Part shown: positions 1 through 64,000 of the stretch, in pieces
Position numbering within the stretch: the stretch's first letter is position 1
How the letters are laid out: every line of letters starts with the position of its first letter
NCBI RefSeq assembly: GCF_005885675.1
Contig: NZ_VANR01000001.1
Coordinates: 434,001-498,000 of the forward strand
Length of the DNA stretch: 64,000 nucleotides
Origin: Polaribacter aestuariivivens
GTDB lineage: Bacteria > Bacteroidota > Bacteroidia > Flavobacteriales > Flavobacteriaceae
Reading direction: 5' to 3'
Translations under genes and position numbers: made by a program
Notes under the pieces: model-generated
What the model was told of the DNA's origin: nothing
Seen by the model: the letters and a program-made list of their open reading frames with translations, nothing else
Databases searched by the model: none

Positions 1-412
1 GGGCTTTGCCGCACACTTGCGTTATCATTGGATGGAACCTGTAGTTTATAATTCTTTACGTTATATTCCATTAGCTATTATTGGAGGTTTTTCTGCACAA
101 GATGTAGCTTTTGTACATTTTTTTAATATTACCATTGGACATTTGAATCACGCAAACATCAATTGGGATTATGGTTGGCTAAAATACATTTTAAACAATC
201 CAAAAATGCACATTTGGCATCACTCAAAAGAATTACCAGAAGAAAGAAAATACGGTGTAAATTTCGGTCTTACACTAAGTATTTGGGACTATATTTTTAA
301 AACAAATTACATACCACATTCAGGAAAAGATATTGAATTGGGTTTTGATGGTGATGAAAACTTCCCTAAAGGTTTTTTAAAGCAAGAATTGTATCCTTTA
401 AGTAAAAAGTAA
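1..412 (+). CDS. Sterol desaturase / fatty acid hydroxylase superfamily, C-terminal part
   Basis: The open frame runs in from the left edge (first complete codon at base 2), so the start of the gene lies outside the window. The TTG at 17 is not a convincing start because the frame upstream already reads GFAAH. The visible part carries the histidine clusters of the membrane di-iron hydroxylase family: HLNHANINW near the middle and MHIWHH after it. These His residues bind the iron pair in family members, which hydroxylate or desaturate lipids such as sterols, carotenoids or fatty acids. The substrate cannot be told from this fragment. The end KQELYPLSKK looks natural. It converges with the phosphatase gene on the other strand. 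Confidence 0.8.
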   Translation, partial: GFAAHLRYHWMEPVVYNSLRYIPLAIIGGFSAQDVAFVHFFNITIGHLNHANINWDYGWLKYILNNPKMHIWHHSKELPEERKYGVNFGLTLSIWDYIFKTNYIPHSGKDIELGFDGDENFPKGFLKQELYPLSKK

Positions 413-416
413 ACCT

Positions 417-442
417 GTTTTTCTTGCGAAACGCAGAAAAGT
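417..442. terminator. Possible bidirectional terminator between convergent genes
   Basis: An imperfect hairpin (TTTTCTTGCG, loop AAA, CGCAGAAAA, one bulge) sits between the convergent ends at 412 and 463 and is followed by an A-rich run. It could end transcription from either side. Only the sequence shape supports this. Confidence 0.35.
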
Positions 443-462
443 AAAAAAAAATTTAAAGTAAT

Positions 463-1248
463 TTATATTGATATATTAGGGGTTTCTCCACAAAGTTGAT
501 AAGATAATCTTCTGAAAAGTCTATTTATTCCTCCCTTTTTCATTTGGATATAAGCTTGGTAATTACTTTGAACATACTCTTTTGTTACTACGTTCATCGC
601 ACAAATTTTTCCTGTAAATGCTGCACCAGTATCAATATTCCAAATATTTAGAGCATTCATAGGTTTTTCTATATTAAAATTTAAAGTAGGTGTATGCCCT
701 ATAAAAATTTCATTATAATGTTTAACTCTTTTAGGATAAAATGCCGAATTTTCATCTATTTTTTGATTTGCAATCAGAGCCATTTCCCATAAAGTTCTGT
801 CAAAATAAAAATTTTCTTTAAAAATTTCTTTTTCAACACCATGCATTGATGTAAAACCAGCATGTAAAAACAAACGATTTTCATCATCTAAATAATACAA
901 AGGCATATTTTCGAAAAAGGTTAAATGTTGCTTTTTTTCTTCAATAGAAAAACCTTCGTAACTATCAATAGTTTCTTTTCCTCCATACATATACCAAGTA
1001 GGATTTACCTCCTCTTTTTTCAACCAATTTTCACACCAAACATCATGGTTTCCTTTGATAAAAATACAGTTAATTTTTTCTGATAAATTAATTAAAAACT
1101 GAACTACTTGAGCAGATTCGCTCCAACCATCTACATAATCACCCATAAAAATTAAGGTGTCTTTTTCTGTTATTTCCATTTTATTTAAAACCTGAAGTAA
1201 GGCTTTTAAGCCTCCATGTATATCTCCTATTGCAAAGGTTCTTTTCAT
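463..1248 (-). CDS. Calcineurin-like metallophosphoesterase (Ser/Thr phosphatase type)
   Basis: This 261-residue protein has the ordered metal-binding motifs of the PPP-like metallophosphatases: GDIHG at residues 8-12, GDYVDGW at 36-42, GNHD at 66-69, then LFLHAGF and FIGHTP further on. Those motifs bind two metal ions and hydrolyse phosphate esters. Bacterial relatives include PrpA/PrpB-type protein phosphatases and diadenosine tetraphosphatases; the sequence alone does not choose between them. There is no signal peptide, so it is probably cytoplasmic. It starts 11 bases after the BamA-like gene and is the last gene of a four-gene reverse-strand operon. Confidence 0.85.
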   Translation of the reverse strand: MKRTFAIGDIHGGLKALLQVLNKMEITEKDTLIFMGDYVDGWSESAQVVQFLINLSEKINCIFIKGNHDVWCENWLKKEEVNPTWYMYGGKETIDSYEGFSIEEKKQHLTFFENMPLYYLDDENRLFLHAGFTSMHGVEKEIFKENFYFDRTLWEMALIANQKIDENSAFYPKRVKHYNEIFIGHTPTLNFNIEKPMNALNIWNIDTGAAFTGKICAMNVVTKEYVQSNYQAYIQMKKGGINRLFRRLSYQLCGETPNISI

Positions 1249-1259
1249 AATTTATTTTT

Positions 1260-2537
1260 TTAAAAATATTGTCCGATTCCAAAAACCAACCCTCCTTTTG
1301 AATTGCTTTTACCATCATAAACCTTAAAACCGTAATCGATTCTAAACGTTGCATTGTATACTTTTTTACTGATAAAACGAAGTCCGAAACCACTATAAAT
1401 TCTTAATTTTTCGTTTTTTAAAAAATCGTTTAACTCTCCTCCTGGATCTCTCCAAGAACCTATATCAGTAAAAATATTTGTTTGTATTGCCAACCAATTT
1501 TTATCATAAATTGTATATCTAAATTCAGAGTTTAAAGTTGCAACTCCTGTTCCTCTATCAACTAAAAAACCAACTCCTCTAATATTTACGTTATTGTCTA
1601 ATGCAAATGGTGCAAATGGAGAATTTTCGTTTGTTGATAATCCAAAACGTAACCTGTTTGCCCAATTTCCTTTGTTTCCAACTCTTTTAAAATATAAAAA
1701 ATCATTCCAAGCAATTAAAAATTCATTTTGAAAATCGTTTTCTGTTAGTACATATTGTGCATATAAAATGCTTTTAAAACCATTTACGTATTGATAAAAA
1801 TAATTCAAAGTATCATAGGTATAAACAAGTTTAAAAAGAGCTTTATTTAAATTTAATTTTTGAGGCACTGAACTATCTGTAGCTCCAGATAAATAGGTAT
1901 AATCTTCAGAAAAAATATTTACACCAAAATCTATACTATTTTTTAGGTTGAATTGATGTAATGCTAAGACTTCAAAAGAAATGTTATTGTATAAATAATT
2001 GGCTGATGTATTGTTGAAAAACAAAGGTTCTTCACTTTTCCAGTTTTGATGGTTCACAGCCAAACCCCATTTTTTAGCAAATAAATTTGGTGCTCTAAAG
2101 TTTACACCGTATGAATTGAATCCATTATTTTGATAAAAACCTCCGAAAGTAATATTTCTACCAAATAAATTATAGTCATACAAACCAATTTTAAAAGCAA
2201 ACTGCTTGTTTGTTGTGGTCCAAAAATTAACTTCTGGAATAATAGTGAAATTTTCTTCTAAAAAAAATAGTACTTCATAGTTATTTTTCTCGACAAAATG
2301 CACCTCGTAAAAAGCATTACTAATAGCAGGTAATCTTTTTAAAAATATTAAATCATTCTCTAACTTTATAGAATCTAATTTTTGATGTTTTTTAGTTGTA
2401 AGTATTTTGTTTACAAAAGAACTTTTTAATTTTTCTGCACCTTTTATTTTTACCTGAATTACTTGATTTTCTTGTGAATGTAAAAAGCCTGCAAAAAGCA
2501 AAAAAAGAGTAAGAAAAAAGAAATTCTTACGCATCAT
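1260..2537 (-). CDS. BamA/TamA-like outer membrane protein (POTRA plus beta-barrel)
   Basis: The 425-residue product starts with a signal peptide (hydrophobic stretch ending near FLHSQ). A region of about 100 residues follows that resembles a single POTRA repeat (VIQVKIKGAEKL, then ENDLIFLKRLPAISN). The rest is a series of alternating barrel strands ending in an aromatic residue (GIGQYF), the usual signal for barrel insertion. This is the architecture of short Omp85-superfamily surface antigen proteins. Its ATG overlaps the stop of the upstream lipoprotein gene (TAATG), so the two are translationally coupled. The cargo or lipid it handles is unknown. Confidence 0.75.
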   Translation of the reverse strand: MMRKNFFFLTLFLLFAGFLHSQENQVIQVKIKGAEKLKSSFVNKILTTKKHQKLDSIKLENDLIFLKRLPAISNAFYEVHFVEKNNYEVLFFLEENFTIIPEVNFWTTTNKQFAFKIGLYDYNLFGRNITFGGFYQNNGFNSYGVNFRAPNLFAKKWGLAVNHQNWKSEEPLFFNNTSANYLYNNISFEVLALHQFNLKNSIDFGVNIFSEDYTYLSGATDSSVPQKLNLNKALFKLVYTYDTLNYFYQYVNGFKSILYAQYVLTENDFQNEFLIAWNDFLYFKRVGNKGNWANRLRFGLSTNENSPFAPFALDNNVNIRGVGFLVDRGTGVATLNSEFRYTIYDKNWLAIQTNIFTDIGSWRDPGGELNDFLKNEKLRIYSGFGLRFISKKVYNATFRIDYGFKVYDGKSNSKGGLVFGIGQYF

Positions 2538-3937
2538 TATTCAACAATAAACGTTTTTTGAATTACTAAATTCACCCAATTATCGGAACTTATTCCTAAT
2601 AAATTAAATGTATTTTCATCGTCTAAAACCAATGCTGGAGGAGTAGTTCTATTCAAATTATCAATTACATTAGAATCATCATAATACGTAAAAGTTTTTT
2701 CTGTAGTAAATGTACCTGAAAGAAAAGTATTATCACTTTTTGTTAGTATTTGTAAGTATTTTTCGTTTTCTGGAAAAGTACCATCTTGCCAAGTAAAAGT
2801 TGGTTTTAAAGTTTCTGAGTAAGTAATTTCTACTGTACTTTTCCACTCTGTTGTTCTGGTTTGATTTTTTGTTCTTATTGGTTTTGAAATGTGTAATTTA
2901 CCATCAGTAATATAAGTTACCACACACCAAACTTCTTTAGATCTGTTGTTGGAAAAACGCCTGAATTGATCACCAAAAACAGCAACGTTTGTTAGGTTTT
3001 TTCTTCTGTAATTTGAAAAATCTGTTTCATCTACAGTTGTATTTTCAGTTTCATAATATCTAAAATCGAAAGAATTTATTATAGGATAATAGTAAATATA
3101 GGTGGTTTCTTTATTTCCGTTTGCATTTCCAGCAAAAGCGAGTGCAGTGTCTAATGTTTTGTCTGAATTTACTGCTATGTATTCTTCTAAATTTCTTGGA
3201 ATAAATTGTTTTTCAATAATAAGATTTACCCAATTATCTTCACTAACTCCCATTAAAGTGAAATTATAAATTTCATCTTCTACCAAATCTTCTGGAGTTG
3301 AAGTGTTAATATTTAAAACAACATTACTTGTGTCGTAAAACTGAAATGTTTTTTCTGTAGTATATGTGCCTGAAATAAAAGAATTTTCTTCATCAGAAAT
3401 TACTTGAAAATAAATTACATTTTCTTTAATAGTACCATCTTCCCAAGTAAATTTTGGTGATAAAGTTGTTGGATATGTTATGTTTGTTGAGGCTGAATAT
3501 TCTGTTGGTTTGGAGGTGTTTTTTAGTTTTATTGGGTCTGAAATATGTAATTTACCTTCTGTTAAATACGTTACCAAACACCAAGTTTCTAATGAACTTG
3601 GACGAGAAAATCTTTCTAGCTTACCTCCAAAAACAGCTTCTTGGGTTAAAGAACTTCTTCTGTAGTTTGAAAAATTAGTTTGGTCTGCATTTGCATCTTC
3701 CATTTCATAGTAACGTATATCTGTTGCTCCTTCTACAGGGTAGTAAAAAATATAATTTAAACTTGTATTTGCTTCAGCATTTGTAGCACAAGCAATTAAA
3801 TTATCTATTTCACGGTTTGAATTTTCATCAATATATTGTTGTAAATTTCTTGGTACTACAACATCACCTCCATCATCAGAACAAGAAAAAAATACTGAGA
3901 CAAAAAGTATAAAAAATAAAAAACGCTTACTATTCAT
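2537..3937 (-). CDS. Lipoprotein with two tandem copies of an unknown domain
   Basis: The N-terminus is a lipoprotein signal with the lipid-bearing Cys at residue 19 (FFSC), followed by acidic residues (SDDGGD) like those that send Bacteroidota lipoproteins to the cell surface. The mature part is an internal duplication: residues about 30-246 and 247-466 align along their whole length. Each copy starts PRNL(Q/E)(Q/E)YI and shares FSNYRR, W-C-(L/V)-VTY, GKLHIS, (S/T)GT(Y/F)TTEKTF and DNWVNL. I do not recognise the family. Coupling to the BamA-like gene suggests a surface lipoprotein that works with that barrel. It follows the Usp gene by 7 bases. Confidence 0.75.
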   Translation of the reverse strand: MNSKRFLFFILFVSVFFSCSDDGGDVVVPRNLQQYIDENSNREIDNLIACATNAEANTSLNYIFYYPVEGATDIRYYEMEDANADQTNFSNYRRSSLTQEAVFGGKLERFSRPSSLETWCLVTYLTEGKLHISDPIKLKNTSKPTEYSASTNITYPTTLSPKFTWEDGTIKENVIYFQVISDEENSFISGTYTTEKTFQFYDTSNVVLNINTSTPEDLVEDEIYNFTLMGVSEDNWVNLIIEKQFIPRNLEEYIAVNSDKTLDTALAFAGNANGNKETTYIYYYPIINSFDFRYYETENTTVDETDFSNYRRKNLTNVAVFGDQFRRFSNNRSKEVWCVVTYITDGKLHISKPIRTKNQTRTTEWKSTVEITYSETLKPTFTWQDGTFPENEKYLQILTKSDNTFLSGTFTTEKTFTYYDDSNVIDNLNRTTPPALVLDDENTFNLLGISSDNWVNLVIQKTFIVE

Positions 3938-3944
3938 TAATAAT

Positions 3945-4778
3945 TTAAATTTTAAAAGTAATAATTGGTAATGCTGAATGGTTGCTTAAATCTTCAGAAA
4001 TGCTTCCAGAAAAGATATGTGACAAACCTTTTCTGCCATGAGTTGCTGTTGAAATTAAATCTGCACCTATTGCATTTGAAAAATTTAAAATACCTTGTTC
4101 TATAGATCTTTCACAAACAAAATGTACATTTATTAACCTATCTATATTTCCTTCGGCTTTCATTAAAAATTGATGCGCTAAAGCATCCATTTCTGCAGTT
4201 GTTTTAAAGTTTTCGTTTGGTAAATTTACATACAAAATATGTTTTTTTGCTTCAAATAAATCCAAAGTTTTTAGCATTTCTTTAAATGCAGGAATAGATT
4301 CTTCTGAAAAATCTGTAGCAAAAACAATATCTTTAAAATTTACATCATGTAATTCATTTTTAATAACCAAAACAGGAATTTCTGAGTATCTAACTACTTT
4401 TTCTGTATTGGATCCTATAAAAAACTCTTTTAATCCGCTAACTCCGTGTGAACCCATTATAATTAATTCGGCACCAACTTCTTTGGCTACTACATTTACT
4501 TCACTAAAAACTTTGTAGTGCTTTATAATTGGCACAACTTTTACGTCTTTCAGATACTCTTTTTCTAAAAAAGTTTTGAATCTTTTTTCGGCTATCTTTA
4601 AAAAAAATACTGCTTTTTCTTGTTGATAACTTGGGCTTTCTGCTAAGTTAACTTCTTGTAAATCTAACATATGCAATGCAATGATAGATGCATTTATTTT
4701 TTTTGCTAATTGTGCAGCTGTTTTAAGTGCATTTTCTGAGTGATTTGAAAAATCTACGGGTACAACTATTTTTTTCAT
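3945..4778 (-). CDS. Universal stress protein, two tandem Usp domains
   Basis: This 277-residue protein contains two UspA-type domains. The first (about 1-142) begins KKIVVPVDFSNHSENAL and carries a complete ATP-binding signature, GSHGVSGLKEFFIGSNTE, followed by the typical IPVLVIK strand. The second (about 147-277) begins DIVFATDFSEES and has the related THGRKGLSHIFSGSISE. Tandem Usp proteins of this size are common in flavobacteria and are thought to act as cytoplasmic stress or dormancy factors binding ATP or AMP. It is the first gene of the reverse operon running to 463, with a candidate promoter just upstream. Confidence 0.9.
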   Translation of the reverse strand: MKKIVVPVDFSNHSENALKTAAQLAKKINASIIALHMLDLQEVNLAESPSYQQEKAVFFLKIAEKRFKTFLEKEYLKDVKVVPIIKHYKVFSEVNVVAKEVGAELIIMGSHGVSGLKEFFIGSNTEKVVRYSEIPVLVIKNELHDVNFKDIVFATDFSEESIPAFKEMLKTLDLFEAKKHILYVNLPNENFKTTAEMDALAHQFLMKAEGNIDRLINVHFVCERSIEQGILNFSNAIGADLISTATHGRKGLSHIFSGSISEDLSNHSALPIITFKI

Positions 4779-4801
4779 AAGTATTGTTTATTTAAACTAC
4801 T

Positions 4802-4809
4802 CAAATTTA
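4802..4809 (-). promoter_or_regulatory. Candidate -7 promoter element for the Usp operon
   Basis: On the reverse strand this reads TAAATTTG, a match to the Bacteroidota -7 consensus TAnnTTTG, 23 bases before the Usp ATG. No clean TTG box is seen at the right distance upstream. Confidence 0.4.
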
Positions 4810-4848
4810 AAGCAATCTATTAGCATAAAACAGGATATTTATCATGTT

Positions 4849-5850
4849 TTATTGAGAATACAAAGTTCTTAAAAGTTCTTCTGCAGGTTTATTTTGCGGT
4901 GTAAATCTGTTGTTTTTTTCTCCTCCAACTCTTTCATGACTATGAAACCATTTCCATACAAAACCACCAGCAAACCAATTTTCTTTCCAAAATTGATTGT
5001 GTATTGCTTGCAATCCGTTTACTTGTGCTTGTAAATTTACACTATCTTCTACTCTATTGGAGTTCCATGGTTCTTTTCCTGAAAAATCGACACTTCTGTA
5101 ACCAAATTCGGTAAATAAAACAGGTTTATTAAATTGTTTTTGAACTTTTATTATTTCGTTTTTATGTGGCGTCCAACCCAATTCAAAATCTGCTACTGAT
5201 GGCGATTTTTTATCTGTTAGAGGAAAATAAGCATCTACACCTATAAAATCTAATTCACTCCAAAAAGGCACTCTTTTAAACTCGTCCCAATTTGCAGCGT
5301 AGGTTAATTTTCCTTTGTAAACTTTTCTAATTTCTTTAATTACTTTTTGCCAATAATCGGGTCTGTTTATTACAAATTGTTCTAATTCTGTACCAATACA
5401 AAAAATATCTGCTTTTAATTTTTCAGCAGCGTTTGCATAAGTTAATATAAAACTTAAGTAAGAATTTTCTAAAACTTGCCAGCTTTCTTCAGAAGTCATT
5501 TTTATATTTCCTGTAAATTCGCCGCGATAAACCCAAATATGTGGCTTTACCATAATTTTTACACCTTCTTTTTGAAATCTTTCTGCGTATTGTAATAACC
5601 CATTTTTAGTTTCTCCAAACCATTGTCTGTTCGTATTATGAATTATTTTTGGTGTTGAAAGGTTTCTAATAAAACCAAAAGGCATCAACGCAACATAATT
5701 GCTTTGTGCCTTTAAAACTGGTGTTATATGTTTGCTGTTTATAGAATCTCTTGATGCTACAAAACTGACTCCATTAATTTTTTTAGTTTGACTTTTACAA
5801 GAAAAATTTAAAATAATTAACAGTAGTAAAAGGAAGTTTTTTGTTTTCAT
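4849..5850 (-). CDS. Glycoside hydrolase family 113-like lipoprotein
   Basis: The 333-residue protein has a lipoprotein signal with Cys at residue 18 (LNFSC). The mature part looks like a TIM-barrel glycosidase of the GH113 type: GVSFVA at the start, VMVKPHIW-like strand IMVKPHIWVYRG, FCIGTELEQF holding the likely acid/base Glu, DFIGVDAYFPL, and PVLFTEFGYRS with the likely nucleophile Glu. Characterised GH113 enzymes are beta-mannanases, so a mannan or related glycan is a plausible substrate; this is inferred. It lies 27 bases after the outer-membrane protein gene and is probably transcribed with it. Confidence 0.75.
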   Translation of the reverse strand: MKTKNFLLLLLIILNFSCKSQTKKINGVSFVASRDSINSKHITPVLKAQSNYVALMPFGFIRNLSTPKIIHNTNRQWFGETKNGLLQYAERFQKEGVKIMVKPHIWVYRGEFTGNIKMTSEESWQVLENSYLSFILTYANAAEKLKADIFCIGTELEQFVINRPDYWQKVIKEIRKVYKGKLTYAANWDEFKRVPFWSELDFIGVDAYFPLTDKKSPSVADFELGWTPHKNEIIKVQKQFNKPVLFTEFGYRSVDFSGKEPWNSNRVEDSVNLQAQVNGLQAIHNQFWKENWFAGGFVWKWFHSHERVGGEKNNRFTPQNKPAEELLRTLYSQ

Positions 5851-5877
5851 AAATCTCCCTAAAAATACTTCTTTTTG

Positions 5878-6783
5878 TTAAAACAACGCTCTTAAACCAA
5901 TGTTAAAACTTTCTCCTAAACCAGTTGCATTACCTCTTACGAATTTACTGTACAAAGCTTCTAAGTTTAATACGTCTGTTAATTGGTATTTACCTCCAAA
6001 ACCTACTGTTGTAAAATCTTGTGTAAAATCTCCAAACCTATTTGTATGTTGTACAAAACCTAAAACTGTAGATTTATCTGATGGAAAATAACTCAAAAAT
6101 AAACCAGGGTTTAAAATAAATGTATTTGAGGCAAAACTACCTTCAATAGTTGTTCTTCTTCCTAGGTTATCTGTAGTACTTACATCTTCTTTACCAAAAA
6201 AGTATTGCGTATTAAGTTCTGTAAATAATTGCCATTTTCCGCTAGAAAAAGTGTGGTCATAAAAAAATCTATTTTGAATATTCCAAGCTGCTTCATCTAA
6301 AAAAACATCATTTTTTGTTTCGTTTTTTACTAATGGAATATGAATGGAAGATTGTACAGAAAAATTACCAATGTTCTCAAAAGGTTGCCATTTTAATGAT
6401 GGAGCAATTGTTGTTATTGCTGCTCTTTCATCAAAACTAAATACAGACAAAGCATTTCTACCACCAATATTATTAGAACGAAACTCTACAATTACACCTA
6501 AGTTTACTCTATTGTTATCAGAAATTCCAGTAAAAACTTCTACTGTAGATGTTAGGTAATTTTCTCTTGGCTTTGTTCTCTTTGTGCCATCAGGTCCAAA
6601 CAAGTCTTTTGTTTCTGTATATAAGTTATTAAAAAACTTAATATCCCATTGATTTTTGTCTAATAATTTTGAAGGTGTGTAGGTTTGAATGTTGCTTTTA
6701 TTATCATCATCTTCTTGTGCAAAAGACTGAAAACTAACTATTAAAACAGCTGTAATAAAAACTCTTGAAATTAATTTACTCAT
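5878..6783 (-). CDS. Predicted outer-membrane beta-barrel protein, unknown function
   Basis: The product is 301 residues with a signal peptide ending near FQSFAQ. The mature chain has an acidic linker, then repeated amphipathic strand patterns with many aromatic residues (WDIKFFNNLYTET, FFYDHTF, LNTQYFF) and ends SFNIGLRALF with a terminal Phe, all typical of an outer-membrane barrel. I do not recognise a named family. It is the first gene of a two-gene unit with the GH113-like lipoprotein, so it might help export, bind or sense the glycan that enzyme acts on. Confidence 0.6.
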   Translation of the reverse strand: MSKLISRVFITAVLIVSFQSFAQEDDDNKSNIQTYTPSKLLDKNQWDIKFFNNLYTETKDLFGPDGTKRTKPRENYLTSTVEVFTGISDNNRVNLGVIVEFRSNNIGGRNALSVFSFDERAAITTIAPSLKWQPFENIGNFSVQSSIHIPLVKNETKNDVFLDEAAWNIQNRFFYDHTFSSGKWQLFTELNTQYFFGKEDVSTTDNLGRRTTIEGSFASNTFILNPGLFLSYFPSDKSTVLGFVQHTNRFGDFTQDFTTVGFGGKYQLTDVLNLEALYSKFVRGNATGLGESFNIGLRALF

Positions 6784-6950
6784 TTTGGTTGATTTTATTT
6801 TGTTGGATATTTAAAAAAACTCAAACATTAAGTCTATGCTTTTATGAAATACTTACAAACCAAAAACTTTATTTAAAACAATTCTAAACTGTATTTTAAT
6901 ATTAAGTTCTTAACTTTAACTGCGACATAAAAAGTAATAATCAATCAACT

Positions 6951-8300
6951 ATGGAACATATCGTTATTATAGGTAATGGAATTTCTGGTGTAACTGCTGC
7001 AAGACATATTAGAAAAAATTCTGATAAAAAAATTACAATTGTTTCAGCAGAAACCAAGTATTTTTTTTCCAGAACCGCACTCATGTATATTTACATGGGA
7101 CATATGAAATTTGAACATACACAACCTTATGAAAACTGGTTTTGGGAGAAAAATAACATTCATCTTAAAGAAGGTTTTGTGGCTGCTGTGAATACAGAAA
7201 AAAATCAACTTGAATTTACAAATGGTGAAACACTTTCTTACGACAAACTAATTATTGCCACTGGCTCTAAACCAAATAAATTTGGTTGGCCTGGTCAAGA
7301 TTTATCTGGTGTTATGGGAATGTATCACAAACAAGATTTAGACAATTTAGAAAAATATGCGCCAGATAATGAAACTTGCAAGAGAGCTGTTATTGTTGGT
7401 GGTGGTTTAATTGGTATTGAACTTGCAGAAATGTTAAGAAGCCGAAAAATTCCGGTTACATTTTTAGTAAGAGAAGATAGTTTTTGGAATGGTGTTTTAC
7501 CGGCACAAGAATCTGAAATGATTAATAAACATATCAAAGAACATCATATAGATTTACGTTTAAGTACAAATTTAAAAGAAATTAAAGCTGATGAAAACGG
7601 ACAAGTAAAATCTATAATTATTGAAGAAACTGGTGAAGAAATTCCATGCAATGTTGTTGGTTTAACAGCAGGAGTTACTCCAAATATCGATTTTCTAAAA
7701 ACCTCTGGAATTGAAACAGATAAAGGCGTAAAAGTAAACCGCTTTTTAGAAACAAATATTAAAAACATATACGCAATTGGAGATTGTGCTGAACAACATG
7801 AAGCTATAGGACGAAGAAGAAACATTGAAGCTGTTTGGTATACAGGTAGAATGATGGGCGAAACTTTAGCACAAACAATTTGTGGTAACAAAACAGCATA
7901 CAAACCTGGACATTGGTTTAATTCTGCAAAATTTTTAGACATCGAGTATCAAACGTATGGTTGGGTTTTTAGTGAAAGAAACAAGAAAGAAAACGAAGCC
8001 TATTTTCAATGGAAACATCCAAAAGAAAATAAATGTATAACCATTTCTTTTGATAAAAATTCAAAATTATTTTTAGGAATAAACACTTTTGGAATTAGAA
8101 TGCGTCATGAAATTTTTGACAACTGGCTTACTCAAAAAAAATCAATAGAACATGTTTTAGAGCATTTACTTGATGCCAATTTTGACCCAGAATTTTACAA
8201 ACTTCATGAAAAAGAAATTGTAACAAAATTCAATAAAGAAAATAATACAAACATTCAACTGAAAAAGAAAAGTTGGAAACGAATTTTTAGCAAAGCATAA
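6951..8300 (+). CDS. NAD(P)/FAD-dependent oxidoreductase
   Basis: This 449-residue flavoprotein has the two dinucleotide-binding sites of the pyridine nucleotide-disulphide oxidoreductase class: IIGNGISG near residue 6 for FAD and VIVGGGLIGIELAE near 146 for NAD(P)H, with the FAD-closing motif IYAIGDCAEQ near 273. Its nearest known types are NirB-like or rubredoxin/ferredoxin reductases. There is no redox CxxC pair and no signal peptide. It ends 3 bases before the membrane polyferredoxin gene, so it probably passes electrons from NAD(P)H to those iron-sulphur clusters. It opens a six-gene forward cluster. Confidence 0.85.
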   Translation: MEHIVIIGNGISGVTAARHIRKNSDKKITIVSAETKYFFSRTALMYIYMGHMKFEHTQPYENWFWEKNNIHLKEGFVAAVNTEKNQLEFTNGETLSYDKLIIATGSKPNKFGWPGQDLSGVMGMYHKQDLDNLEKYAPDNETCKRAVIVGGGLIGIELAEMLRSRKIPVTFLVREDSFWNGVLPAQESEMINKHIKEHHIDLRLSTNLKEIKADENGQVKSIIIEETGEEIPCNVVGLTAGVTPNIDFLKTSGIETDKGVKVNRFLETNIKNIYAIGDCAEQHEAIGRRRNIEAVWYTGRMMGETLAQTICGNKTAYKPGHWFNSAKFLDIEYQTYGWVFSERNKKENEAYFQWKHPKENKCITISFDKNSKLFLGINTFGIRMRHEIFDNWLTQKKSIEHVLEHLLDANFDPEFYKLHEKEIVTKFNKENNTNIQLKKKSWKRIFSKA

Positions 8301-8303
8301 AAG

Positions 8304-9926
8304 ATGAAAGCAATAAAATATACAGGTTTAGTAATCTTTTTAATAGGATTAGCCATTTTTACAGGAAGTATTTTTACAGGTTCTTTTAATTTAACTTCTG
8401 CTGAATTAGATGAGTTTATTAAAGAAAAAAAGTATAAAAACGAATACATCAAAGAAGAACTTACAGAAGCAGTTGTAACTTCAAAAAAAATAAACATTTT
8501 TGAATTTTCTACACTTGTAAGAAATGCCTTTGAAGAAGCAAATAAACCTTATTACAATTTAATTGACAAATACAATAAGGAAAAAAAATGGGACAAAAAA
8601 GGGGCTCAGTATCAATATATTATTAACGGCAAACCTCATACTTTAAGCTACACTTTGGCAAAAAAAGCTGGTAGCGGTTTTGTAAAAGAAAATGTAGGCT
8701 TATTGTGGTTTTTAACTTTTGGATTGGCAATTATTGGCGCTTTACTTTTTATGCTTCCAAATTTAATTTTACTAGGAAAACCAGGTATTAAAAATGATCA
8801 TATTTATCACAACTCAGCTACAAACAGAGGTTTTATTGCTTGGTTGGTTTTAATTTATTTGGTTGTGTTTTATCTAGTGCTTTATTTTTATCCAGATTAT
8901 ATTGTAAACTGGACATTTATTTTAGATCCTATAAGTAATGCTCTAAATGGAGGTGCTGCCTCTCAATGGTTTGTATATGGATTTTTATACTGCGTTGTAA
9001 TGTTAACCATGGCTGTAAGAATGTATATAAAATACAGGCATAACAAGTATCAAATTATTAGAACAACTTCAGTGTTGTTTTTTCAGATTGTTTTTGCGTT
9101 TTTAATTCCGGAAATCATGAGTAGCCTAAACATGCCAGGGTATGATTTTAAAAATGCGTTTCCTTTAGATTATGATTTTTTCTTTGAATGGAACTTAAAA
9201 TCATTAACAGAAAGTGGAGGAATAGGAATTTTTATTTTGGTTTGGGGTATCGTTTTAACCTTAATTATAGTGCCAGTAATGGTATATTTTTTCGGGAAAA
9301 GATGGTATTGTTCTTGGGTTTGTGGTTGTGGAGGATTGGCTGAAACACTTGGTGATCCTTACAGACAACATTCTGATAAAAGTTTAAACGCCTGGAAATT
9401 AGAGCGATGGTTAATTCATGCTGTATTAGTCTTTTCATTAGTTATGACCATAATAACACTCTATTGTTATTTTTCTGGAGCTCAATCTTTTTTAGGCATT
9501 AATTCTCAATGGATAAAAGATACCTACAGTTTTTTAATTGGTGCTTGGTTTGCTGGTGTTATTGGTACAGGTTTTTACCCTATTTTCGGAAATAGAGTTT
9601 GGTGTAGATTTGGATGTCCTTTAGCTGCATATTTAGGTTTGGTACAACGTTTTAAATCAAGATTTAGAATTACCACAAATGGAGGTCAATGTATTTCTTG
9701 TGGAAATTGTTCTACTTATTGTGAAATGGGAATAGATGTAAGAGCTTATGCCCAAAAAGGAGAAAATATCATACGTTCTAGCTGTGTTGGTTGCGGAGTT
9801 TGTTCTGCAGTTTGTCCAAGAGGTGTTTTAAAATTAGAAAATGGTCCTGAAGATGGTAGAATCAATCCAACAGAAATTTTACTTGGAAATGATGTTGATT
9901 TGATGGACTTGGTAAATGAAAAATAA
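8304..9926 (+). CDS. Membrane-bound 4Fe-4S polyferredoxin (NapH/CcoG/NosR-like)
   Basis: The 540-residue protein has an N-terminal membrane helix (about 5-27), a soluble stretch, and several further helices. Two membrane-adjacent Cys motifs, WYCSWVCGCGG (about 333-343) and VWCRFGCP (about 432), are of the NapH/NosR type. Two classical 4Fe-4S motifs follow at the C-terminus, CISCGNCSTYC (about 463) and CVGCGVCSAVCP (about 493). Such proteins carry electrons across or along the inner membrane. No terminal reductase is encoded nearby, and the neighbours are a flavoprotein and glycosyltransferases, so its acceptor is unknown. Its last 11 bases overlap the next gene. Confidence 0.85.
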   Translation: MKAIKYTGLVIFLIGLAIFTGSIFTGSFNLTSAELDEFIKEKKYKNEYIKEELTEAVVTSKKINIFEFSTLVRNAFEEANKPYYNLIDKYNKEKKWDKKGAQYQYIINGKPHTLSYTLAKKAGSGFVKENVGLLWFLTFGLAIIGALLFMLPNLILLGKPGIKNDHIYHNSATNRGFIAWLVLIYLVVFYLVLYFYPDYIVNWTFILDPISNALNGGAASQWFVYGFLYCVVMLTMAVRMYIKYRHNKYQIIRTTSVLFFQIVFAFLIPEIMSSLNMPGYDFKNAFPLDYDFFFEWNLKSLTESGGIGIFILVWGIVLTLIIVPVMVYFFGKRWYCSWVCGCGGLAETLGDPYRQHSDKSLNAWKLERWLIHAVLVFSLVMTIITLYCYFSGAQSFLGINSQWIKDTYSFLIGAWFAGVIGTGFYPIFGNRVWCRFGCPLAAYLGLVQRFKSRFRITTNGGQCISCGNCSTYCEMGIDVRAYAQKGENIIRSSCVGCGVCSAVCPRGVLKLENGPEDGRINPTEILLGNDVDLMDLVNEK

Positions 9927-10452
9927 AAACTTTAACAACATTAAACGTAAGAGAAAAATATTACACCTATTTTATTCTAAAGCAATCATTGTTATTATTT
10001 TATTTTTTTGCTCAACAAATGTTTTTTCACAAAAAAAATATGAAAAAGAGTTTTATAAAAATGGGCAAATAAAGCAAGAAGGTTGGGTTTTAAATGAAAA
10101 CAAGGTAGATTATTGGAAATTTTATTACGAAAATGGTAGTTTGCAAAAAGAAGGTCACTACAAAAACAATTTAGAAATAAAATATTGGTATTTTTACCGC
10201 CCAAATTCGATAGTAGAAAAGGAAGGTCATTTTAAAAATGGTGTAAAATTGAATTGGTGGTTATTTTATGACAAAAAAGGTATTATAAACCATAAATGTC
10301 AACTAAAAAATAATCAAAAAAATGGATATTGCTTAATGTATAGTAATAAAAAATTAGTGAAAGCTAGTAAATATAAAAAAGGAGTAAAAATAAAAGAATG
10401 GACAGATTTTTCTTCATTTAAAGAAGAAAACAATCTAAATGACCTAAGATGA
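9916..10452 (+). CDS. MORN-repeat (YwqK-like) exported protein
   Basis: The 178-residue product has a hydrophobic segment at about 20-38 ending FSQK, probably a signal peptide behind an unusually long basic N-terminus. The mature part is made of repeats of about 20-24 residues with the pattern (E)(F)YKNGQI-K-EG followed by W-(F/Y)YY, the MORN-variant repeat seen in YwqK-type proteins. The role of these repeats is not established. The ATG lies inside the end of the polyferredoxin gene and the end overlaps the next gene by 4 bases (ATGA), so it is embedded in the operon. Confidence 0.75.
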   Translation: MKNKNFNNIKRKRKILHLFYSKAIIVIILFFCSTNVFSQKKYEKEFYKNGQIKQEGWVLNENKVDYWKFYYENGSLQKEGHYKNNLEIKYWYFYRPNSIVEKEGHFKNGVKLNWWLFYDKKGIINHKCQLKNNQKNGYCLMYSNKKLVKASKYKKGVKIKEWTDFSSFKEENNLNDLR

Positions 10453-11144
10453 CAAACCCACTAATTAAAGTAATTATTCCTGCTTACAATGAACAAGATT
10501 CCATTGCAAACGTAATAAATGATATACCTAAAAATGTTCAAGAAGTTATTGTTGTTAGCAATAACTCTACAGATAAAACAATAGAAAACGCTACGAATGC
10601 AGGTGCTACAGTTTTAACTGAAAACAAAAAAGGATATGGTTACGCATGTTTAAAAGGAATGGAACACATACATAATCAAGAAATACAACCAGATATTGTT
10701 GTATTTTTAGATGGTGATTATTCTGATTATCCAGAACAATTAACAGAATTAGTAGCTCCTATTATTCAAAATAATATCGATTTTGTTGTTGGTGCTCGCG
10801 TAAAAGAATTGCGAGAAAATGGCGCCATGACACCACAGCAAATTTTTGGTAATTGGCTGGCAACTTTTTTAATGAAAGTTTTTTTTAATGCTAAATTTTC
10901 AGATTTAGGACCATTTAGAGCCATAAAATATAATAAGTTATTAGCATTAAAAATGGAAGATAAAACCTATGGCTGGACAGTAGAAATGCAATTGAAAGCA
11001 TTGAAACAAAAATTATCTTACATAGAAATTCCTGTAAAATACAGAAACAGAATTGGAGTATCCAAAGTTTCTGGAACTGTAAAAGGAAGTGTTATGGCAG
11101 GTATTAAAATTTTAGGTTGGATTTTTAAATACAGTTTTAAATAA
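10449..11144 (+). CDS. Glycosyltransferase family 2 (dolichyl-phosphate mannose synthase-like)
   Basis: A 231-residue single-domain GT-A enzyme. It starts KVIIPAYNEQDSI, has the metal-binding FLDGDYSDYP near residue 86, and ends with a short hydrophobic tail rather than membrane helices. The order and length match DPM1-like enzymes that move a sugar from a nucleotide donor to a polyprenyl phosphate carrier. It overlaps the MORN gene by 4 bases and ends 1 base before the next glycosyltransferase. Together with the GT-C type protein two genes on, it could supply a lipid-linked sugar donor; this is inference from context. Confidence 0.85.
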   Translation: MTNPLIKVIIPAYNEQDSIANVINDIPKNVQEVIVVSNNSTDKTIENATNAGATVLTENKKGYGYACLKGMEHIHNQEIQPDIVVFLDGDYSDYPEQLTELVAPIIQNNIDFVVGARVKELRENGAMTPQQIFGNWLATFLMKVFFNAKFSDLGPFRAIKYNKLLALKMEDKTYGWTVEMQLKALKQKLSYIEIPVKYRNRIGVSKVSGTVKGSVMAGIKILGWIFKYSFK

Positions 11145-11145
11145 A

Positions 11146-12636
11146 ATGATTTTAGAATACATCATCATAATAATTTATTCTATTTCGCTATTGCTTATAT
11201 TTTTATATGCTTTGGCTCAATTAAACTTACTTTTTAACTATTTAAAAGCAAGAAAAAAAGTAGATACTTCAGAAAAATTCGACTTTAATAATAAAGAAGA
11301 AATACCCTATGTAACCATACAATTGCCAGTTTATAATGAATTGTATGTAATGAAACGCTTGTTAAAAAATATTGCAAAATTAGAATATCCAATAGATAAG
11401 TTAGAAATTCAGGTTTTAGATGATTCTACAGACGAATCTGTTGAAACTACTGCAAAACACATCAAAAAAATACAAGAAAAAGGAATTGACATACAACATA
11501 TTAGAAGAAGTAACAGACAAGGTTTTAAAGCAGGTGCTTTAAAAGAGGGTTTAAAGATTGCAAAAGGTGAATTTATTGCCATTTTTGATGCAGATTTTTT
11601 ACCACAAACAAACTGGTTGTTAGAAACTGTACCGTATTTTAAAAACGAAAAAATTGGTGTTGTTCAAACAAGATGGGGTCATATTAACAGAAACTACTCT
11701 ACATTAACAAAAATACAAGCATTTGCTTTAGATGCTCACTTTACGTTAGAACAAGTGGGTAGAAACAGTAAGGGCCATTTTATAAATTTTAATGGAACTG
11801 CTGGAATTTGGCGAAAAGAATGTATTTATGATGCTGGAAACTGGGAAGGAGACACCTTAACTGAAGATTTGGATTTGAGCTATAGAGCTCAACTAAAAAA
11901 ATGGGAATTTAAATATTTAGAAAGAGTTGAAACACCTGCAGAATTACCAGTGGTAATTAGCGCAGCTAGATCTCAACAATTTCGATGGAATAAAGGTGGT
12001 GCAGAAAATTTTCAAAAAATGATGCGAAGAGTAATTACTAGCAAAAACATATCATTAAAAACAAAAATTCACAGTTTATTACATTTGCTAAACAGCTCAA
12101 TGTTTACCTGTATTTTTTTAGTTGCAGTGTTAAGTATACCAATGTTATATATTAAAAATGAATACGAACATTTAAAAGTATACTTTTATGTAATGAGCTT
12201 CTTTGTAATAAGTTCATTAATCTTTTTTGTTTGCTATTGGTATATGTATAAAAACATTTATGGTGGTGGTTTTTTAAACTTCATTAAATATATTGGTGCT
12301 TTTTTCACGTTTTTTTCAATTGCAATGGGCTTTTCTTTACATAATACTATTGCTGTTTTAGAGGGGCATTTTGGTAAAAAAAGTGAATTTGTTAGAACCC
12401 CAAAGTTTAACATAAAAAATATTAAAGACGCTTGGAAAACAAATAAGTATATCAAGAAAAAACCATCAATACATGTGGTTATTGAAGGTGCTTTGGCTAT
12501 ATATTTTGCCTTTGGTATGTACAGTGCATTTATTGTAGGAAATCAAGGTGGTGATTTTGGTCTCTTTCCATTTCATTTAATGCTTTTTATTGGTTTTAGT
12601 TATGTGTTTTTCAAATCTATATTTTCAAAAGCATAA
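11146..12636 (+). CDS. Processive-type glycosyltransferase 2 (cellulose/mannan synthase-like)
   Basis: The 496-residue protein has an N-terminal membrane helix (about 3-28), a cytoplasmic GT-A domain and a cluster of C-terminal helices. The D, DxD, TED, QxxRW signature of processive beta-glycan synthases is complete: DDSTD near 92, DADF near 148, TEDLD near 239 and QQFRW near 277. Plant CslA mannan synthases and bacterial cellulose synthase-like enzymes share this layout. No PilZ domain or BcsB-type partner is present. The product glycan is unknown. Its stop overlaps the start of the next gene by one base (TAATG). Confidence 0.85.
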   Translation: MILEYIIIIIYSISLLLIFLYALAQLNLLFNYLKARKKVDTSEKFDFNNKEEIPYVTIQLPVYNELYVMKRLLKNIAKLEYPIDKLEIQVLDDSTDESVETTAKHIKKIQEKGIDIQHIRRSNRQGFKAGALKEGLKIAKGEFIAIFDADFLPQTNWLLETVPYFKNEKIGVVQTRWGHINRNYSTLTKIQAFALDAHFTLEQVGRNSKGHFINFNGTAGIWRKECIYDAGNWEGDTLTEDLDLSYRAQLKKWEFKYLERVETPAELPVVISAARSQQFRWNKGGAENFQKMMRRVITSKNISLKTKIHSLLHLLNSSMFTCIFLVAVLSIPMLYIKNEYEHLKVYFYVMSFFVISSLIFFVCYWYMYKNIYGGGFLNFIKYIGAFFTFFSIAMGFSLHNTIAVLEGHFGKKSEFVRTPKFNIKNIKDAWKTNKYIKKKPSIHVVIEGALAIYFAFGMYSAFIVGNQGGDFGLFPFHLMLFIGFSYVFFKSIFSKA

Positions 12637-14036
12637 TGCCTTTTTCAGAAAAAAATAAAGCAATTTTTCTAATTAGTTTTAGCATAATTTTCTATTTTAT
12701 TTTTGCCTATTTTTTAGAAAGAACTTCATTTTTTTCACTCATAACTCTTTGGTTTTCTTTATTTGCTTGTTTTTATTTTTTATTAAAAAACAACAACATT
12801 TCCTTTACTACTTATGCAGGTATTGCTATTCTTTTTAGATTAATTTTTCTGTTTGCAATACCAAATTTATCGCAAGATTTTTATAGATTCATTTGGGATG
12901 GGCGCATGATATTAAACGGATTTAATCCGTATTTATCATTACCAGAAACATTTATCCATCAAAACCTAGCACCAGTTTCAGATTCAAATACTTTGTATAC
13001 TGGTATGGGAACTTTAAACGGTAGTCATTACACAAATTACCCTCCAGTAAATCAATTATGTTTTTTAATTGCAGCCATTTTTTCTAGCAAAAGTATTTTT
13101 GGTGCTGTAATTGTTTTAAAATTAATCATCATTTTAGCAGATATTGGAATTTTATATTTCGGAAAAAAATTATTAGAACGTTTAAAATTACCAGTTAAAA
13201 ACATTTTTTGGTACATTTTAAATCCTTTCATTATTATTGAAATGACAGGTAATTTACATTTTGAATCTGTAATGTTATTTTTTTTAGTTTGGGGTTTTTA
13301 TAAGTTACACCAACAAAAATGGATTTGGGCTGCAATTTTAATAGCTTGTTCAATTTCAGTAAAACTTATTCCTTTATTGTTTTTACCACTCTTTTTTCAA
13401 TGGTTTGTGAAAAAAAATAATAATGAAGCTACAGTTGGAACAACTTCATTCGCTAAACAAAAATTGAATTATAAAGGTTTTTTAAATTTAATAAGTTTTT
13501 ATACAATTATTATTGCAATTACAATGCTGTTGTTTTTACCCTTTTATTCATCAGAATTAATAGCAAACTACTCAAATTCTGTAGGTTTATGGTTTCGTAA
13601 CTTTGAGTTTAACGCTAGTTTCTATTATGTTTTTAGAGAAATAGGCTATTTATTTAGAGGCTATAATGAAATTGCTATTATTGGTAAAATTACACCTATA
13701 GTAACAATTCTATTTTTGATTATTGTTGCTTTTTCAAGAAACAATAAAACCTTAATTCAATTAATTACTGCCATGTTGTTTTGCCTATGCTTTTATTACT
13801 TTACAGCAACAACAGTACATCCTTGGTACTTGGCGACACCACTTATTTTATCCGTTTTTACAAAATATAAATTTCCTGTAGTTTGGTCATTAGTTATTAT
13901 TTTAACTTATCAAGCCTATGCAAATACTCCTTGGAAAGAAAATTTATGGCTTGTTTTTATAGAATATTTAATTGTTTTTTCTTTCTTAATTTTTGAACTC
14001 CGAAAAAAAAATCAAAATAAAGAAATTTTAAAATAA
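12636..14036 (+). CDS. Polytopic GT-C type glycosyltransferase (GT87/mannosyltransferase-like)
   Basis: The 466-residue protein is made of about ten to twelve hydrophobic segments. The first large loop holds SQDFYRFIWDGR (near residue 79) followed by NGFNPYL, a pattern typical of GT-C enzymes that use polyprenyl-phosphate sugars, where the acidic residue is catalytic. TTVHPWYLATPL near the C-terminus is also typical. It is the last gene of the tightly spaced cluster starting at 6951. Presumably it adds a sugar on the periplasmic face using the lipid-linked donor made by the DPM1-like enzyme. Confidence 0.75.
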   Translation: MPFSEKNKAIFLISFSIIFYFIFAYFLERTSFFSLITLWFSLFACFYFLLKNNNISFTTYAGIAILFRLIFLFAIPNLSQDFYRFIWDGRMILNGFNPYLSLPETFIHQNLAPVSDSNTLYTGMGTLNGSHYTNYPPVNQLCFLIAAIFSSKSIFGAVIVLKLIIILADIGILYFGKKLLERLKLPVKNIFWYILNPFIIIEMTGNLHFESVMLFFLVWGFYKLHQQKWIWAAILIACSISVKLIPLLFLPLFFQWFVKKNNNEATVGTTSFAKQKLNYKGFLNLISFYTIIIAITMLLFLPFYSSELIANYSNSVGLWFRNFEFNASFYYVFREIGYLFRGYNEIAIIGKITPIVTILFLIIVAFSRNNKTLIQLITAMLFCLCFYYFTATTVHPWYLATPLILSVFTKYKFPVVWSLVIILTYQAYANTPWKENLWLVFIEYLIVFSFLIFELRKKNQNKEILK

Positions 14037-14097
14037 CAATAGTATTATCTATTTATGCTGAGTTTTTTGTATTTTAGTTGCCTATATTTTATCATAT

Positions 14098-15126
14098 ATG
14101 AAAAGACTTACTATAAAAGACATAGCCAAAGAGTTTGATGTTTCGATTTCAACAGTTTCTAAAGCCTTAAATGATAGTTATGAAATTAGTGTAAGTACAA
14201 AAGAAAAAATTCAAAAATACGCTAAAGACAATAATTACAAACCTAACTTCAACGCATTAAGCTTAAAAAATAGGCAAACAAAAACTATTGGAATTTTAAT
14301 TCCGAATATGTTAAATTACTTTTTTGCCCAAGTTTTTAATGGCATGGAAAAAGTAGCCAACGAAAAAGGTTATAAAATTATTTCTTGTATTTCTAACGAG
14401 TCTTTTAAGAAAGAAGTAGAAACTATTGAAATGCTTTCGAATGGAAGTATAGATGGTTTTATTTTATCACTTGCAGAGGAAACCGTACTTAAAAACGACT
14501 TTAAACATTTTGAAGACTTAATTGATAACGGAACTCCAATTGTAATGTTTGACAGAGTTGCAGAAGCTGTAAATTGTGATAAAGTTGTTACAGACGATTT
14601 TAAAGGAGCCTCTAAAACTGTAAAATATTTAGCAAAATCTGGTAGTAAAAATATTGCTTTTGTTTCAACTATTAGCAACTTAAAAGTTGGTAAAAAAAGA
14701 CATCAAGGATATTTAAAGGGATTAGAAAAGGCAGGTTTACCAGTAAACAATAATTTAATAATAAATATTGTTGATGAAGATTATAAAAACTATGAGAATA
14801 TTTTAAGTCCAATTTTTGATGCAAACGAAATTGATGCAGTTATTACTACAGACGAATCATCAGCAATTGCAGCTATGAAAGTAGCTCAAAAGAGAGGACA
14901 CAAAATACCTGAAAACTTTGCTGTAGTTTGTTTTTCTAACGGAATTTTAGCAAGACACTCAAGCCCTAAACTAACAACAGTTAGCCAACATGGAGAAAAA
15001 ATGGGTGAAACTGCTGCAAAATTATTAATAGATAGAATTGAAGATAAATCTGACAAAAAAGAAGCTCCAAAAACAGTTATTATAAAAACCGATTTGGTAG
15101 AACGTAACTCCACAAAAAAAGCATAA
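14098..15126 (+). CDS. LacI-family transcriptional regulator
   Basis: The 342-residue protein has the LacI helix-turn-helix at residues 1-46 (TIKDIAKEFDVSISTVSKAL) with hinge region YKPN, then a periplasmic-binding-protein-like sensor domain (TIGILIPNMLNYFFAQVFNGME, ending TKTDLVERNS-like). Such regulators respond to sugars or sugar phosphates. It lies 61 bases after the glycosyltransferase cluster and 34 bases before a HAD phosphatase on the same strand. Its target genes are not evident from the window; the neighbouring glycan genes or the phosphatase are candidates. Confidence 0.9.
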   Translation: MKRLTIKDIAKEFDVSISTVSKALNDSYEISVSTKEKIQKYAKDNNYKPNFNALSLKNRQTKTIGILIPNMLNYFFAQVFNGMEKVANEKGYKIISCISNESFKKEVETIEMLSNGSIDGFILSLAEETVLKNDFKHFEDLIDNGTPIVMFDRVAEAVNCDKVVTDDFKGASKTVKYLAKSGSKNIAFVSTISNLKVGKKRHQGYLKGLEKAGLPVNNNLIINIVDEDYKNYENILSPIFDANEIDAVITTDESSAIAAMKVAQKRGHKIPENFAVVCFSNGILARHSSPKLTTVSQHGEKMGETAAKLLIDRIEDKSDKKEAPKTVIIKTDLVERNSTKKA

Positions 15127-15160
15127 TTCGTAACCTATTTTTCAGAGAAGAAACTCCTAT

Positions 15161-15970
15161 ATGAATTTAGAAAAAGTAAAATTAGTAGTTTCAGATATGG
15201 ACGGAACTCTTTTAAACTCTAATGGTGAAGTTAGCAATCATTTTTTCGAAATCTTTAAAAAACTAAAAGAAAAAAACATATATTTTTGTGCTGCAAGTGG
15301 CAGGCAATACAACAGTATTGTAGATAAGTTAGCACTTATTAAAAATGATATTCATGTTATTGCAGAAAATGGGGCAATTGCAAAAAAAAGAAATGATATT
15401 TTGCTTTTAAACTCTTTAGATGCTCAAAAAATAATAAACATCATACCTACTTTACGAAAAATACATGGTGCAAATATAGTTTTGTGTTCGCAAGACGCAG
15501 CTTTTATAGAAAGTAAAGACGCTAGGTTTATAGATTTATTTCAAGAATATTATCATAGTTTTCAAGTGGTAGATAATTTAATAGAAATAGCAGAATCAAC
15601 TACAATTCTAAAAATTGCTGTATTTCATTTTACTTCTTCAGAAGAATTCATTTATCCAGAAATAAAACATTTAAAAAACGATTATTTACTAAAAATATCT
15701 GGACAAAATTGGTTAGATATTTCTCATGAAAATGCCAATAAAGGAAATGCTTTAAGAGCTGTTCAAAAAATTTTAAATGTAACCAAAGAAGAAACCATGG
15801 TTTTTGGAGATTACCATAATGACATTGAAATGTTACAAGAAGCTGAATTTAGTTTTGCTATGAAAAACGCACATAAAGACATTAAAGACATTGCAAAATA
15901 CACTACTGAAAGTAATAATAATTTTGGTGTAGAAGCTATTTTAGATAAATTAATTATTGCAAATGAATAA
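15161..15970 (+). CDS. Cof-type HAD-IIB family phosphatase
   Basis: The 269-residue protein has HAD motif I DMDGTLL (residues 11-17, nucleophile Asp), a serine/threonine motif II (CAASGRQ), the Lys of motif III (NANKGNAL) and motif IV GDYHNDIEML near 216. The large cap between motifs II and III puts it in the IIB subclass with Cof and YidA proteins, which dephosphorylate sugar phosphates and other small metabolites. It is probably cotranscribed with the LacI-type regulator and so may act on a phosphorylated sugar; the substrate is not determinable. Confidence 0.9.
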   Translation: MNLEKVKLVVSDMDGTLLNSNGEVSNHFFEIFKKLKEKNIYFCAASGRQYNSIVDKLALIKNDIHVIAENGAIAKKRNDILLLNSLDAQKIINIIPTLRKIHGANIVLCSQDAAFIESKDARFIDLFQEYYHSFQVVDNLIEIAESTTILKIAVFHFTSSEEFIYPEIKHLKNDYLLKISGQNWLDISHENANKGNALRAVQKILNVTKEETMVFGDYHNDIEMLQEAEFSFAMKNAHKDIKDIAKYTTESNNNFGVEAILDKLIIANE

Positions 15971-15983
15971 TTAGAAGCAGACA

Positions 15984-16937
15984 CTACTCATTATAAGAAA
16001 CTGTACTTTGTCTTTCTCTATTTACTTGTAATTTAGTTACATCTGGTCTTGAATAATGTCCAACAACATCAAAATTTTGTCGTTCTTCTAAAACTTGATT
16101 AAAATTTAAGGTTTCTATAATTAAACCTTCTTTGTTAAGAACTGGCTCAATTAACCATTCTCCGTCAGGAGATGCAATACAAGAACCTCCATTTGCCAAA
16201 ATTTCTGGAGCATCTTTTATAATTTTATCATAATGTGGAGTATCTTTTGTAAAATCTGACTTTGCCATTAAACTAGAAACAGAAATCACAAAAGAACGAG
16301 ATTCTCTTGCAATAAAACGCGTTATATCTTTGGTGTTATAATCGCTCCCAGGCCAAACAGCAATGTGTAAATTTTCGCCCAAACCATACAATGCTGTTCT
16401 TGGTAAAGGCATCCAGTTTTCCCAACAATTTAAACCACCAAGTGTAAAATCTTTAAGCGAATGAACTTGCAAACCATTTCCATCACCAGGAGCCCAAGTT
16501 AAACGCTCATCAAATGTTGGTTGTAATTTTCTATGTACAGATTTTATTTCTCCTGTTTCATTTATGTATACCAAAGATGCGTAAATACTATGACCTCCTC
16601 TATTTTGAGCACGCTCCATAATGCCTAAATAAATGGCAATTTTATTTTCTTTTGCCAATTTACAAATGGAAGCTAACTCTCCTTTTTCTATAGTAATAGA
16701 ATTTCTTACGTAATGTGCATGAATTTCTTTTTGTATTTTAGAGTTCCACTCAGCACCATTTGTAAGAGCAATCCAAAAAGGATAACCTGGTAATAAAGCT
16801 TCACCAAAAACAATAAGTTCGCAATTTTCTTTAGAAGCATCTATAATTGATTTCTCAATTTTTTTAATGGTTTTTTCTTTATTCAACCAAACTGGAGATA
16901 TTTGTGCTAAGGCTACTTTTAAAAGATTGTTTTTCAT
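15984..16937 (-). CDS. Nitrilase-superfamily carbon-nitrogen hydrolase
   Basis: The 317-residue protein shows the full Glu-Lys-Cys triad of the nitrilase superfamily: E46 in VFGEALLPGYP, K137 in VHRKLQPTFDER and C171 in GGLNCWENWMP. The sequence around Cys with CWEN(W)MP and the length match the true nitrilase branch (nitrile to acid plus ammonia) better than the amidase or omega-amidase branches. The substrate is unknown. The gene follows the DUF2797 gene by 8 bases and converges with the HAD phosphatase gene 13 bases away. Confidence 0.85.
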   Translation of the reverse strand: MKNNLLKVALAQISPVWLNKEKTIKKIEKSIIDASKENCELIVFGEALLPGYPFWIALTNGAEWNSKIQKEIHAHYVRNSITIEKGELASICKLAKENKIAIYLGIMERAQNRGGHSIYASLVYINETGEIKSVHRKLQPTFDERLTWAPGDGNGLQVHSLKDFTLGGLNCWENWMPLPRTALYGLGENLHIAVWPGSDYNTKDITRFIARESRSFVISVSSLMAKSDFTKDTPHYDKIIKDAPEILANGGSCIASPDGEWLIEPVLNKEGLIIETLNFNQVLEERQNFDVVGHYSRPDVTKLQVNRERQSTVSYNE

Positions 16938-16945
16938 GATAATTA

Positions 16946-17737
16946 TTATATTTCTAAAGAAACTACGAGACCCTCATTACTTCTTATATTAAAAACAGTT
17001 TCGTCTTCAAAAATTAAGTACTGTCCTTTTATACCCACTAATTTTCCTTTAAAAGTTGGTGTTTTTTCTAAATTTAAACTTTTTGGTTTTGCTGGATATT
17101 TTAAAACTGGAAAATTTAAATTCGTTTCAGAATTGTTTTCAATAAAATATTCTAACGCTTCTTGCGGAATGTACTGCTTTAATTTTTCTCTCCAAGCAAC
17201 CAAATCTTCATCTTCTACATCATTTTTTAGCATTTTACGCCAATTTGTTTTATCAGCAACATGTTCTTTTAAAGCAACTTCTGTAATTCCTGCTAAATAC
17301 CTATTTGGTACCTCTACAATTTCTATGGCTTCATGCGCACCTTGATCAATCCAACGTGTTGGAACTTGGGTTTTTCTGGTAACACCAACTTTTACGTTAC
17401 TTGAATTTGCCAAATACACAATATGTGGTTTTAATTGCACAGATTTTTCATATTCTAAATCTCTATCTTCTTCATCTAAATGCGCTCTACTCAATTCTGG
17501 TTTCATAATCCAATCTCCAGCAGAAGGAATATCAAAAAAACAAGATTTACAAAAACCTTGTCTGTAAATTTTCTTTTCTAAATGGCAGTTCAAACATTCG
17601 TAGGTAATAAAATTTAAAGAAATCTCTTTATTTAGTAACTGATTTACGTTAATAAAATCGGTTTTCATGTCTAAATAATAATTTATTTCCTCGCCATTTT
17701 CCGTCATCATTTTTTTTAAAACTCCTTGGTAAATCAT
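16946..17737 (-). CDS. DUF2797 family protein
   Basis: The 263-residue product matches the DUF2797 family in length and layout. A zinc-ribbon-like four-Cys site is present (C48, C51, C63, C66; CLNC then GFCKSC), followed by HIVYLANSSNVKVGVTRKTQ and PTRWIDQGA, which recall the GIY-YIG nuclease-like fold. The function is unknown. There is no signal peptide. It is probably cotranscribed with the nitrilase gene, but no functional link is established. Confidence 0.85.
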   Translation of the reverse strand: MIYQGVLKKMMTENGEEINYYLDMKTDFINVNQLLNKEISLNFITYECLNCHLEKKIYRQGFCKSCFFDIPSAGDWIMKPELSRAHLDEEDRDLEYEKSVQLKPHIVYLANSSNVKVGVTRKTQVPTRWIDQGAHEAIEIVEVPNRYLAGITEVALKEHVADKTNWRKMLKNDVEDEDLVAWREKLKQYIPQEALEYFIENNSETNLNFPVLKYPAKPKSLNLEKTPTFKGKLVGIKGQYLIFEDETVFNIRSNEGLVVSLEI

Positions 17738-17819
17738 CTTACAAATTTTAGTATTTTTAAATTTCGATTTTAACAGTATATTCGTATTAAAATCAAACCA
17801 AACAAACTTACGAATTTCT

Positions 17820-19328
17820 ATGGCTTTTCAAATTATCAATTCTATAATTTCTTGGTTTTTAAAAAAACGAAAGCATCAAATAGAGTTGTTTTTAAAATAT
17901 CCTATTGATGTACAAAACGAGTTATTATTAGACCTTGTTAATACTTCAAAAAACACCGAAATTGGAAAGAAAAATGGTTTTGCATCTATAAAAAATTATC
18001 GAGATTTTGCAGAGAAAGTTCCAATTCAAAAATACGAAACTTTTGAACCTCTTATTGAACGATGTAGAATGGGAGAACAAAATATATTTTGGCCTTCTGA
18101 TATCAAGTGGTTTGCAAAGTCTAGTGGAACAACCAATGCCAAAAGTAAATTTATACCTGTTTCTGATGATGCTTTAGAATATTGTCATATGAAAGCTGGT
18201 AAAGACATGTTGTGTTGGTACATAAATAACAATCCAAAAACACAATTATTTACTGGAAAAGGCTTGCGTTTAGGAGGTAGTTCTGATGTTTATAGAGACA
18301 ATAATTCGTATTTCGGAGATTTATCGGCAATTATTATTGAAAACATGCCTTTTTGGGCAGATTTTAGTTCTGCTCCCAGTCAAGAAGTTGCTTTAATGGG
18401 AGAATGGGAAACTAAAATGGATGCCATTATTGATGAAACCATTCACGAAAACATTACCAGTTTAGCTGGTGTACCAAGTTGGATGTTGGTTTTATTGAAC
18501 AGAATTTTAGAGCGTACAGGAAAAGACAATATTTTAGAGGTTTGGCCTAATTTGGAAGTATATTTTCATGGAGGCGTAAATTTTAACCCTTATAGAGAGC
18601 AGTATAAAAAAATAATTCCGAAAGCAACTTTTAAATATTACGAAATTTACAATGCTTCTGAAGGATTTTTTGCCATACAAGACAGAAATCATTCCAAAGA
18701 ATTGTTATTAATGTTAGATTACGGAATTTTCTACGAGTTTATTCCTATGGAAAACTATGATGAAGAAAACTCTATTGCTATTCCACTTTCTGAGGTAAAA
18801 AAAGACGTAAATTATGCCATTGTAATAACTACAAATGGTGGTTTATGGCGATATTTAATTGGTGATACTGTAAAATTTACAAGTATAAATCCGTACAGAA
18901 TAAAAATTACGGGTCGTACAAAACATCATATTAATGTTTTTGGTGAAGAATTAATCATTGAAAATGCTGAAGAGGCTTTAAAATTAGCCTGTGAAAAAAC
19001 AGAAGCTACAATAAAGGACTATACAGTGGGTCCTATTTTTATGGATGGAAAAGAAAAAGGTGGACATGAATGGATTATAGAGTTTGAAAAATCACCGAAA
19101 AACGTTTCTTTTTTTACAGAAATGTTAGACAATGCTTTAAAAGCTATAAACTCTGATTACGAAGCAAAACGTTACCAAAACATGACTTTAACAGCTCCTA
19201 AAGTACATGTAGCTAATGAAGGTTTATTTTATAGTTGGTTAAAGAAAAAGGGGAAATTAGGTGGCCAACATAAAGTACCTCGTTTATCTAACTCCAGAGA
19301 ATTTATTGAAGAATTATTAGCTTTGTAA
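17820..19328 (+). CDS. GH3 auxin-responsive promoter family acyl-adenylating enzyme
   Basis: This 502-residue protein belongs to the GH3 family, best known from plants, whose members adenylate a carboxylic acid and join it to an amino acid. The ATP phosphate-binding motif KSSGTTNAKSKFIP lies near residue 100; YNASEGFFAIQD and the C-terminal hinge region around RIKITGRTKHHINVFGEE are typical of the adenylating fold. Bacterial homologues are frequent in Bacteroidota but their substrates are unknown. It is transcribed alone, divergent from DUF2797 and convergent with the next gene. Confidence 0.9.
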   Translation: MAFQIINSIISWFLKKRKHQIELFLKYPIDVQNELLLDLVNTSKNTEIGKKNGFASIKNYRDFAEKVPIQKYETFEPLIERCRMGEQNIFWPSDIKWFAKSSGTTNAKSKFIPVSDDALEYCHMKAGKDMLCWYINNNPKTQLFTGKGLRLGGSSDVYRDNNSYFGDLSAIIIENMPFWADFSSAPSQEVALMGEWETKMDAIIDETIHENITSLAGVPSWMLVLLNRILERTGKDNILEVWPNLEVYFHGGVNFNPYREQYKKIIPKATFKYYEIYNASEGFFAIQDRNHSKELLLMLDYGIFYEFIPMENYDEENSIAIPLSEVKKDVNYAIVITTNGGLWRYLIGDTVKFTSINPYRIKITGRTKHHINVFGEELIIENAEEALKLACEKTEATIKDYTVGPIFMDGKEKGGHEWIIEFEKSPKNVSFFTEMLDNALKAINSDYEAKRYQNMTLTAPKVHVANEGLFYSWLKKKGKLGGQHKVPRLSNSREFIEELLAL

Positions 19329-19333
19329 GTGTA

Positions 19334-21211
19334 TTATTTTATACAGTTTTCGCAATAAGTTGCTTTTAAATATTTGTTTTCTAATAATTGAAACGTAACT
19401 CCATTATTTAAAGAAGAATTGAACATTTTACAAAAACGCTCTTTATTCATTTCTATAGCATTTAACATAATTGTTCTATAATTTTTAGAACCAATTGCAT
19501 ATTCATCAAACAAGGTTAAATTTAAATAATAGTAAAGTAAATCTTCATCAACAGTAATGGTTTTCACTTTATCTTCTAACAATTCTGTAGCCTCATCTGT
19601 ATTTGCATAAAATGATAAAAATTGTGCTAAACTTAAATAATCGAAATTAGATAGGTAAAAGTTTTCGTAAGTATCAATTATAAAATCTACAGATTCGTCT
19701 TTTGCATCATACTTTCTTTCTCGCATATTTTTTTCGGCTTTTACAATGTGAAAGTTTACCAACATTCTATCAATTAAATTTTGGGTAATGCCATATGATT
19801 TTAAGGCTATAATTTCTTTTTTAAAATCATTCTCATTAATGTTTTGCCAGTTGTTTTTCCAAATGATAAATTTTACGACAATTAAATTGTATTTAATGTT
19901 TTTGTTTTTTGGGTCTAATGTTTCAACCTTTTTTAATTCATCAAAAGCTATTTTAGCATAACTTGCATTTAGAAGGTATTTAAAAATGCTGTTTTTATTT
20001 AAAATTGTTACAAATTTTAACTGCTTTGGTACATTTAACTTTTGCAATAAGTTTGGAGAACCTTCTGTTTTTAATTTCTCAAAAATCGAGTTTTGTACCA
20101 CTAAAGCCTCGTCAATATTTTCGTTTAACACAAAATTATTAAAAGTATCTACCAACTTTTCTTTAGACATATTTTTATATTTGTCTTTCTTTTCTAACTC
20201 TAAAATAACAACAGCTTTTCTGTGGTTTTTTAAATATGTTTCTAATTCTTTAGAAACATTGGCTACTACTTTCTGTTTGATTGTTTTTTTAGGTAATTCT
20301 TTAAATGATTTATAAGGTGTTTTAGAAATATCATTTAAAAATTCTACCCAATTTTCAGAAGTAGTAATTTCTGTTACAATACTTGGTTTTTGAAATGTTT
20401 GTAATGATTTTACAATACTGTTTGCACGTTTTTCTTGCAATTCTATATTTCTTTCTAAGCTACCCTCAATAGATGAATATGCTTTAATATTTATTGTTTT
20501 TATAGTAAAATCGGTTAATTTTAAACTGTCATACAAAGGTTTAATATCTTCGGAAGAGTATTCAGTTTTATTTTTTTCAAACGGAATTACAAACTTTAAA
20601 GTTTTATATTTTGTGATATATTTATCTGAAGTACTTATTTTTTTATCTTTATATGTAAGTGAGTCTAAGTAAACACCCATGTCCAACAAATCCCAAGGAT
20701 AAGATTCTAAGTTATAAATTCTTTGATATCTACAAAGTGTTTTATTGCTCAAAAAAAGAATATTAAACTCTAATTCTTCTTTTTCTAATTCCTTTGGAAT
20801 TGTACCCACGTATGATATAAAATTGTTAGAGCTTGAAGATTTTTTAAAACCTCTCATTAGTTGTTGAGCAAAAACTGGCTTTAACAAAGTTCCTTTAATT
20901 TGTGATTGTAAAGTTTCTTTATCACAATCGTAAATTGATTTTGAAACTACGTCAATAGCAATACCATCACCTGATTTTTTAAAAATATTTGAGAACCATT
21001 TTTTATCATTGGTGCTAAAAAATAGTTTATTATCCTCTTTTACAATACTAAATCGTACTTCTTTCGGTTTTTGCTGAAATGCTTTTGAGAAATAACCACA
21101 TGCTTGATTTCTTTCCGGGTTTGAGGTAGGAATCTTAAAATTATTTTGCGAAAAAAGAAAATTAGAAACTAATAAAGTTGTTAAAAATAGCAATTTAGAG
21201 GTAGGCTTCAT
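19334..21211 (-). CDS. Secreted protein with an internal OmpA-like region
   Basis: The 625-residue product has a signal peptide (FLFSQ near residue 21). Residues about 207-270 resemble an OmpA-type peptidoglycan-binding fold: FVIPFEKNKTEYSSEDIKPL matches the beta strand and first helix, and AYSSIEGSLERNIELQEKRA matches the second strand and the N-x-x-L-(S/Q)-x-x-R-A helix. The remainder, rich in Lys and predicted helices and possibly TPR-like, is not recognised. The chain ends with a CENC pair. It is likely periplasmic or outer-membrane associated. It starts 57 bases after the polyprenyl synthase reading direction and stands alone. Confidence 0.6.
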   Translation of the reverse strand: MKPTSKLLFLTTLLVSNFLFSQNNFKIPTSNPERNQACGYFSKAFQQKPKEVRFSIVKEDNKLFFSTNDKKWFSNIFKKSGDGIAIDVVSKSIYDCDKETLQSQIKGTLLKPVFAQQLMRGFKKSSSSNNFISYVGTIPKELEKEELEFNILFLSNKTLCRYQRIYNLESYPWDLLDMGVYLDSLTYKDKKISTSDKYITKYKTLKFVIPFEKNKTEYSSEDIKPLYDSLKLTDFTIKTINIKAYSSIEGSLERNIELQEKRANSIVKSLQTFQKPSIVTEITTSENWVEFLNDISKTPYKSFKELPKKTIKQKVVANVSKELETYLKNHRKAVVILELEKKDKYKNMSKEKLVDTFNNFVLNENIDEALVVQNSIFEKLKTEGSPNLLQKLNVPKQLKFVTILNKNSIFKYLLNASYAKIAFDELKKVETLDPKNKNIKYNLIVVKFIIWKNNWQNINENDFKKEIIALKSYGITQNLIDRMLVNFHIVKAEKNMRERKYDAKDESVDFIIDTYENFYLSNFDYLSLAQFLSFYANTDEATELLEDKVKTITVDEDLLYYYLNLTLFDEYAIGSKNYRTIMLNAIEMNKERFCKMFNSSLNNGVTFQLLENKYLKATYCENCIK

Positions 21212-21236
21212 TTGTTTTTTAAATTTAAAATAAAAC

Positions 21237-21244
21237 CAAAAGTA
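21237..21244 (-). promoter_or_regulatory. Candidate -7 promoter element for the OmpA-like gene
   Basis: Reverse strand TACTTTTG matches TAnnTTTG and lies 25 bases before the ATG at 21211, the same distance as at other promoters in this window. No clear TTG box was found. Confidence 0.3.
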
Positions 21245-21267
21245 GAAAAATTGAAGTTGTAAAAAAA

Positions 21268-22245
21268 TTAAATTTTACGAGCTACCACATATTCAATCAT
21301 GGAAACCAAAGATTTTTTATAGGCAGATTCTGGATAGTTTTCTAAAATATTTAATGCTTTATTTTTGTAATCGTTCATTTTGGTTGTGGTGTACTCTATA
21401 CCTCCATTTTGTTTTACAAAACTAATAACCTCTTTTACCCTATTTTTATCTTTATTATGCTTCTTTATTGAATTTATTAACCAAGCTTTTTCTTTTTTAG
21501 AGCAGGTATTTAAAGTATGAATTAAAGGCAATGTCATTTTTTGTTCTTTAATATCAATTCCTGTTGGTTTGCCAATTTTCTCATCAGTATAATCAAATAA
21601 ATCATCTTTAATTTGAAAAGCAATACCAATATATTCACCAAATTTTCTCATTTGTTGCACTGTATCTTGATTTGCTCCTACAGATGCTGCTCCAATTCCG
21701 CAACAAGCAGCAATTAAAGTGGCTGTTTTTTTTCTGATAATATCAAAATAAACAGCTTCTGTAATATCTAATTTTCTGGCTTTTTCTATTTGTAATAATT
21801 CGCCTTCGCTCATTTCACGAACAGCAATAGAAATTAATTTTAGTAAATCAAAATCTTCATTATCAATAGACAATAATAATCCTTTAGACAACATAAAATC
21901 ACCAACTAAAACAGCAATTTTATTTTTCCAAAGTGCGTTGATTGAGAAAAAACCTCTACGTCTGTTACTATCATCTACCACATCATCATGAACCAGTGTT
22001 GCTGTATGAATTAATTCTACCACAGAAGCACCTCTGTAAGTTCTTTCATCAAAACCACCATTTGAAACCATTTTCGCTACCAAAAAAACAAACATTGGTC
22101 GCATTTGTTTTCCTTTTCTTCGAACAATATAATATGTAATCCTATTTAAAAGTGGTACTTTAGAAAGCATGGACGCTTTGAATTTTTCTTCAAAGAGCTC
22201 CATTTCATTTTTAATGGGAAGTTTTATGAATTCTACAGGTTTCAT
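21268..22245 (-). CDS. Polyprenyl synthetase (octaprenyl diphosphate synthase-like)
   Basis: The 325-residue protein is a trans-prenyltransferase. The first aspartate-rich motif DDVVDD (87-92) is followed by NRRRG, and the second is IKDDLFDYTD near 210, followed by GKPTGIDIKEQKMTLPLIH. These Asp residues bind the Mg-diphosphates of the allylic substrate and IPP. Length and motifs fit long-chain enzymes that make the menaquinone side chain. The IPP would come from the mevalonate pathway, of which two genes lie at 35247-37987. The rlmN gene lies 70 bases upstream in the same direction. Confidence 0.9.
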   Translation of the reverse strand: MKPVEFIKLPIKNEMELFEEKFKASMLSKVPLLNRITYYIVRRKGKQMRPMFVFLVAKMVSNGGFDERTYRGASVVELIHTATLVHDDVVDDSNRRRGFFSINALWKNKIAVLVGDFMLSKGLLLSIDNEDFDLLKLISIAVREMSEGELLQIEKARKLDITEAVYFDIIRKKTATLIAACCGIGAASVGANQDTVQQMRKFGEYIGIAFQIKDDLFDYTDEKIGKPTGIDIKEQKMTLPLIHTLNTCSKKEKAWLINSIKKHNKDKNRVKEVISFVKQNGGIEYTTTKMNDYKNKALNILENYPESAYKKSLVSMIEYVVARKI

Positions 22246-22315
22246 TCTTTACAAAATTACGAAATATTCGTAGTAAGGCCTCATTTGGTTTTGGAAACCT
22301 ACAGTTATTTTAAAA

Positions 22316-23353
22316 TTAAGCTTTATTTGCCAATTGTCCGCAAGCTGCATCAATATCTTTTCCTCTTGAACGTCTTACATTAACAGTAATGTCATGCATT
22401 TCTAAATTAGAAATATAATTATTGATTGCTGCTGAACTTGCTTGTTGAAATTCACCATCGTCAATAGGATTGTATTCTATTAAATTTACTTTACATGGCA
22501 CGTATTTACAAAATTCTATAAGTGCTTTTATGTCTTCTTTTCGATCATTAATTCCGTCCCAAACAACATATTCATACGTTATGGTACGTTGTGTTTTTTG
22601 ATACCAATACTCTAGAGATTCTTTTAAATCTTTTAGTGGAAATGTAGTGTTAAAAGGCATTATAGATGTTCTAACCTCATCTATTGCTGAATGTAAAGAA
22701 ACTGCTAAGTTAAATTTCACAGCTTCATCTGCCATCATTTTAATCATTTTTGGCACTCCTGAAGTGGAAACTGTTATTCGTTTAGATGACATTCCTAAAC
22801 CTTCAGGTGATGTAATCATTTCTATAGATTTCAGCACGTTTTTATAGTTCATTAATGGTTCTCCCATTCCCATAAAAACAATATTTGTAAGCTTACGATT
22901 ATGATATAATCTGCTTTGTTTATCAATAACTACTACTTGATCGTAAATTTCATCTGGATTTAAATTACGCATTCTTTTTAATCTTGAAGTTGCGCAAAAC
23001 AAACAATCTAAACTACAACCAACTTGACTAGAAACACACGCTGTAGTTCTTTTTTCTGTAGGAATTAAAACAGATTCAACAACCAAACCATCATGTAATT
23101 TTATTCCGTTTTTTATTGTTCCATCACTACTTTTTTGCATAGAATCTACCTTGATATGATTAATAACAAAGTTGTTCTCTAACATTTCTCTGGTTTGTTT
23201 AGAAATGTTAGTCATTTCTTCAAAAGTGTGCAAAGATTTACTCCAAAGCCATTCGTATACTTGATTTCCACGAAATGCTTTATCGCCATTTTCAACAAAA
23301 AAATTTCTTAATTGTTCTTTTGTTAGGGCTCTTATGTCTTTCTTTTTACTCAA
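22316..23353 (-). CDS. rlmN: 23S rRNA (adenine(2503)-C(2))-methyltransferase RlmN
   Basis: The 345-residue radical SAM enzyme has CxxxCxxC at C113, C117, C120 (GCSLDCLFC) for its 4Fe-4S cluster. It also has the two extra Cys residues needed for the RlmN/Cfr mechanism, one at about 106 (TTACVSSQ) and one near the C-terminus (DIDAACGQL). GMGEPLMN and RRSRGKDI are also diagnostic. It methylates A2503 of 23S rRNA and A37 of some tRNAs, which helps translational accuracy. It lies downstream of queA, separated from it by a likely terminator. Confidence 0.95.
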   Translation of the reverse strand: MSKKKDIRALTKEQLRNFFVENGDKAFRGNQVYEWLWSKSLHTFEEMTNISKQTREMLENNFVINHIKVDSMQKSSDGTIKNGIKLHDGLVVESVLIPTEKRTTACVSSQVGCSLDCLFCATSRLKRMRNLNPDEIYDQVVVIDKQSRLYHNRKLTNIVFMGMGEPLMNYKNVLKSIEMITSPEGLGMSSKRITVSTSGVPKMIKMMADEAVKFNLAVSLHSAIDEVRTSIMPFNTTFPLKDLKESLEYWYQKTQRTITYEYVVWDGINDRKEDIKALIEFCKYVPCKVNLIEYNPIDDGEFQQASSAAINNYISNLEMHDITVNVRRSRGKDIDAACGQLANKA

Positions 23354-23412
23354 AACTGAATGATTAAAAAATTAAATGATTAAACTGAAACTTATAGCAA
23401 AAATATGCATAA

Positions 23413-23443
23413 AAAAACTGGTGCTTAAATAAGTACCAGTTTT
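23413..23443 (-). terminator. Rho-independent terminator after queA
   Basis: On the reverse strand the stem AAAACTGGTACTT pairs with AAGCACCAGTTTT across a 4-base loop and is followed by a T run. It lies 30 bases after the queA stop. Confidence 0.75.
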
Positions 23444-23472
23444 AATATTATGAATGTTTAAATTCTTAAAAA

Positions 23473-24522
23473 TTATATAATTAACATAGCATCACCGTAA
23501 GTAGAAAATTTATAACCTTCTTTAACAGCTACTTTGTATGCTTCCATTATAAAATCATATCCACCAAAGGCTGCTGCTTGCATTAGTAAGGTAGATTTTG
23601 GTGTATGAAAGTTTGTTATCATAGCATTCGCGATGCTAAAATCATAAGGTGGAAAAATAAATTTGTTAGTCCAACCTTCGAAAGCTTTTAATTCTTGATT
23701 TGAAGAAACAGATGATTCTACAGTTCTCATAACTGTGGTTCCTACTGCACAAACTCTTCTTTTTTCAGTTTTTGCTTTATTAATGATATTTGCAGAAGCT
23801 TCTGGAATAATGATTTGTTCAGAATCCATTTTATGTTTTGATAAATCTTCCACTTCTACCGAACTAAAAGTACCTAAACCAACATGCAAAGTCATTTCAG
23901 CAAAATCTACTCCTTTAATTTCTAAACGTTTTAATAAGTGTTTAGAAAAGTGTAAACCTGCTGTTGGAGCAGCTACAGCACCTTCATGTTTTGCGAAAAT
24001 TGTTTGATAACGCTCTTCATCTGAAGCCTCTACTTCTCTCTCAATTTCTTTTGGCAATGGAGTTTCACCTAGCTCTAGTAATTTAGCTCTAAACTCTTCA
24101 TAAGAACCATCAAATAAAAAACGTAAAGTTCTTCCTCTTGAAGTTGTATTATCTATAACCTCTGCTACCAAACTATCGTCATCACCAAAAAACAATTTGT
24201 TTCCAATTCTAATTTTTCTTGCAGGATCTACTAAAACATCCCACAATCTGTTTTCCGAATTTAGTTCTCTTAATAAAAAAACCTCAATTCTAGCACCTGT
24301 TTTTTCTTTGTTACCATACATTCTGGCAGGAAAAACCTTGGTGTTATTCAACATCATAACGTCTCCTTCATCAAAGTAATTTATAACGTCTTTAAACATT
24401 TTATGCTCAATAGTTCCTTCTTTTCTATTCAAAACCATTAAACGAGATTCATCTCTATGTTCTGCTGGATATTTTGCTAATAGTTCTTCTGGTAACTCAA
24501 ATTCAAAGTGTGATAATTTCAT
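23473..24522 (-). CDS. queA: tRNA preQ1(34) S-adenosylmethionine ribosyltransferase-isomerase QueA
   Basis: The 349-residue protein matches QueA along its length: N-terminal [30 protein letters not shown], the central APTAGLHFS, then [11 protein letters not shown] and [16 protein letters not shown]. QueA transfers the ribosyl group of SAM to preQ1 in the wobble position of tRNAs for Asp, Asn, His and Tyr, making epoxyqueuosine. It is transcribed from its own predicted promoter and ends at a terminator. Confidence 0.97.
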
Positions 24523-24546
24523 ATGTATATTTTGCTATAAAGATTG

Positions 24547-24578
24547 CAAATATACGATATGCGAATAGGCGTTGTCAA
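24547..24578 (-). promoter_or_regulatory. queA promoter, Bacteroidota type
   Basis: Reverse strand TTG (24578-24576), 21 bases, then TATATTTG (24554-24547), 24 bases before the queA ATG. Both boxes and spacing fit the flavobacterial consensus TTG-N17-23-TAnnTTTG. Confidence 0.6.
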
Positions 24579-24595
24579 GTGTTTGACTGTTTAAT

Positions 24596-25825
24596 TTACA
24601 GTTCTTTAATTATAATTCCAATTTGTTGCATGTCATTCCAAAAATTTTGAAAAGATTTTGTTACTACTTCAGCATTTAATATTTTTATTGGAACTCTTAA
24701 CGCCAAAGGAGCAAAAGCCATTGCCATTCTATGATCATTATAGGTTTTTATAGCAATATTCTGGTTTATTATTGATGATTTTTCCAAATGCAAACTCTCA
24801 TTAGTTACAGCAATCGAAGCTCCTAATTTGGTTAATTCTTCTTTTAAAGCTTCTAACCTATCTGTTTCTTTTATTTTTAACGTGTGCAAGCCAGTTAAAT
24901 TACAAGCAATTCCTTCAGAAAAACAAGCTACTGCAATAGTTTGAGCGATATCTGGAGCATTTCTTAAATCAATCTCTAAATTTTCTTTATTGGTTACTTT
25001 TTCTTTTTTAAGAATGATAAAATTATCTCCAAAAGTTGTTGAAACCCCAAAGTGCTGATAAATATCTGCTAAACAAGAATCACCTTGTAAGCTTTCTTTT
25101 TTGTAGGCTGATAGTTTTATAGTAGAACCAATTTCTGCAGATGCAATAATCGAATAAAAATAACTTGCAGAAGACCAATCGCTTTCCACAACAACTGTTT
25201 GTTTTTCAATTTCTTTTTTCGGAAGTACATTTATAATATTCCCTTCAAAATTGGCATCAATATTTAATTGATGCAACAAACTCAATGTCATATTTATATA
25301 TGGAATTGAAGTAATTTCACCTACCAATTCTATGGTTAATCCGTTTTCTAATTTTGAAGCAATTAATAATAATGAAGAAATATATTGGCTACTTACATTT
25401 CCATTTATTTGCACTTTATTTGTAGTTAATTTTCTTCCTTTGATTCGAATTGGTGGATACCCAACTTTATCTTCGTAAGAAATAACTGCGCCTAAATCTT
25501 TTAAGGCGTTTACCAAAATTTCAATCGGTCTGTTTTGCATTCTTTCGGAACCTGTTAGCACAGTTTCTCTACCTTCTTTTACCGCAAAATAAGAAGTTAA
25601 AAAACGCATTGCTGTTCCTGCATGCCCAATATCTACAATTTCTTTATCGGTTGATAACGCGTGTTGCATATGAATAGAATCGTCTGAATCTGACAAGTTA
25701 TCTATTGAAATTTCAGGAAACAAGTTTTGTAAAATCAGCAATCTGTTAGATTCACTTTTAGAACCAGAAATTGTTATTTCTTCCTTTATTTTTTTATCCT
25801 TTAAAACATTTAACAATATGTCCAT
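24596..25825 (-). CDS. aroA: 3-phosphoshikimate 1-carboxyvinyltransferase (EPSP synthase)
   Basis: The 409-residue protein has the EPSP synthase motifs: SGSKSESNRLLIL near the start (Lys and Ser/Arg that bind shikimate-3-phosphate), GHAGTAMRFLT, NGNVSSQYISSLL, PDIAQTIAV, KETDRLEA and DHRMAMAFAPLAL at the end. It joins PEP to shikimate-3-phosphate in aromatic amino acid synthesis. It diverges from the BNR-propeller gene, with only 56 bases between starts, and lies 73 bases upstream of queA. Confidence 0.95.
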   Translation of the reverse strand: MDILLNVLKDKKIKEEITISGSKSESNRLLILQNLFPEISIDNLSDSDDSIHMQHALSTDKEIVDIGHAGTAMRFLTSYFAVKEGRETVLTGSERMQNRPIEILVNALKDLGAVISYEDKVGYPPIRIKGRKLTTNKVQINGNVSSQYISSLLLIASKLENGLTIELVGEITSIPYINMTLSLLHQLNIDANFEGNIINVLPKKEIEKQTVVVESDWSSASYFYSIIASAEIGSTIKLSAYKKESLQGDSCLADIYQHFGVSTTFGDNFIILKKEKVTNKENLEIDLRNAPDIAQTIAVACFSEGIACNLTGLHTLKIKETDRLEALKEELTKLGASIAVTNESLHLEKSSIINQNIAIKTYNDHRMAMAFAPLALRVPIKILNAEVVTKSFQNFWNDMQQIGIIIKEL

Positions 25826-25881
25826 TCTAAAACTTGATTTTAATTCTTATTTTTAAACCTCAAAACTACAACTTACCCAAC

Positions 25882-28800
25882 ATGAAAAAATTTATTTTTC
25901 TGGCAATTTGCATGATTTTTTCTGCAAACGCCAAAGTTAATGCACAAAAAAATGCTAACAAAGTTTCTAACGAATATTTTAGCGCAGTAGAATGGCGAAA
26001 TATTGGTCCTTTTAGAGGAGGAAGAAGTGCTGCTGTTACTGGAGTTTCAAACAAAGCGAACCTTTTTTACATGGGCGCAACTGGAGGTGGTGTTTGGAAA
26101 ACTACAGATGCTGGTAACACTTGGCAAAATATTTCTGACGGATTTTTTGGAGGTTCAGTTGGTTCTGTAGCCGTTTCTGAATCGGATAATAATGTAATTT
26201 ATGTTGGAATGGGAGAAAAAACCGTTCGTGGAAATGTTTCTTCTGGAGATGGAATTTGGAAATCGGAAAATGCAGGAAAAACTTGGAAACATATAGGTTT
26301 AAAAAATTCACGCCACATTCCAAGAATGAGAATTCATCCTAAAAACCCAGATATTGTTTTTGCAGGAGTTATGGGAGATTTATACAAACCAACGCAAGAA
26401 AGAGGTGTTTACAAATCTATTGATGGTGGAGAAAACTGGAAAAAAGTGTTGTTTTCTGATGAAAATTCTGGAGTTGTAGATTTAATAATTGATCCAAATA
26501 ACCCAAGAATTTTATACGCTACAACTTGGGATGTTCGCAGAACTCCTTATAGTTTATCTTCTGGCGGAAAAGGTTCTGCTATGTTTAAAAGTACAGATGA
26601 AGGAGAAACTTGGACCAACATTTCTGCAAATAAAGGTTTACCAAAAGGTATTTGGGGAATTTCTGGGGTAACTGTTTCACCAGTAAATTCTGATATTGTT
26701 TGGGCCTTAATTGAAAATGAAAAAGGTGGTGTATACAAATCTACAGATGCTGGAAAAACTTGGCATTTGATAAATTCTGAAAGAAAATTACGTCAAAGAG
26801 CTTGGTATTATACACGTTTATATGCAGATACACAAGATGAAGATATTTTATATGTGCTGAATGTTCGTTACCACAAATCTACAGATGGTGGAAAAACATA
26901 TTCTACTTACAATGCACCTCATGGAGATCATCACGATTTATGGATTGCTCCAGAAGACAACCAAAGAATGATAATTGGAGATGATGGAGGAGCACAAATT
27001 TCTTTTGATGCTGGTGAAAATTGGAGTACGTATATGAATCAGCCAACTTCGCAATTTTACAGAGTAACTACAGATAATCATTTTCCATACAGAATTTTAG
27101 CTGCACAACAAGACAATTCAACCGTTAGAATTGCTCATAGAACAGATGGTGGTTTTATTACAGAATCTGATTGGGAATCTACTGCAGGTGGAGAAAGTGC
27201 ACACATTGCTGTAGATCCTTTAGATGATGATATTGTTTATGGAGGAAGTTATGGTGGTTTGTTAACCAGAAAAAACCATAAAACAGGAGAAACTAGAGCT
27301 ATAAACGTTTGGCCAGATGATCCCATGGGTCATGGAGCTGAAGATTTTAAATATCGTTTTCAATGGAACTTTCCAATTTTCTTTTCGCCAAATAATAAAA
27401 AACGTTTGTATGCAGCTTCTAATCATTTGCACGTAACAGAAAATGAAGGACAATCTTGGAAATTAATTAGTCCAGATTTAACAAGAAACGACCCAGAAAC
27501 TTTAAAATCTTCTGGTGGTCCAATTACACAAGATAATACTGGTGTAGAATATTATGGAACTATTTTCGCTGCTACAGAATCGCCTTACGAACCTGGTTTA
27601 ATTTGGACGGGTTCAGATGATGGTTTAGTGCATGTTTCTAAAAATAATGGCGATTCTTGGGACAATGTAACTCCAAAGAAAATGCCAGAATGGATGATGA
27701 TTAACTGCATTGAAGTAGATCCGTTTACAAAAGGTGGTGCTTATATTGCAGGAACAAAATACAAATCTGGAGATTACAAACCTTACATCTACAAAACAGA
27801 AAATTACGGAAAGTCTTGGAAATTAATTGTAGATGGAATTGGAAACGAAGATTTTACAAGAGCTTTAAGAGCAGACCCAAAACGTAAAGGCTTGTTATAT
27901 GCTGGAACAGAAAAAGGTATGTATATTTCGTTTAATGATGGAAAAAATTGGGAAACTTTTCAGCAAAATTTACCTATTGTACCTATTACAGATTTAGCCA
28001 TTAAAAACGATAATTTAATTGCTGCAACACAAGGTCGTTCACTTTGGATTATTGATGATTTAACACCAATTCATCAGCTAACAAAAGCAACAGAAAAAGA
28101 TGTTTTCTTATACAAACCAAAAGATGCTTATAATATGAGTGGTGGTCGTGGAAGAACTTCGAGAACTGCTGGTACAAATCATCCTGGAGGTGTTGCTGTA
28201 AATTATTTTATCAAAGAAAAAGAAGAAAAAGAGGTTGTTTCTTTATCTTTTTATGATGCAAACGATAATCTTATTAAAAAATATTCTACGAAACCAGATA
28301 AAGAAAAGAAAGAAGAAACTTTAAAAGTAAAAGACGGAAATAATATTTTCTATTGGAACATGATGTATCCTGGAGCCGAATCTGTAAAAGGAATGATTCT
28401 TTGGTGGGCTTCTTTAAGTGGACCAATGGCTTTGCCAGGGAATTACAAGGTAGAATTGGCTGTGAATGATAAAAAAATGACTCAGAATTTTAATATTTTG
28501 AGAAATCCAACTTCGGAAGCTACAGAAAGTGATATGAAAGCTCAGTTTGATTTTATTAACGACATCAATACAAAAATGACAGAGATTCATAAAGCATTAA
28601 AAAACGTAAAGAAAGTTAGAAGTCAAGTTGGGTTGTTAAAAAAAGCTATCAAAGACAAAGAAAAACACAAAGCGTTGTTAGAATATGCTGATACTTTGGT
28701 AAAAGACATGACCAAAATTGAAGAAACGTTGTATCAAACAAAATCTAAAAGTGGGCAAGATCCTTTAAATTACCCTATTCGTTTAAATAATAAATTGGCA

Positions 28801-28986
28801 CATTTAAATTCTTTAACCAGAATTGGAAATTATGCTCCAACACAACAAGCCATTGATTTTAAAAATGAAATCACCAAAGACATTGATGCTGAATTGACAA
28901 AACTAAATGCCTTGTTTGTAAATGGTGTAAGAGAATTAAACCAAAAAGTAAAAGAAAGCAATATTGATTTGATCCAGTTGGATTAA
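25882..28986 (+). CDS. Secreted VPS10/BNR-type beta-propeller protein
   Basis: I place the start at 25882 (MKKFIFLAICMIFSANA), because that gives a clean signal peptide ending near VNAQ; the frame is open for 16 codons more upstream. The 1034-residue chain contains many BNR/sortilin-like blades with the pattern (S)(T/E)DAG-(T/K/N)TW (for example KTTDAGNTW, KSIDGGENW, KSTDEGETW, KSTDAGKTW), forming one or two propellers over roughly residues 40-720. The last 300 residues are a non-propeller region (GGRGRTSRTAGTNHPGG, then KNVKKVRSQVG helices). Such proteins are often called glycosyl hydrolases, but no catalytic residues are evident, so function is open. Confidence 0.8.
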   Translation: MKKFIFLAICMIFSANAKVNAQKNANKVSNEYFSAVEWRNIGPFRGGRSAAVTGVSNKANLFYMGATGGGVWKTTDAGNTWQNISDGFFGGSVGSVAVSESDNNVIYVGMGEKTVRGNVSSGDGIWKSENAGKTWKHIGLKNSRHIPRMRIHPKNPDIVFAGVMGDLYKPTQERGVYKSIDGGENWKKVLFSDENSGVVDLIIDPNNPRILYATTWDVRRTPYSLSSGGKGSAMFKSTDEGETWTNISANKGLPKGIWGISGVTVSPVNSDIVWALIENEKGGVYKSTDAGKTWHLINSERKLRQRAWYYTRLYADTQDEDILYVLNVRYHKSTDGGKTYSTYNAPHGDHHDLWIAPEDNQRMIIGDDGGAQISFDAGENWSTYMNQPTSQFYRVTTDNHFPYRILAAQQDNSTVRIAHRTDGGFITESDWESTAGGESAHIAVDPLDDDIVYGGSYGGLLTRKNHKTGETRAINVWPDDPMGHGAEDFKYRFQWNFPIFFSPNNKKRLYAASNHLHVTENEGQSWKLISPDLTRNDPETLKSSGGPITQDNTGVEYYGTIFAATESPYEPGLIWTGSDDGLVHVSKNNGDSWDNVTPKKMPEWMMINCIEVDPFTKGGAYIAGTKYKSGDYKPYIYKTENYGKSWKLIVDGIGNEDFTRALRADPKRKGLLYAGTEKGMYISFNDGKNWETFQQNLPIVPITDLAIKNDNLIAATQGRSLWIIDDLTPIHQLTKATEKDVFLYKPKDAYNMSGGRGRTSRTAGTNHPGGVAVNYFIKEKEEKEVVSLSFYDANDNLIKKYSTKPDKEKKEETLKVKDGNNIFYWNMMYPGAESVKGMILWWASLSGPMALPGNYKVELAVNDKKMTQNFNILRNPTSEATESDMKAQFDFINDINTKMTEIHKALKNVKKVRSQVGLLKKAIKDKEKHKALLEYADTLVKDMTKIEETLYQTKSKSGQDPLNYPIRLNNKLAHLNSLTRIGNYAPTQQAIDFKNEITKDIDAELTKLNALFVNGVRELNQKVKESNIDLIQLD

Positions 28987-29007
28987 TTTTCAAGGAAAAA
29001 AGTAAAT

Positions 29008-29043
29008 AAAAAAGAAGTAATAGTTTTATTGCTTCTTTTTTTT
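29008..29043 (+). terminator. Rho-independent terminator after the BNR-propeller gene
   Basis: The stem AAGAAGTAATA pairs with TATTGCTTCTT (one G-U pair) across a short loop and is followed by a run of eight T. It starts 22 bases after the stop. Confidence 0.75.
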
Positions 29044-29072
29044 AAATTTACGGCAAAAATCAAATCATTTAA

Positions 29073-29690
29073 ATGAAAAAGAAAGTCATTTTTACGTTTA
29101 TTCTTTTTATAATAATTGTACTATCCAGTCAAATTATTTTTCATTTTGATATTAAAAGACAATATTATGATGCCGAAATAATTAACAAAACTGGTAAACA
29201 AAGAATGTTTAGCCAAAAATTAACTAAAATAGCTTTACTTGCTAACAATGCTATAAATACTGATGATTTTTCATCAAAAATAAATGACTTTGAAGAAAGT
29301 TTTAAAAACTTTACTGACGGAAATCATTACATAAATAACATTGACTTAGATTTTTATGAAAGTCCTTATTTAGTTGATTTATATAAAACCAACAACCTTT
29401 ATTTCAGTACATTAGAAACAGCATCTTTAGCTATTATAAACGATGCTACAAATCAAGAAACGTTTCGTAATAATTTAAAAGTAATAATTAACAACGAAGA
29501 GCAGTTTTTGAACTCGATGGATAAAATAGTGAATGAATACCAAAAAATATCTGAAAGGAAAATATCAAACTTCGAAAAAATTCAATTATTTTACAATTTA
29601 GGTACGCTCGTATTACTTTTTTATGTGCTGTTTTTTATTATCATACCATTGTTTAAACAAAATGGCAAATTTACTGGCAAAATAAACTAA
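29073..29690 (+). CDS. Membrane protein with a PilJ/NarX-type (NIT-like) sensor domain, no output domain
   Basis: The 205-residue protein has helix 1 at about 5-24 and helix 2 at about 176-196, leaving a periplasmic domain of about 150 residues between them. That domain begins YYDAEIINKTGKQRMFSQKL, matching the (S/T)GxQRMxSQ signature (41-50) of the type IV pili methyl-accepting chemotaxis/nitrate-sensor N-terminal domain. In known sensors this domain is followed by HAMP and kinase, cyclase or chemotaxis modules. Here the chain ends 9 residues after helix 2, and the next gene is on the other strand, so no output is encoded. It could signal through a partner or be a remnant. Confidence 0.7.
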   Translation: MKKKVIFTFILFIIIVLSSQIIFHFDIKRQYYDAEIINKTGKQRMFSQKLTKIALLANNAINTDDFSSKINDFEESFKNFTDGNHYINNIDLDFYESPYLVDLYKTNNLYFSTLETASLAIINDATNQETFRNNLKVIINNEEQFLNSMDKIVNEYQKISERKISNFEKIQLFYNLGTLVLLFYVLFFIIIPLFKQNGKFTGKIN

Positions 29691-29692
29691 TT

Positions 29693-29941
29693 CTATTTCA
29701 TTTTTTTACTGGTAACCCAAATACCATAAAAAACACTGATTACAATTTTTAAACCCCAAAAAGTTTTCCATTTTCCATTGGCAAAATTTACCTCGTTTAC
29801 TTTTGCAAAATCACCTGCAAAAATTTCTCGCCAAGAGTTCATAAATAACGAAATTAAAGTTACTAAAATGAAAAAAGGAATGGCAACTTTTGCAAAATTA
29901 GACCAGAAAAGTGGTTGTTTTATTTTTTGTAAAAAAGTCAT
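29693..29941 (-). CDS. Small membrane protein, unknown
   Basis: This 82-residue protein has two hydrophobic segments (about 13-33 and 60-76) separated by a short polar part, and a basic C-terminus (SKKMK). I do not recognise a named family. It follows mazG by a single base, so it is very likely cotranscribed and translationally coupled with it. Length and clean packing support a real gene. Confidence 0.6.
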   Translation of the reverse strand: MTFLQKIKQPLFWSNFAKVAIPFFILVTLISLFMNSWREIFAGDFAKVNEVNFANGKWKTFWGLKIVISVFYGIWVTSKKMK

Positions 29942-29942
29942 T

Positions 29943-30269
29943 TTATTTTAATTTTTGGTTGTTGTGATGGCGATTGTGATCGCGTTTTGTTTTAATATCT
30001 AATTTCTTCTCAAAAGCATCTTGCAAATCGATTCCTGTTTGGTTTGCCAAACATAAAACTACGAAAAGTACATCTGCCAATTCTTCGCCTAAATCTTTAT
30101 TTTTATCCGATTCTTTTTCACTTTGTTCTCCATAACGTCTTGCAATTATTCTTGCTACTTCACCTACTTCTTCCGTTAATTGTGCCATGTTTGTTAATTC
30201 ATTAAAATAACGAACTCCGTGATTTTTAATCCAATCGTCTACCTGTTGTTGTGCGTTTTCTATGTTCAT
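29943..30269 (-). CDS. MazG-type nucleotide pyrophosphohydrolase
   Basis: A 108-residue single-domain MazG-like enzyme. The metal-binding pattern of all-alpha NTP pyrophosphatases is visible: EEVGEVARIIARR (about 29-41) and GEELADVLFVVLCLANQTGIDL (about 66-87), that is E-x-x-E and E-x-x-D. It would hydrolyse non-canonical or excess (d)NTPs to NMP and pyrophosphate. It is the gene next to the left border of the integron-like cassette, on the opposite strand to the cassette genes. Nothing ties it functionally to them, though a nucleotide-handling enzyme beside a RelA/SpoT-like gene is worth noting. Confidence 0.85.
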   Translation of the reverse strand: MNIENAQQQVDDWIKNHGVRYFNELTNMAQLTEEVGEVARIIARRYGEQSEKESDKNKDLGEELADVLFVVLCLANQTGIDLQDAFEKKLDIKTKRDHNRHHNNQKLK

Positions 30270-30289
30270 TTTTTGTAGTTTCAGAATTA

Positions 30290-30297
30290 CAAAGTTA
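30290..30297 (-). promoter_or_regulatory. Candidate -7 promoter element for mazG
   Basis: Reverse strand TAACTTTG matches TAnnTTTG, 20 bases before the ATG at 30269. No TTG box at the expected distance. Confidence 0.35.
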
Positions 30298-30363
30298 CAA
30301 AGTATAAAAGAGAGTTTTAATAGAATAATTTAGTTTGTATCTAAACTTATTTTCTTATAACTT

Positions 30364-30421
30364 CGCTAACGTCGATTATAAGTCATTAAAACGACGTCAT
30401 AATCGTCTAAAGTTGTATGCC
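30364..30421 (+). repeat. attC-like site at the left border of the cassette
   Basis: The site begins CGCTAAC (30364-30370), fitting the inverse-core shape RYYYAAC loosely, and ends with GTTGTATGCC (30412-30421) in the core-site position. Between them is an inverted repeat: CGATTAT (30373-30379) with ATAATCG (30399-30405), extended inward by GTC on each arm with one unpaired base, as in folded attC sites with extrahelical bases. Its start box is the exact reverse complement of GTTAGCG at 33241-33247, on the far side of the cassette. That is what insertion of a cassette into an older attC-like site would leave. Confidence 0.55.
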
Positions 30422-30468
30422 ATTTATGAAAAAACCGATTGAAATAAAGAAAAAAACAAAATCAAAAT

Positions 30469-31968
30469 ATGAGTTTAATAGAAAATGAACTTTCAAAAAT
30501 TGATTTTATAGTAACACAATTTGATAGTGATCGAAATGTCGATTATAAATCTAATATGGAAAATATTACTAATAAAATTAAAGTCATAATTGACAAGTTT
30601 GCAAAATCTTACAGATTGGTTTCTTCTAACAGTGTAAGAGATATAAAACACTATACTTTTATTTCAAGAATAAAGGAATCAGAAAGTTTAAGAGAAAAAT
30701 TCGTCAGAAATAATTTACATATACCATTTAATGAATTTATTGACAGCGAGTTTGACACAGAAGATCCAGATTTAATCCAAAATGTAAAAAAAACTCTACT
30801 TAAAATTGACGACCTTATTGGTATTAAAATTTTAACTGATTTAGATACAGATTGTGCAAAAATGTTTGAATTAATTAAATCTTCAGAGTTTGAAAAAGCA
30901 GCAAAAGCACAAGATATAGTTCTGAATAAAGAAGATATCTTAAAGCAGCCAGTTTCAATGAAAAATGGATTGAAGATTTATAAAATTAAAGGGACATTTG
31001 ATAAATTTAATTTTGAATTACAGATAAAAAGTAAAATAATCTCTGCCTGGGGAGATATGGAACACTCAATATTTTATAAAGACTACGCTATTTCACCTGT
31101 AAGAGATACGGCTCAGACTTCAATGAACCACGTTGGTAAATTATTATATCAAATAGATGATTTTGTTGAAAGTATTCGAAGTGCAAATAAGGATTATACC
31201 AAGAATGCCAATGCTTTACATTTTTTACAATGGATAGAAACAAATTATAGTCACAAAATAAAAGCCTTACTCAATAATATCAGTTATGGCTTCAATAGTA
31301 TTTCTGAACTTTTATATGCTGTTTATAATCATCTTAAAATTTCAGATGAAGTAGCTAAAAATGAATTAAAGTTTAATCATTTTCATTTAACCATTGCTAA
31401 TGATGGTATTTCTAAACAATATTTAAATTCTAGAAATGAGATATTTGAATTTAAAATTTTAGAATCAATAGTTCAAAGTTGGCTACTAAAAGAACAAAAC
31501 ATAAATCAAGATAATTTACTTGAGAACACAAATATTTTCATAAACACCTTAATAGATTCAACATCTGAATTTTTAATAGTTACCAATACAGGTTATGATT
31601 TTGATGAAATGAAAGAGTTAGTTACTAATTATTATGAAATTGGTTTATCTTTTGAATGTTCTGCAAAATTTATACTTAACCTCAAAAAATTAAATAACTT
31701 TTTAGAGTTAACTTATATATTAAATGATTTATCTGAAGGATTGCTCGAATCAAACAAATTAGCCTTAATTAAGAATTGTGTATTTATTCAAAATTATGAT
31801 GGTGATATAAACAAATACGTTGATACCAATCCATTGAATGTAGATAAAAACAATTTAAAACTAATCGTAATTCAAATGATCGATGAGCTTAAGAAAAACT
31901 CAAAGAAAGAAAAAAAATTCGATCAATTAATGAAGTCTTTACAAAAAATAAACGATTCAATAAACTAA
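30469..31968 (+). CDS. RelA/SpoT-like nucleotide pyrophosphotransferase domain protein
   Basis: The 499-residue protein carries a synthetase-type RelA/SpoT domain at about 35-240. ISRIKESESLREK (from about 65) matches the R-x-K-x-x-x-S-(I/L)-x-x-K region; DDLIGIKIL (about 114) is the D-x-x-G-x-(R/K) motif; FELQIKS (about 182) has the catalytic-type Glu in E-(I/L)-Q-(I/V)-(R/K); AWGDMEHSIFYK matches the W-x-x-(L/M)-EH-x-x-(F/Y)K that follows. There is no HD hydrolase domain and no TGS/ACT. The C-terminal 260 residues are helical and unrecognised. Relatives make (p)ppGpp or (p)ppApp, or pyrophosphorylate tRNA as toxins. It pairs with the DGQHR gene 1 base downstream. Confidence 0.75.
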   Translation: MSLIENELSKIDFIVTQFDSDRNVDYKSNMENITNKIKVIIDKFAKSYRLVSSNSVRDIKHYTFISRIKESESLREKFVRNNLHIPFNEFIDSEFDTEDPDLIQNVKKTLLKIDDLIGIKILTDLDTDCAKMFELIKSSEFEKAAKAQDIVLNKEDILKQPVSMKNGLKIYKIKGTFDKFNFELQIKSKIISAWGDMEHSIFYKDYAISPVRDTAQTSMNHVGKLLYQIDDFVESIRSANKDYTKNANALHFLQWIETNYSHKIKALLNNISYGFNSISELLYAVYNHLKISDEVAKNELKFNHFHLTIANDGISKQYLNSRNEIFEFKILESIVQSWLLKEQNINQDNLLENTNIFINTLIDSTSEFLIVTNTGYDFDEMKELVTNYYEIGLSFECSAKFILNLKKLNNFLELTYILNDLSEGLLESNKLALIKNCVFIQNYDGDINKYVDTNPLNVDKNNLKLIVIQMIDELKKNSKKEKKFDQLMKSLQKINDSIN

Positions 31969-31969
31969 T

Positions 31970-33106
31970 ATGGAATTCTCAATAATAAAATATAAACAGA
32001 ATGATCACGAATTAATTTCAACTGTATTACCATTTGAAATAATTAATGAATCAAGTAAAGTATTAGTTTACGGTCAAGACGAAGGCGGTTATCAAAGAGA
32101 ACCTGATTTAAATCACTACAGTAAAATAACTAAATATATTAATGAAGATAAGGCTTTTATTTTTCCAACTTCCATAATTTTAGGTGTTGATAAAAATTCA
32201 ATAGATAAAATTACATCTAAGGATGAAACCAAAATTTCTATTAATAAAAAGGATTTTGATTTATTTAGAATCATTGATGGGCAACATAGGATAAAAGGAA
32301 TTGAAAAAGCATTAATTGATAATCCAGAATTAAAAGACTTAATGCTAAATGTTACGATTCTAATTACACCTCAAAACAAAAGGTCAATGGAGATGGAGAT
32401 ATTTAACACCATTAATTCTAAAAGCAAAAGAATAAAAGTTGACTTGATTAGACTAGCAAGTTTTGAATATAGAATACTAGAAAATAATATCAAATACTCT
32501 GATTTAAATGAACATATCTCAGTACAGATAGCTCACTATTTAAATGAAGATAATTCTAAAAGAAATAAGTGGTTAAATGCGATTAAATTCGGGATTCACG
32601 AAGAACAAAAAATTGGAATAATTGGAGTCAATGCATTTATCGAATCTATTAAAAAGATTGTAAATCGATATCTTGAAAGTAAAGATTATAAAAACTTAAA
32701 AGGTAAAGAATTAATTAATTTTTCGAAAGAATCTGCACTTAGTATTAAGGAATTTATATTAGATGCTTGGACAATCGTATACGAAAAATGGCCTGATTCA
32801 TTTTCAAGCAGTTATGATATGGAATTTGATACTGAAATAAAGCAATTCTATTATAGAAATAATTATTATATACAAAAAACACTTGGAACTAAAGCAATTA
32901 ATTATCTTTTAGGAAATATTGTAAATGAATCAGCAAACTCAAGTTTGGATGGAAAAAGTCTAGATAAGTTTAGTGAGTTTATTAACACATCACATCTATT
33001 AAATAAAGATTGGAAATTAGGCGAAACGTTTAGTGGATATAGTTCAGAATCTGCCTTCAATAAAGTAAGTAAGATGATAACAGGAGAATTAGAAATACCT
33101 AGATAA
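31970..33106 (+). CDS. DGQHR-domain protein (DndB/DpdB-like)
   Basis: The 378-residue protein holds the family signature IIDGQHRIKGIEKAL with DGQHR at about 102-106, followed by ITPQNKRSMEMEIFNTINSKSKRI, where the F-x-x-I-N-(S/T)-K-x-(K/T)-x-(I/V) run is also typical. DGQHR proteins include DndB, the repressor-like member of phosphorothioation loci, and DpdB of 7-deazaguanine DNA modification loci; they are related to ParB-like folds. No modification genes lie nearby. The gene starts 1 base after the RelA/SpoT-like gene, so the pair is translationally linked. It may be the control or immunity partner of that gene; this is inference. Confidence 0.8.
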   Translation: MEFSIIKYKQNDHELISTVLPFEIINESSKVLVYGQDEGGYQREPDLNHYSKITKYINEDKAFIFPTSIILGVDKNSIDKITSKDETKISINKKDFDLFRIIDGQHRIKGIEKALIDNPELKDLMLNVTILITPQNKRSMEMEIFNTINSKSKRIKVDLIRLASFEYRILENNIKYSDLNEHISVQIAHYLNEDNSKRNKWLNAIKFGIHEEQKIGIIGVNAFIESIKKIVNRYLESKDYKNLKGKELINFSKESALSIKEFILDAWTIVYEKWPDSFSSSYDMEFDTEIKQFYYRNNYYIQKTLGTKAINYLLGNIVNESANSSLDGKSLDKFSEFINTSHLLNKDWKLGETFSGYSSESAFNKVSKMITGELEIPR

Positions 33107-33113
33107 AAAAAAC

Positions 33114-33247
33114 GGCATACAACAATGGCTATAAGTAATTGCTTATTCTCGCCTACTTCTGAAAATCCTCGCGGATTTTCAGCTTGGTGTGTACTTGCAA
33201 AGTTAAGTGCTAACCCACGCAACTACTCATAGCCGAGACCGTTAGCG
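33114..33247 (+). repeat. attC-like site at the right border of the cassette (134 bp)
   Basis: The element begins GGCATACAAC and ends in GTTAGCG. Its arms GGCTATAAGTAATTGC (33127-33142) and GCAACTACTCATAGCC (33219-33234) pair at 14 of 16 positions. Inside lies a perfect 10-bp stem, CTGAAAATCC (33159-33168), loop TCGC, GGATTTTCAG (33173-33182). The whole folds into a long imperfect hairpin like a large attC site. The internal stem could also act as the terminator of the cassette genes, though it has no T run. Confidence 0.55.
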
Positions 33248-33258
33248 AAACTCAAAAA

Positions 33259-33813
33259 TCACTTCCATTTAATTCCACAACCAACACTTGGCTTTTGATT
33301 TTCTAAAACAGGTTTATTTTGCAACAAATTATCTAAAGCATTTCTTATATCTTTTCCTGTTAATGGTACTCCATTATTGGGTCTGGAATTGTCTAATTGT
33401 CCATGATAAACAGCTAATAAATTTTCATCAAACACATAAAAATCTGGTGTACAAGCAGCATCGTAATTTTTTGCTACTTCTTGAGTTTCATCAAACAAAT
33501 ACGGAAAAGGATAATGTAACTTTTGGGCAACTTGCTTCATAAATTTTGGAGCATCTTGAGGGTAATTTTCAATCTCATTAGAGCTTATGGCTATAAAACC
33601 AATTCCTTTTTGTTGGTATTCATTCGCCATTTTTACCAACTCATTATTTACGTGAATTACAAACGGACAATGATTACAGATAAACATAATTACAGTTCCT
33701 TTTTGGCCTTTTGTCTCGGTTAAAGAAACCATTTTATCGTTTACTGTGTTTCGTAAAGTAAAATCGGGCGCTTTTGTTCCCATTGGAAAATTATTGGATT
33801 CTGTTAATGCCAT
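33259..33813 (-). CDS. Thioredoxin-like redoxin (AhpC/TSA-type) protein
   Basis: The 184-residue cytoplasmic protein starts with the redoxin strand GTKAPDFTLRNTV and has an active-site CNHC pair at C46 and C49 (FICNHCPFV), then FIAISSNE, KNYDAACTPDFYVFD and the cis-Pro segment PDFYVFD. The end GCGIKWK is characteristic of this Bacteroidota/cyanobacterial redoxin subfamily. It is predicted to be a thiol peroxidase or thiol-disulphide exchanger; the partner is unknown. Its stop lies 12 bases from the right end of the cassette, so it converges with the cassette genes. Confidence 0.85.
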   Translation of the reverse strand: MALTESNNFPMGTKAPDFTLRNTVNDKMVSLTETKGQKGTVIMFICNHCPFVIHVNNELVKMANEYQQKGIGFIAISSNEIENYPQDAPKFMKQVAQKLHYPFPYLFDETQEVAKNYDAACTPDFYVFDENLLAVYHGQLDNSRPNNGVPLTGKDIRNALDNLLQNKPVLENQKPSVGCGIKWK

Positions 33814-33868
33814 AATTATGGTTTTTGGTTTTAGTTGTTTGTTTTTAGTCTTTCATTCGGACTTTATG

Positions 33869-33932
33869 GAGAAATCTAATATAAAAAAATAATTTTTAGA
33901 TTTCTCAACTCCATTTCACTTCACATGAAGTG
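33869..33932. repeat. Two inverted repeats between redoxin and flavoprotein genes
   Basis: GAGAAATCTAA (33869-33879) and TTAGATTTCTC (33896-33906) are a perfect 11-bp inverted repeat around an AT-rich loop. Next to it CACTTCA (33917-33923) and TGAAGTG (33926-33932) form a second perfect palindrome. This fills the short gap upstream of the redoxin gene and downstream of the flavoprotein gene, where a terminator for the latter would be expected. Confidence 0.45.
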
Positions 33933-33943
33933 ACAATCGTATT

Positions 33944-35158
33944 TTATGATTCTTCTGCTAGGGCTTTTGCACAAATAAAACCACCTGTCCACGCATTTTG
34001 GAAGTTGAAACCGCCAGTTACAGCATCAATATTTAAAACTTCTCCAACGAAAAAGAGGTTTTTGTGTTTTCTACTTTCAAATCGTTTAAAATTAATTTCT
34101 TTTAAATCGATTCCTCCTGCAGTTACAAACTCATCTTTAAACGTAGTTCTGCCATTTGCATTATACACTCCTTTTGTAAGTTGGTTTGCCAAATTTTCTA
34201 ATTGGCGAGAATTTAAATCTGCCCAATTATGAGTTGCACTGATGTCTGAAAACTTAACAAAACGCTCCCATAATCTTTTTGAAATTTCAACAAAAGGCGA
34301 TTTTAATATCACTGTTTTTCGAGGTTCTTTCTTTTTCAAATTCAATAAAACATTTAAAATTTTATCAGTAGGTCTAGAAAGCCAATTTACTTCAACATTA
34401 TATTGGTACTTTTTATCCGCCAAAATTCTTGCACCAAAAGCAGAGAGTTTTAAAACGGCTGGTCCACTCATGCCCCAATGTGTAATTAACAAAGGTCCTG
34501 AAGCTTCTAATTTTGTACCTACAATATTTACAGTTGCATTAGGAACAGAAATACCCAATAAATCTACAATTCTTTTATCGTTGATATTAAACGTGAATAA
34601 TGATGGAACTGGTTCGATTACAGAATGGTTTAAAGTTTCACATAATTCCCAAACCTTTTTAGAACTTCCTGCCGCAATTACTACTTTATCTGCCTTAAAA
34701 ACTTGTTCTTTTGTGTTAACAACCCATTGATTGTCTTGTTGATAAACAGAGTTTACACCATGATTTGTCAACACTTTAATTTCTAACTTTTCAACAGCTT
34801 TTTGGAAGCAATCTATAATTGCTTGACTTGTATTTGCCTCTGGAAAAACACGATTATCATCTTCAATTTTAAGAGGTACTCCTCTATCATCAAACCATTC
34901 AAAAGTATCACCTGTCATAAATTGATGAAAAGGACCTAACAGTTCTTTTTCTCCTCTAGGATAAAATTTCACCAGTTCTTTTGGCTCAAAACAAGCATGT
35001 GTAACATTACATCTTCCTCCTCCAGAAATTTTAACTTTCTGTAAAACATCTTTTCCTTTTTCAAGAATTGTAATGTCCAAATCTGGATTATTTTCTTTCG
35101 CATTTATGGCTGTAAAATATCCTGCTGCTCCTCCTCCAATAATTATTATTTTATTCAT
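33944..35158 (-). CDS. BaiN/HI0933-type FAD-dependent oxidoreductase
   Basis: I start the gene at 35158 (MNKIIIIGGGAAG), placing the FAD-binding GxGxxG directly at the N-terminus. A start nine codons upstream would translate part of a palindromic repeat and is rejected. The 404-residue protein has the HI0933/YhiN family marks: KISGGGRCNVTH, DRGVPLKIEDDNRVFP, ITHWGMSGPAVL, and at the end TAGGIDLKEINFKRFES, LFFVGEVLNIDAVTGGFNFQNAW. The family includes flavoprotein dehydrogenases of unknown substrate and the bile-acid reductase BaiN. Cytoplasmic; single gene. Confidence 0.9.
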   Translation of the reverse strand: MNKIIIIGGGAAGYFTAINAKENNPDLDITILEKGKDVLQKVKISGGGRCNVTHACFEPKELVKFYPRGEKELLGPFHQFMTGDTFEWFDDRGVPLKIEDDNRVFPEANTSQAIIDCFQKAVEKLEIKVLTNHGVNSVYQQDNQWVVNTKEQVFKADKVVIAAGSSKKVWELCETLNHSVIEPVPSLFTFNINDKRIVDLLGISVPNATVNIVGTKLEASGPLLITHWGMSGPAVLKLSAFGARILADKKYQYNVEVNWLSRPTDKILNVLLNLKKKEPRKTVILKSPFVEISKRLWERFVKFSDISATHNWADLNSRQLENLANQLTKGVYNANGRTTFKDEFVTAGGIDLKEINFKRFESRKHKNLFFVGEVLNIDAVTGGFNFQNAWTGGFICAKALAEES

Positions 35159-35171
35159 TTTCTGTATAAAA

Positions 35172-35235
35172 CCTCTCGACTGCACTCGAGGACATATTTA
35201 GTAAGTTAATTGTTAGGTCGAGCGCAGTCGAGATC
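35172..35235. repeat. Palindromic repeat pair left of the GHMP kinase gene
   Basis: CCTCTCGACTGCACTCGAGG (35172-35191) and GGTCGAGCGCAGTCGAGATC (35216-35235) are inverted copies of one GC-richer unit with a 24-base spacer. Each unit is itself an imperfect palindrome (CTCGA...TCGAG). The same unit occurs twice more at 36190-36251. Such short mobile palindromes act as REP-like elements and can form hairpins in the mRNA. Confidence 0.7.
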
Positions 35236-35246
35236 TAAAAAATCTT

Positions 35247-36176
35247 TTATAAAATCATTTGTTTGAAAGTTAAAACAGTTTCAAAGCCTTTATTTTTAAA
35301 ATAAGTTGGTGTTTGTTCATTTCCTGTAACCATTACAAAATCGCCACCCCAAGCACCTAAACTTTTTATTGCTCCAAAATAATCTGGAAATAACTTTTCT
35401 TTTACAGGTTGTAATTTGATGATTGAACTGATAATTTGTTCGTGTTCAACTATTAATTTATTAAATTCTGAAATTGATTTTGCTTCTAAAAATTCTTCTG
35501 AAATTTCAGAAATTCTTTTAATTTCTTTATCAAAATTATTGCCACTTTCTCTAAATTTTGCAATTCCTTCTTTGGAATCTTGTTTCTGATTTAAGTGTAC
35601 AAAAAACAAATTTTCTTTAAAGTTAGGGTTGAAATCAACTTGCTTTACAACAGGTTTTTTGTCTTTAATTAGATAAAAAATGGGCGTATTATTTTGCGCA
35701 CAAGCAATATCATAACCACTTCCTTTAAAAGAATTCCATAACAGTTGAAAAGCATCTACTTTTGCCCAATTTGCAATAGAGTTAATAAGTGTAGATGAAC
35801 TTCCTAAGCCCCAATCTCTTGGAAAAGTAAGTTCCGTTTTTACAAGAAAGCCATTTTCCGATTTTAAAAAAGAGGGATTCATTCTTTTGGCTTCCTTTAA
35901 AATATCTAACAATGTTTCTGCAATTACATCTGCACTTCCTTCTTTACTTGAATTAAATGTAGCTGATATTAAACGCAACTTTTTTAGATCTAAAATAGCT
36001 TCAAACCAACATTCACCTTCATTTGTAAAACTTCCCCAGATAATTTCTGGTTCTTTAATGTTTTCAACAATTACATTTTGCCCAAATTTAGTAGGTAAAG
36101 CTAAAGCTGTTGCACCATCTAAAACAAGGTATTCAGCTGTAAGTAAAAGTTTTCCGTTTGAATAATAATTTTTCAA
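35247..36176 (-). CDS. GYDIA-type GHMP kinase (mevalonate pathway)
   Basis: The 309-residue call uses a TTG start at 36176 (MKNYYSNGKLLLTAEYLVLDGA), because the longer frame to 36257 would translate a palindromic repeat. The protein has the GHMP kinase ATP loop PRDWGLGSSSTLIN, the family name motif GSGYDIACAQ, and FVMVTGNE near the C-terminus. It would phosphorylate mevalonate, phosphomevalonate or a related alcohol. Its position directly after HMG-CoA reductase supports a mevalonate-pathway step. The upstream repeat lies in the leader between the two genes and could form a hairpin that affects translation. Confidence 0.8.
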   Translation of the reverse strand: MKNYYSNGKLLLTAEYLVLDGATALALPTKFGQNVIVENIKEPEIIWGSFTNEGECWFEAILDLKKLRLISATFNSSKEGSADVIAETLLDILKEAKRMNPSFLKSENGFLVKTELTFPRDWGLGSSSTLINSIANWAKVDAFQLLWNSFKGSGYDIACAQNNTPIFYLIKDKKPVVKQVDFNPNFKENLFFVHLNQKQDSKEGIAKFRESGNNFDKEIKRISEISEEFLEAKSISEFNKLIVEHEQIISSIIKLQPVKEKLFPDYFGAIKSLGAWGGDFVMVTGNEQTPTYFKNKGFETVLTFKQMIL

Positions 36177-36189
36177 AATAGTTTTATTT

Positions 36190-36251
36190 GGTCGAGCGCA
36201 GTCGTAACCTAATTTAAATACGTACTTAAAACCTCTCGACTGCGCTCGAGG
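36190..36251. repeat. Palindromic repeat pair between HMG-CoA reductase and GHMP kinase genes
   Basis: GGTCGAGCGCAGTCG (36190-36204) and CCTCTCGACTGCGCTCGAGG (36232-36251) are inverted copies of the unit at 35172-35235, 27 bases apart, so together they can form a long hairpin. The four copies bracket the kinase gene. Confidence 0.7.
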
Positions 36252-36259
36252 GGACAACT

Positions 36260-37987
36260 TTAAATTAACTCAAATTGTTTAAAATGATATGTAAAATGCT
36301 TTACGTGAAATTTCTGCCAATATTCATAATCTAATTCACCAAAAAATGGATGATTTTCATGTTTTGCAGTTTTAAAATGTTCATGAAAATCTTCAATTTG
36401 CTTTAGTAAATCATTGATTGATTCTTCCAAAGTTGTAAACTTTGCAGGAATTGGTTCTTCTGATAACATGGGTGCTTTAAAACCAACTTGTAACTCACCA
36501 TCTGTATCTAAAAAGGCTTTTCTTCTTGCTGATTTTTCGTCTTCTACAAAAAAATCTGCATGTATTTTTCCGTTAGAAACCTTCATTAAAAAGGCCAAAT
36601 GTTCTACCATTTGCTGGCCATTCATTTTACCAAAAACTGGAATTGCATCTACTTTTAAATTTGATAGTGTATTTTTTAATTCTTTACAATTTAAAAAATC
36701 GACCCAATTTGTATTTTCTTTTCTCAGTTCTTCAAATTTGGAAACTACAGCAGCATGAGCAACTGTTTTTCCCTCAAAATAAGTTTCAATTTGTTCTTTT
36801 TCTGCAGTGGTTGCTCCTAATTGATTTAAGATATTCTGCAAGTGCATTTTCATATGTCCATGCTGAATTCCTTTTGTTGTAAGTGCTCTTAAAGCTGCAA
36901 AATTTTGAGCTAAACCTGCTGTTGCAATAATTTGCATTAATTCTTTAGCAGAAGGTTTTTGTAGCATTTCTAATGATAATTTTGCTAGTGGATGTAAAGC
37001 TGTTAAACCACCAACTGTTCCCAAAGCCAATGGTAAATCTATCCAAAATTTAAAAATTCCATTATCAATAGTACAATGTGATAAACTTGTGTAATTTCCT
37101 GAACGAGAGGCATAGGCATGCACACCTGCTTCTACTGCCCTAAAATCATTTGCAGTTGCCAATACAACAGCATCAACTCCATTCATGATTCCTTTATTAT
37201 GAGTGACTGCTCTGTAAGGTTCTATTTCTGCAATTTTTACAGCTTGATAAAATTTTTCGGCAAATTTCTGGGGATTTTCGCCACCTAAATCTTCAATTTT
37301 ACAACTCACTTCTGCTCTTACCAAACATTCTGGAACGTAATTAGATAAAATACTCATTACAATTTCAATTTCATTGTTTCTTAATTTAGCAGCAATAGCC
37401 TCTAAACAAGAATTTATAAAATTTGCACCCATTGAATCTTTCGTTTCAAAAGTGATATGCAATTGATAATAATTTGCAAGTTTATTTGTTTTATCAACTA
37501 ATTGTATATCTAAAATTCCACCACCTCGTTTTTCCATATTTTTAGTAATGGAAGCAGTTGCAGCATATAGTTCAGTTTTATTTTTATTAAAGTAGGTTTC
37601 TAAATTCTTTTTATCGCCAGAAAACATAAAATGAACTTGCCCAATTTTTGTGGTTCCTAAAACTGTAGCTTTAAAACCACCTCTAGTGCTCCAAAATTTT
37701 GCAACTAATGATGCTGCAGCAACTACAGAGCTTTCTTCAATTACCATTGGAATTGCATATTCCCTATCATTTATTACAAAATTTGGTGCAACACCCATTG
37801 GTAAATAAAAGTTAGAAATGGTGTTTTCTATAAAATCGTCATGAAGTTGTTGTAGCTTTTCGTTTTCGTTCCAATATTGCTTTATGATTGTGGTTGCGTT
37901 TGAATTATTGTTAAAATAATTTTTTGCTACCCAATTTATTTTTTCCTCTTTTGATAATTTGGAAAATCCAGATATTATTCTACTCAT
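36260..37987 (-). CDS. HMG-CoA reductase (class II-like) fused to a DinB/DUF1569-like domain
   Basis: Residues 1 to about 430 are a class II HMG-CoA reductase: PMGVAPNF, IEESSVVAAASLVAKFW (catalytic Glu near 84), THNKGIMNGVDAVVLAT (catalytic Lys near 264 and Asp nearby) and QHGHMKMH (catalytic His near 380). This enzyme makes mevalonate from HMG-CoA. Class II enzymes usually end around 430 residues; this one is 575. The extra part (about 450-575) starts KMNGQQMVEHLAFLM and ends HPFFGELDYEYWQKFHVKH, then HFKQFELI. This His pattern is that of the DinB-like four-helix DUF1569 family. The stop of the reductase part is missing and the frame continues without break. Confidence 0.85.
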   Translation of the reverse strand: MSRIISGFSKLSKEEKINWVAKNYFNNNSNATTIIKQYWNENEKLQQLHDDFIENTISNFYLPMGVAPNFVINDREYAIPMVIEESSVVAAASLVAKFWSTRGGFKATVLGTTKIGQVHFMFSGDKKNLETYFNKNKTELYAATASITKNMEKRGGGILDIQLVDKTNKLANYYQLHITFETKDSMGANFINSCLEAIAAKLRNNEIEIVMSILSNYVPECLVRAEVSCKIEDLGGENPQKFAEKFYQAVKIAEIEPYRAVTHNKGIMNGVDAVVLATANDFRAVEAGVHAYASRSGNYTSLSHCTIDNGIFKFWIDLPLALGTVGGLTALHPLAKLSLEMLQKPSAKELMQIIATAGLAQNFAALRALTTKGIQHGHMKMHLQNILNQLGATTAEKEQIETYFEGKTVAHAAVVSKFEELRKENTNWVDFLNCKELKNTLSNLKVDAIPVFGKMNGQQMVEHLAFLMKVSNGKIHADFFVEDEKSARRKAFLDTDGELQVGFKAPMLSEEPIPAKFTTLEESINDLLKQIEDFHEHFKTAKHENHPFFGELDYEYWQKFHVKHFTYHFKQFELI

Positions 37988-38012
37988 TTATTTTTCTGTA
38001 AACTATTGCCAA

Positions 38013-38039
38013 CAAATATAATTCAATCCGTTAAAACAA
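38013..38039 (-). promoter_or_regulatory. Promoter for the mevalonate genes
   Basis: Reverse strand TTG (38039-38037), 16 bases, TATATTTG (38020-38013), 25 bases before the HMG-CoA reductase ATG. A second TTG seven bases further upstream gives a 23-base spacer. Confidence 0.5.
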
Positions 38040-38129
38040 TACGCAACATTCAACATTTCTCTTTTTTTAAAACATTTTTTGCGGATTTTTCCGTAAACTT
38101 GACAAACTTTTACTAAATCGATTTTTGTA

Positions 38130-40322
38130 ATGAAAAAACTGTTCATTTTTGCAACATTTATTTTATTAATTAGTTGCCAAGAAAACACAAATAATACATC
38201 AAAAAACACCTCTGGAACTAAAGAAATTACTTTAGAAGAAATTTGGGATGGTACATTTTCTCCTGAAAGAATGAATGCTTTAAATTCCATGAACGGTAAC
38301 TTTTATTCTTTATTAAATAAAGATGAATCTGGAAACACAACTGTAGATAAATATAGCTACAAAACCTTAGAAAAGGTTGAAACCATTGTAAATAGTAAAA
38401 ATTTAGATGGTTTAGATGCTTTTTCTTCATATACTTTTAATGATGAAGAGTCTTCTTTAATTTTAGGAACAAATTTTCAAAAAATATACAGACGCTCTTT
38501 TACAGGTACTTTTTATTATTACAATATTGGTTCTAAAAAACTAATTTTAATTGGTGAAGATATTCAAGAGCCTACCTTTTCTCCTGACAGTAAAAAAATT
38601 GCATACGCAAAAAACAATAATATTTATATTTTAGATTTATCAAAAGGAAACAAACTAACTCAAGTTACAAAAGATGGTGAATTTAATAAGGTTATTAATG
38701 GAATTACAGACTGGGTTTATGAAGAAGAATTTGCTTTTGTTAGAGCTTTTGAATGGGGGAAACAAAGTAATTATTTAGCTTTTTTACGTTTCGACGAAAG
38801 TAAAGTTCCAACATTTTCTATGGATATAGTTGGCTCAGAAAATTACCCAACTCAACAAGTATTTAAATACCCTAAAGCTGGTGAAAAAAATGCAGATGTA
38901 ACTTTACACATGTATTCACTTGCTAATAAAACCACCAAAAAAATAGCTTTGGGCGATTATGAATACATTCCAAGAATTAAATGGTCTAATGATGCTAATA
39001 TTTTGGTGGCAACCACTTTAAATCGTCATCAAAATAATTTAAACTTACACAAAGTAAACGCCTTAAGAAGTAGCTCAACATTACTACTAAATGAAACCGA
39101 TAAAGCATATATAGAAATTACTGACAACCTTACTTTTTTAGATGATAATAGTTTTATTTGGACAAGTGAAAAAGACGGATTTAACCATATTTATCACTAC
39201 GATTTTTCTGGAAAACTAATTAACCAAATTACCAAAGGAAAATGGGAAGTAACCGATTATTACGGTTACAACAGTAATAAAAAAAGTATTTACTATCAAT
39301 CTGTAGAGAATGGTTCAATAAACAGAGGTATTTATTCTATTGATTTAGACGGAAACAATAAAAAATTATTAAGCAATAAAGAAGGTACAAATACAGCTTC
39401 TTTTAGTGATAACTTAAACTACTTTATAAATACATATTCGTCTGCAAAAACTCCTCCAAAATATTCTTTATATACTGCAGAAGGCGAAATGTTACAAGTA
39501 ATAAAAGATAACGATAAGTTAAAAAATGATTTATCTGATTACAAAATGAGCCCTAAAGAATTTTCTACGATAGAAATTAATGGAAACGAGTTAAATATGT
39601 GGATGATTAAACCTGTAGATTTTGACGAAAACAAAAGGTATCCATTATTAATGTTTCAATATTCTGGTCCAGGTTCACAACAAGTCGCAAATAAATGGAA
39701 TGCAAGTAATGATTATTGGCACAATATGTTAGCTCAAAAAGGTTTGATTGTAGTTTGTGTAGATGGACGTGGAACTGGTTTTAAAGGTGCTGATTTTAAA
39801 AAATCAACATATTTAAACTTAGTAAAATACGAAACTGAAGATCAAATTGCAGCAGCTAAAAAATTAGCTGAACGTTCTTATATTGATGAAGATAATGTTG
39901 GAATTTGGGGCTGGAGTTTTGGTGGTCATATGAGTACAAATTCATTATTAAAAGGAAACGATATTTTCACGACAGCAATTGCAGTAGCACCAGTAACCTC
40001 TTGGCGATTTTATGATACAGTTTATACTGAGCGTTTTATGAGAACTCCACAAGAAAACCCAACTGGTTACGATGAAAATTCTCCAATTAATTACGCAGAT
40101 AAATTACAAGGAAACTATTTATTAGTTCATGGAACTGGAGATGATAATGTACATGTACAAAATAGTTTTAGAATGACAAACGCACTTATTGAAGCCAATA
40201 AACAATTCGACCAATTTATTGTTCCAGATAGAACTCATGGTATTTATAAAGGGAAAAATATGCGCTTGAATTTGTATACAAAAATGACAAACTTTTTAGA
40301 AGAGCATTTAATAAATCAATAA
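38130..40322 (+). CDS. S9 dipeptidyl peptidase IV-like lipoprotein
   Basis: The 730-residue protein has a lipoprotein signal with Cys at residue 16 (LISC). The first about 460 residues form a beta-propeller that includes WVYEEEFAFVRAFEW, the double-Glu motif that holds the substrate N-terminus in DPP IV. The alpha/beta-hydrolase domain has the nucleophile in GWSFGG (near 596), the Asp in HGTGDDNVHVQN and the His in DRTHGIY (near 702). It would release X-Pro or X-Ala dipeptides outside the cytoplasm. The peptide transporter gene follows after 21 bases, so release and uptake appear coupled. Confidence 0.93.
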   Translation: MKKLFIFATFILLISCQENTNNTSKNTSGTKEITLEEIWDGTFSPERMNALNSMNGNFYSLLNKDESGNTTVDKYSYKTLEKVETIVNSKNLDGLDAFSSYTFNDEESSLILGTNFQKIYRRSFTGTFYYYNIGSKKLILIGEDIQEPTFSPDSKKIAYAKNNNIYILDLSKGNKLTQVTKDGEFNKVINGITDWVYEEEFAFVRAFEWGKQSNYLAFLRFDESKVPTFSMDIVGSENYPTQQVFKYPKAGEKNADVTLHMYSLANKTTKKIALGDYEYIPRIKWSNDANILVATTLNRHQNNLNLHKVNALRSSSTLLLNETDKAYIEITDNLTFLDDNSFIWTSEKDGFNHIYHYDFSGKLINQITKGKWEVTDYYGYNSNKKSIYYQSVENGSINRGIYSIDLDGNNKKLLSNKEGTNTASFSDNLNYFINTYSSAKTPPKYSLYTAEGEMLQVIKDNDKLKNDLSDYKMSPKEFSTIEINGNELNMWMIKPVDFDENKRYPLLMFQYSGPGSQQVANKWNASNDYWHNMLAQKGLIVVCVDGRGTGFKGADFKKSTYLNLVKYETEDQIAAAKKLAERSYIDEDNVGIWGWSFGGHMSTNSLLKGNDIFTTAIAVAPVTSWRFYDTVYTERFMRTPQENPTGYDENSPINYADKLQGNYLLVHGTGDDNVHVQNSFRMTNALIEANKQFDQFIVPDRTHGIYKGKNMRLNLYTKMTNFLEEHLINQ

Positions 40323-40343
40323 AAAAATAAATAAACAATAATT

Positions 40344-41852
40344 ATGTTAGACAAAGGAGTTAGTACAACTACAGAAGATCCACAAATGTTTGGACACCCA
40401 AAAGGGTTATTTTACTTATTTTTTGCAGAATTATGGGAGCGTTTTAGTTTCTATGGAATGAGAGCGTTGTTAACGCTTTATATGGTTCAAGAAATATTTA
40501 AAGCAATTGCAGAACGAGATACAGCAACCGCTGTTGTTTATGCTTCTTATGGTTCTTTGGTTTATGCTTCCACTGTTATTGGTGGACAAATTTCTGATAA
40601 AATTTTAGGAATGAGATCTTCCATTTTTTTGGGTGGAATTTTAATGGCAATTGGACATTTTGTATTAGCAATAGAACATGATATTGCATTTTTTACAGCA
40701 CTTGCATTAATTGTTGTAGGTAACGGTTTTTTTAAACCAAATATATCAACTTTTGTAGGTGCCTTATACAAAGAAGGCGATGTTAGAAAAGACTCTGGTT
40801 TTACCATTTTTTATATGGGTATTAATATTGGTGGTTTTGTAGCACCTCTTTTATGTGGTTGGTTAGCTGCTGAGTATGGTTGGCATTATGGTTTTGGTTT
40901 GGCTGGAATAGGCATGATGGCTGGATTAATTTTCTTTTGGAGTGGTATTAAAAAGAATGTTTTTGGTGATAAGGGTATGCCTCCAAGTCAAGAAATTTAT
41001 GAGAAGAAAATTATAGGAATTCCTCAAAAAACATTCGTACCAATTATAGCTGTATTATTTGTACCTGTAATTGCTTATTTACTTTCTTCTTGGCAACAAA
41101 ATTATGTAGGTGGAATTTTTAAATTCATTGGTTTTGCTGTTTTAGCCTATCTAGGTTACATTATGTATAGCTTAGATTCTGTTGCTCGTAAGAAATTGTT
41201 TATGGCAGTTTTAATTACTTTTTTTATGACATTATTCTGGGGTTTTCATGAATTATCTGGAAGTGTAATTACATTATTTGCTTCAAGAAACGTAGCATTA
41301 GATGGTATTATGTCTGCAAGTCAAACAAATGCTTTAAACTCGATGTTTATTATAATTTTAGCAATTCCAATTTCTCTTTTGTGGGGTTATTTGGCTAAGA
41401 ATAAACTAAACCCAAGAACTCCATATAAATTTGGCTTAGGACTTCTTTTAGCAGGTGCAAGTTTTTACATACTTTCTATAAGTGGTACTAGTGCAGATGA
41501 AAACGGAATGGTTCCTTTTACATACTTATTAGTAATGTATTTTATTATTTCTGTGGGAGAATTATTCATGTCTCCTGTAGGGTTATCAAAAATTACAGAT
41601 TTATCACCAAAAAATATTGTTGCTTTTATGATGGGAGTTTGGTTTTTATCATCTGCCTTCGCTTTTCAAATTGTTGGTTTTATAGGAGAACAACTAGCTA
41701 TAGAAAGCACTGACAAAAATGTTGGTGGTTTAGACACTTTGAATGTTTATACAGATGGTTTCCACTTAATTGCTTTGTATGCTTTAGGCGCTGGAGCAAT
41801 TGTACTATTATTTTCTCCACTGATGAAAAAATTAATGGGCAACGTTCATTAA
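40344..41852 (+). CDS. POT/PTR2-family proton-coupled peptide transporter
   Basis: The 502-residue membrane protein with about 12-14 helices has the POT family N-terminal ELWERFSFYGMRALL (ExxERFxYYG proton-coupling motif) and FTIFYMGINIGGFVAPL (the PTR2 signature). It imports di- and tripeptides with protons. The DPP IV-like lipoprotein gene lies just upstream. A strong terminator follows. A conserved region FMSPVGLSKITDLSPK near the C-terminus also fits the family. Confidence 0.95.
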   Translation: MLDKGVSTTTEDPQMFGHPKGLFYLFFAELWERFSFYGMRALLTLYMVQEIFKAIAERDTATAVVYASYGSLVYASTVIGGQISDKILGMRSSIFLGGILMAIGHFVLAIEHDIAFFTALALIVVGNGFFKPNISTFVGALYKEGDVRKDSGFTIFYMGINIGGFVAPLLCGWLAAEYGWHYGFGLAGIGMMAGLIFFWSGIKKNVFGDKGMPPSQEIYEKKIIGIPQKTFVPIIAVLFVPVIAYLLSSWQQNYVGGIFKFIGFAVLAYLGYIMYSLDSVARKKLFMAVLITFFMTLFWGFHELSGSVITLFASRNVALDGIMSASQTNALNSMFIIILAIPISLLWGYLAKNKLNPRTPYKFGLGLLLAGASFYILSISGTSADENGMVPFTYLLVMYFIISVGELFMSPVGLSKITDLSPKNIVAFMMGVWFLSSAFAFQIVGFIGEQLAIESTDKNVGGLDTLNVYTDGFHLIALYALGAGAIVLLFSPLMKKLMGNVH

Positions 41853-41860
41853 AAACAATT

Positions 41861-41895
41861 AAAAAACCTCATAAATTAATTTTATGAGGTTTTTT
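41861..41895 (+). terminator. Rho-independent terminator after the peptide transporter gene
   Basis: Stem AACCTCATAAA and TTTATGAGGTT with a 5-base AT loop, flanked by an A run and followed by a T run. Nine bases after the stop. Confidence 0.9.
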
Positions 41896-41948
41896 ATGCT
41901 CAAAAAGTTTATTTACAAATTTGGTATTATAATTGTATACACATCAAT

Positions 41949-42467
41949 ATGAAAAAAATTATATTCTTTTTAATAATTGTTTTTGTTGCAGCAAATATAA
42001 AAGCTCAAGATAAAGTAAAATGGTTGTCTTTTGAAGAAGCTATTGCACTAAATAAAGAAACACCAAAACCTATTTTAATAAAAGTGTTTGCAACTTGGTG
42101 TGGCTATTGTAAAAAAATGGATTTAGAAACATATTCGAATCAAACCATTGCCAAAATTATAAATGAAAATTTTTATGCTATAGCACTAAATGGTGAAGAA
42201 AAAAAAGACATCGTTTATAAAAATCATACTTTTAAATATCAAAAAAGTGGAAGAACTGCTTATCACGAATTAGCTGTTACTCTAATGAACGGAAAATTGT
42301 CTTATCCAACAACTATTTTTTTAAATAACGCAGAAGTAGTGATTGAGCGAATTCCTGGATACTTAGACAAAGAATCCTTTGAAAAAATACTTTCTTATTT
42401 ATCTACAGAAAGTTATAAAACAATCAAATGGGAAGATTTTGAGAAAGACTTTAAAAGTAATTTATAA
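41949..42467 (+). CDS. Periplasmic thioredoxin-like protein
   Basis: The 172-residue protein has a signal peptide ending near NIKAQ. The active site is FATWCGYCKKMDLETYSN with the CxxC at about 51-54, and SYPTTIFLN holds the cis-Pro. The lengthened helix after CxxC and NENFYAIALNGEE match the thioredoxin_7/DUF255-like exported group (for example thiol reductases in DsbD-linked systems). It probably reduces or exchanges disulphides in the periplasm; the partner is unknown. Convergent with ComEC, 2 bases apart. Confidence 0.85.
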   Translation: MKKIIFFLIIVFVAANIKAQDKVKWLSFEEAIALNKETPKPILIKVFATWCGYCKKMDLETYSNQTIAKIINENFYAIALNGEEKKDIVYKNHTFKYQKSGRTAYHELAVTLMNGKLSYPTTIFLNNAEVVIERIPGYLDKESFEKILSYLSTESYKTIKWEDFEKDFKSNL

Positions 42468-42469
42468 GT

Positions 42470-44485
42470 CTATTTAGTTAAAATAAAAGCACCATTTTTT
42501 CCTGTGTAATGAAAAGGAATATTCTTTTTCTCACAAATTATCTCCCATCTATTTATATAACTTTTATAATTGGAACCATCTGCAATTATTTGCTTGGGTT
42601 TTATTGTTTTTATTAATCTTTCTACATTTATTTTCGGAGTATATTGTAAAACAACAATAGGCTTTTCCAAATTTATTAATTTGTAAATACCCAAACTGTC
42701 AATAATTAAAATATTGTGCTTGTTGAATTTTATAAAGTTATTGAAATTTGTTGTTTTTATCTTTGAAATTGCCTCTGAAACTCGATAAGATTTTATATTA
42801 TTATCATTTTTAAATTTTAAAGAATCTAAATCATGTTGAAGTAATAGTTCTTTTCCTGATCTTTTTCCAATGATTGAGAACCTACTTTTATGAAAAACAA
42901 TAAATGCTTCTGAAGACAATTTTTGTTTCTTTTCAAAAAAGGTAACAGCCTGAATTAATAAAATAGCAGACAAAACATATAACAACTTTTTTTGTGATTT
43001 TTGAAGTAAAAAATCAACACCAAAGAAGATAAAAACATACCAAACCAGCATTGTTAAAAATGAAATTGAAATTTCTTTAAATAGAAAAGCTTCTTGATGA
43101 GAAATCCAACTTACAAAACTGTTCATCCAAGAAATCACTTCTCCATATATATCAGCAAAAAATTGTGGTAAAATATTTAAAATTGCCAATGTAATTAACA
43201 AAATTCCTCCAATTAAAATGTACATTAAAAAAGGAATAATTACTAAGTTAGAAGCTAAAAACAAGCTAGGAATTTGCTCAAAATAATAAATACTTAAAGG
43301 TAAAATACCAACTTGCGCTGCAATAGACACTGTAAATAATTGCCATAACTTATTTATAATTATAATTTTAGGATTCCACAAATTGTATAACTTTGGTTGC
43401 ACCCAAATAATACCAAAAACTGCTAAGTAACTTAACTGAAAACCAACGTCAAATAAAAACATTGGCTTTACAATAAGTAACAAAAAAAGAGATGAGACTA
43501 ATGAGAAAAAAACAATATTTTTTTTCTTAAAAGTTAAACCAACTGCTAAAAAAGTAAACATCGTAACTGCTCTAACCACTGATGCTGAAAGTCCCGCTAT
43601 AAAAGCAAACATCCATAACAGTAATACAATTAGAGTAATTTTTAAATATTTACCATTTTTTAGCTTTTCTAAAGGTTGAAAAATTATTGTTAATATTAGC
43701 AAAATAACCCCCACATGTAAACCAGAAACTGCCAATATGTGAATGGCTCCTGCTCTGGAATAATCTGCAATCAATTCTTTTGAAATGTCTTGTCTTTGTC
43801 CTAAAAGCAATGCATTTATTACTGCTAACTCGTCTTTTTCAAATTGATATTTTCTTAAAGAAGCTTGAACAAAATCTCTAAATTTTGCTGACAACCCTAT
43901 GAGTGAAAAGTGTTGTCTTTTTGACTTAAAATACTGGTAATTATCAATAAATATTTGTTGATGAACACCTTGTTTTGCTAGGTATGATTTATAATTAAAT
44001 TGATGGGGATTTAATGGTGGTATTAATTCTTTAAACTCTGCTTTTACGTGTAAAATTTCATCTACTTTTAATGAGTTAAAAAGGCTATCTTTTTGAATAT
44101 TTAGTAATACTTTACCTCTTGTTTTCGTTTGGTTTACTTGTATTAATTCCACCTCATACTTATCATAATAAAACCCTGGTTTTAAAACTTTTTTTACAAC
44201 AATAACAACTTTTGAACTTTCTTGTAAATACTTTTTATAATAATTATCATAATTAACATCGTTTGCAATAAAAACCGAGAAAACACCAATAAAAAAGAAA
44301 GTTATTGCAGTTATAATTGTGGTAAAAATCTTGCTTTTAAATAGAAAACATAAAAGCAAAAAGAGAATAGGATAAAAGATTTTTTTAAAACCAAATTGCC
44401 AAAATTGAGTATAATATTGCAAACAGATTCCAAAAACCAAAAACATTGTAAAATGCATTGGCAAATAATTCTTTAACTTTTTCAT
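42470..44485 (-). CDS. comEC: ComEC/Rec2-family DNA-uptake membrane protein, short form
   Basis: The 671-residue polytopic protein has the ComEC N-terminal OB-like domain (about 90-190, VVIVVKKVLKPGFYYDKYEVEL) and the competence domain with HILAVSGLHVGVI near residue 250. Many helices follow, including GLSASVVRAVTMF. ComEC forms the inner-membrane channel for single-stranded DNA in transformation. The C-terminal 170 residues correspond in place to the metallo-beta-lactamase domain but I see no HxHxDH motif, so any nuclease function of that part appears lost or replaced. It is the last gene of the SurE-LpxB-C40 run. Confidence 0.88.
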   Translation of the reverse strand: MKKLKNYLPMHFTMFLVFGICLQYYTQFWQFGFKKIFYPILFLLLCFLFKSKIFTTIITAITFFFIGVFSVFIANDVNYDNYYKKYLQESSKVVIVVKKVLKPGFYYDKYEVELIQVNQTKTRGKVLLNIQKDSLFNSLKVDEILHVKAEFKELIPPLNPHQFNYKSYLAKQGVHQQIFIDNYQYFKSKRQHFSLIGLSAKFRDFVQASLRKYQFEKDELAVINALLLGQRQDISKELIADYSRAGAIHILAVSGLHVGVILLILTIIFQPLEKLKNGKYLKITLIVLLLWMFAFIAGLSASVVRAVTMFTFLAVGLTFKKKNIVFFSLVSSLFLLLIVKPMFLFDVGFQLSYLAVFGIIWVQPKLYNLWNPKIIIINKLWQLFTVSIAAQVGILPLSIYYFEQIPSLFLASNLVIIPFLMYILIGGILLITLAILNILPQFFADIYGEVISWMNSFVSWISHQEAFLFKEISISFLTMLVWYVFIFFGVDFLLQKSQKKLLYVLSAILLIQAVTFFEKKQKLSSEAFIVFHKSRFSIIGKRSGKELLLQHDLDSLKFKNDNNIKSYRVSEAISKIKTTNFNNFIKFNKHNILIIDSLGIYKLINLEKPIVVLQYTPKINVERLIKTIKPKQIIADGSNYKSYINRWEIICEKKNIPFHYTGKNGAFILTK

Positions 44486-44547
44486 AGCAAGCTAAAGATA
44501 ATAATTTTAAACCAAACCACTAAACATCAAAAGGTTGCAATATATAT

Positions 44548-45024
44548 TTAAAGAATTTTCATTGCTTTTACAAAAGCATTTTTCCAGTATTTTTCTGATA
44601 ATTGTGAAATTATGACACCTCTTGAGGTTGTAGAATGTATAAAACGAATTTTGTTGTTTTTTACAGAAACAATTAAACCAACATGGTTTATACCTCTTCC
44701 TTTTTTAGAAGTTTTAAAAAACAGCAAATCGCCTTTTTGGGCTTTTTTTAATGGAATTTTCTGCCCAGTTTTTGCCATATCTCTAGAAATTCTTGGCAAT
44801 TGTATATTTTCTTCTAAAAATGAAACATATACAATACCAGAACAATCCATTCCTTTTTTTGTGATACCTCCAAACCTGTATTTAACACCTTTGTATTTGA
44901 GGGCATTCGCAACAATTTTTTCTGATTTAGTATAGGTCTTGTTTGATTTTTTTGGTACTTTTTTTGAAGTACCACAACTCATTAATAATAAAATGAAAGT
45001 CCATAAAAAAACTATTTTTTTCAT
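44548..45024 (-). CDS. NlpC/P60 (C40) peptidase lipoprotein
   Basis: The 158-residue lipoprotein has Cys17 in LLMSC and a short Lys-rich linker. The NlpC/P60 domain carries its Cys in GMDCSGIVYVSF, first His in INHVGLIVS and second His in FIHSTTSRGV, a complete Cys-His-His set. Family members cut cell-wall peptides (D-Glu-diaminopimelate bonds). The start follows LpxB with no gap, so it belongs to an envelope operon (surE, small membrane protein, lpxB, this gene, comEC). Confidence 0.93.
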   Translation of the reverse strand: MKKIVFLWTFILLLMSCGTSKKVPKKSNKTYTKSEKIVANALKYKGVKYRFGGITKKGMDCSGIVYVSFLEENIQLPRISRDMAKTGQKIPLKKAQKGDLLFFKTSKKGRGINHVGLIVSVKNNKIRFIHSTTSRGVIISQLSEKYWKNAFVKAMKIL

Positions 45025-46134
45025 TTAAAATAATTCTTTTACTATTTTGGATGCTACTTTTTTTGATGCTCCTTTTCCACCTAATTTTTTTTCTAGTTCA
45101 AAATAGTCTAAAAACAACTTTTGTCTGTGTTCTTCTTCAAGGATTTTGCGAAGTTCTTTTTTAAGATTTTTTGTCGTAAAATCATTTTGAATTAACTCTT
45201 TTACAACTTCTCTGTCCATTATTAAGTTTACTAAAGATATGTATTTTAAGGTAATTATTCTTTTTGCTATTTGATAAGAAATAGCACTCCCTTTATAACA
45301 AACAACTTGTGGAATTTTAAATAATGCAGTTTCTAAAGTGGCAGTTCCAGAAGCTACCAATGCTGCATAAGAAACACTTAATAAATCGTGTGTTTTATTA
45401 TCTATAAATTGTACTTTTTTAGTTCCAATAATATCTTTATAAAATTTATTTTCTTGACTAGGAGCGCCAGCAATTACAAATTGGTAATCTTCAAAATCAT
45501 CAATAATAGATAACATTACGGATAACATTTTAGATATTTCTTGTTTTCTGCTTCCTGGTAACAATGCTATAATTGGTAAATTACCTAAATGATGTTTTTC
45601 ACGAAAATCTTTTTCTTTTACTTGGGTTCTATCACTAATGGCGTCAATTAAAGGATGTCCTACAAATTCAACTTCGTAATTATATGTTTTATAAAATTCT
45701 TTTTCGAAAGGAAGTATTACAAACATTTTATCAATGTCTCTTTTAATGTCTTTAACTCTTCCTGCTCTACTTGCCCAAACTTGAGGTGAAATGTAATAAT
45801 TGGTTTTAAAGCCAGCTTCTTTTGCCCATTTTGCAACGCGTAAATTAAAACCAGAATTGTCAATAAAAATAATTACATCTGGTTTAAATATGGCAATATC
45901 ATTTTTACAGTATTTTATGAATCCTAATACTTTAGATAGGTTCATTAAAACTTCCAAAAAACCCATAAAAGCACGTTCTTTGTAGTGTTTTACCAAAGTA
46001 CCGCCTACAGCTTGCATTAAATCTCCACCCCAAAAACGGATATCCGCATTTTCGTCTTGTTTAAAAAGTTCTTTCATTAAGTTAGAACCATGTAAATCAC
46101 CTGAAGCTTCACCTGCAATTATGTAATATTTCAT
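45025..46134 (-). CDS. lpxB: Lipid-A-disaccharide synthase LpxB
   Basis: The 369-residue GT19 enzyme is recognised by its N-terminal YYIIAGEASGDLHGSNLM, FIDNSGFNLRVAKWAK, YYISPQVWASRAGRV, LLPGSRKQEI and ASGTATLETALFKIPQVVCYK. It condenses UDP-2,3-diacylglucosamine and lipid X to make the lipid A disaccharide, at the inner face of the inner membrane. The genes on both sides are adjacent to within 1 base. Its presence shows a conventional lipid A outer membrane. Confidence 0.96.
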   Translation of the reverse strand: MKYYIIAGEASGDLHGSNLMKELFKQDENADIRFWGGDLMQAVGGTLVKHYKERAFMGFLEVLMNLSKVLGFIKYCKNDIAIFKPDVIIFIDNSGFNLRVAKWAKEAGFKTNYYISPQVWASRAGRVKDIKRDIDKMFVILPFEKEFYKTYNYEVEFVGHPLIDAISDRTQVKEKDFREKHHLGNLPIIALLPGSRKQEISKMLSVMLSIIDDFEDYQFVIAGAPSQENKFYKDIIGTKKVQFIDNKTHDLLSVSYAALVASGTATLETALFKIPQVVCYKGSAISYQIAKRIITLKYISLVNLIMDREVVKELIQNDFTTKNLKKELRKILEEEHRQKLFLDYFELEKKLGGKGASKKVASKIVKELF

Positions 46135-46135
46135 T

Positions 46136-46423
46136 TTAAAAAAACTTTAAAATTAAAGTTGTAAGCGCTATTAAAATAGTAGCAATTAAAACTCCTTTTG
46201 CTCTATTGTCTTGTTTCTTTTTGATAAAAACAAAAAACACAAATAAATTTGGAATCGCAGCTAAAGAAAGTACTTTCCCATACAATTTCCCTTCGTTAAT
46301 CATTTTTAAAGTATCGTTAAAACTAAATTTTGAGAAATACTCTAAGTACAAAAAAATGCCTCCAAAAGTTGCAAATAACGCTACCAAAACACCAATTAAA
46401 ACATCTTTTTTTACAGTTCCCAT
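46136..46423 (-). CDS. Small predicted membrane protein, unknown
   Basis: The 95-residue protein has three hydrophobic segments (about 8-29, 49-66 and 76-93) and a short loop FNDTLKMINEGKLYG. I do not recognise a named function, but small proteins of this type sit beside surE/lpxB in other flavobacteria as far as I recall. The start overlaps the last 13 bases of surE and the stop lies 1 base before lpxB, so it is in the same operon. Confidence 0.65.
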   Translation of the reverse strand: MGTVKKDVLIGVLVALFATFGGIFLYLEYFSKFSFNDTLKMINEGKLYGKVLSLAAIPNLFVFFVFIKKKQDNRAKGVLIATILIALTTLILKFF

Positions 46424-47181
46424 GAATTTAGTTTTTGAATCATGTGATGAGCTGTCATGTCAAATTGAACAGGAACTACAGAAATATAACCATTTTCCAA
46501 TGCATAAATATCGGTATCTTGTCCCTTATCTTTATTTACAAACTCGCCAGAAAGCCAATAGTATTCTTTTCCAAATGGACTTTTTCGTTTGTCAAAAATT
46601 TCTTTCCAATATCCATTTGCTTGCCTGCAAATTTTTATACCATTAATTTCTTCTTTCTTTAAATTAGGAATATTAACATTTAAAACAACACCTTCTGGAA
46701 TTCCGTTTAACAAAGCATTTAAAGTTATATTTTTTACAAATTCTTCTGATGGTTTAAAATCTGCATGCCATTTAAAATCTAATAATGAAAATCCAATTGC
46801 TGGTACACCTTCAATACCTGCTTCAATTGCAGCACTCATAGTTCCAGAATAAATTACGTTAATTGAAGAATTTGCTCCATGATTTATCCCAGAAACACAC
46901 AAATCTGGTTTTCTGTTCAAAATTTGATTGATCGCCATTTTTACACAATCTGCAGGTGTTCCAGAACAAGTATACTCTAATTGAGGTCCTTCATCAATAG
47001 TTATTGGATTGCAGGTAAGTACATTATCTACAGTAATGGCATGCCCCATGCCACTTTGAGGACTGTCTGGTGCAACAACTACAACATCTCCAATCTTATT
47101 CATTATTCGTATTAACGCCCTTAACCCAGGAGCAGTTATTCCATCATCATTTGTCACTAAAATTAATGGTTTTTCTTGCAT
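46411..47181 (-). CDS. surE: 5'/3'-nucleotidase SurE
   Basis: The 256-residue protein has the SurE metal site LVTNDDGITAPGL at the N-terminus, VVAPDSPQSGMGHAIT, and PDLCVSGINHGANSS with YSGTMSAAIEA. SurE dephosphorylates nucleoside monophosphates and some polyphosphates and is linked to stationary-phase survival. It is the first gene of the envelope operon, with a candidate -7 element 18 bases upstream. Confidence 0.96.
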   Translation of the reverse strand: MQEKPLILVTNDDGITAPGLRALIRIMNKIGDVVVVAPDSPQSGMGHAITVDNVLTCNPITIDEGPQLEYTCSGTPADCVKMAINQILNRKPDLCVSGINHGANSSINVIYSGTMSAAIEAGIEGVPAIGFSLLDFKWHADFKPSEEFVKNITLNALLNGIPEGVVLNVNIPNLKKEEINGIKICRQANGYWKEIFDKRKSPFGKEYYWLSGEFVNKDKGQDTDIYALENGYISVVPVQFDMTAHHMIQKLNSWEL

Positions 47182-47198
47182 TTTAATTGTTTTAAATA

Positions 47199-47206
47199 CA
47201 AATGTA
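47199..47206 (-). promoter_or_regulatory. Candidate -7 promoter element for surE
   Basis: Reverse strand TACATTTG matches TAnnTTTG, 17 bases before the surE ATG. No clear TTG box. Confidence 0.35.
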
Positions 47207-47297
47207 ATTTATTTTAATCGAATTTGTTTTTAACATTTTATAAAGAATGTTGTTTAAGATTTTTATGTAACATTGTAAGGAGCTAATTTATAATACA

Positions 47298-47810
47298 ATG
47301 AATCGACTTTTTTTGAAATTTATAGTTATTTTAATACTTCTTATTTCAACTAATTTTAGAGCTCAATCAAGTTCAAACAAACCTTGTGCTGGAATAGAAT
47401 ATAATCAATTCGATTTTTGGATTGGAGACTGGAGTGTTTATGACACAAAAAACAATTTAATTGGTAAAAACAAAATTCAAAAAATACAAGAAAATTGTGC
47501 TTTGCAAGAGAATTGGGTTTCCAATACTAGTTCAAACAAAGGCACAAGCTATAATTTTTACAATAAGATAGATAATAGCTGGAACCAAGTTTGGATAGAT
47601 AATACCGGATTTTCTTTAATTTTAAAAGGTAATTTGGTCGATGAAAAAATGGTGTTAAAAAGTAAATTAATCGAATCTGAAAAAGGAAATTATTACAATA
47701 GAATTACTTGGCATAAAAACAAAGACAACTCTGTTACCCAAGTTTGGGAATATGTAAATGAAAAAGGAAAAGTAATTTCTGAGGTATTCAGAGGAATCTA
47801 TAAAAAATAA
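47298..47810 (+). CDS. Secreted DUF1579-like protein
   Basis: The 170-residue protein has a signal peptide ending near FRAQS. The mature part contains FDFWIGDWSVYD near its start and RITWHKNKDNSVTQVWEY near its end, the (FWxGxW ... W(T/H)...D..V.Q.WE) pattern of DUF1579-like proteins, small exported beta-barrel-like folds that may bind a lipophilic ligand. Function is unknown. It stands alone, divergent from surE and 92 bases upstream of the processing protease gene. Confidence 0.65.
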   Translation: MNRLFLKFIVILILLISTNFRAQSSSNKPCAGIEYNQFDFWIGDWSVYDTKNNLIGKNKIQKIQENCALQENWVSNTSSNKGTSYNFYNKIDNSWNQVWIDNTGFSLILKGNLVDEKMVLKSKLIESEKGNYYNRITWHKNKDNSVTQVWEYVNEKGKVISEVFRGIYKK

Positions 47811-47902
47811 AAACAAAAATTAATTTTTAAATTTTTGGCATTATTTTAGTAGTTTAACAACTTAAAATAGTAATTAAAAATAAAATTTACGACATATAAT
47901 TT

Positions 47903-50035
47903 ATGAATTCAAAACAAAAAATAAGTATTTCCATTTTAGCATTTTTAATGTTATTATCTAGCTTTAGTTTTCAAGCTAAAAGCGAACTAGATATAAAAGA
48001 CCCTAATAAAGATAAAATTCTTGTATATGTTTTAAAAAACATTCTTACAAGAGGTCATTTTGTAGTAAAAGACATGAATGATAATTTTTCTGAACAAGTT
48101 TTCAAAAACTTTATTGATGGTTTAGATCCTAGTAAAAGATATTTCACACAAGCAGATATTAAAGAGTTTTCAAAATACAAATACAAAATAGATGATCAAC
48201 TTTTAAAAGACGACGTATCTTTTTATAATTTGGTTTACAATCGTTTTTCAGAAAAAACTAAAAATGCAAAACTGTATTATGCAGATTTGTTAGCTAAACC
48301 TTTTAATTTTTCTAAAAAAGAAAAAATTGATGTTGACTATGACAAAGTTCCGTTTGCAAAAAACGAAAATGAGCTCATTGATTATTGGAGAAAACAATTG
48401 AAATTAAGCACGCTTAGTAGAATTCAAGATAAAATAGAAAAACAAGAAAGTAAGCTAAAAAAAGATAAGAAATACAAAGTAAAATCTTTTGACGAACTTG
48501 AAAAAGAAGCTAGAGCAGAAGTTTTAAAAAACATGAACGAGCTTTACTTAAGAATTGAAGAATTAGAACATGAAGATTGGTTTTCAACCTTTCTAAACAG
48601 TGTTGTTGGTGCTTTTGACCCACACACAACATACATGGCACCAAGAATGAAAGAACGTTTTGACCAAGATATGTCTGGTAAATTAGAAGGTATTGGAGCA
48701 AGATTATCAAAAAAAGGAATATATACAGAGGTTTTTGAATTAGTTTCTGGAGGTCCAGCATGGAAACAAGGCGAATTAGAAGATGGTGACATTATTTTAG
48801 AAGTAGCACAAGGTGATGAAGAGCCTATAGATATTGTAGGTATGCGATTAGACGATGCTATTAAATTTATAAAAGGAAAAAAAGGAACTGAAGTAAGATT
48901 AACTGTAAAGAAAAAATTAGACGGTACAACTAAAGTTATTTCTATAATTAGAGATGTTGTAGAGCTAGAAGAAACTTTTGTAAAATCCAGCATTGTAGAA
49001 AAAGACGGTAAAAAATATGGAATTATAGATTTACCAAAATTCTACATTAGTTTTGATGATAAAAATTATCGTGATTCTGCAAAAGATATGGAACAAGAAA
49101 TTGAGCGTTTAAAAGAAGAAAACGTTTCTGGCCTAATTTTAGATTTAAGAAATAATGGAGGTGGATCTTTAAAAACTGCTATTGAAATTGCTGGTTTATT
49201 TATCACTCAAGGACCAATTGTACAAGTAAAATACAGAGGTCAAGAACCAATTGTAAAAGACGACCTAGATCCGAAAATGCAATGGAAAGGTTCTATTGTC
49301 GTTTTAGTAAACGAATTGTCTGCATCTGCATCAGAAATTTTTGCAGCTGCAATGCAAGATTATGGAAGAGCAGTAATTATTGGAGGAAACCAAACTTATG
49401 GAAAAGGTACTGTACAAAGTGTCATTCCTATCAATAATTTTTATCCAAAATTTGAAGATGATTTAGGTGCTATCAAAATGACTATTCAAAAATTTTACAG
49501 AGTTAATGGTGGTTCTACTCAAATTGAAGGAGTGTATTCTGATATTGCCATACCAAGTAGATATAGTTATATGAAGTTTGGAGAACGTGATTTAGATGGT
49601 GCATTAGCTTGGGATAAAGTTCCACAAGCGAAATACACACAAACAAATTCTTACCAAAATTTTTCCGAAGTTATTAATAATAGTAAAAACAGAATTGCAA
49701 ATAGCTCAAAGTTTAATTTGATAAATGACTATGCAAAGTGGTTAAAAGAAAACCAAGAAAACACTTCTTTTTCTTTAAATTATAAAGATTTTTCAAAAGA
49801 TAGTAAAAAACAAGAAAATGCATCAAAAAAATACAAAACTGCATTTGAATATAATTCTAATTTAACATTTACATCTCCAAAATATGAATTTCCTTTATTT
49901 CAAAAAGATTCTATTTTAAAAGACAAAAGAGATGATTGGCATAAAAGTCTCGCTAAAGATTTATATGTTGCTGAAGCATTAAATGTTTTGAGTGAATTAA
50001 AGTTAAAAAACGATGTACACATTGTAAAAAACTAA
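47903..50035 (+). CDS. Carboxy-terminal processing peptidase (Prc/Tsp type, S41A)
   Basis: The 710-residue exported protease (hydrophobic start, about 8-26) has a long N-terminal helical region, a PDZ domain (about 245-335; SGGPAWKQGELEDGDIILEV) and an S41 catalytic domain with the Ser in NELSASASEIFAAAMQDY (about 473) and the Lys in YGKGTVQS (about 500). It ends with the DUF3340-type extension, which makes it Prc/Tsp-like rather than short CtpA-like. Such enzymes trim or degrade periplasmic proteins from their C-termini and regulate cell-wall hydrolases. Confidence 0.93.
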   Translation: MNSKQKISISILAFLMLLSSFSFQAKSELDIKDPNKDKILVYVLKNILTRGHFVVKDMNDNFSEQVFKNFIDGLDPSKRYFTQADIKEFSKYKYKIDDQLLKDDVSFYNLVYNRFSEKTKNAKLYYADLLAKPFNFSKKEKIDVDYDKVPFAKNENELIDYWRKQLKLSTLSRIQDKIEKQESKLKKDKKYKVKSFDELEKEARAEVLKNMNELYLRIEELEHEDWFSTFLNSVVGAFDPHTTYMAPRMKERFDQDMSGKLEGIGARLSKKGIYTEVFELVSGGPAWKQGELEDGDIILEVAQGDEEPIDIVGMRLDDAIKFIKGKKGTEVRLTVKKKLDGTTKVISIIRDVVELEETFVKSSIVEKDGKKYGIIDLPKFYISFDDKNYRDSAKDMEQEIERLKEENVSGLILDLRNNGGGSLKTAIEIAGLFITQGPIVQVKYRGQEPIVKDDLDPKMQWKGSIVVLVNELSASASEIFAAAMQDYGRAVIIGGNQTYGKGTVQSVIPINNFYPKFEDDLGAIKMTIQKFYRVNGGSTQIEGVYSDIAIPSRYSYMKFGERDLDGALAWDKVPQAKYTQTNSYQNFSEVINNSKNRIANSSKFNLINDYAKWLKENQENTSFSLNYKDFSKDSKKQENASKKYKTAFEYNSNLTFTSPKYEFPLFQKDSILKDKRDDWHKSLAKDLYVAEALNVLSELKLKNDVHIVKN

Positions 50036-50053
50036 CAAAATAAATATTTTTAT

Positions 50054-50087
50054 AACCTGATAAAATAAAATTTATCAGGTTTTTTTA
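50054..50087 (+). terminator. Rho-independent terminator after the processing protease gene
   Basis: Stem AACCTGATAAA and TTTATCAGGTT across a 6-base AT loop, followed by a T run, 19 bases after the stop. Confidence 0.9.
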
Positions 50088-50108
50088 TTGTTTAATCTTT
50101 CTTAATTT

Positions 50109-50546
50109 ATGAGTTTTCAAGTAACCTTCGCTACAAAATGGTCAGATTTTGACCCTAACAGACATATGCGTCACACAGCCTACAATGATTATGCTGCTGA
50201 AGTGAGAGTTCGTTATTTTGCTAAATATAACTTTTCTATTCATGAATTTACGAAACACAATCTTGGTCCGATTTTGTTTACTGAAGAAACCTCTTTTAGA
50301 AAAGAAATTCATTTAGGTGAAAATATTACCGTGAACTTAAAGTTACAAGGTTTATCTAAAAACAACGAACGTTGGAAAATTATTCATGAAGTTTTTAATG
50401 AAGCAGGAAAATTATCTGCCATCATAAAAGTTTACGGAGCTTGGATAGATTTGACGAAAAGAAAACTAACTATTCCTCCTGAAGAAACAAAAGCAATGTT
50501 CGCCTTTGCTGAAAAATCAGATGATTTTGAAGTTATAGAATTGTAA
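50109..50546 (+). CDS. Acyl-CoA thioesterase, 4HBT hotdog family
   Basis: The 145-residue single hotdog-fold protein begins VTFATKWSDFDPNRHMRHTAYNDYA, with the Asp and the D-x-N-x-H-(M/V) run that forms the active site of 4-hydroxybenzoyl-CoA thioesterase-like proteins, and VRVRYF after it. It should hydrolyse an acyl-CoA thioester; chain length and role are unknown. It starts 21 bases after a terminator and converges with manA. Confidence 0.85.
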   Translation: MSFQVTFATKWSDFDPNRHMRHTAYNDYAAEVRVRYFAKYNFSIHEFTKHNLGPILFTEETSFRKEIHLGENITVNLKLQGLSKNNERWKIIHEVFNEAGKLSAIIKVYGAWIDLTKRKLTIPPEETKAMFAFAEKSDDFEVIEL

Positions 50547-50562
50547 AAAAATTAATTGTAGT

Positions 50563-51540
50563 TTATAAATAAACTTCTAACAGTTTACTTTTTACTGAAA
50601 CTGTTTGTAATTCCACATTATTTATTGAGGCTGGCAATAATATCGTTTCTCCTTTTATGATTTGATATTTTTCGTTGTTTTGTTCTATTTCTAACTGTCC
50701 TTCAACACAAATATAAATTACAAAAGAATCTAATTTAGAGTAATCTTTTTGTAATCCTCCATCAATAATTAAAATATTGGTATTAAAATATGGCGAATGA
50801 ACCAACTTGTTAGATCTATTTGTTTTTGTCTCATAAGGAGTTTTATAAGAATCATAACAATTAAAATCAATCACATCAATAGCTAAGTCACTATGTAAAT
50901 CTCTTAATTTACCCGTTTTAGCATCTACTCTATCGTAATCGTAAATTCGATACGTAATATCAGAAGTTTGCTGAATTTCTGCCAATAAAACTCCTGCTCC
51001 AATAGCATGCACTCTCCCCGTAGGAATATAAAAAGTATCTCCTTCAGCAACTTTTTCATGGTGTAAAACTTCTAAGATAGAACCTTCGTCTAAATGCTTT
51101 TTATACCCTTCTTTATCCAATTTTTTATCAAAACCAACAATTAATTCTGCATTTTTATCAGCTTCCAAAACGTACCACATTTCATTTTTTCCAAAAGAAT
51201 TGTGTCGTTTTTTTGCAACTTCATTACTTGGATGCACCTGAATAGACAAAGGTTTTTTTGCATCAATAAATTTTACCAATAAAGGAAATTCATTCCCAAA
51301 TCGTTGGTAAACTTTATTTCCTAAAAAATCTCCTTTAAATTCTTCAATTAGATTTCTTAATGTTTTTCCTTTATAAATACCTTCAGAAACAAGGGTTTCA
51401 CTATTTCCTACATCAGATATTTCCCAAGATTCTCCAATATTATTTTCAGAATACTTTTTATTTAAAACTGTTTTCAATTTCTCTCCACCCCACAATCTGT
51501 AGCTAAAAACTGGAGAAAATTTTAAAGGATACAATTTCAT
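50563..51540 (-). CDS. manA: Mannose-6-phosphate isomerase, class I
   Basis: The 325-residue cupin enzyme has the type I PMI zinc site: LSIQVHPSNEVAKK (Gln and His), FGKNEMWYVLEA (Glu) and RVHAIGAGVLLAEIQQTSDITYR (His and catalytic Arg region). Short PMI proteins of this length are usual in Firmicutes and Bacteroidota. It interconverts fructose-6-phosphate and mannose-6-phosphate and so feeds GDP-mannose and mannose polymers, a possible link to the glycosyltransferases at 10449-14036. The gene lies downstream of tRNA-Leu, separated by a terminator. Confidence 0.93.
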   Translation of the reverse strand: MKLYPLKFSPVFSYRLWGGEKLKTVLNKKYSENNIGESWEISDVGNSETLVSEGIYKGKTLRNLIEEFKGDFLGNKVYQRFGNEFPLLVKFIDAKKPLSIQVHPSNEVAKKRHNSFGKNEMWYVLEADKNAELIVGFDKKLDKEGYKKHLDEGSILEVLHHEKVAEGDTFYIPTGRVHAIGAGVLLAEIQQTSDITYRIYDYDRVDAKTGKLRDLHSDLAIDVIDFNCYDSYKTPYETKTNRSNKLVHSPYFNTNILIIDGGLQKDYSKLDSFVIYICVEGQLEIEQNNEKYQIIKGETILLPASINNVELQTVSVKSKLLEVYL

Positions 51541-51561
51541 AAAAGCTTTTTTACTTTAAAC

Positions 51562-51598
51562 AAAAATAGCTGAAGTTTTTCACATCAGCTATTTTTTT
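51562..51598 (-). terminator. Terminator after tRNA-Leu
   Basis: The stem AATAGCTGA (51566-51574 region) pairs with TCAGCTATT (51585-51593 region), with T-rich flanks on both sides, so it can act in either direction. It starts 2 bases after the tRNA end on the reverse strand. Confidence 0.75.
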
Positions 51599-51599
51599 G

Positions 51600-51681
51600 T
51601 ACAGGCGGAGAGACTCGAACTCTCACACCTCGCGGCACTAGATCCTAAGTCTAGCGTGTCTACCAATTCCACCACGCCTGC
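51600..51681 (-). tRNA. tRNA-Leu (anticodon UAG)
   Basis: The reverse strand folds as a class II tRNA. Acceptor stem GCAGGCG pairs with CGCCTGT (one G-U pair) plus discriminator A. The D arm is TGGTGGAATTGGTAGACAC-like, the anticodon stem CTAGA/TCTAG encloses CTTAGGA (anticodon TAG), the variable arm is TGCCGCGAGGTG-like, and the T arm contains GTTCGAGTC. It reads CUA and other CUN leucine codons. The 3' CCA is not encoded and must be added by the CCA enzyme. Confidence 0.95.
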
Positions 51682-51705
51682 AACTTTTCCGAAGATTTCG
51701 GGATG

Positions 51706-51734
51706 CAAATATAAACAATCCTTAGAAACTACAA
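51706..51734 (-). promoter_or_regulatory. tRNA-Leu promoter
   Basis: Reverse strand TTG (51734-51732), 18 bases, TATATTTG (51713-51706), 24 bases before the mature tRNA. A full match to the Bacteroidota consensus; it faces away from the M20 promoter. Confidence 0.65.
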
Positions 51735-51736
51735 AC

Positions 51737-51763
51737 TTGTTCATTATAATTTTTATATTTTTG
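51737..51763 (+). promoter_or_regulatory. Promoter for the M20-S9-M1 peptidase genes
   Basis: TTG (51737-51739), 16 bases, TATTTTTG (51756-51763), 20 bases before the ATG at 51784. It is divergent from the tRNA promoter next to it. Confidence 0.5.
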
Positions 51764-51783
51764 AGAGAAATAAAAAGATATTC

Positions 51784-53181
51784 ATGAATTCTATAAATTC
51801 TTATATAAAAAATAACAAACAACGTTTTTTAGACGAATTAATCGATTTATTAAAAATCCCTTCGATTAGTGCAGACAAAGCTTACAAAAAAGATGTTTTA
51901 AATACAGCTGATTTTGTTTTAGAAAGTTTAAAAAAAGCAGGTTGCGAACATGTTGAAATGTGTGAAACACCTGGCTATCCTATTATTTATGGAGAAAAAA
52001 TTATCGATACAAATTTACCCACAGTTTTAGTGTATGGACATTATGATGTGCAACCTGCAGACCCTATAGATTTATGGCATTCTCCACCTTTTGAGCCCGT
52101 AATTAAAAAAACAGATATACATCCTGAAGGAGCAATTTTTGCAAGAGGTGCTTGTGACGATAAAGGACAAATGTACATGCACGTAAAAGCATTAGAGTAT
52201 ATGACTTCCACAGGAAATTTACCTTGTAACGTAAAATTTATGATTGAAGGCGAAGAAGAAGTAGGTTCAGAAAGTTTGGCATGGTTTGTTCCAAGAAATA
52301 AAGAAAAATTAGCCAATGATGTCATTTTAATTTCAGATACAGGAATGATTGCCAACGACATACCTTCTATAACCACTGGTTTGCGTGGTTTGAGTTATGT
52401 AGAAGTCGAAGTTACTGGACCAAATAGAGATTTACATTCTGGTTTGTATGGAGGTGCAGTTGCAAATCCTATCAATATTTTAACCAAAATGATTGCTTCT
52501 TTGCACGATGAAAACAATCATATTACTATTCCTGGTTTCTATGATAAAGTGGAAAATTTATCAGCAGAAGAAAGAGTAGAAATGGCAAAAGCTCCATTCT
52601 CTATAGAAGATTATAAAAAATCGATTGCTATTGGTGATGTTTATGGAGAAAAAGGCTATACAACTAACGAGCGAAACTCTATTAGACCTACTTTAGATGT
52701 AAATGGAATTTGGGGAGGTTATATTGGTGAAGGCGCAAAAACAGTAATTGCAAGCAAAGCTTTTGCCAAAATTTCAATGCGATTGGTTCCAAATCAAGAT
52801 TGGAGAGAAATTACGGAATTATTCAAAAAACATTTTGAGAGTATTGCTCCAAGCGCAGTAAAAGTAAAAGTTACACCACATCATGGAGGACAAGGTTATG
52901 TTACTCCAATAGATAATATTGCTTACCAAGCTGCGAGTAAAGCTTATGAAACTACTTTTGGTAAAACTCCAATTCCGCAAAGAAGTGGAGGAAGTATACC
53001 AATTGTTTCACTTTTTGAGCAAGAACTAAAAAGCAAAACTATTTTAATGGGATTTGGATTAAATTCAGATGCCATTCATTCTCCAAACGAACATTTTGGT
53101 GTTTGGAATTATTTAAAAGGAATTGAAACCATTCCTCACTTTTACACTTATTTCACAGACTTACACCAACAACAAAGTTAA
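51784..53181 (+). CDS. M20 family dipeptidase
   Basis: The 465-residue cytoplasmic enzyme has the di-zinc M20 motifs: VYGHYDVQPADP (first His and Asp ligand), GACDDKGQMYMHVKAL (bridging Asp), MIEGEEEVGS (catalytic Glu pair) and SDTGM, then SGLYGGAVANPINIL of the dimerisation domain and IHSPNEHFG at the end. It matches the M20 dipeptidase group (CNDP-like) that splits dipeptides. It heads a row of three peptidase genes, with the S9 gene starting 4 bases after its stop. Confidence 0.93.
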   Translation: MNSINSYIKNNKQRFLDELIDLLKIPSISADKAYKKDVLNTADFVLESLKKAGCEHVEMCETPGYPIIYGEKIIDTNLPTVLVYGHYDVQPADPIDLWHSPPFEPVIKKTDIHPEGAIFARGACDDKGQMYMHVKALEYMTSTGNLPCNVKFMIEGEEEVGSESLAWFVPRNKEKLANDVILISDTGMIANDIPSITTGLRGLSYVEVEVTGPNRDLHSGLYGGAVANPINILTKMIASLHDENNHITIPGFYDKVENLSAEERVEMAKAPFSIEDYKKSIAIGDVYGEKGYTTNERNSIRPTLDVNGIWGGYIGEGAKTVIASKAFAKISMRLVPNQDWREITELFKKHFESIAPSAVKVKVTPHHGGQGYVTPIDNIAYQAASKAYETTFGKTPIPQRSGGSIPIVSLFEQELKSKTILMGFGLNSDAIHSPNEHFGVWNYLKGIETIPHFYTYFTDLHQQQS

Positions 53182-53185
53182 AAAC

Positions 53186-55513
53186 ATGAAAATAAAAACT
53201 CTAAAAATTACAGTGGTAACTTGCTTATCGCTATTAATGTTTAATTGTACCAAAGAAGAAAAACAAAAAGAATTTACAGTGGCAGAATATGAAGCTGCAG
53301 CAAAACATATGGACAGAAGTTTGTACAGTCTTGTACATAACCAAGTTTCTGGAAGTTCTTTTGTTGCTGAGAATTCTGTATTATATGTTACCACGAATAA
53401 AGATGGAAAAAGATTTGTATTGGTTAATTCAGATTCTAAAACAAAAGAAGATGCTTTCAACCATCAAAAATTAGCTGACGTTCTTTCTAAAGAGTTAGAT
53501 AAAGAAATAAAAGCTAACGAATTGCCTATTTATGGAGTTTCCATTTCTGATGATTTAAAATCGATAAATTTTTCAGCAAATAGAGAACAATACATTTATA
53601 ATTTATCTGATAATTCTATTTCTAAAAAGACTTCAAATACAAAAGGAGCAAGCAGAAACGAGCATGTTTCTCCGAATGGAAAATTAGCAGCTTATATAGA
53701 TAATTATAATCTTTGGGTTCGTAATCTTGAAACGGATAAAAAAACGCAAATTACTTTCGATGGAAAAGAAGATTATGGATATGCAACCAACAACGCTGGT
53801 TGGACTAAAAGTGATGGTGCTGTTTTAAAATGGTCGCCAAATTCTGATAAAATTGCTACGTTTCAACAAGACGCAAGAGGTGTTGGAATGATGTATTTAA
53901 CATCTACAAATGTGGGGCATCCAAAATTAGAAGCTTGGAAACACCCACTTCCTGGAGATGAGAAAATCTTTACCATCGAAAGAGTAATTATTCATTTAGG
54001 AAACAAGCCAAAAACGGTTCGTTTAAAAATGAAACCAGATTTTCAAAGAGGAACTACAACAGACCATATTGCAGATTGGGACAATACTTTATTAGATGCA
54101 CAATGGAACAAAGAAGGAACTAAATTTGCTTTTGTTTCTGGTTCTAGAGATCATAAAATAGCACATTTGCAAATTGCAGATGCAAATTCTGGACAAATAG
54201 CATCTATTCATAAAGAAGAAGTTGATACGTATTACGAATCTGGTGTTAATGCTGAAAATTGGAAAGTATTATTTGATTCTAACGAATTTATTTGGTATTC
54301 AGAGAAATCAAATTGGGGTCATATTTATTTATACGATTTAACCACAAAAGAATTAAAAAATCAAATAACTTCTGGAGATTGGCTTGTGAAACAAGTAAAA
54401 CATATTGATGAAAAAAATAGACAAATCTATTTTTCTGCTGGTGGAAAAGAAGAAGGAAATCCTTACCACAATTACTACTATAAAGTAAATTTCGATGGAA
54501 CAAATCTCACCAATTTAACACCATCTAAAGGAACACATTCTGTTACTTTTTCAGATGATTATTCTATGTTGATTGACACCTATTCTACAACAACAACTCC
54601 ACCTGTATCGGTTTTAAGAAATGGAAATGGAGAAAAAATAATGAATTTAGAAACTGCAGATATTTCTGAATTAAAAGCCAATAATTGGCAAGAACCTATT
54701 GAGTTTTCTGTAAAAGCAAGAGACGAAAAAACAGATCTTTACGGATTAATGTTCTTACCTAGTAATTACGACGGGTCTAAAAAATATCCTGTTTTAAATT
54801 ACATTTATCCAGGTCCACAATCTGGAAGTATAGGGTATTATGGTTTTAGACCTGTTTGGAGAGACTTTCAAGCAGTTGCAGAATTAGGTTTTGTAGTGGT
54901 TGCTGTAGATGCTATGGGAACTCCAATGCGTTCGAAGTCTTTTCATGATGCGTATTATGGAAACATGGGAGATAATGGTTTGCCAGACAATATTACTGCT
55001 ATTAAACAATTAGCCCAAAAATACAAAGGTATGGATATAGAACGTGTTGGAATTTGGGGACATTCAGGTGGAGGTTTCGCTTCTACAAGAGCAGTTTTTG
55101 CATATCCTGATTTTTATGATGTAGCTGTTTCTGGTGCAGGAAATCACGACAACAGAAACTATGAAGCTGATTGGGGAGAGAAATGGCAAGGTCTTTTGGT
55201 TGAAGGAACTTTGGAAGGAAAAACAGATGGAACCACGAATTACGACAATCAAGCAAATCAATTAATTGCAAAAGATTTAAAAGGTAAATTATTAATTACT
55301 CATGGAACTATGGATAATAATGTACCACCATCTAACACAATGTTGGTTGTTGAGGCTTTAATAAAAGCTAACAAAGATTTTGACATGATTTTATTTCCAA
55401 ATAAAAGACATGGATATGGAGATATGACTAATTATATGACTCGAAAACGATGGGATTATTTTGTAACTCACCTTTTAAATGCAAAACCTGCTCAAGGTTT
55501 TAAACTGAAATAA
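53186..55513 (+). CDS. S9 family prolyl-oligopeptidase-type lipoprotein
   Basis: The start is placed at 53186, giving a lipoprotein signal with Cys21 (LMFNC); a start 21 codons upstream would overlap the M20 gene and bury the signal. The 775-residue protein has a propeller domain (PNGKLAAYIDNYNLWVRN, LKWSPNSDKIATFQQD) and an alpha/beta-hydrolase domain with Ser in WGHSGGGFAS, Asp in HGTMDNNVPPSN and His in NKRHGYGD. It differs from the S9 protein at 38130 in lacking the clear EE double motif, so its specificity probably differs. The M1 gene follows after 5 bases. Confidence 0.9.
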   Translation: MKIKTLKITVVTCLSLLMFNCTKEEKQKEFTVAEYEAAAKHMDRSLYSLVHNQVSGSSFVAENSVLYVTTNKDGKRFVLVNSDSKTKEDAFNHQKLADVLSKELDKEIKANELPIYGVSISDDLKSINFSANREQYIYNLSDNSISKKTSNTKGASRNEHVSPNGKLAAYIDNYNLWVRNLETDKKTQITFDGKEDYGYATNNAGWTKSDGAVLKWSPNSDKIATFQQDARGVGMMYLTSTNVGHPKLEAWKHPLPGDEKIFTIERVIIHLGNKPKTVRLKMKPDFQRGTTTDHIADWDNTLLDAQWNKEGTKFAFVSGSRDHKIAHLQIADANSGQIASIHKEEVDTYYESGVNAENWKVLFDSNEFIWYSEKSNWGHIYLYDLTTKELKNQITSGDWLVKQVKHIDEKNRQIYFSAGGKEEGNPYHNYYYKVNFDGTNLTNLTPSKGTHSVTFSDDYSMLIDTYSTTTTPPVSVLRNGNGEKIMNLETADISELKANNWQEPIEFSVKARDEKTDLYGLMFLPSNYDGSKKYPVLNYIYPGPQSGSIGYYGFRPVWRDFQAVAELGFVVVAVDAMGTPMRSKSFHDAYYGNMGDNGLPDNITAIKQLAQKYKGMDIERVGIWGHSGGGFASTRAVFAYPDFYDVAVSGAGNHDNRNYEADWGEKWQGLLVEGTLEGKTDGTTNYDNQANQLIAKDLKGKLLITHGTMDNNVPPSNTMLVVEALIKANKDFDMILFPNKRHGYGDMTNYMTRKRWDYFVTHLLNAKPAQGFKLK

Positions 55514-55518
55514 ATACC

Positions 55519-57162
55519 ATGAAAAAATCAATATTAATTTTATTTCTTTTTATAGGGTTTTTATCAGCAAATGCACAAAGTTTATTAAGTGAAAGAAATA
55601 AATACACAAAGCAAGATACACTTAGAGGCTCCATAACTCCTGAAAGAATTTGGTGGGATTTAACTTATTATCATTTAGATATAGAAGTAAAACCCGATGA
55701 AAAATTTATTTCAGGAAAAAACACCATAAAATATATTGTTTTAAAAGAATATCAAACGTTACAGATAGATTTACAAGCACCTTTAGAAATTACCAAAGTT
55801 ACACAAGATGGAAAAGTGTTGAATGTAATTCACAATGGAAATGCTCATTTTGTACAACTTACAAAAAAACAAAAAGTTGGAAATACAGAAAGCATAATTG
55901 TATATTATGAAGGAAATCCTAAAGAAGCAGTTAGAGCTCCTTGGGATGGTGGTTTTTCTTGGAAAAAAGACAGCAATGGAAATCATTTTGTAGCAACATC
56001 CTGCCAAGGTTTAGGCGCAAGTGTTTGGTGGCCTTGTAAAGACCATATGTATGATGAAGTTGAAACTATGGATATTAGTGTTACAGTACCTAAAAATTTG
56101 ATGGATGTTTCTAACGGAAAATTAAAAAGTGTTGTAGACAATGGAAATACAAAAACATATCACTGGTATGTTGCAAATCCTATAAACAACTATGGTGTAA
56201 ACGTTAATATTGGTGATTACACTCATTTTTCTGAAACTTATAAAGGCGAAAAAGGCAATTTAGATATGGACTATTATGTCTTAAAACCAGATTTAGAAAA
56301 AGCAAAAAAACAGTTTAAAGACGCTCCAAAAATGATGAAGGCTTTTGAGCATTGGTTTGGTCCTTATCCTTTTTATGAAGATGGTTTTAAATTGGTACAA
56401 GTACCTTATTTAGGGATGGAACACCAAAGTTCTGTAACTTATGGAAATCAATTTAAGCAAGGTTATTTAGGTAGAGATTTATCTGGAACTGGTTGGGGTT
56501 TAAAGTTCGATTTTATTATCATTCACGAATCTGGTCATGAGTGGTTTGCAAACAATATCACCTACAAAGACATTGCAGATATGTGGATTCATGAAAGCTT
56601 TACCAATTATTCTGAAAATTTATTTTTAGACTATTATTATGGAAAAAAAGCAGCATCAGAATATGTGATTGGAACCAGAAAAGGAATTCAAAACAAAAGA
56701 CCCATTATTGGAGATTACGATGTAAATAGTGGTGGTTCTGGAGATATGTACCCAAAAGGTGGAAATTTATTACACACGTTAAGACAAATTGTAAATGATG
56801 ATGGAAAATGGAGAATGATTCTCAGAAAAATGAACAAAGATTTCTACCATCAAACAGTAACTACCCAACAAATTGAAGATTTTTTAAGTAAAGAAATTGG
56901 GATTGATTTAGATGCTTTTTTCAATCAATATTTAAGAGATATTAGAATTCCTGTTTTTAAATATCAAATAGCCAACAATACATTAACCTATCAATGGAAA
57001 AATGTTGTGGATGACTTTAAAATGCCTTTAAGAATTTTTATTGATGATGAACCAAAATGGATTTATCCAACATCAGAAAAGAAAGAATTACCATTATCGT
57101 CTCAACAAAAACAACAAATTGAAGTTGATAAAAACTTTTATGTTGAAGTCGAAAATAATTAA
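55519..57162 (+). CDS. M1 family zinc metallopeptidase (aminopeptidase N-like)
   Basis: The 547-residue exported enzyme (signal peptide ending near SANAQS) has the zinc site HESGHEWF at about 336-343 with the third ligand in IHESFTNY (about 359). The exopeptidase motif GxMEN is altered to LGMEHQSSV. The saddle domain precedes it (DIEVKPDEKFISGKNTIKY). Relatives lacking the long C-terminal domain are about 550 residues, as here. It would remove N-terminal residues from peptides outside the cytoplasm. It closes the M20-S9-M1 row. Confidence 0.9.
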   Translation: MKKSILILFLFIGFLSANAQSLLSERNKYTKQDTLRGSITPERIWWDLTYYHLDIEVKPDEKFISGKNTIKYIVLKEYQTLQIDLQAPLEITKVTQDGKVLNVIHNGNAHFVQLTKKQKVGNTESIIVYYEGNPKEAVRAPWDGGFSWKKDSNGNHFVATSCQGLGASVWWPCKDHMYDEVETMDISVTVPKNLMDVSNGKLKSVVDNGNTKTYHWYVANPINNYGVNVNIGDYTHFSETYKGEKGNLDMDYYVLKPDLEKAKKQFKDAPKMMKAFEHWFGPYPFYEDGFKLVQVPYLGMEHQSSVTYGNQFKQGYLGRDLSGTGWGLKFDFIIIHESGHEWFANNITYKDIADMWIHESFTNYSENLFLDYYYGKKAASEYVIGTRKGIQNKRPIIGDYDVNSGGSGDMYPKGGNLLHTLRQIVNDDGKWRMILRKMNKDFYHQTVTTQQIEDFLSKEIGIDLDAFFNQYLRDIRIPVFKYQIANNTLTYQWKNVVDDFKMPLRIFIDDEPKWIYPTSEKKELPLSSQQKQQIEVDKNFYVEVENN

Positions 57163-57178
57163 AAAGTATAACTTTAAT

Positions 57179-57835
57179 TTATAAAGAAATATACCAAGTT
57201 GCACGAATCCAAAGTCGGTTTTCGGTTTCGTTATTGAGAAAATTACTCAATCTATAATCCAACCCAAATTCTACTTTGTCTTTTTTAGTGGCTTGATAAC
57301 CTAAGTAAGGCGTAAATCGAATTTCCAAATCATCTTCATCAAAATCATACAAATATTCGTTACCTAATTTGATATAAAATTCGTTTACATCAACTCGTTC
57401 TCCATTTAAAGGTTTCTCTAAACTTGCTCTGTAACGTGTTCTAAAAGTGGTTTGTTTTTGGGTTTGATAAAATTGTTCAAAAGCAAAACGATGTCCTAAT
57501 TTTAAAGATGAAAAAGAGCTGACAATATTATAATGCTGAAAAGTTCTGTGGATAATCTCTGAATCTTCGAAACGAAGAATATATCCGAAATTTACAGATT
57601 GATTGGTGTTTATTTTGAAAGATAAAATGGAAGAAACATCTACCAAACTATGAGAAAACTGATAATCTTCATCATAAACAATAGTTCTAGATTCAATACT
57701 ATTTACCCATTTTGTTTGGTCTGATAGCTTTTTACCCACCACAACTTTTGGTAGTAAACCCAAATTAAAATCTGATTGTCCAAAAAGTGAAAATCCAATA
57801 AAAAAAGTGATTAAAGACGTTAGAAATGATTTCAT
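57179..57835 (-). CDS. DUF2490 outer-membrane-type protein
   Basis: The 218-residue protein has a signal peptide ending near SLFGQS and a chain of alternating strand patterns (WVNSIESRTIVYD, GHRFAFEQFYQTQKQTTFRTRYR, DYRLSNFLNNETENRLWIRATWYISL) that match DUF2490, a family of beta-barrel-like proteins of unknown function. The start codon overlaps the stop of the broken PepSY-like gene (TAATG), so it is translationally linked to it in a small operon with the peptidylprolyl isomerase gene. Confidence 0.75.
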   Translation of the reverse strand: MKSFLTSLITFFIGFSLFGQSDFNLGLLPKVVVGKKLSDQTKWVNSIESRTIVYDEDYQFSHSLVDVSSILSFKINTNQSVNFGYILRFEDSEIIHRTFQHYNIVSSFSSLKLGHRFAFEQFYQTQKQTTFRTRYRASLEKPLNGERVDVNEFYIKLGNEYLYDFDEDDLEIRFTPYLGYQATKKDKVEFGLDYRLSNFLNNETENRLWIRATWYISL

Positions 57836-58419
57836 TAAAATTCTAAATTAGTGGAATCTGACGATTGAATAAGCAACTCTTTTTCTATTTCTCCTCTTCT
57901 ATTGAACAAAATTTCAAAATTCTGGTATCTTTTTTCTTTTTTGCCTTTTACAATAATTTCATATTTTGGAATTATCTTTTCATGATGTGATTTCAAATTA
58001 AATATCTCGTTATAAATAGCACTTTCATCACCTATAAATTGAATTTGAACTTTCTTAAAACGAAATTTCTTAAATTTTTTAGACAATGTGTTTTCTATTT
58101 TTTACTGTATATCCTCTTCTAAATCACTAAATTTTACAGTTTTTTCTACATCTATTAGTGTCCCATTTTCTTCAAATTCTAAACTGATTCTATGCTTATT
58201 ATGGCAAACTTTAGCTTCAACTGTTTTACCATCTTGACTTTCTTCAGCATACCATTTTACTTTCTTTTTAAAATCCCACATAGTAATAATGTGTAATGCT
58301 TTTTTAGGAACGTCTGCAGTTTTTAATCGATATTCCTTTTCAAATTTAACCTGAGAAAAAGTAAAATTAAAACCGAATACAACAGCTACAACAGATAGAA
58401 AAAGTATTTTTTTTATCAT
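57835..58419 (-). pseudogene. PepSY-like exported protein gene interrupted by an in-frame TAA
   Basis: Two open frames on the reverse strand, 58419-58102 (105 residues) and 58086-57835, are in the same reading frame and separated only by the TAA at 58104-58102 and the five codons KIENT. The first piece has a signal peptide (FTFSQ) and KEYRLKTADVPKKAL, VKWYAEESQDG, ISLEFEENGTLIDVEKTV, a PepSY-like pattern; the second continues SKKFKKFRFKKVQIQF, YEIIVKGKKEKRYQNFEI and LFNRRGEIEKELL, a second similar unit. The second frame has no ATG, only a TTG. A single C-to-T change (CAA to TAA) explains the split. An uninterrupted product would be about 194 residues. The gene is probably inactive, or makes a half-length product. 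Confidence 0.75.
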
Positions 58420-59048
58420 TATTTCTTTATAATATAAGCTTTTAAAATATAATCTACTTTTGGGTAATTCTCTTTTAAAAAAGCATTCCCAAGCTGATTA
58501 ATCTTACCTTGTTGTCTTCCTAATTTATCGCCATAACCATCATAAAACTTTAAAATATTTTCCTGACCAGAAATTACCTTTGCTATTACAGGAAAACCTG
58601 TAACACCAGAATATGCCAATTTATCTAAACGATGGTTTTCTTTTAAATTGATAAAAATTTGATTTGATCTTGTATTTACTCCTCCTCTAGCAAATGCTAA
58701 AGTCATAGAATCATTTTTTCTAATTACAGGTTCGTCTTCAATTCCTTTTTGCCAACTTTTATTTATTAAAGAATCATTATGAATTCCGAATTGTGCCACA
58801 AAATTGGGTACTACTCTATAAATGGCAACATCTTTATAATAGCCGTATTTAATTAATTGATACAAACGATCTACACCTTTTGGAGACCATTCTCTGGTTG
58901 CCTCAATATCAAAATTACCCTGAGTAGTTTCAAATCTTGCTTTAAAAGTTTCTGGCGCTTTTTTATCTAACCATTTAGCTTTAAACTTTTTAGTTGCACA
59001 AGAAGCAAAAAGTACAATACTAGCTAATAGAATTAATTTATTTCTCAT
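58419..59048 (-). CDS. Cyclophilin-type peptidylprolyl isomerase lipoprotein
   Basis: The 209-residue lipoprotein has Cys17 (LFASC). The mature part is a cyclophilin fold with NFDIEATREWSPKGVDRLYQLIKYGYYKDV, AIYRVVPNFVAQFG (the R-V-x-x-x-F-(V/M)-x-Q active-site run), MTLAFARGG and FINLKENHRLD. It should speed up prolyl isomerisation during folding of envelope proteins. Its stop overlaps the start of the PepSY-like gene (TAATG). It has a candidate promoter in the region shared with the blaI-like gene. Confidence 0.88.
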   Translation of the reverse strand: MRNKLILLASIVLFASCATKKFKAKWLDKKAPETFKARFETTQGNFDIEATREWSPKGVDRLYQLIKYGYYKDVAIYRVVPNFVAQFGIHNDSLINKSWQKGIEDEPVIRKNDSMTLAFARGGVNTRSNQIFINLKENHRLDKLAYSGVTGFPVIAKVISGQENILKFYDGYGDKLGRQQGKINQLGNAFLKENYPKVDYILKAYIIKK

Positions 59049-59068
59049 TTATTTTTCAAGTATTTAAA

Positions 59069-59076
59069 CAAATATA
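59069..59076 (-). promoter_or_regulatory. Candidate -7 promoter element for the isomerase operon
   Basis: Reverse strand TATATTTG matches TAnnTTTG, 20 bases before the ATG at 59048. It lies about 27 bases from the first BlaI-like operator, so the repressor could also affect this operon. Confidence 0.4.
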
Positions 59077-59102
59077 GCAAAATACAAAAATAAAATTTAA
59101 CT

Positions 59103-59142
59103 CTACATTTGTAGAATTCATTTTTTTATTCTATGTTTGTAG
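59103..59142 (+). promoter_or_regulatory. blaI-like gene promoter overlapped by two BlaI-type operators
   Basis: Operators CTACATTTGTAG (59103-59114) and CTATGTTTGTAG (59131-59142) fit the TACAnnTGTA-type dyad bound by BlaI/MecI repressors; their centres are 28 bases apart. The promoter is TTG (59109-59111), 20 bases, TATGTTTG (59132-59139). So the -33 box lies in the first operator and the -7 box in the second, 21 bases before the ATG. Self-repression is the simple reading. Confidence 0.65.
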
Positions 59143-59160
59143 AGTAAAAATGACATTCGT

Positions 59161-59532
59161 ATGCAATTATCTAAAACTGAAGAACAATTAATGCAGTATT
59201 TATGGAAACGTAAAAAGGCATTTTTAAAAGATTTATTAGAAGATTTTCCAGAGCCAAAACCTGCCACAACAACAGTAGCAACTTTGTTAAAAAGAATTAC
59301 TGACAAAGGTTTTATCAGCTATAAATTATTCGGAAAATCGAGAGAATATTATCCGATTATTAAAAAAACCGATTATTTTTCGAACCATGTAAATGGGTTG
59401 ATTAAAAATTTCTTTAACGATTCTGCAAGTCAGTTTGCGTCGTTTTTCACAAAGGAAACCAACCTTTCTACAGACGAGTTAGAGGAATTAAAAAAGGTAA
59501 TTGACAGTCAAATTAAAAAGCAACAAAAATGA
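59161..59532 (+). CDS. BlaI/MecI/CopY-family repressor
   Basis: The 123-residue protein has the BlaI winged-helix layout: LSKTEEQLMQYLWKRKKAFLKDL, PKPATTTVATLLKRITDKGFI (recognition helix) and YKLFGKSREYYPIIKKTDY, then a short dimerisation tail. BlaI-type repressors are cleaved or released when the partner membrane sensor protease is activated. Its last 4 bases overlap the start of the M56 gene. It is the likely ligand of the two dyads upstream. Confidence 0.93.
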   Translation: MQLSKTEEQLMQYLWKRKKAFLKDLLEDFPEPKPATTTVATLLKRITDKGFISYKLFGKSREYYPIIKKTDYFSNHVNGLIKNFFNDSASQFASFFTKETNLSTDELEELKKVIDSQIKKQQK

Positions 59533-61892
59533 TTATTTACCTCTTAAAATCGGCAACTTGTTTAGCGCTTTTGTTATTTTTCTATCATTTTGTATTAGAA
59601 AAAGAAAAAATGCACAACTTTAATCGTTTCTATTTATTAGGTAGTGTGTTTTTTTCATTTTTAGTGCCATTAACAACTTTTACAACCTATGTAAAACCAA
59701 TGGTTATAAATACAGTTCCAACAACCATAGAAGATTCTTTTTTTGTGGAAAATACCAATCCAATATTTATTGAAGAAAGTATCGATTATTCTCAGCTACT
59801 TCTAGGAGTCTATGTATTTATTTGTGCGATTCTGCTATTCAGGTTTACAAGAAATTTGTATAAAATTTTAAAGAAAATTCATAAAAACGAAAAAGTAAAA
59901 CAAGGAAAAGCAACCTTGATATTGGTAGATGATAAAATACTACCACACACATTTTGGAATTTTATTTTTATCAACAAAAAAGATTATAATAATGGAAAAA
60001 TTGAAGCAGAATTATTTACACATGAATTAACACACGTAACTCAAAAACATACTTTTGACGTTTTATTTATAGAACTTTTGCAAGCTATTTTTTGGATTAA
60101 TCCGTTGTTTATTTTCTTAAAAAAAGCAATCCAATTAAATCATGAATATTTAGCCGACGAAAAGGTTATCAATCAATATAAAAATCCATTCCAATATCAG
60201 CATTTATTATTAAATAAAGCTGCTTGGAACAACGAATATTACTTGGCCAGTAATTTGAATTATTCACTCACAAAAAAAAGATTAGAAATGATGACAACAC
60301 AAAGTTCTAAAACCATAATCTGGTTAAAAAAACTGGCTGTAATGCCACTTTTAGCAGCATTTACCTTCCTCTTTGCTGAAAGGGTTGAAGCACAAGAAAA
60401 GCATGAAATTATTGAAACAGTTTATGAACAACCTCAAAATGTTCAGAAAATAAAAGATTTATCTGAATCAGAAATATACAAGAAGTATTATTATAAAAAC
60501 TTAACCATTCAAAGAAAAGATAAAAATGGAAAGTACGTTATTAAAAAATACAATGAATTAAACGAAGAAGAAAAATCGAGATTAATTCCACCTCCACCTT
60601 TAAAATTGAAGAAAACAACTCCAACAAAAGCACAATTTGAAGCTTTAAAAGACAAAACCAAATATGCAGTTTGGATAGACGGAAAAGTAGTTGACAATTC
60701 AATATTAAACAACTACAAATACACAGATTTTGCGAGATATTCAAATAGCCATGTGTATAAAAATGCAAGAAGCAAGCGTTTTCCTCAAGAAAATCAAGCA
60801 AGCTTAGATACACATAAATATTTTGAAACTCAAAATAAAAAAAGGGTAGAAAAATTTCAGAAATATTTAAAAGAAGAATACAAGGTTGAAGAAGTAGAAA
60901 TTATTGAAGAAAAACCTAAAAAGAAAAAATATATAGACTCTCCAATTCCAACAAATAAATCTTCTAAGCAAAGTATTGGAGCTTCTTTTACCAAAAAATT
61001 TATAAAAGCTAAAGAAAATACATCGTTAGAAAAATATAATTATTTAAATAAGCTTTATGAAGGAGATAGAAATCTAAAACCACATTTTGTAAAAAGTTCA
61101 AAAGTTAGACAAGATGAATTAAATGATTTGTTTTCAAAATTAGGTAGTATGTACTTTAAACTTCCAAAATCTTATAAAAAGAAAGTAAAAAGACCTATAC
61201 CTCCTCACTATCCATATTTAAGATTAATGAAAAATAATATCGTTTTTTATAAATTAAGAGATGAGCTAACCAAAGAAGATAAATTATTAATACCTCCTCC
61301 ACCACCAAATCCAAAAGCTTCAAAAGAAGATATTTTAAAAGCAAAAAAAGCTTATTCTAATTGGGAAAAAAGAACTGGAAATGATTTATCTAATAAAGTA
61401 AAAAAAGAAAATAATACAGAAATAATTTATAAGTATAGGTTTTCAATTTATTTAAATGAAGAAAACAGATTTGATGTTTTTGGAAAATGGGTAACTTTAG
61501 AAAATTTAAAAAAAGAATTAAGTAAAACTCATAAACAAATTAAAAAAAAAAATACTAAAGCTCTTCTTGTTGTTCATCCAAATGCAAAAAAAGAAATATC
61601 AAATAAAGCTCAAGAAATTTTAAAAAAATATGGTATTCTTATTACAGTTGTTAGTAAATATATTCCTTGGAGTTCAGCTAAAAATATTGAAACTCCTCCA
61701 CCACCACCAAAACCAGACTGGGTCTATACTTATCAAAGATTAGCTGCAAAAGTAAAACGAACTGAAGATAATAGAAAAGCAAACTTAATTTATTTAAAAG
61801 AAATTTATAACAATAAAATGTCTAATAAAGAGCGTGAAAAAGTTACGGCTCCAAATAAGATTTTACCTCCACCTCCACCAGAAAAAAAATAA
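59529..61892 (+). CDS. BlaR1/MecR1-like M56 metallopeptidase with Pro-rich ExbD-like extension
   Basis: The 787-residue protein has membrane helices near 1-20, 33-53, 86-104 and 265-285 and the M56 zinc site HELTHVTQKH (from about 165) with HEYLADE near 205. No penicillin-binding sensor domain follows. Instead the extracytoplasmic part contains four Pro-rich blocks (LIPPPPLK, LIPPPPPNPK, ETPPPPPKPD, ILPPPPPEKK). A segment at about 637-712 (FSIYLNEENRFDVFGKW, LENLKKELS, ALLVVHPNAK, YGILITVVSKY) resembles the periplasmic domain of ExbD/TolR. It should cleave the repressor or trigger its loss on a signal that is not a beta-lactam. Confidence 0.85.
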   Translation: MIIYLLKSATCLALLLFFYHFVLEKEKMHNFNRFYLLGSVFFSFLVPLTTFTTYVKPMVINTVPTTIEDSFFVENTNPIFIEESIDYSQLLLGVYVFICAILLFRFTRNLYKILKKIHKNEKVKQGKATLILVDDKILPHTFWNFIFINKKDYNNGKIEAELFTHELTHVTQKHTFDVLFIELLQAIFWINPLFIFLKKAIQLNHEYLADEKVINQYKNPFQYQHLLLNKAAWNNEYYLASNLNYSLTKKRLEMMTTQSSKTIIWLKKLAVMPLLAAFTFLFAERVEAQEKHEIIETVYEQPQNVQKIKDLSESEIYKKYYYKNLTIQRKDKNGKYVIKKYNELNEEEKSRLIPPPPLKLKKTTPTKAQFEALKDKTKYAVWIDGKVVDNSILNNYKYTDFARYSNSHVYKNARSKRFPQENQASLDTHKYFETQNKKRVEKFQKYLKEEYKVEEVEIIEEKPKKKKYIDSPIPTNKSSKQSIGASFTKKFIKAKENTSLEKYNYLNKLYEGDRNLKPHFVKSSKVRQDELNDLFSKLGSMYFKLPKSYKKKVKRPIPPHYPYLRLMKNNIVFYKLRDELTKEDKLLIPPPPPNPKASKEDILKAKKAYSNWEKRTGNDLSNKVKKENNTEIIYKYRFSIYLNEENRFDVFGKWVTLENLKKELSKTHKQIKKKNTKALLVVHPNAKKEISNKAQEILKKYGILITVVSKYIPWSSAKNIETPPPPPKPDWVYTYQRLAAKVKRTEDNRKANLIYLKEIYNNKMSNKEREKVTAPNKILPPPPPEKK

Positions 61893-61944
61893 ATTAAATT
61901 AACTTATTTGACTGAACAATAAAATCAACACCAATTATAAATCT

Positions 61945-61971
61945 AAAAACCTCGAAATTCGAGGTTTTTTT
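61945..61971 (+). terminator. Rho-independent terminator after the BlaR1-like gene
   Basis: Perfect stem AAAACCTCGAA and TTCGAGGTTTT with almost no loop, followed by T residues, 53 bases after the stop. Confidence 0.88.
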
Positions 61972-62025
61972 ATGTAACAAATTCTTTTTTAATACGTTGT
62001 ACTTCTATATTTAAAATGTTACACT

Positions 62026-63126
62026 GTGCTTAAAAATTTCTTTCTTACCTGTTCTGGAGTCGATAAAAACCTAATTGAAAACTGTTCTAATGGTGAACAA
62101 AACAAATATGTGGGCATTGGAGCCACCGTTTTTTTTACGGCAATTATGGCAACCATTGCAGGCAGTTATGCACTTTTTACTGTTTTCGATAATTTATATG
62201 CTGCGATTTTCTTTGGATTAATTTGGGGATTGTTAATTTTTAATTTAGATCGTTTTATCGTTTCCACTATCAAAAAAAGGGACAACAAATGGAAAGAATT
62301 TTTACAAGCTTCACCACGTATTTTATTGGCAGTTATTATTGCGATTGTAATTTCTAAACCATTAGAATTAAAATTGTTTGAGAAAGAAATTAATCAGGTT
62401 TTGTTAGCAGAAAAAAACCAAATGACTTTAGATAATAAAACGCAAATAGCAGCACAATTTGCACCAGAAATCGCAAAAATAAATGCAGAAATTGAAGTTT
62501 TAAAACAAGAAATAAATACACAAGAAGCAAAAACAAATGCTTTGTACGAAACCTATATTGCAGAAGCTGAAGGTAGAAAAGGAACAAAATTATTGGGCAA
62601 AGGACCTGTTTATAAAGAAAAAAGAGAAAAACACGACGCTTCTTTGCTTTTATTGAATAATTTAAGAAAAGAAAACGCAGAAAAAATTAAAAATAAAGAA
62701 GCAGCTATTGCAACATTAATAGAAAATCAGAAAAACTACGAAAGCAAAACACAGCCTATTATTACAAATTTTGACGGTTTGATGGCAAGAATTAATGCTT
62801 TAAACAAATTGCCTTGGTTTACTTCTTTCTTTATTTTCTTGTTGTTTTTAGCGATAGAAACATCACCTATTTTTGCAAAATTAATTTCACCAAAAGGTGA
62901 ATATGATTTTAAATTAGAAGACGAAGAAACTGCCGTAAAAACATGGGTAAAACAACAAGTAAACCAAAGAAATGAATTATTACAAGCAGATATTGCTGTT
63001 AACAAAAAAGTGTATGAAGATATTGCTACAGAAGAAGAAATCTATGCTTATAAACAAAAAATGGCTCGCGACTTAATGAAATTACAAGCCGATTCGTTTT
63101 ATAAAAAACAACAAAAAATGTTGTAA
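62026..63126 (+). CDS. DUF4407 membrane protein
   Basis: The start is GTG at 62026; the ATG at 62016 is in another frame and stops at once. The 366-residue protein begins LKNFFLTCSGVDKNLIENCS, has helices near 30-50, 58-78, 95-112 and 262-282, and a long coiled coil between the last two (about 120-245, INAEIEVLKQEINTQEAKT). This is the DUF4407 layout. The function of the family is unknown. Parts of it (SNGEQNKYVGIGATVFFTA, FNLDRFIVSTI) are strongly conserved among Bacteroidota as I recall. It stands alone after a terminator. Confidence 0.85.
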   Translation: MLKNFFLTCSGVDKNLIENCSNGEQNKYVGIGATVFFTAIMATIAGSYALFTVFDNLYAAIFFGLIWGLLIFNLDRFIVSTIKKRDNKWKEFLQASPRILLAVIIAIVISKPLELKLFEKEINQVLLAEKNQMTLDNKTQIAAQFAPEIAKINAEIEVLKQEINTQEAKTNALYETYIAEAEGRKGTKLLGKGPVYKEKREKHDASLLLLNNLRKENAEKIKNKEAAIATLIENQKNYESKTQPIITNFDGLMARINALNKLPWFTSFFIFLLFLAIETSPIFAKLISPKGEYDFKLEDEETAVKTWVKQQVNQRNELLQADIAVNKKVYEDIATEEEIYAYKQKMARDLMKLQADSFYKKQQKML

Positions 63127-63146
63127 TCCCTTTTGTCTTTTAAACA

Positions 63147-63222
63147 TTTTCCCCAAAGGGGAAAGTGAGCTACAAATTCTATAAAAAGAGTTTCGCAAGA
63201 GTGTCTCTCTCCTTTGGAGAGA
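63147..63222. repeat. Two palindromes downstream of the DUF4407 gene
   Basis: TTTCCCC (63148-63154), AAA, GGGGAAA (63158-63164) and TCTCTCC (63206-63212), TTT, GGAGAGA (63216-63222) are two perfect 7-bp stems with 3-base loops. They lie in the convergent gap between the DUF4407 and PhnA-type genes. They look like copies of a dispersed flavobacterial palindrome and may serve as terminators without T runs. Confidence 0.5.
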
Positions 63223-63233
63223 TTAAGAGAGGA

Positions 63234-63824
63234 TTACTCTTTTTCCGCCATTTTTTTTACGTAATCTGTAATAATTACAATTTGGGTTGAGCCTACTCTA
63301 CCTTCAATATATTTTTCGTTTTCGTGGTCTAATGAAATTCTGCGAACTGCAGTTCCTTGTTTGGCAACCATACTAGAGCCTTTTACTTTCAAATCTTTGA
63401 TTAAAACTACAGAATCTCCTGCTTGTAAAATAGCGCCATTGGCATCTCTGTGAATTATTTTTTCGCTTTCGTCTAAATGATCTCCAGATTCTTTTGCGAA
63501 ACGCACATCATCATCTTCTAAATACATCATGTCTAACAAATCTTTTGGCCAACCTTCGTTTTTTAAACGAGATAACATTCTCCAAGCAACTACTTTTACA
63601 GCTCTAAATTCGCTCCACATAGCATCGTTTAAACAACGCCAATGATTTACATCTGTATTTTCTGGATTTTCAATTTGATCGATACAAGTTTCACAAGCCA
63701 ACAAACTACCATCAACACCACCTGTAGATGTTGGTTTTACTTCGTAAACAGCTAAATTATTGGTTGCAGCACATAATTCACATTTATTACCACTTCTGTT
63801 TTCTAAATCTTGTTGTAAACTCAT
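63234..63824 (-). CDS. PhnA-type zinc-ribbon/alkylphosphonate-utilisation-like protein
   Basis: The 196-residue protein has an N-terminal zinc ribbon (KCELC then LLACETC) and the C-terminal PhnA domain: ANGAILQAGDSVVLIKDLKVKGSSMVAKQGTAV, typical for this family. Although named for phosphonate use in E. coli, PhnA-domain proteins of this kind are widespread and no phosphonate genes are near; the true role is unknown. Its ATG overlaps the stop of the upstream gene by 4 bases (ATGA). Confidence 0.9.
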   Translation of the reverse strand: MSLQQDLENRSGNKCELCAATNNLAVYEVKPTSTGGVDGSLLACETCIDQIENPENTDVNHWRCLNDAMWSEFRAVKVVAWRMLSRLKNEGWPKDLLDMMYLEDDDVRFAKESGDHLDESEKIIHRDANGAILQAGDSVVLIKDLKVKGSSMVAKQGTAVRRISLDHENEKYIEGRVGSTQIVIITDYVKKMAEKE

Positions 63825-64000
63825 TTCTTAGGATATATTATTTGGTTCAAAGCTACATCAAATTTGTGAATGTCGTTAATTTTTGAAACGGGTTTAAAAA
63901 AATTAATTCCAATTGTTTTTACGGTAGGTTTGCATTCCGCTAAAAAACCGTCGTAAAACCCTTTTCCATAACCAACTCTGTAATTATTTTTATCGGAAAT
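63821..64000 (-). CDS. 5-formyltetrahydrofolate cyclo-ligase, C-terminal part
   Basis: This frame enters from the right edge, so the start is outside the window. The 59 visible residues include YRVGYGKGFYDGFLAECK, where R-x-G-(Y/R)-G-x-G-(Y/F)-YD is the conserved nucleotide/folate-binding run of 5-FCL (MTHFS), and end LNQIIYPKK. The enzyme converts 5-formyl-THF to 5,10-methenyl-THF with ATP. The stop TGA overlaps the ATG of the PhnA-type gene, so the two are translationally coupled. Confidence 0.88.
   Translation of the reverse strand: MSDKNNYRVGYGKGFYDGFLAECKPTVKTIGINFFKPVSKINDIHKFDVALNQIIYPKK

Follow-up and report, generated by a model that had tools for sequence, protein, structure and literature searches.

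A two-gene cassette in a dispersed docking hairpin of Polaribacter and a probable integron-like system with a recombinase lacking the IntI-specific domain

Sedentary chromosomal integrons, for example those of Vibrio, combine the integrase IntI with an attI site and attC arrays. Integron cassettes can also insert at genomic attG sites. The term attG is used for such genomic insertion sites in an excerpt of PMC12901181. The view put forward in the available part of PMC7790495 is that acquisition of the I2 helix gave integron integrases the ability to recombine folded DNA. A 2022 survey names one complete integron within Bacteroidetes proper, in Salinibacter ruber (excerpt of PMC9024848). Among the matches listed in our literature search, which had preprints and most subscription papers outside its scope, there was no report of an integron that operates with an integrase devoid of this domain.

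Here we analyse a stretch of 64,000 nucleotides of Polaribacter aestuariivivens (the window), which is part of the genome labelled G000. A preliminary description had proposed that a two-gene cassette with attC-like borders is inserted in an older attC-like site. The cassette and its borders are confirmed. All four boxes that defined it are found where they had been placed: CGCTAAC at 30364-30370, GTTGTATGCC at 30412-30421, GGCATACAAC at 33114-33123 and GTTAGCG at 33241-33247. The complementarity between the start of the unit and its own 3′ site is longer than the 10 bases claimed and comprises 13 of 14 positions, with the sole mismatch at position 11. Excision of the unit leaves a hairpin of 55 bp, in agreement with the predicted ~55 bp, and the unit splits this hairpin at its G/TT core (the slash marks the boundary). 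The TTAGCG of the right core GTTAGCG is contributed by the docking site. Coordinates of all features are given in Table 1. Cassette gene 2 was present in only one of 97 genomes of the genus, which is G000 itself, and was absent from the plasmids searched. PADLOC returned no match for gene 1 and DpdB and DndB matches, both weak, for gene 2.

Table 1. Features of the cassette locus (positions in the window)
Feature	Position	Strand	Details
Left part of interrupted docking hairpin	30359..30412	+	AACTTCGCTAAC through G of left G/TT core
Inserted cassette, 2829 bp	30413..33241	+	TTGTATGCC through G of right G/TT core
Right part of docking hairpin, TTAGCGAAA	33242..33250	+	TTAGCG complementary to left CGCTAA
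Cassette gene 1, 499 aa	30469..31968	+	RelA_SpoT domain PF04607, residues 66-205, E 9.7e-9
Cassette gene 2, 378 aa, DGQHR / DndB-like	31970..33106	+	TIGR03187 90.4 bits (above cut-off); PF14072
Cassette attC-like site	33111..33247	+	AAC-N7-AAC, 3-nt spacer, stem, 6-nt spacer, core GTTAGCG
Stem of cassette attC-like site, 16 positions	33127-33142 / 33219-33234	+	Fold
A bases of two A.C mismatches	33133..33138	+	A33133 faces C33228 (position 7); A33138 faces C33223 (position 12)
Host flank, MazG-like pyrophosphohydrolase	29943..30269	-	
Host flank, AhpC/TSA-family thioredoxin-like protein	33259..33813	-	

The two borders of the unit differ in their response to an attC covariance model, which had been suggested as a check of the locus. 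Using a model trained on 40 array sites, all from loci other than the window, the right element was matched with 89.9 bits (E 5.9e-17), and the second-best match within the 64-kb window had an E value of 0.19. The short left hairpin was not matched; it belongs to a different and shorter class. A search of positions 28000-36000 against Rfam at a permissive threshold gave nothing but weak matches to unrelated families. With blastn, the cassette attC found 13 matches in its own genome and no match in phages. Its identity reaches 96% to sites in other genomes, compared with 75% to the next best site in its own. Since the attC is closer to sites of other genomes than to those of its own, it seems likely that the cassette was acquired from outside.

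Empty versions of the insertion site were found in two relatives, where the uninterrupted hairpin lies between the same two host genes (locus L121 of genome G065 and locus L113 of G013). Further relatives carry other inserts at the same MazG/TSA spot; a clean match between start and own site was seen in the window and in L116 only, and not in L114, L115, L117 or L120, while L122-L125 have no adjacent MazG gene. The left hairpin is a member of a dispersed docking-site family. G000 holds seven exact-pattern copies, five of them interrupted by cassettes, and TTAGCGAAA or TTAACGAAA also follows five of eight further attC sites that were read at scattered places of G000, so that the further copies of both elements sought there do exist. 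A scan with strict ends in a subset of loci gave the docking element in single copy. The docking palindrome may double as a terminator. Insertion into a pre-existing site, as proposed in the preliminary description, is supported by the two empty sites, the other inserts in relatives, the copies of the element elsewhere and the model match of the right element; the left hairpin itself, which the attC model does not match, is at most a candidate for a true attC. Alternatively, the hairpins could be REP-like repeats or terminators, with an insert that arrived through homologous exchange or transposition, and the docking element is indeed a dispersed palindrome that might terminate transcription. 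This explanation is extremely improbable: the window and the other docking copies break at the same G/TT place and hold unrelated contents, start and end of the unit follow the cassette rule, neither cassette gene carries a transposase domain and, as judged by eye, there is no target duplication at the insert.

In the arrays of the genus, the attC-like sites are hairpins of 128-140 nt with G/TT cores. In integrons, the start of a cassette is complementary to the inverse core of the attC that belongs to it. The same holds here: in 49 of 62 consecutive pairs, the start agreed with its own site in at least 6 of the 7 bases that follow GTT, whereas the upstream site reached this in 4 of the 62. 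This exceeds chance, as the mean match was 5.92 versus 2.69 for re-dealt partners, with a highest mean of 3.40 in 2,000 deals. In the arrays, this complementarity extends over ~14 nt and is regularly interrupted at position 11, which matched in 1% of 154 pairs from the same genus versus 88-95% at positions 8, 9, 12 and 13. This set retained only pairs with at least three of four matches at positions 4-7, and these four positions are therefore selected. The core consensus GTTRRRY fits only 18 of 253 array sites, GTT[AG] 248 of them. A scan that sought short attC sites from their loop sequence only was dropped as too noisy.

The hairpin itself is conserved, as expected for attC: eight of nine stem pairs that were unused in site finding have two-sided changes, and none of 500 shuffles reached the covariation score. 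In the stem analysis of 250 sites, the finder itself imposes perfect pairing at positions 1-5, positions 9-11 and 13-16 are Watson-Crick paired in 84-99% of the sites and mismatches fall at positions 7, 8 and 12. Two A.C mismatches five bases apart were observed in 218 (position 7) and 214 (position 12) of these sites, and they recur in 26 and 28 of 34 sites from seven named loci of other lineages. On the other strand, A.C becomes G.T, and the bottom strand was the more stable one in 245 of 250 sites versus 100 of 250 control windows. Extrahelical (bulged) bases were absent from stem positions 1-16, where the arms are paired in step.

Upstream of the attC arrays of the genus lies a gene for a tyrosine recombinase of ~390 aa, which reads toward the array and has the sites on its own strand. 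At least two sites were found at 36 of 43 recombinase loci, compared with 0 of 37 XerD control loci; seven of the 43 have fewer than two sites and ten are without a linked pair. Locus L049, which has no recombinase, was left out of this count but used in the site, pair and stem analyses, and L242-L244 were not used in counts. Over the 43 loci, 258 sites, a few of them overlapping double calls (e.g. L212), lie on the recombinase strand versus two on the opposite strand. Among the 32 of these loci chosen from recombinase matches irrespective of attC, with the exception of L239, which was already known to hold sites, 26 had at least two. An attI-like junction is located 30-42 nt past the stop codon of the recombinase in 13 of 34 loci, in 11 of these behind ATATAAC[CTG][ACG]GTT; in the other 21 loci, the first cassette found is not at this place. 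In G000, the attI-like junction carries GCT where GTT is expected, and for this reason the integron of this genome may at present have reduced activity. The junction of the recombinase copy at locus L045 of genome G001 retains GTT.

The search for an IntI-type integrase, also suggested in the preliminary description, remained empty: none of 97 genus genomes scored above the TIGR02249 cut-off. The tyrosine recombinases found in G000 are the gene product of C9:350377-351171 and two Xer proteins only. The array recombinase lacks the IntI-specific additional domain (I2 helix, ~40 aa), the corresponding gap being 17 residues versus 60 in VchIntIA (2A3V). The distance between the box I Arg motif and HxxR is 92-93 residues in 42 of the 43 proteins of the genus (L215 being truncated) as well as in all seven named array-bearing recombinases, 98-99 in seven of ten Xer proteins, those that were read, and 134-135 in nine of nine canonical IntI. 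In the tree, insert-bearing IntI form one clade (100/100) and 37 Bacteroidota recombinases another (95/93), with the forks joining the two left open. The closest sequence family is NF040815 (219.9 bits, cut-off 220). VIA-align and Foldseek both assign an Xer/IntI fold to a predicted model of the recombinase, which is of moderate quality (pLDDT 81.7, pTM 0.52).

A canonical IntI on a plasmid or phage, since lost, might have moved the cassettes, with the domain-less recombinase having another role. PMC9892861 reports an assay in which class 1 IntI1 recombined attI1 with one attC from Polaribacter phage P12002L, and sites with the same A.C marks occur in this phage. A canonical IntI could thus in principle act on A.C-marked sites. 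We nevertheless consider such a history unlikely, with TIGR02249 below cut-off in all 97 genus genomes, arrays that adjoin the domain-less recombinase on the same strand at 36 of 43 genus loci and at seven named loci elsewhere, an attI-like junction at 13 of 34 of its loci and so few GTTRRRY cores. Beside nine IntI-type loci, only one truncated site of canonical attC arrays was found, the same site being called on both strands.

It is also conceivable that the cassettes are dif-like modules moved by XerC/XerD, as the array recombinase is Xer-related and has archaeal XerA as its best relatives of solved structure. Sites known as dif are short and two-armed. The sites described here are long hairpins with G/TT cores and unlike dif, none of the XerD loci showed the association with at least two sites, and the array recombinases stand apart from XerC/D in the tree, which makes this explanation highly improbable.

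Our data indicate that the unit is very probably a cassette in a short attC-like docking hairpin, likely captured as a DNA circle by an integron-like system whose predicted enzyme, a XerA/IntI-related tyrosine recombinase, has no IntI-specific domain. At the level of sequence, this reading draws on the G/TT boundaries, the empty sites, the match between start and own attC, the one-strand arrays downstream of the recombinase and a conserved attI-like junction shortly past its stop codon at some of the loci. At G/TT, the recombinase would join the attC of a circular cassette to one of three partners, namely attI, a second attC or a docking hairpin, and the folded bottom strand of attC is the likely substrate. 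The strand is probably chosen through the A.C pairs, which turn into G.T on the bottom strand, instead of the unpaired extrahelical bases of classic attC. In G000, the putative acting enzyme is the predicted recombinase from C9:350377-351171.

The covariance model matched 75 of 296 genomes and 49 of 139 genera of Bacteroidota. Outside the phylum, it matched none of 36 genomes, which were reached via loci of other phyla and include no known positive; the phylum scan, in which the same model did match, was run under stricter filters than this control. Linked same-strand sites were detected at seven of 80 named loci by the stricter finder, and general finders were also positive in few. The named loci without arrays may be short or eroded, or may hold other site classes. 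It is an evenly balanced question whether Bacteroidota hold a second kind of integron, in which an Xer-like recombinase without I2 acts on folded single strands, reads the strand by A.C/G.T and loads dispersed docking hairpins. If so, integrons can function without the I2 domain, or recombination of folded sites arose twice. The I2-acquisition view would become directly testable if the domain-less recombinase did the same work. Searches demanding the IntI domain would miss this system, whose site model matches a quarter of the sampled phylum genomes, and which would amount to a large reservoir of mobile genes, most of them still unread.

In its one-strand array, the complementarity of most cassette starts to their own attC, the G/TT core, the attI-like first junction by a tyrosine recombinase and the covarying hairpins of ~130 nt, the system resembles a sedentary chromosomal integron. 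On the other hand, the recombinase has no I2 domain, carries ~90 residues ahead of the SAM-like domain and reads toward the array, and the sites have cores that are mostly not GTTRRRY, two A.C stem mismatches with no bulge seen in stem positions 1-16, and spacers of 3 and mostly 6 nt. Isolated cassettes bounded by attC and remote from an integrase are also known as CALIN or single attC, and the phage P12002L sites (PMC9892861, in part) share the A.C marks. Unlike CALIN, the solo cassettes of G000 occupy members of a single dispersed hairpin family, and the genome also has the domain-less recombinase with its array. Archaeal XerA and NF040815, named ‘site-specific tyrosine recombinase/integron integrase’, provide the best solved structures and the closest family; the array recombinase differs in that it was found in Bacteroidota, next to attI-like sites and attC arrays, and no function follows from the name of the family by itself. 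As in attG insertion, cassettes are found in the chromosome outside the integron, whereas here they enter a conserved hairpin that is repeated and has a core of its own.

All the boundary boxes named in the preliminary description were found at their positions in the window, and the start of the unit is complementary to its own 3′ end at 13 of 14 bases, the sole mismatch being position 11. The interval between the flanking MazG and TSA genes (present in 90/97 genus genomes at E 1e-15 and 63/97 at E 1e-40, respectively) was compared in nine relatives, selected for proximity of both genes. In L121 (genome G065) and L113 (genome G013; TSA and MazG proteins 93% and 99% identical to those of the window), the interval is uninterrupted and the hairpin is kept, which provides the empty site expected from the preliminary description. 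The unit is an insertion. L118 and L119 carry neither an insert nor a clear hairpin, and the remaining five (L114, L115, L116, L117 and L120) carry different content. Inspected by eye, a clean cassette start and end is present in L116 and was not visible in L114, L115, L117 and L120; the L115 interval appears rearranged.

Features of the inserted cassette and its flanks (window from a 3.17-Mb genome, G000:C1:434001-498000)
Feature	Position	Strand	Description
MazG-like gene	29943-30269	minus	left flank of unit
Inserted unit	30413-33241		2,829 bp, two adjacent plus-strand genes
Gene pair	30469-33106	plus	RelA_SpoT-domain gene and DGQHR gene
Cassette gene 1		plus	499 aa, RelA_SpoT domain
Cassette gene 2		plus	378 aa, DGQHR/DndB-like
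A.C marks of attC-like site	33133/33228 and 33138/33223		mismatches in stem
AhpC/TSA gene	33259-33813	minus	right flank of unit

Gene 2 was found in G000 alone, both among 97 genus genomes (1e-30) and among 299 family genomes (1e-40), and gene 1 in 2 of 395 phylum genomes (1e-30). The rarity of both genes fits a recent arrival of the unit. The two genes form a conserved adjacent pair: in another genus (L314:1495-4104, genome G552) the order is as in the window, with a spacing of three bases, and the pair is preceded by an ORF that by eye resembles a SecA end. The pair is possibly a nucleotide-signalling or defence module.

A search for further copies of the right element, the attC-like site at the cassette 3′ end, was suggested in the preliminary description and gave 13 blastn matches in G000; of the other genomes examined, 21 of 24 from the same genus and 2 of 15 from the same order also carry it. 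Sites of this kind are organised in arrays in the genus. With a rule-based finder, all sites within each of 12 loci lay on a single strand, and shuffled sequences gave at most 0.6 sites per locus. In 49 of 62 consecutive pairs the cassette start agreed with its own site, downstream, at no fewer than 6 of 7 bases, and in 4 with the upstream site; the own-site match was absent in 13. This match is the hallmark of cassettes exchanged as circles. Within the complementarity, position 11 is repeatedly mismatched (1% match, 154 pairs). Array cores read GTT[AG] in 248/253 and GTTRRRY in 18/253. Across 250 unique array sites, every left spacer measures 3 nt, the right spacer is 6 nt in 233, and the stem arms pair in step through position 16; nine stem pairs outside the finder's criteria show covariation.

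The stems also carry a strand mark. An A.C mismatch with A on the left arm occurs at position 7 in 218 of 250 array sites, at position 12 in 214 and at position 8 in 86, and G.T is near zero at these positions on the top strand. On the bottom strand the A.C mismatches turn into G.T, and this strand folds better in 245/250 array sites compared to 100/250 control windows. Bottom-strand use is probable.

The IntI-type integrase sought on the suggestion of the preliminary description was not recovered: the integron integrase model TIGR02249 matched in 97/97 genus genomes, with no match over the cut-off. The best matches are proteins mostly of 366-407 aa (39 of 43 measured). G013, G060 and G071 have 38, 23 and 37 matches (counted as matched pieces), far above other genus genomes. 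At 43 loci of this recombinase, which is related to XerA/IntI and lacks the IntI-specific domain (11 picked after sites were seen, 32 from the protein-match list), 258 sites, including some overlapping double calls, lie on the recombinase strand versus 2 on the opposite strand. At least two sites were present in 36/43 loci and in 26/32 from the protein-match list, versus 0/37 XerD control loci (20 kb, same genus; 2 sites in total). The arrays belong with the domain-less recombinase. G000 encodes three tyrosine recombinases (E 1e-5), two Xer proteins and the array recombinase. The N-terminus of the latter (L041:4080-4360), about 90 residues ahead of the SAM-like domain, is common to the array recombinases aligned; three of these proteins were scanned, and none matched a Pfam family there at E 0.1.

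The recombinase gene and the cassettes point in the same direction. Among 34 loci whose first site is within 4 kb, the first cassette starts 30-42 nt past the recombinase stop codon in 13, in 11 of which it is preceded by ATATAAC[CTG][ACG]GTT; in 21 the start found lies elsewhere. The junction at 30-42 nt has the place and look expected of attI. In G000 it carries GCT, not GTT (L041:5226-5281). The G000 array extends almost to the contig end.

The docking hairpin, the short 55-bp hairpin split by the cassette, belongs to a dispersed family. The exact pattern AACTTCGCTAA-N1-12-ATAAGTC has 7 copies in G000 (reversed-pattern control, 0) and occurs in 5 other genomes of 39 searched, all of the same genus. 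Five of the seven are interrupted, with a solo attC and then TTAGCGAAA or TTAACGAAA 1.4-2.9 kb further on; by eye, their start/own-site matches are 7, 7, 7, 6 and 5 of 7 bases, GTT being changed to ATT in the third 7/7 match. Three uninterrupted copies were found, in G001, G013 and G021. Eight other dispersed attC sites in G000 are followed by TTAGCGAAA/TTAACGAAA (five), TTAGCTAAA (one) or neither (two). The window cassette is thus one case of repeated loading into a hairpin family beyond the main array. Two attC matches (G000:C1:382595 and 384350) lie behind one docking copy, apparently because two cassettes sit there one after the other. The docking hairpins may be old attC sites or else host palindromes.

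In the best reading, the domain-less recombinase would have joined a cassette circle to the docking hairpin, with G|TT as the junction. The sequences themselves show the boundaries, the empty sites, the logic of the arrays, their association with the recombinase and the structure of the sites; we infer the role of this recombinase, the use of the bottom strand and the source of the cassette. Less probably, canonical IntI may have been a past actor on these cassettes. IntI1 recombined an attC from a Polaribacter phage (PMC9892861), and that phage, P12002L (L284), has A.C marks as in Bacteroidota attC at 32791-32924, 38029-38089 and 39116-39244, sites that may include the attC used in that assay.

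A covariance model built from 40 sites, the kind of check proposed in the preliminary description, gave the right element as the sole match in the window at E <0.1. It matched 75/296 phylum genomes (49/139 genera) and 0/36 genomes reached via other-phyla loci. Among the best 80 of at least 590 recombinase matches, there are seven named loci in which this recombinase is accompanied by linked sites on its own strand: Algibacter onchidii, Flavobacteriaceae S0862, Winogradskyella ursingii, Sphingobacteriales MAG, Rufibacter sp. SYSU D00344, Seonamhaeicola aphaedonensis and Bacteroidetes GWF2_41_31. Their 34 linked sites are all on the recombinase strand (0 opposite), with A.C at position 7 in 26 and position 12 in 28. 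On Persicobacter psychrovividus plasmid pPP2 (L283, 355000-404592), 34 candidate sites on one strand (0 opposite) are interspersed with small, mostly hypothetical genes. Sites and recombinase span the phylum. On Flagellimonas marinaquae plasmid NZ_CP092416 (L282), an attC 93.5% identical to that of the window neighbours an ORF of the dihydrofolate reductase family, erm(F) and a recombinase named 'site-specific tyrosine recombinase/integron integrase' in RefSeq.

No report of a system with a domain-less recombinase was found among the matches listed in a search mainly of open-access journal literature. Reviews and surveys count Bacteroidota among integron-bearing phyla (PMC8618304, PMC9668308), PMC2426708 giving the group as Bacteroidetes/Chlorobi; according to a 2022 survey, integrase-only elements were all that had earlier been seen in Bacteroidetes, and Salinibacter ruber is then named as having one complete integron (PMC9024848). 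The IntI-specific domain is present in archaeal integrons (PMC9668308). Unpaired extrahelical bases are described for classic attC sites (PMC7790495), and the A.C/G.T pairs probably stand in for them.
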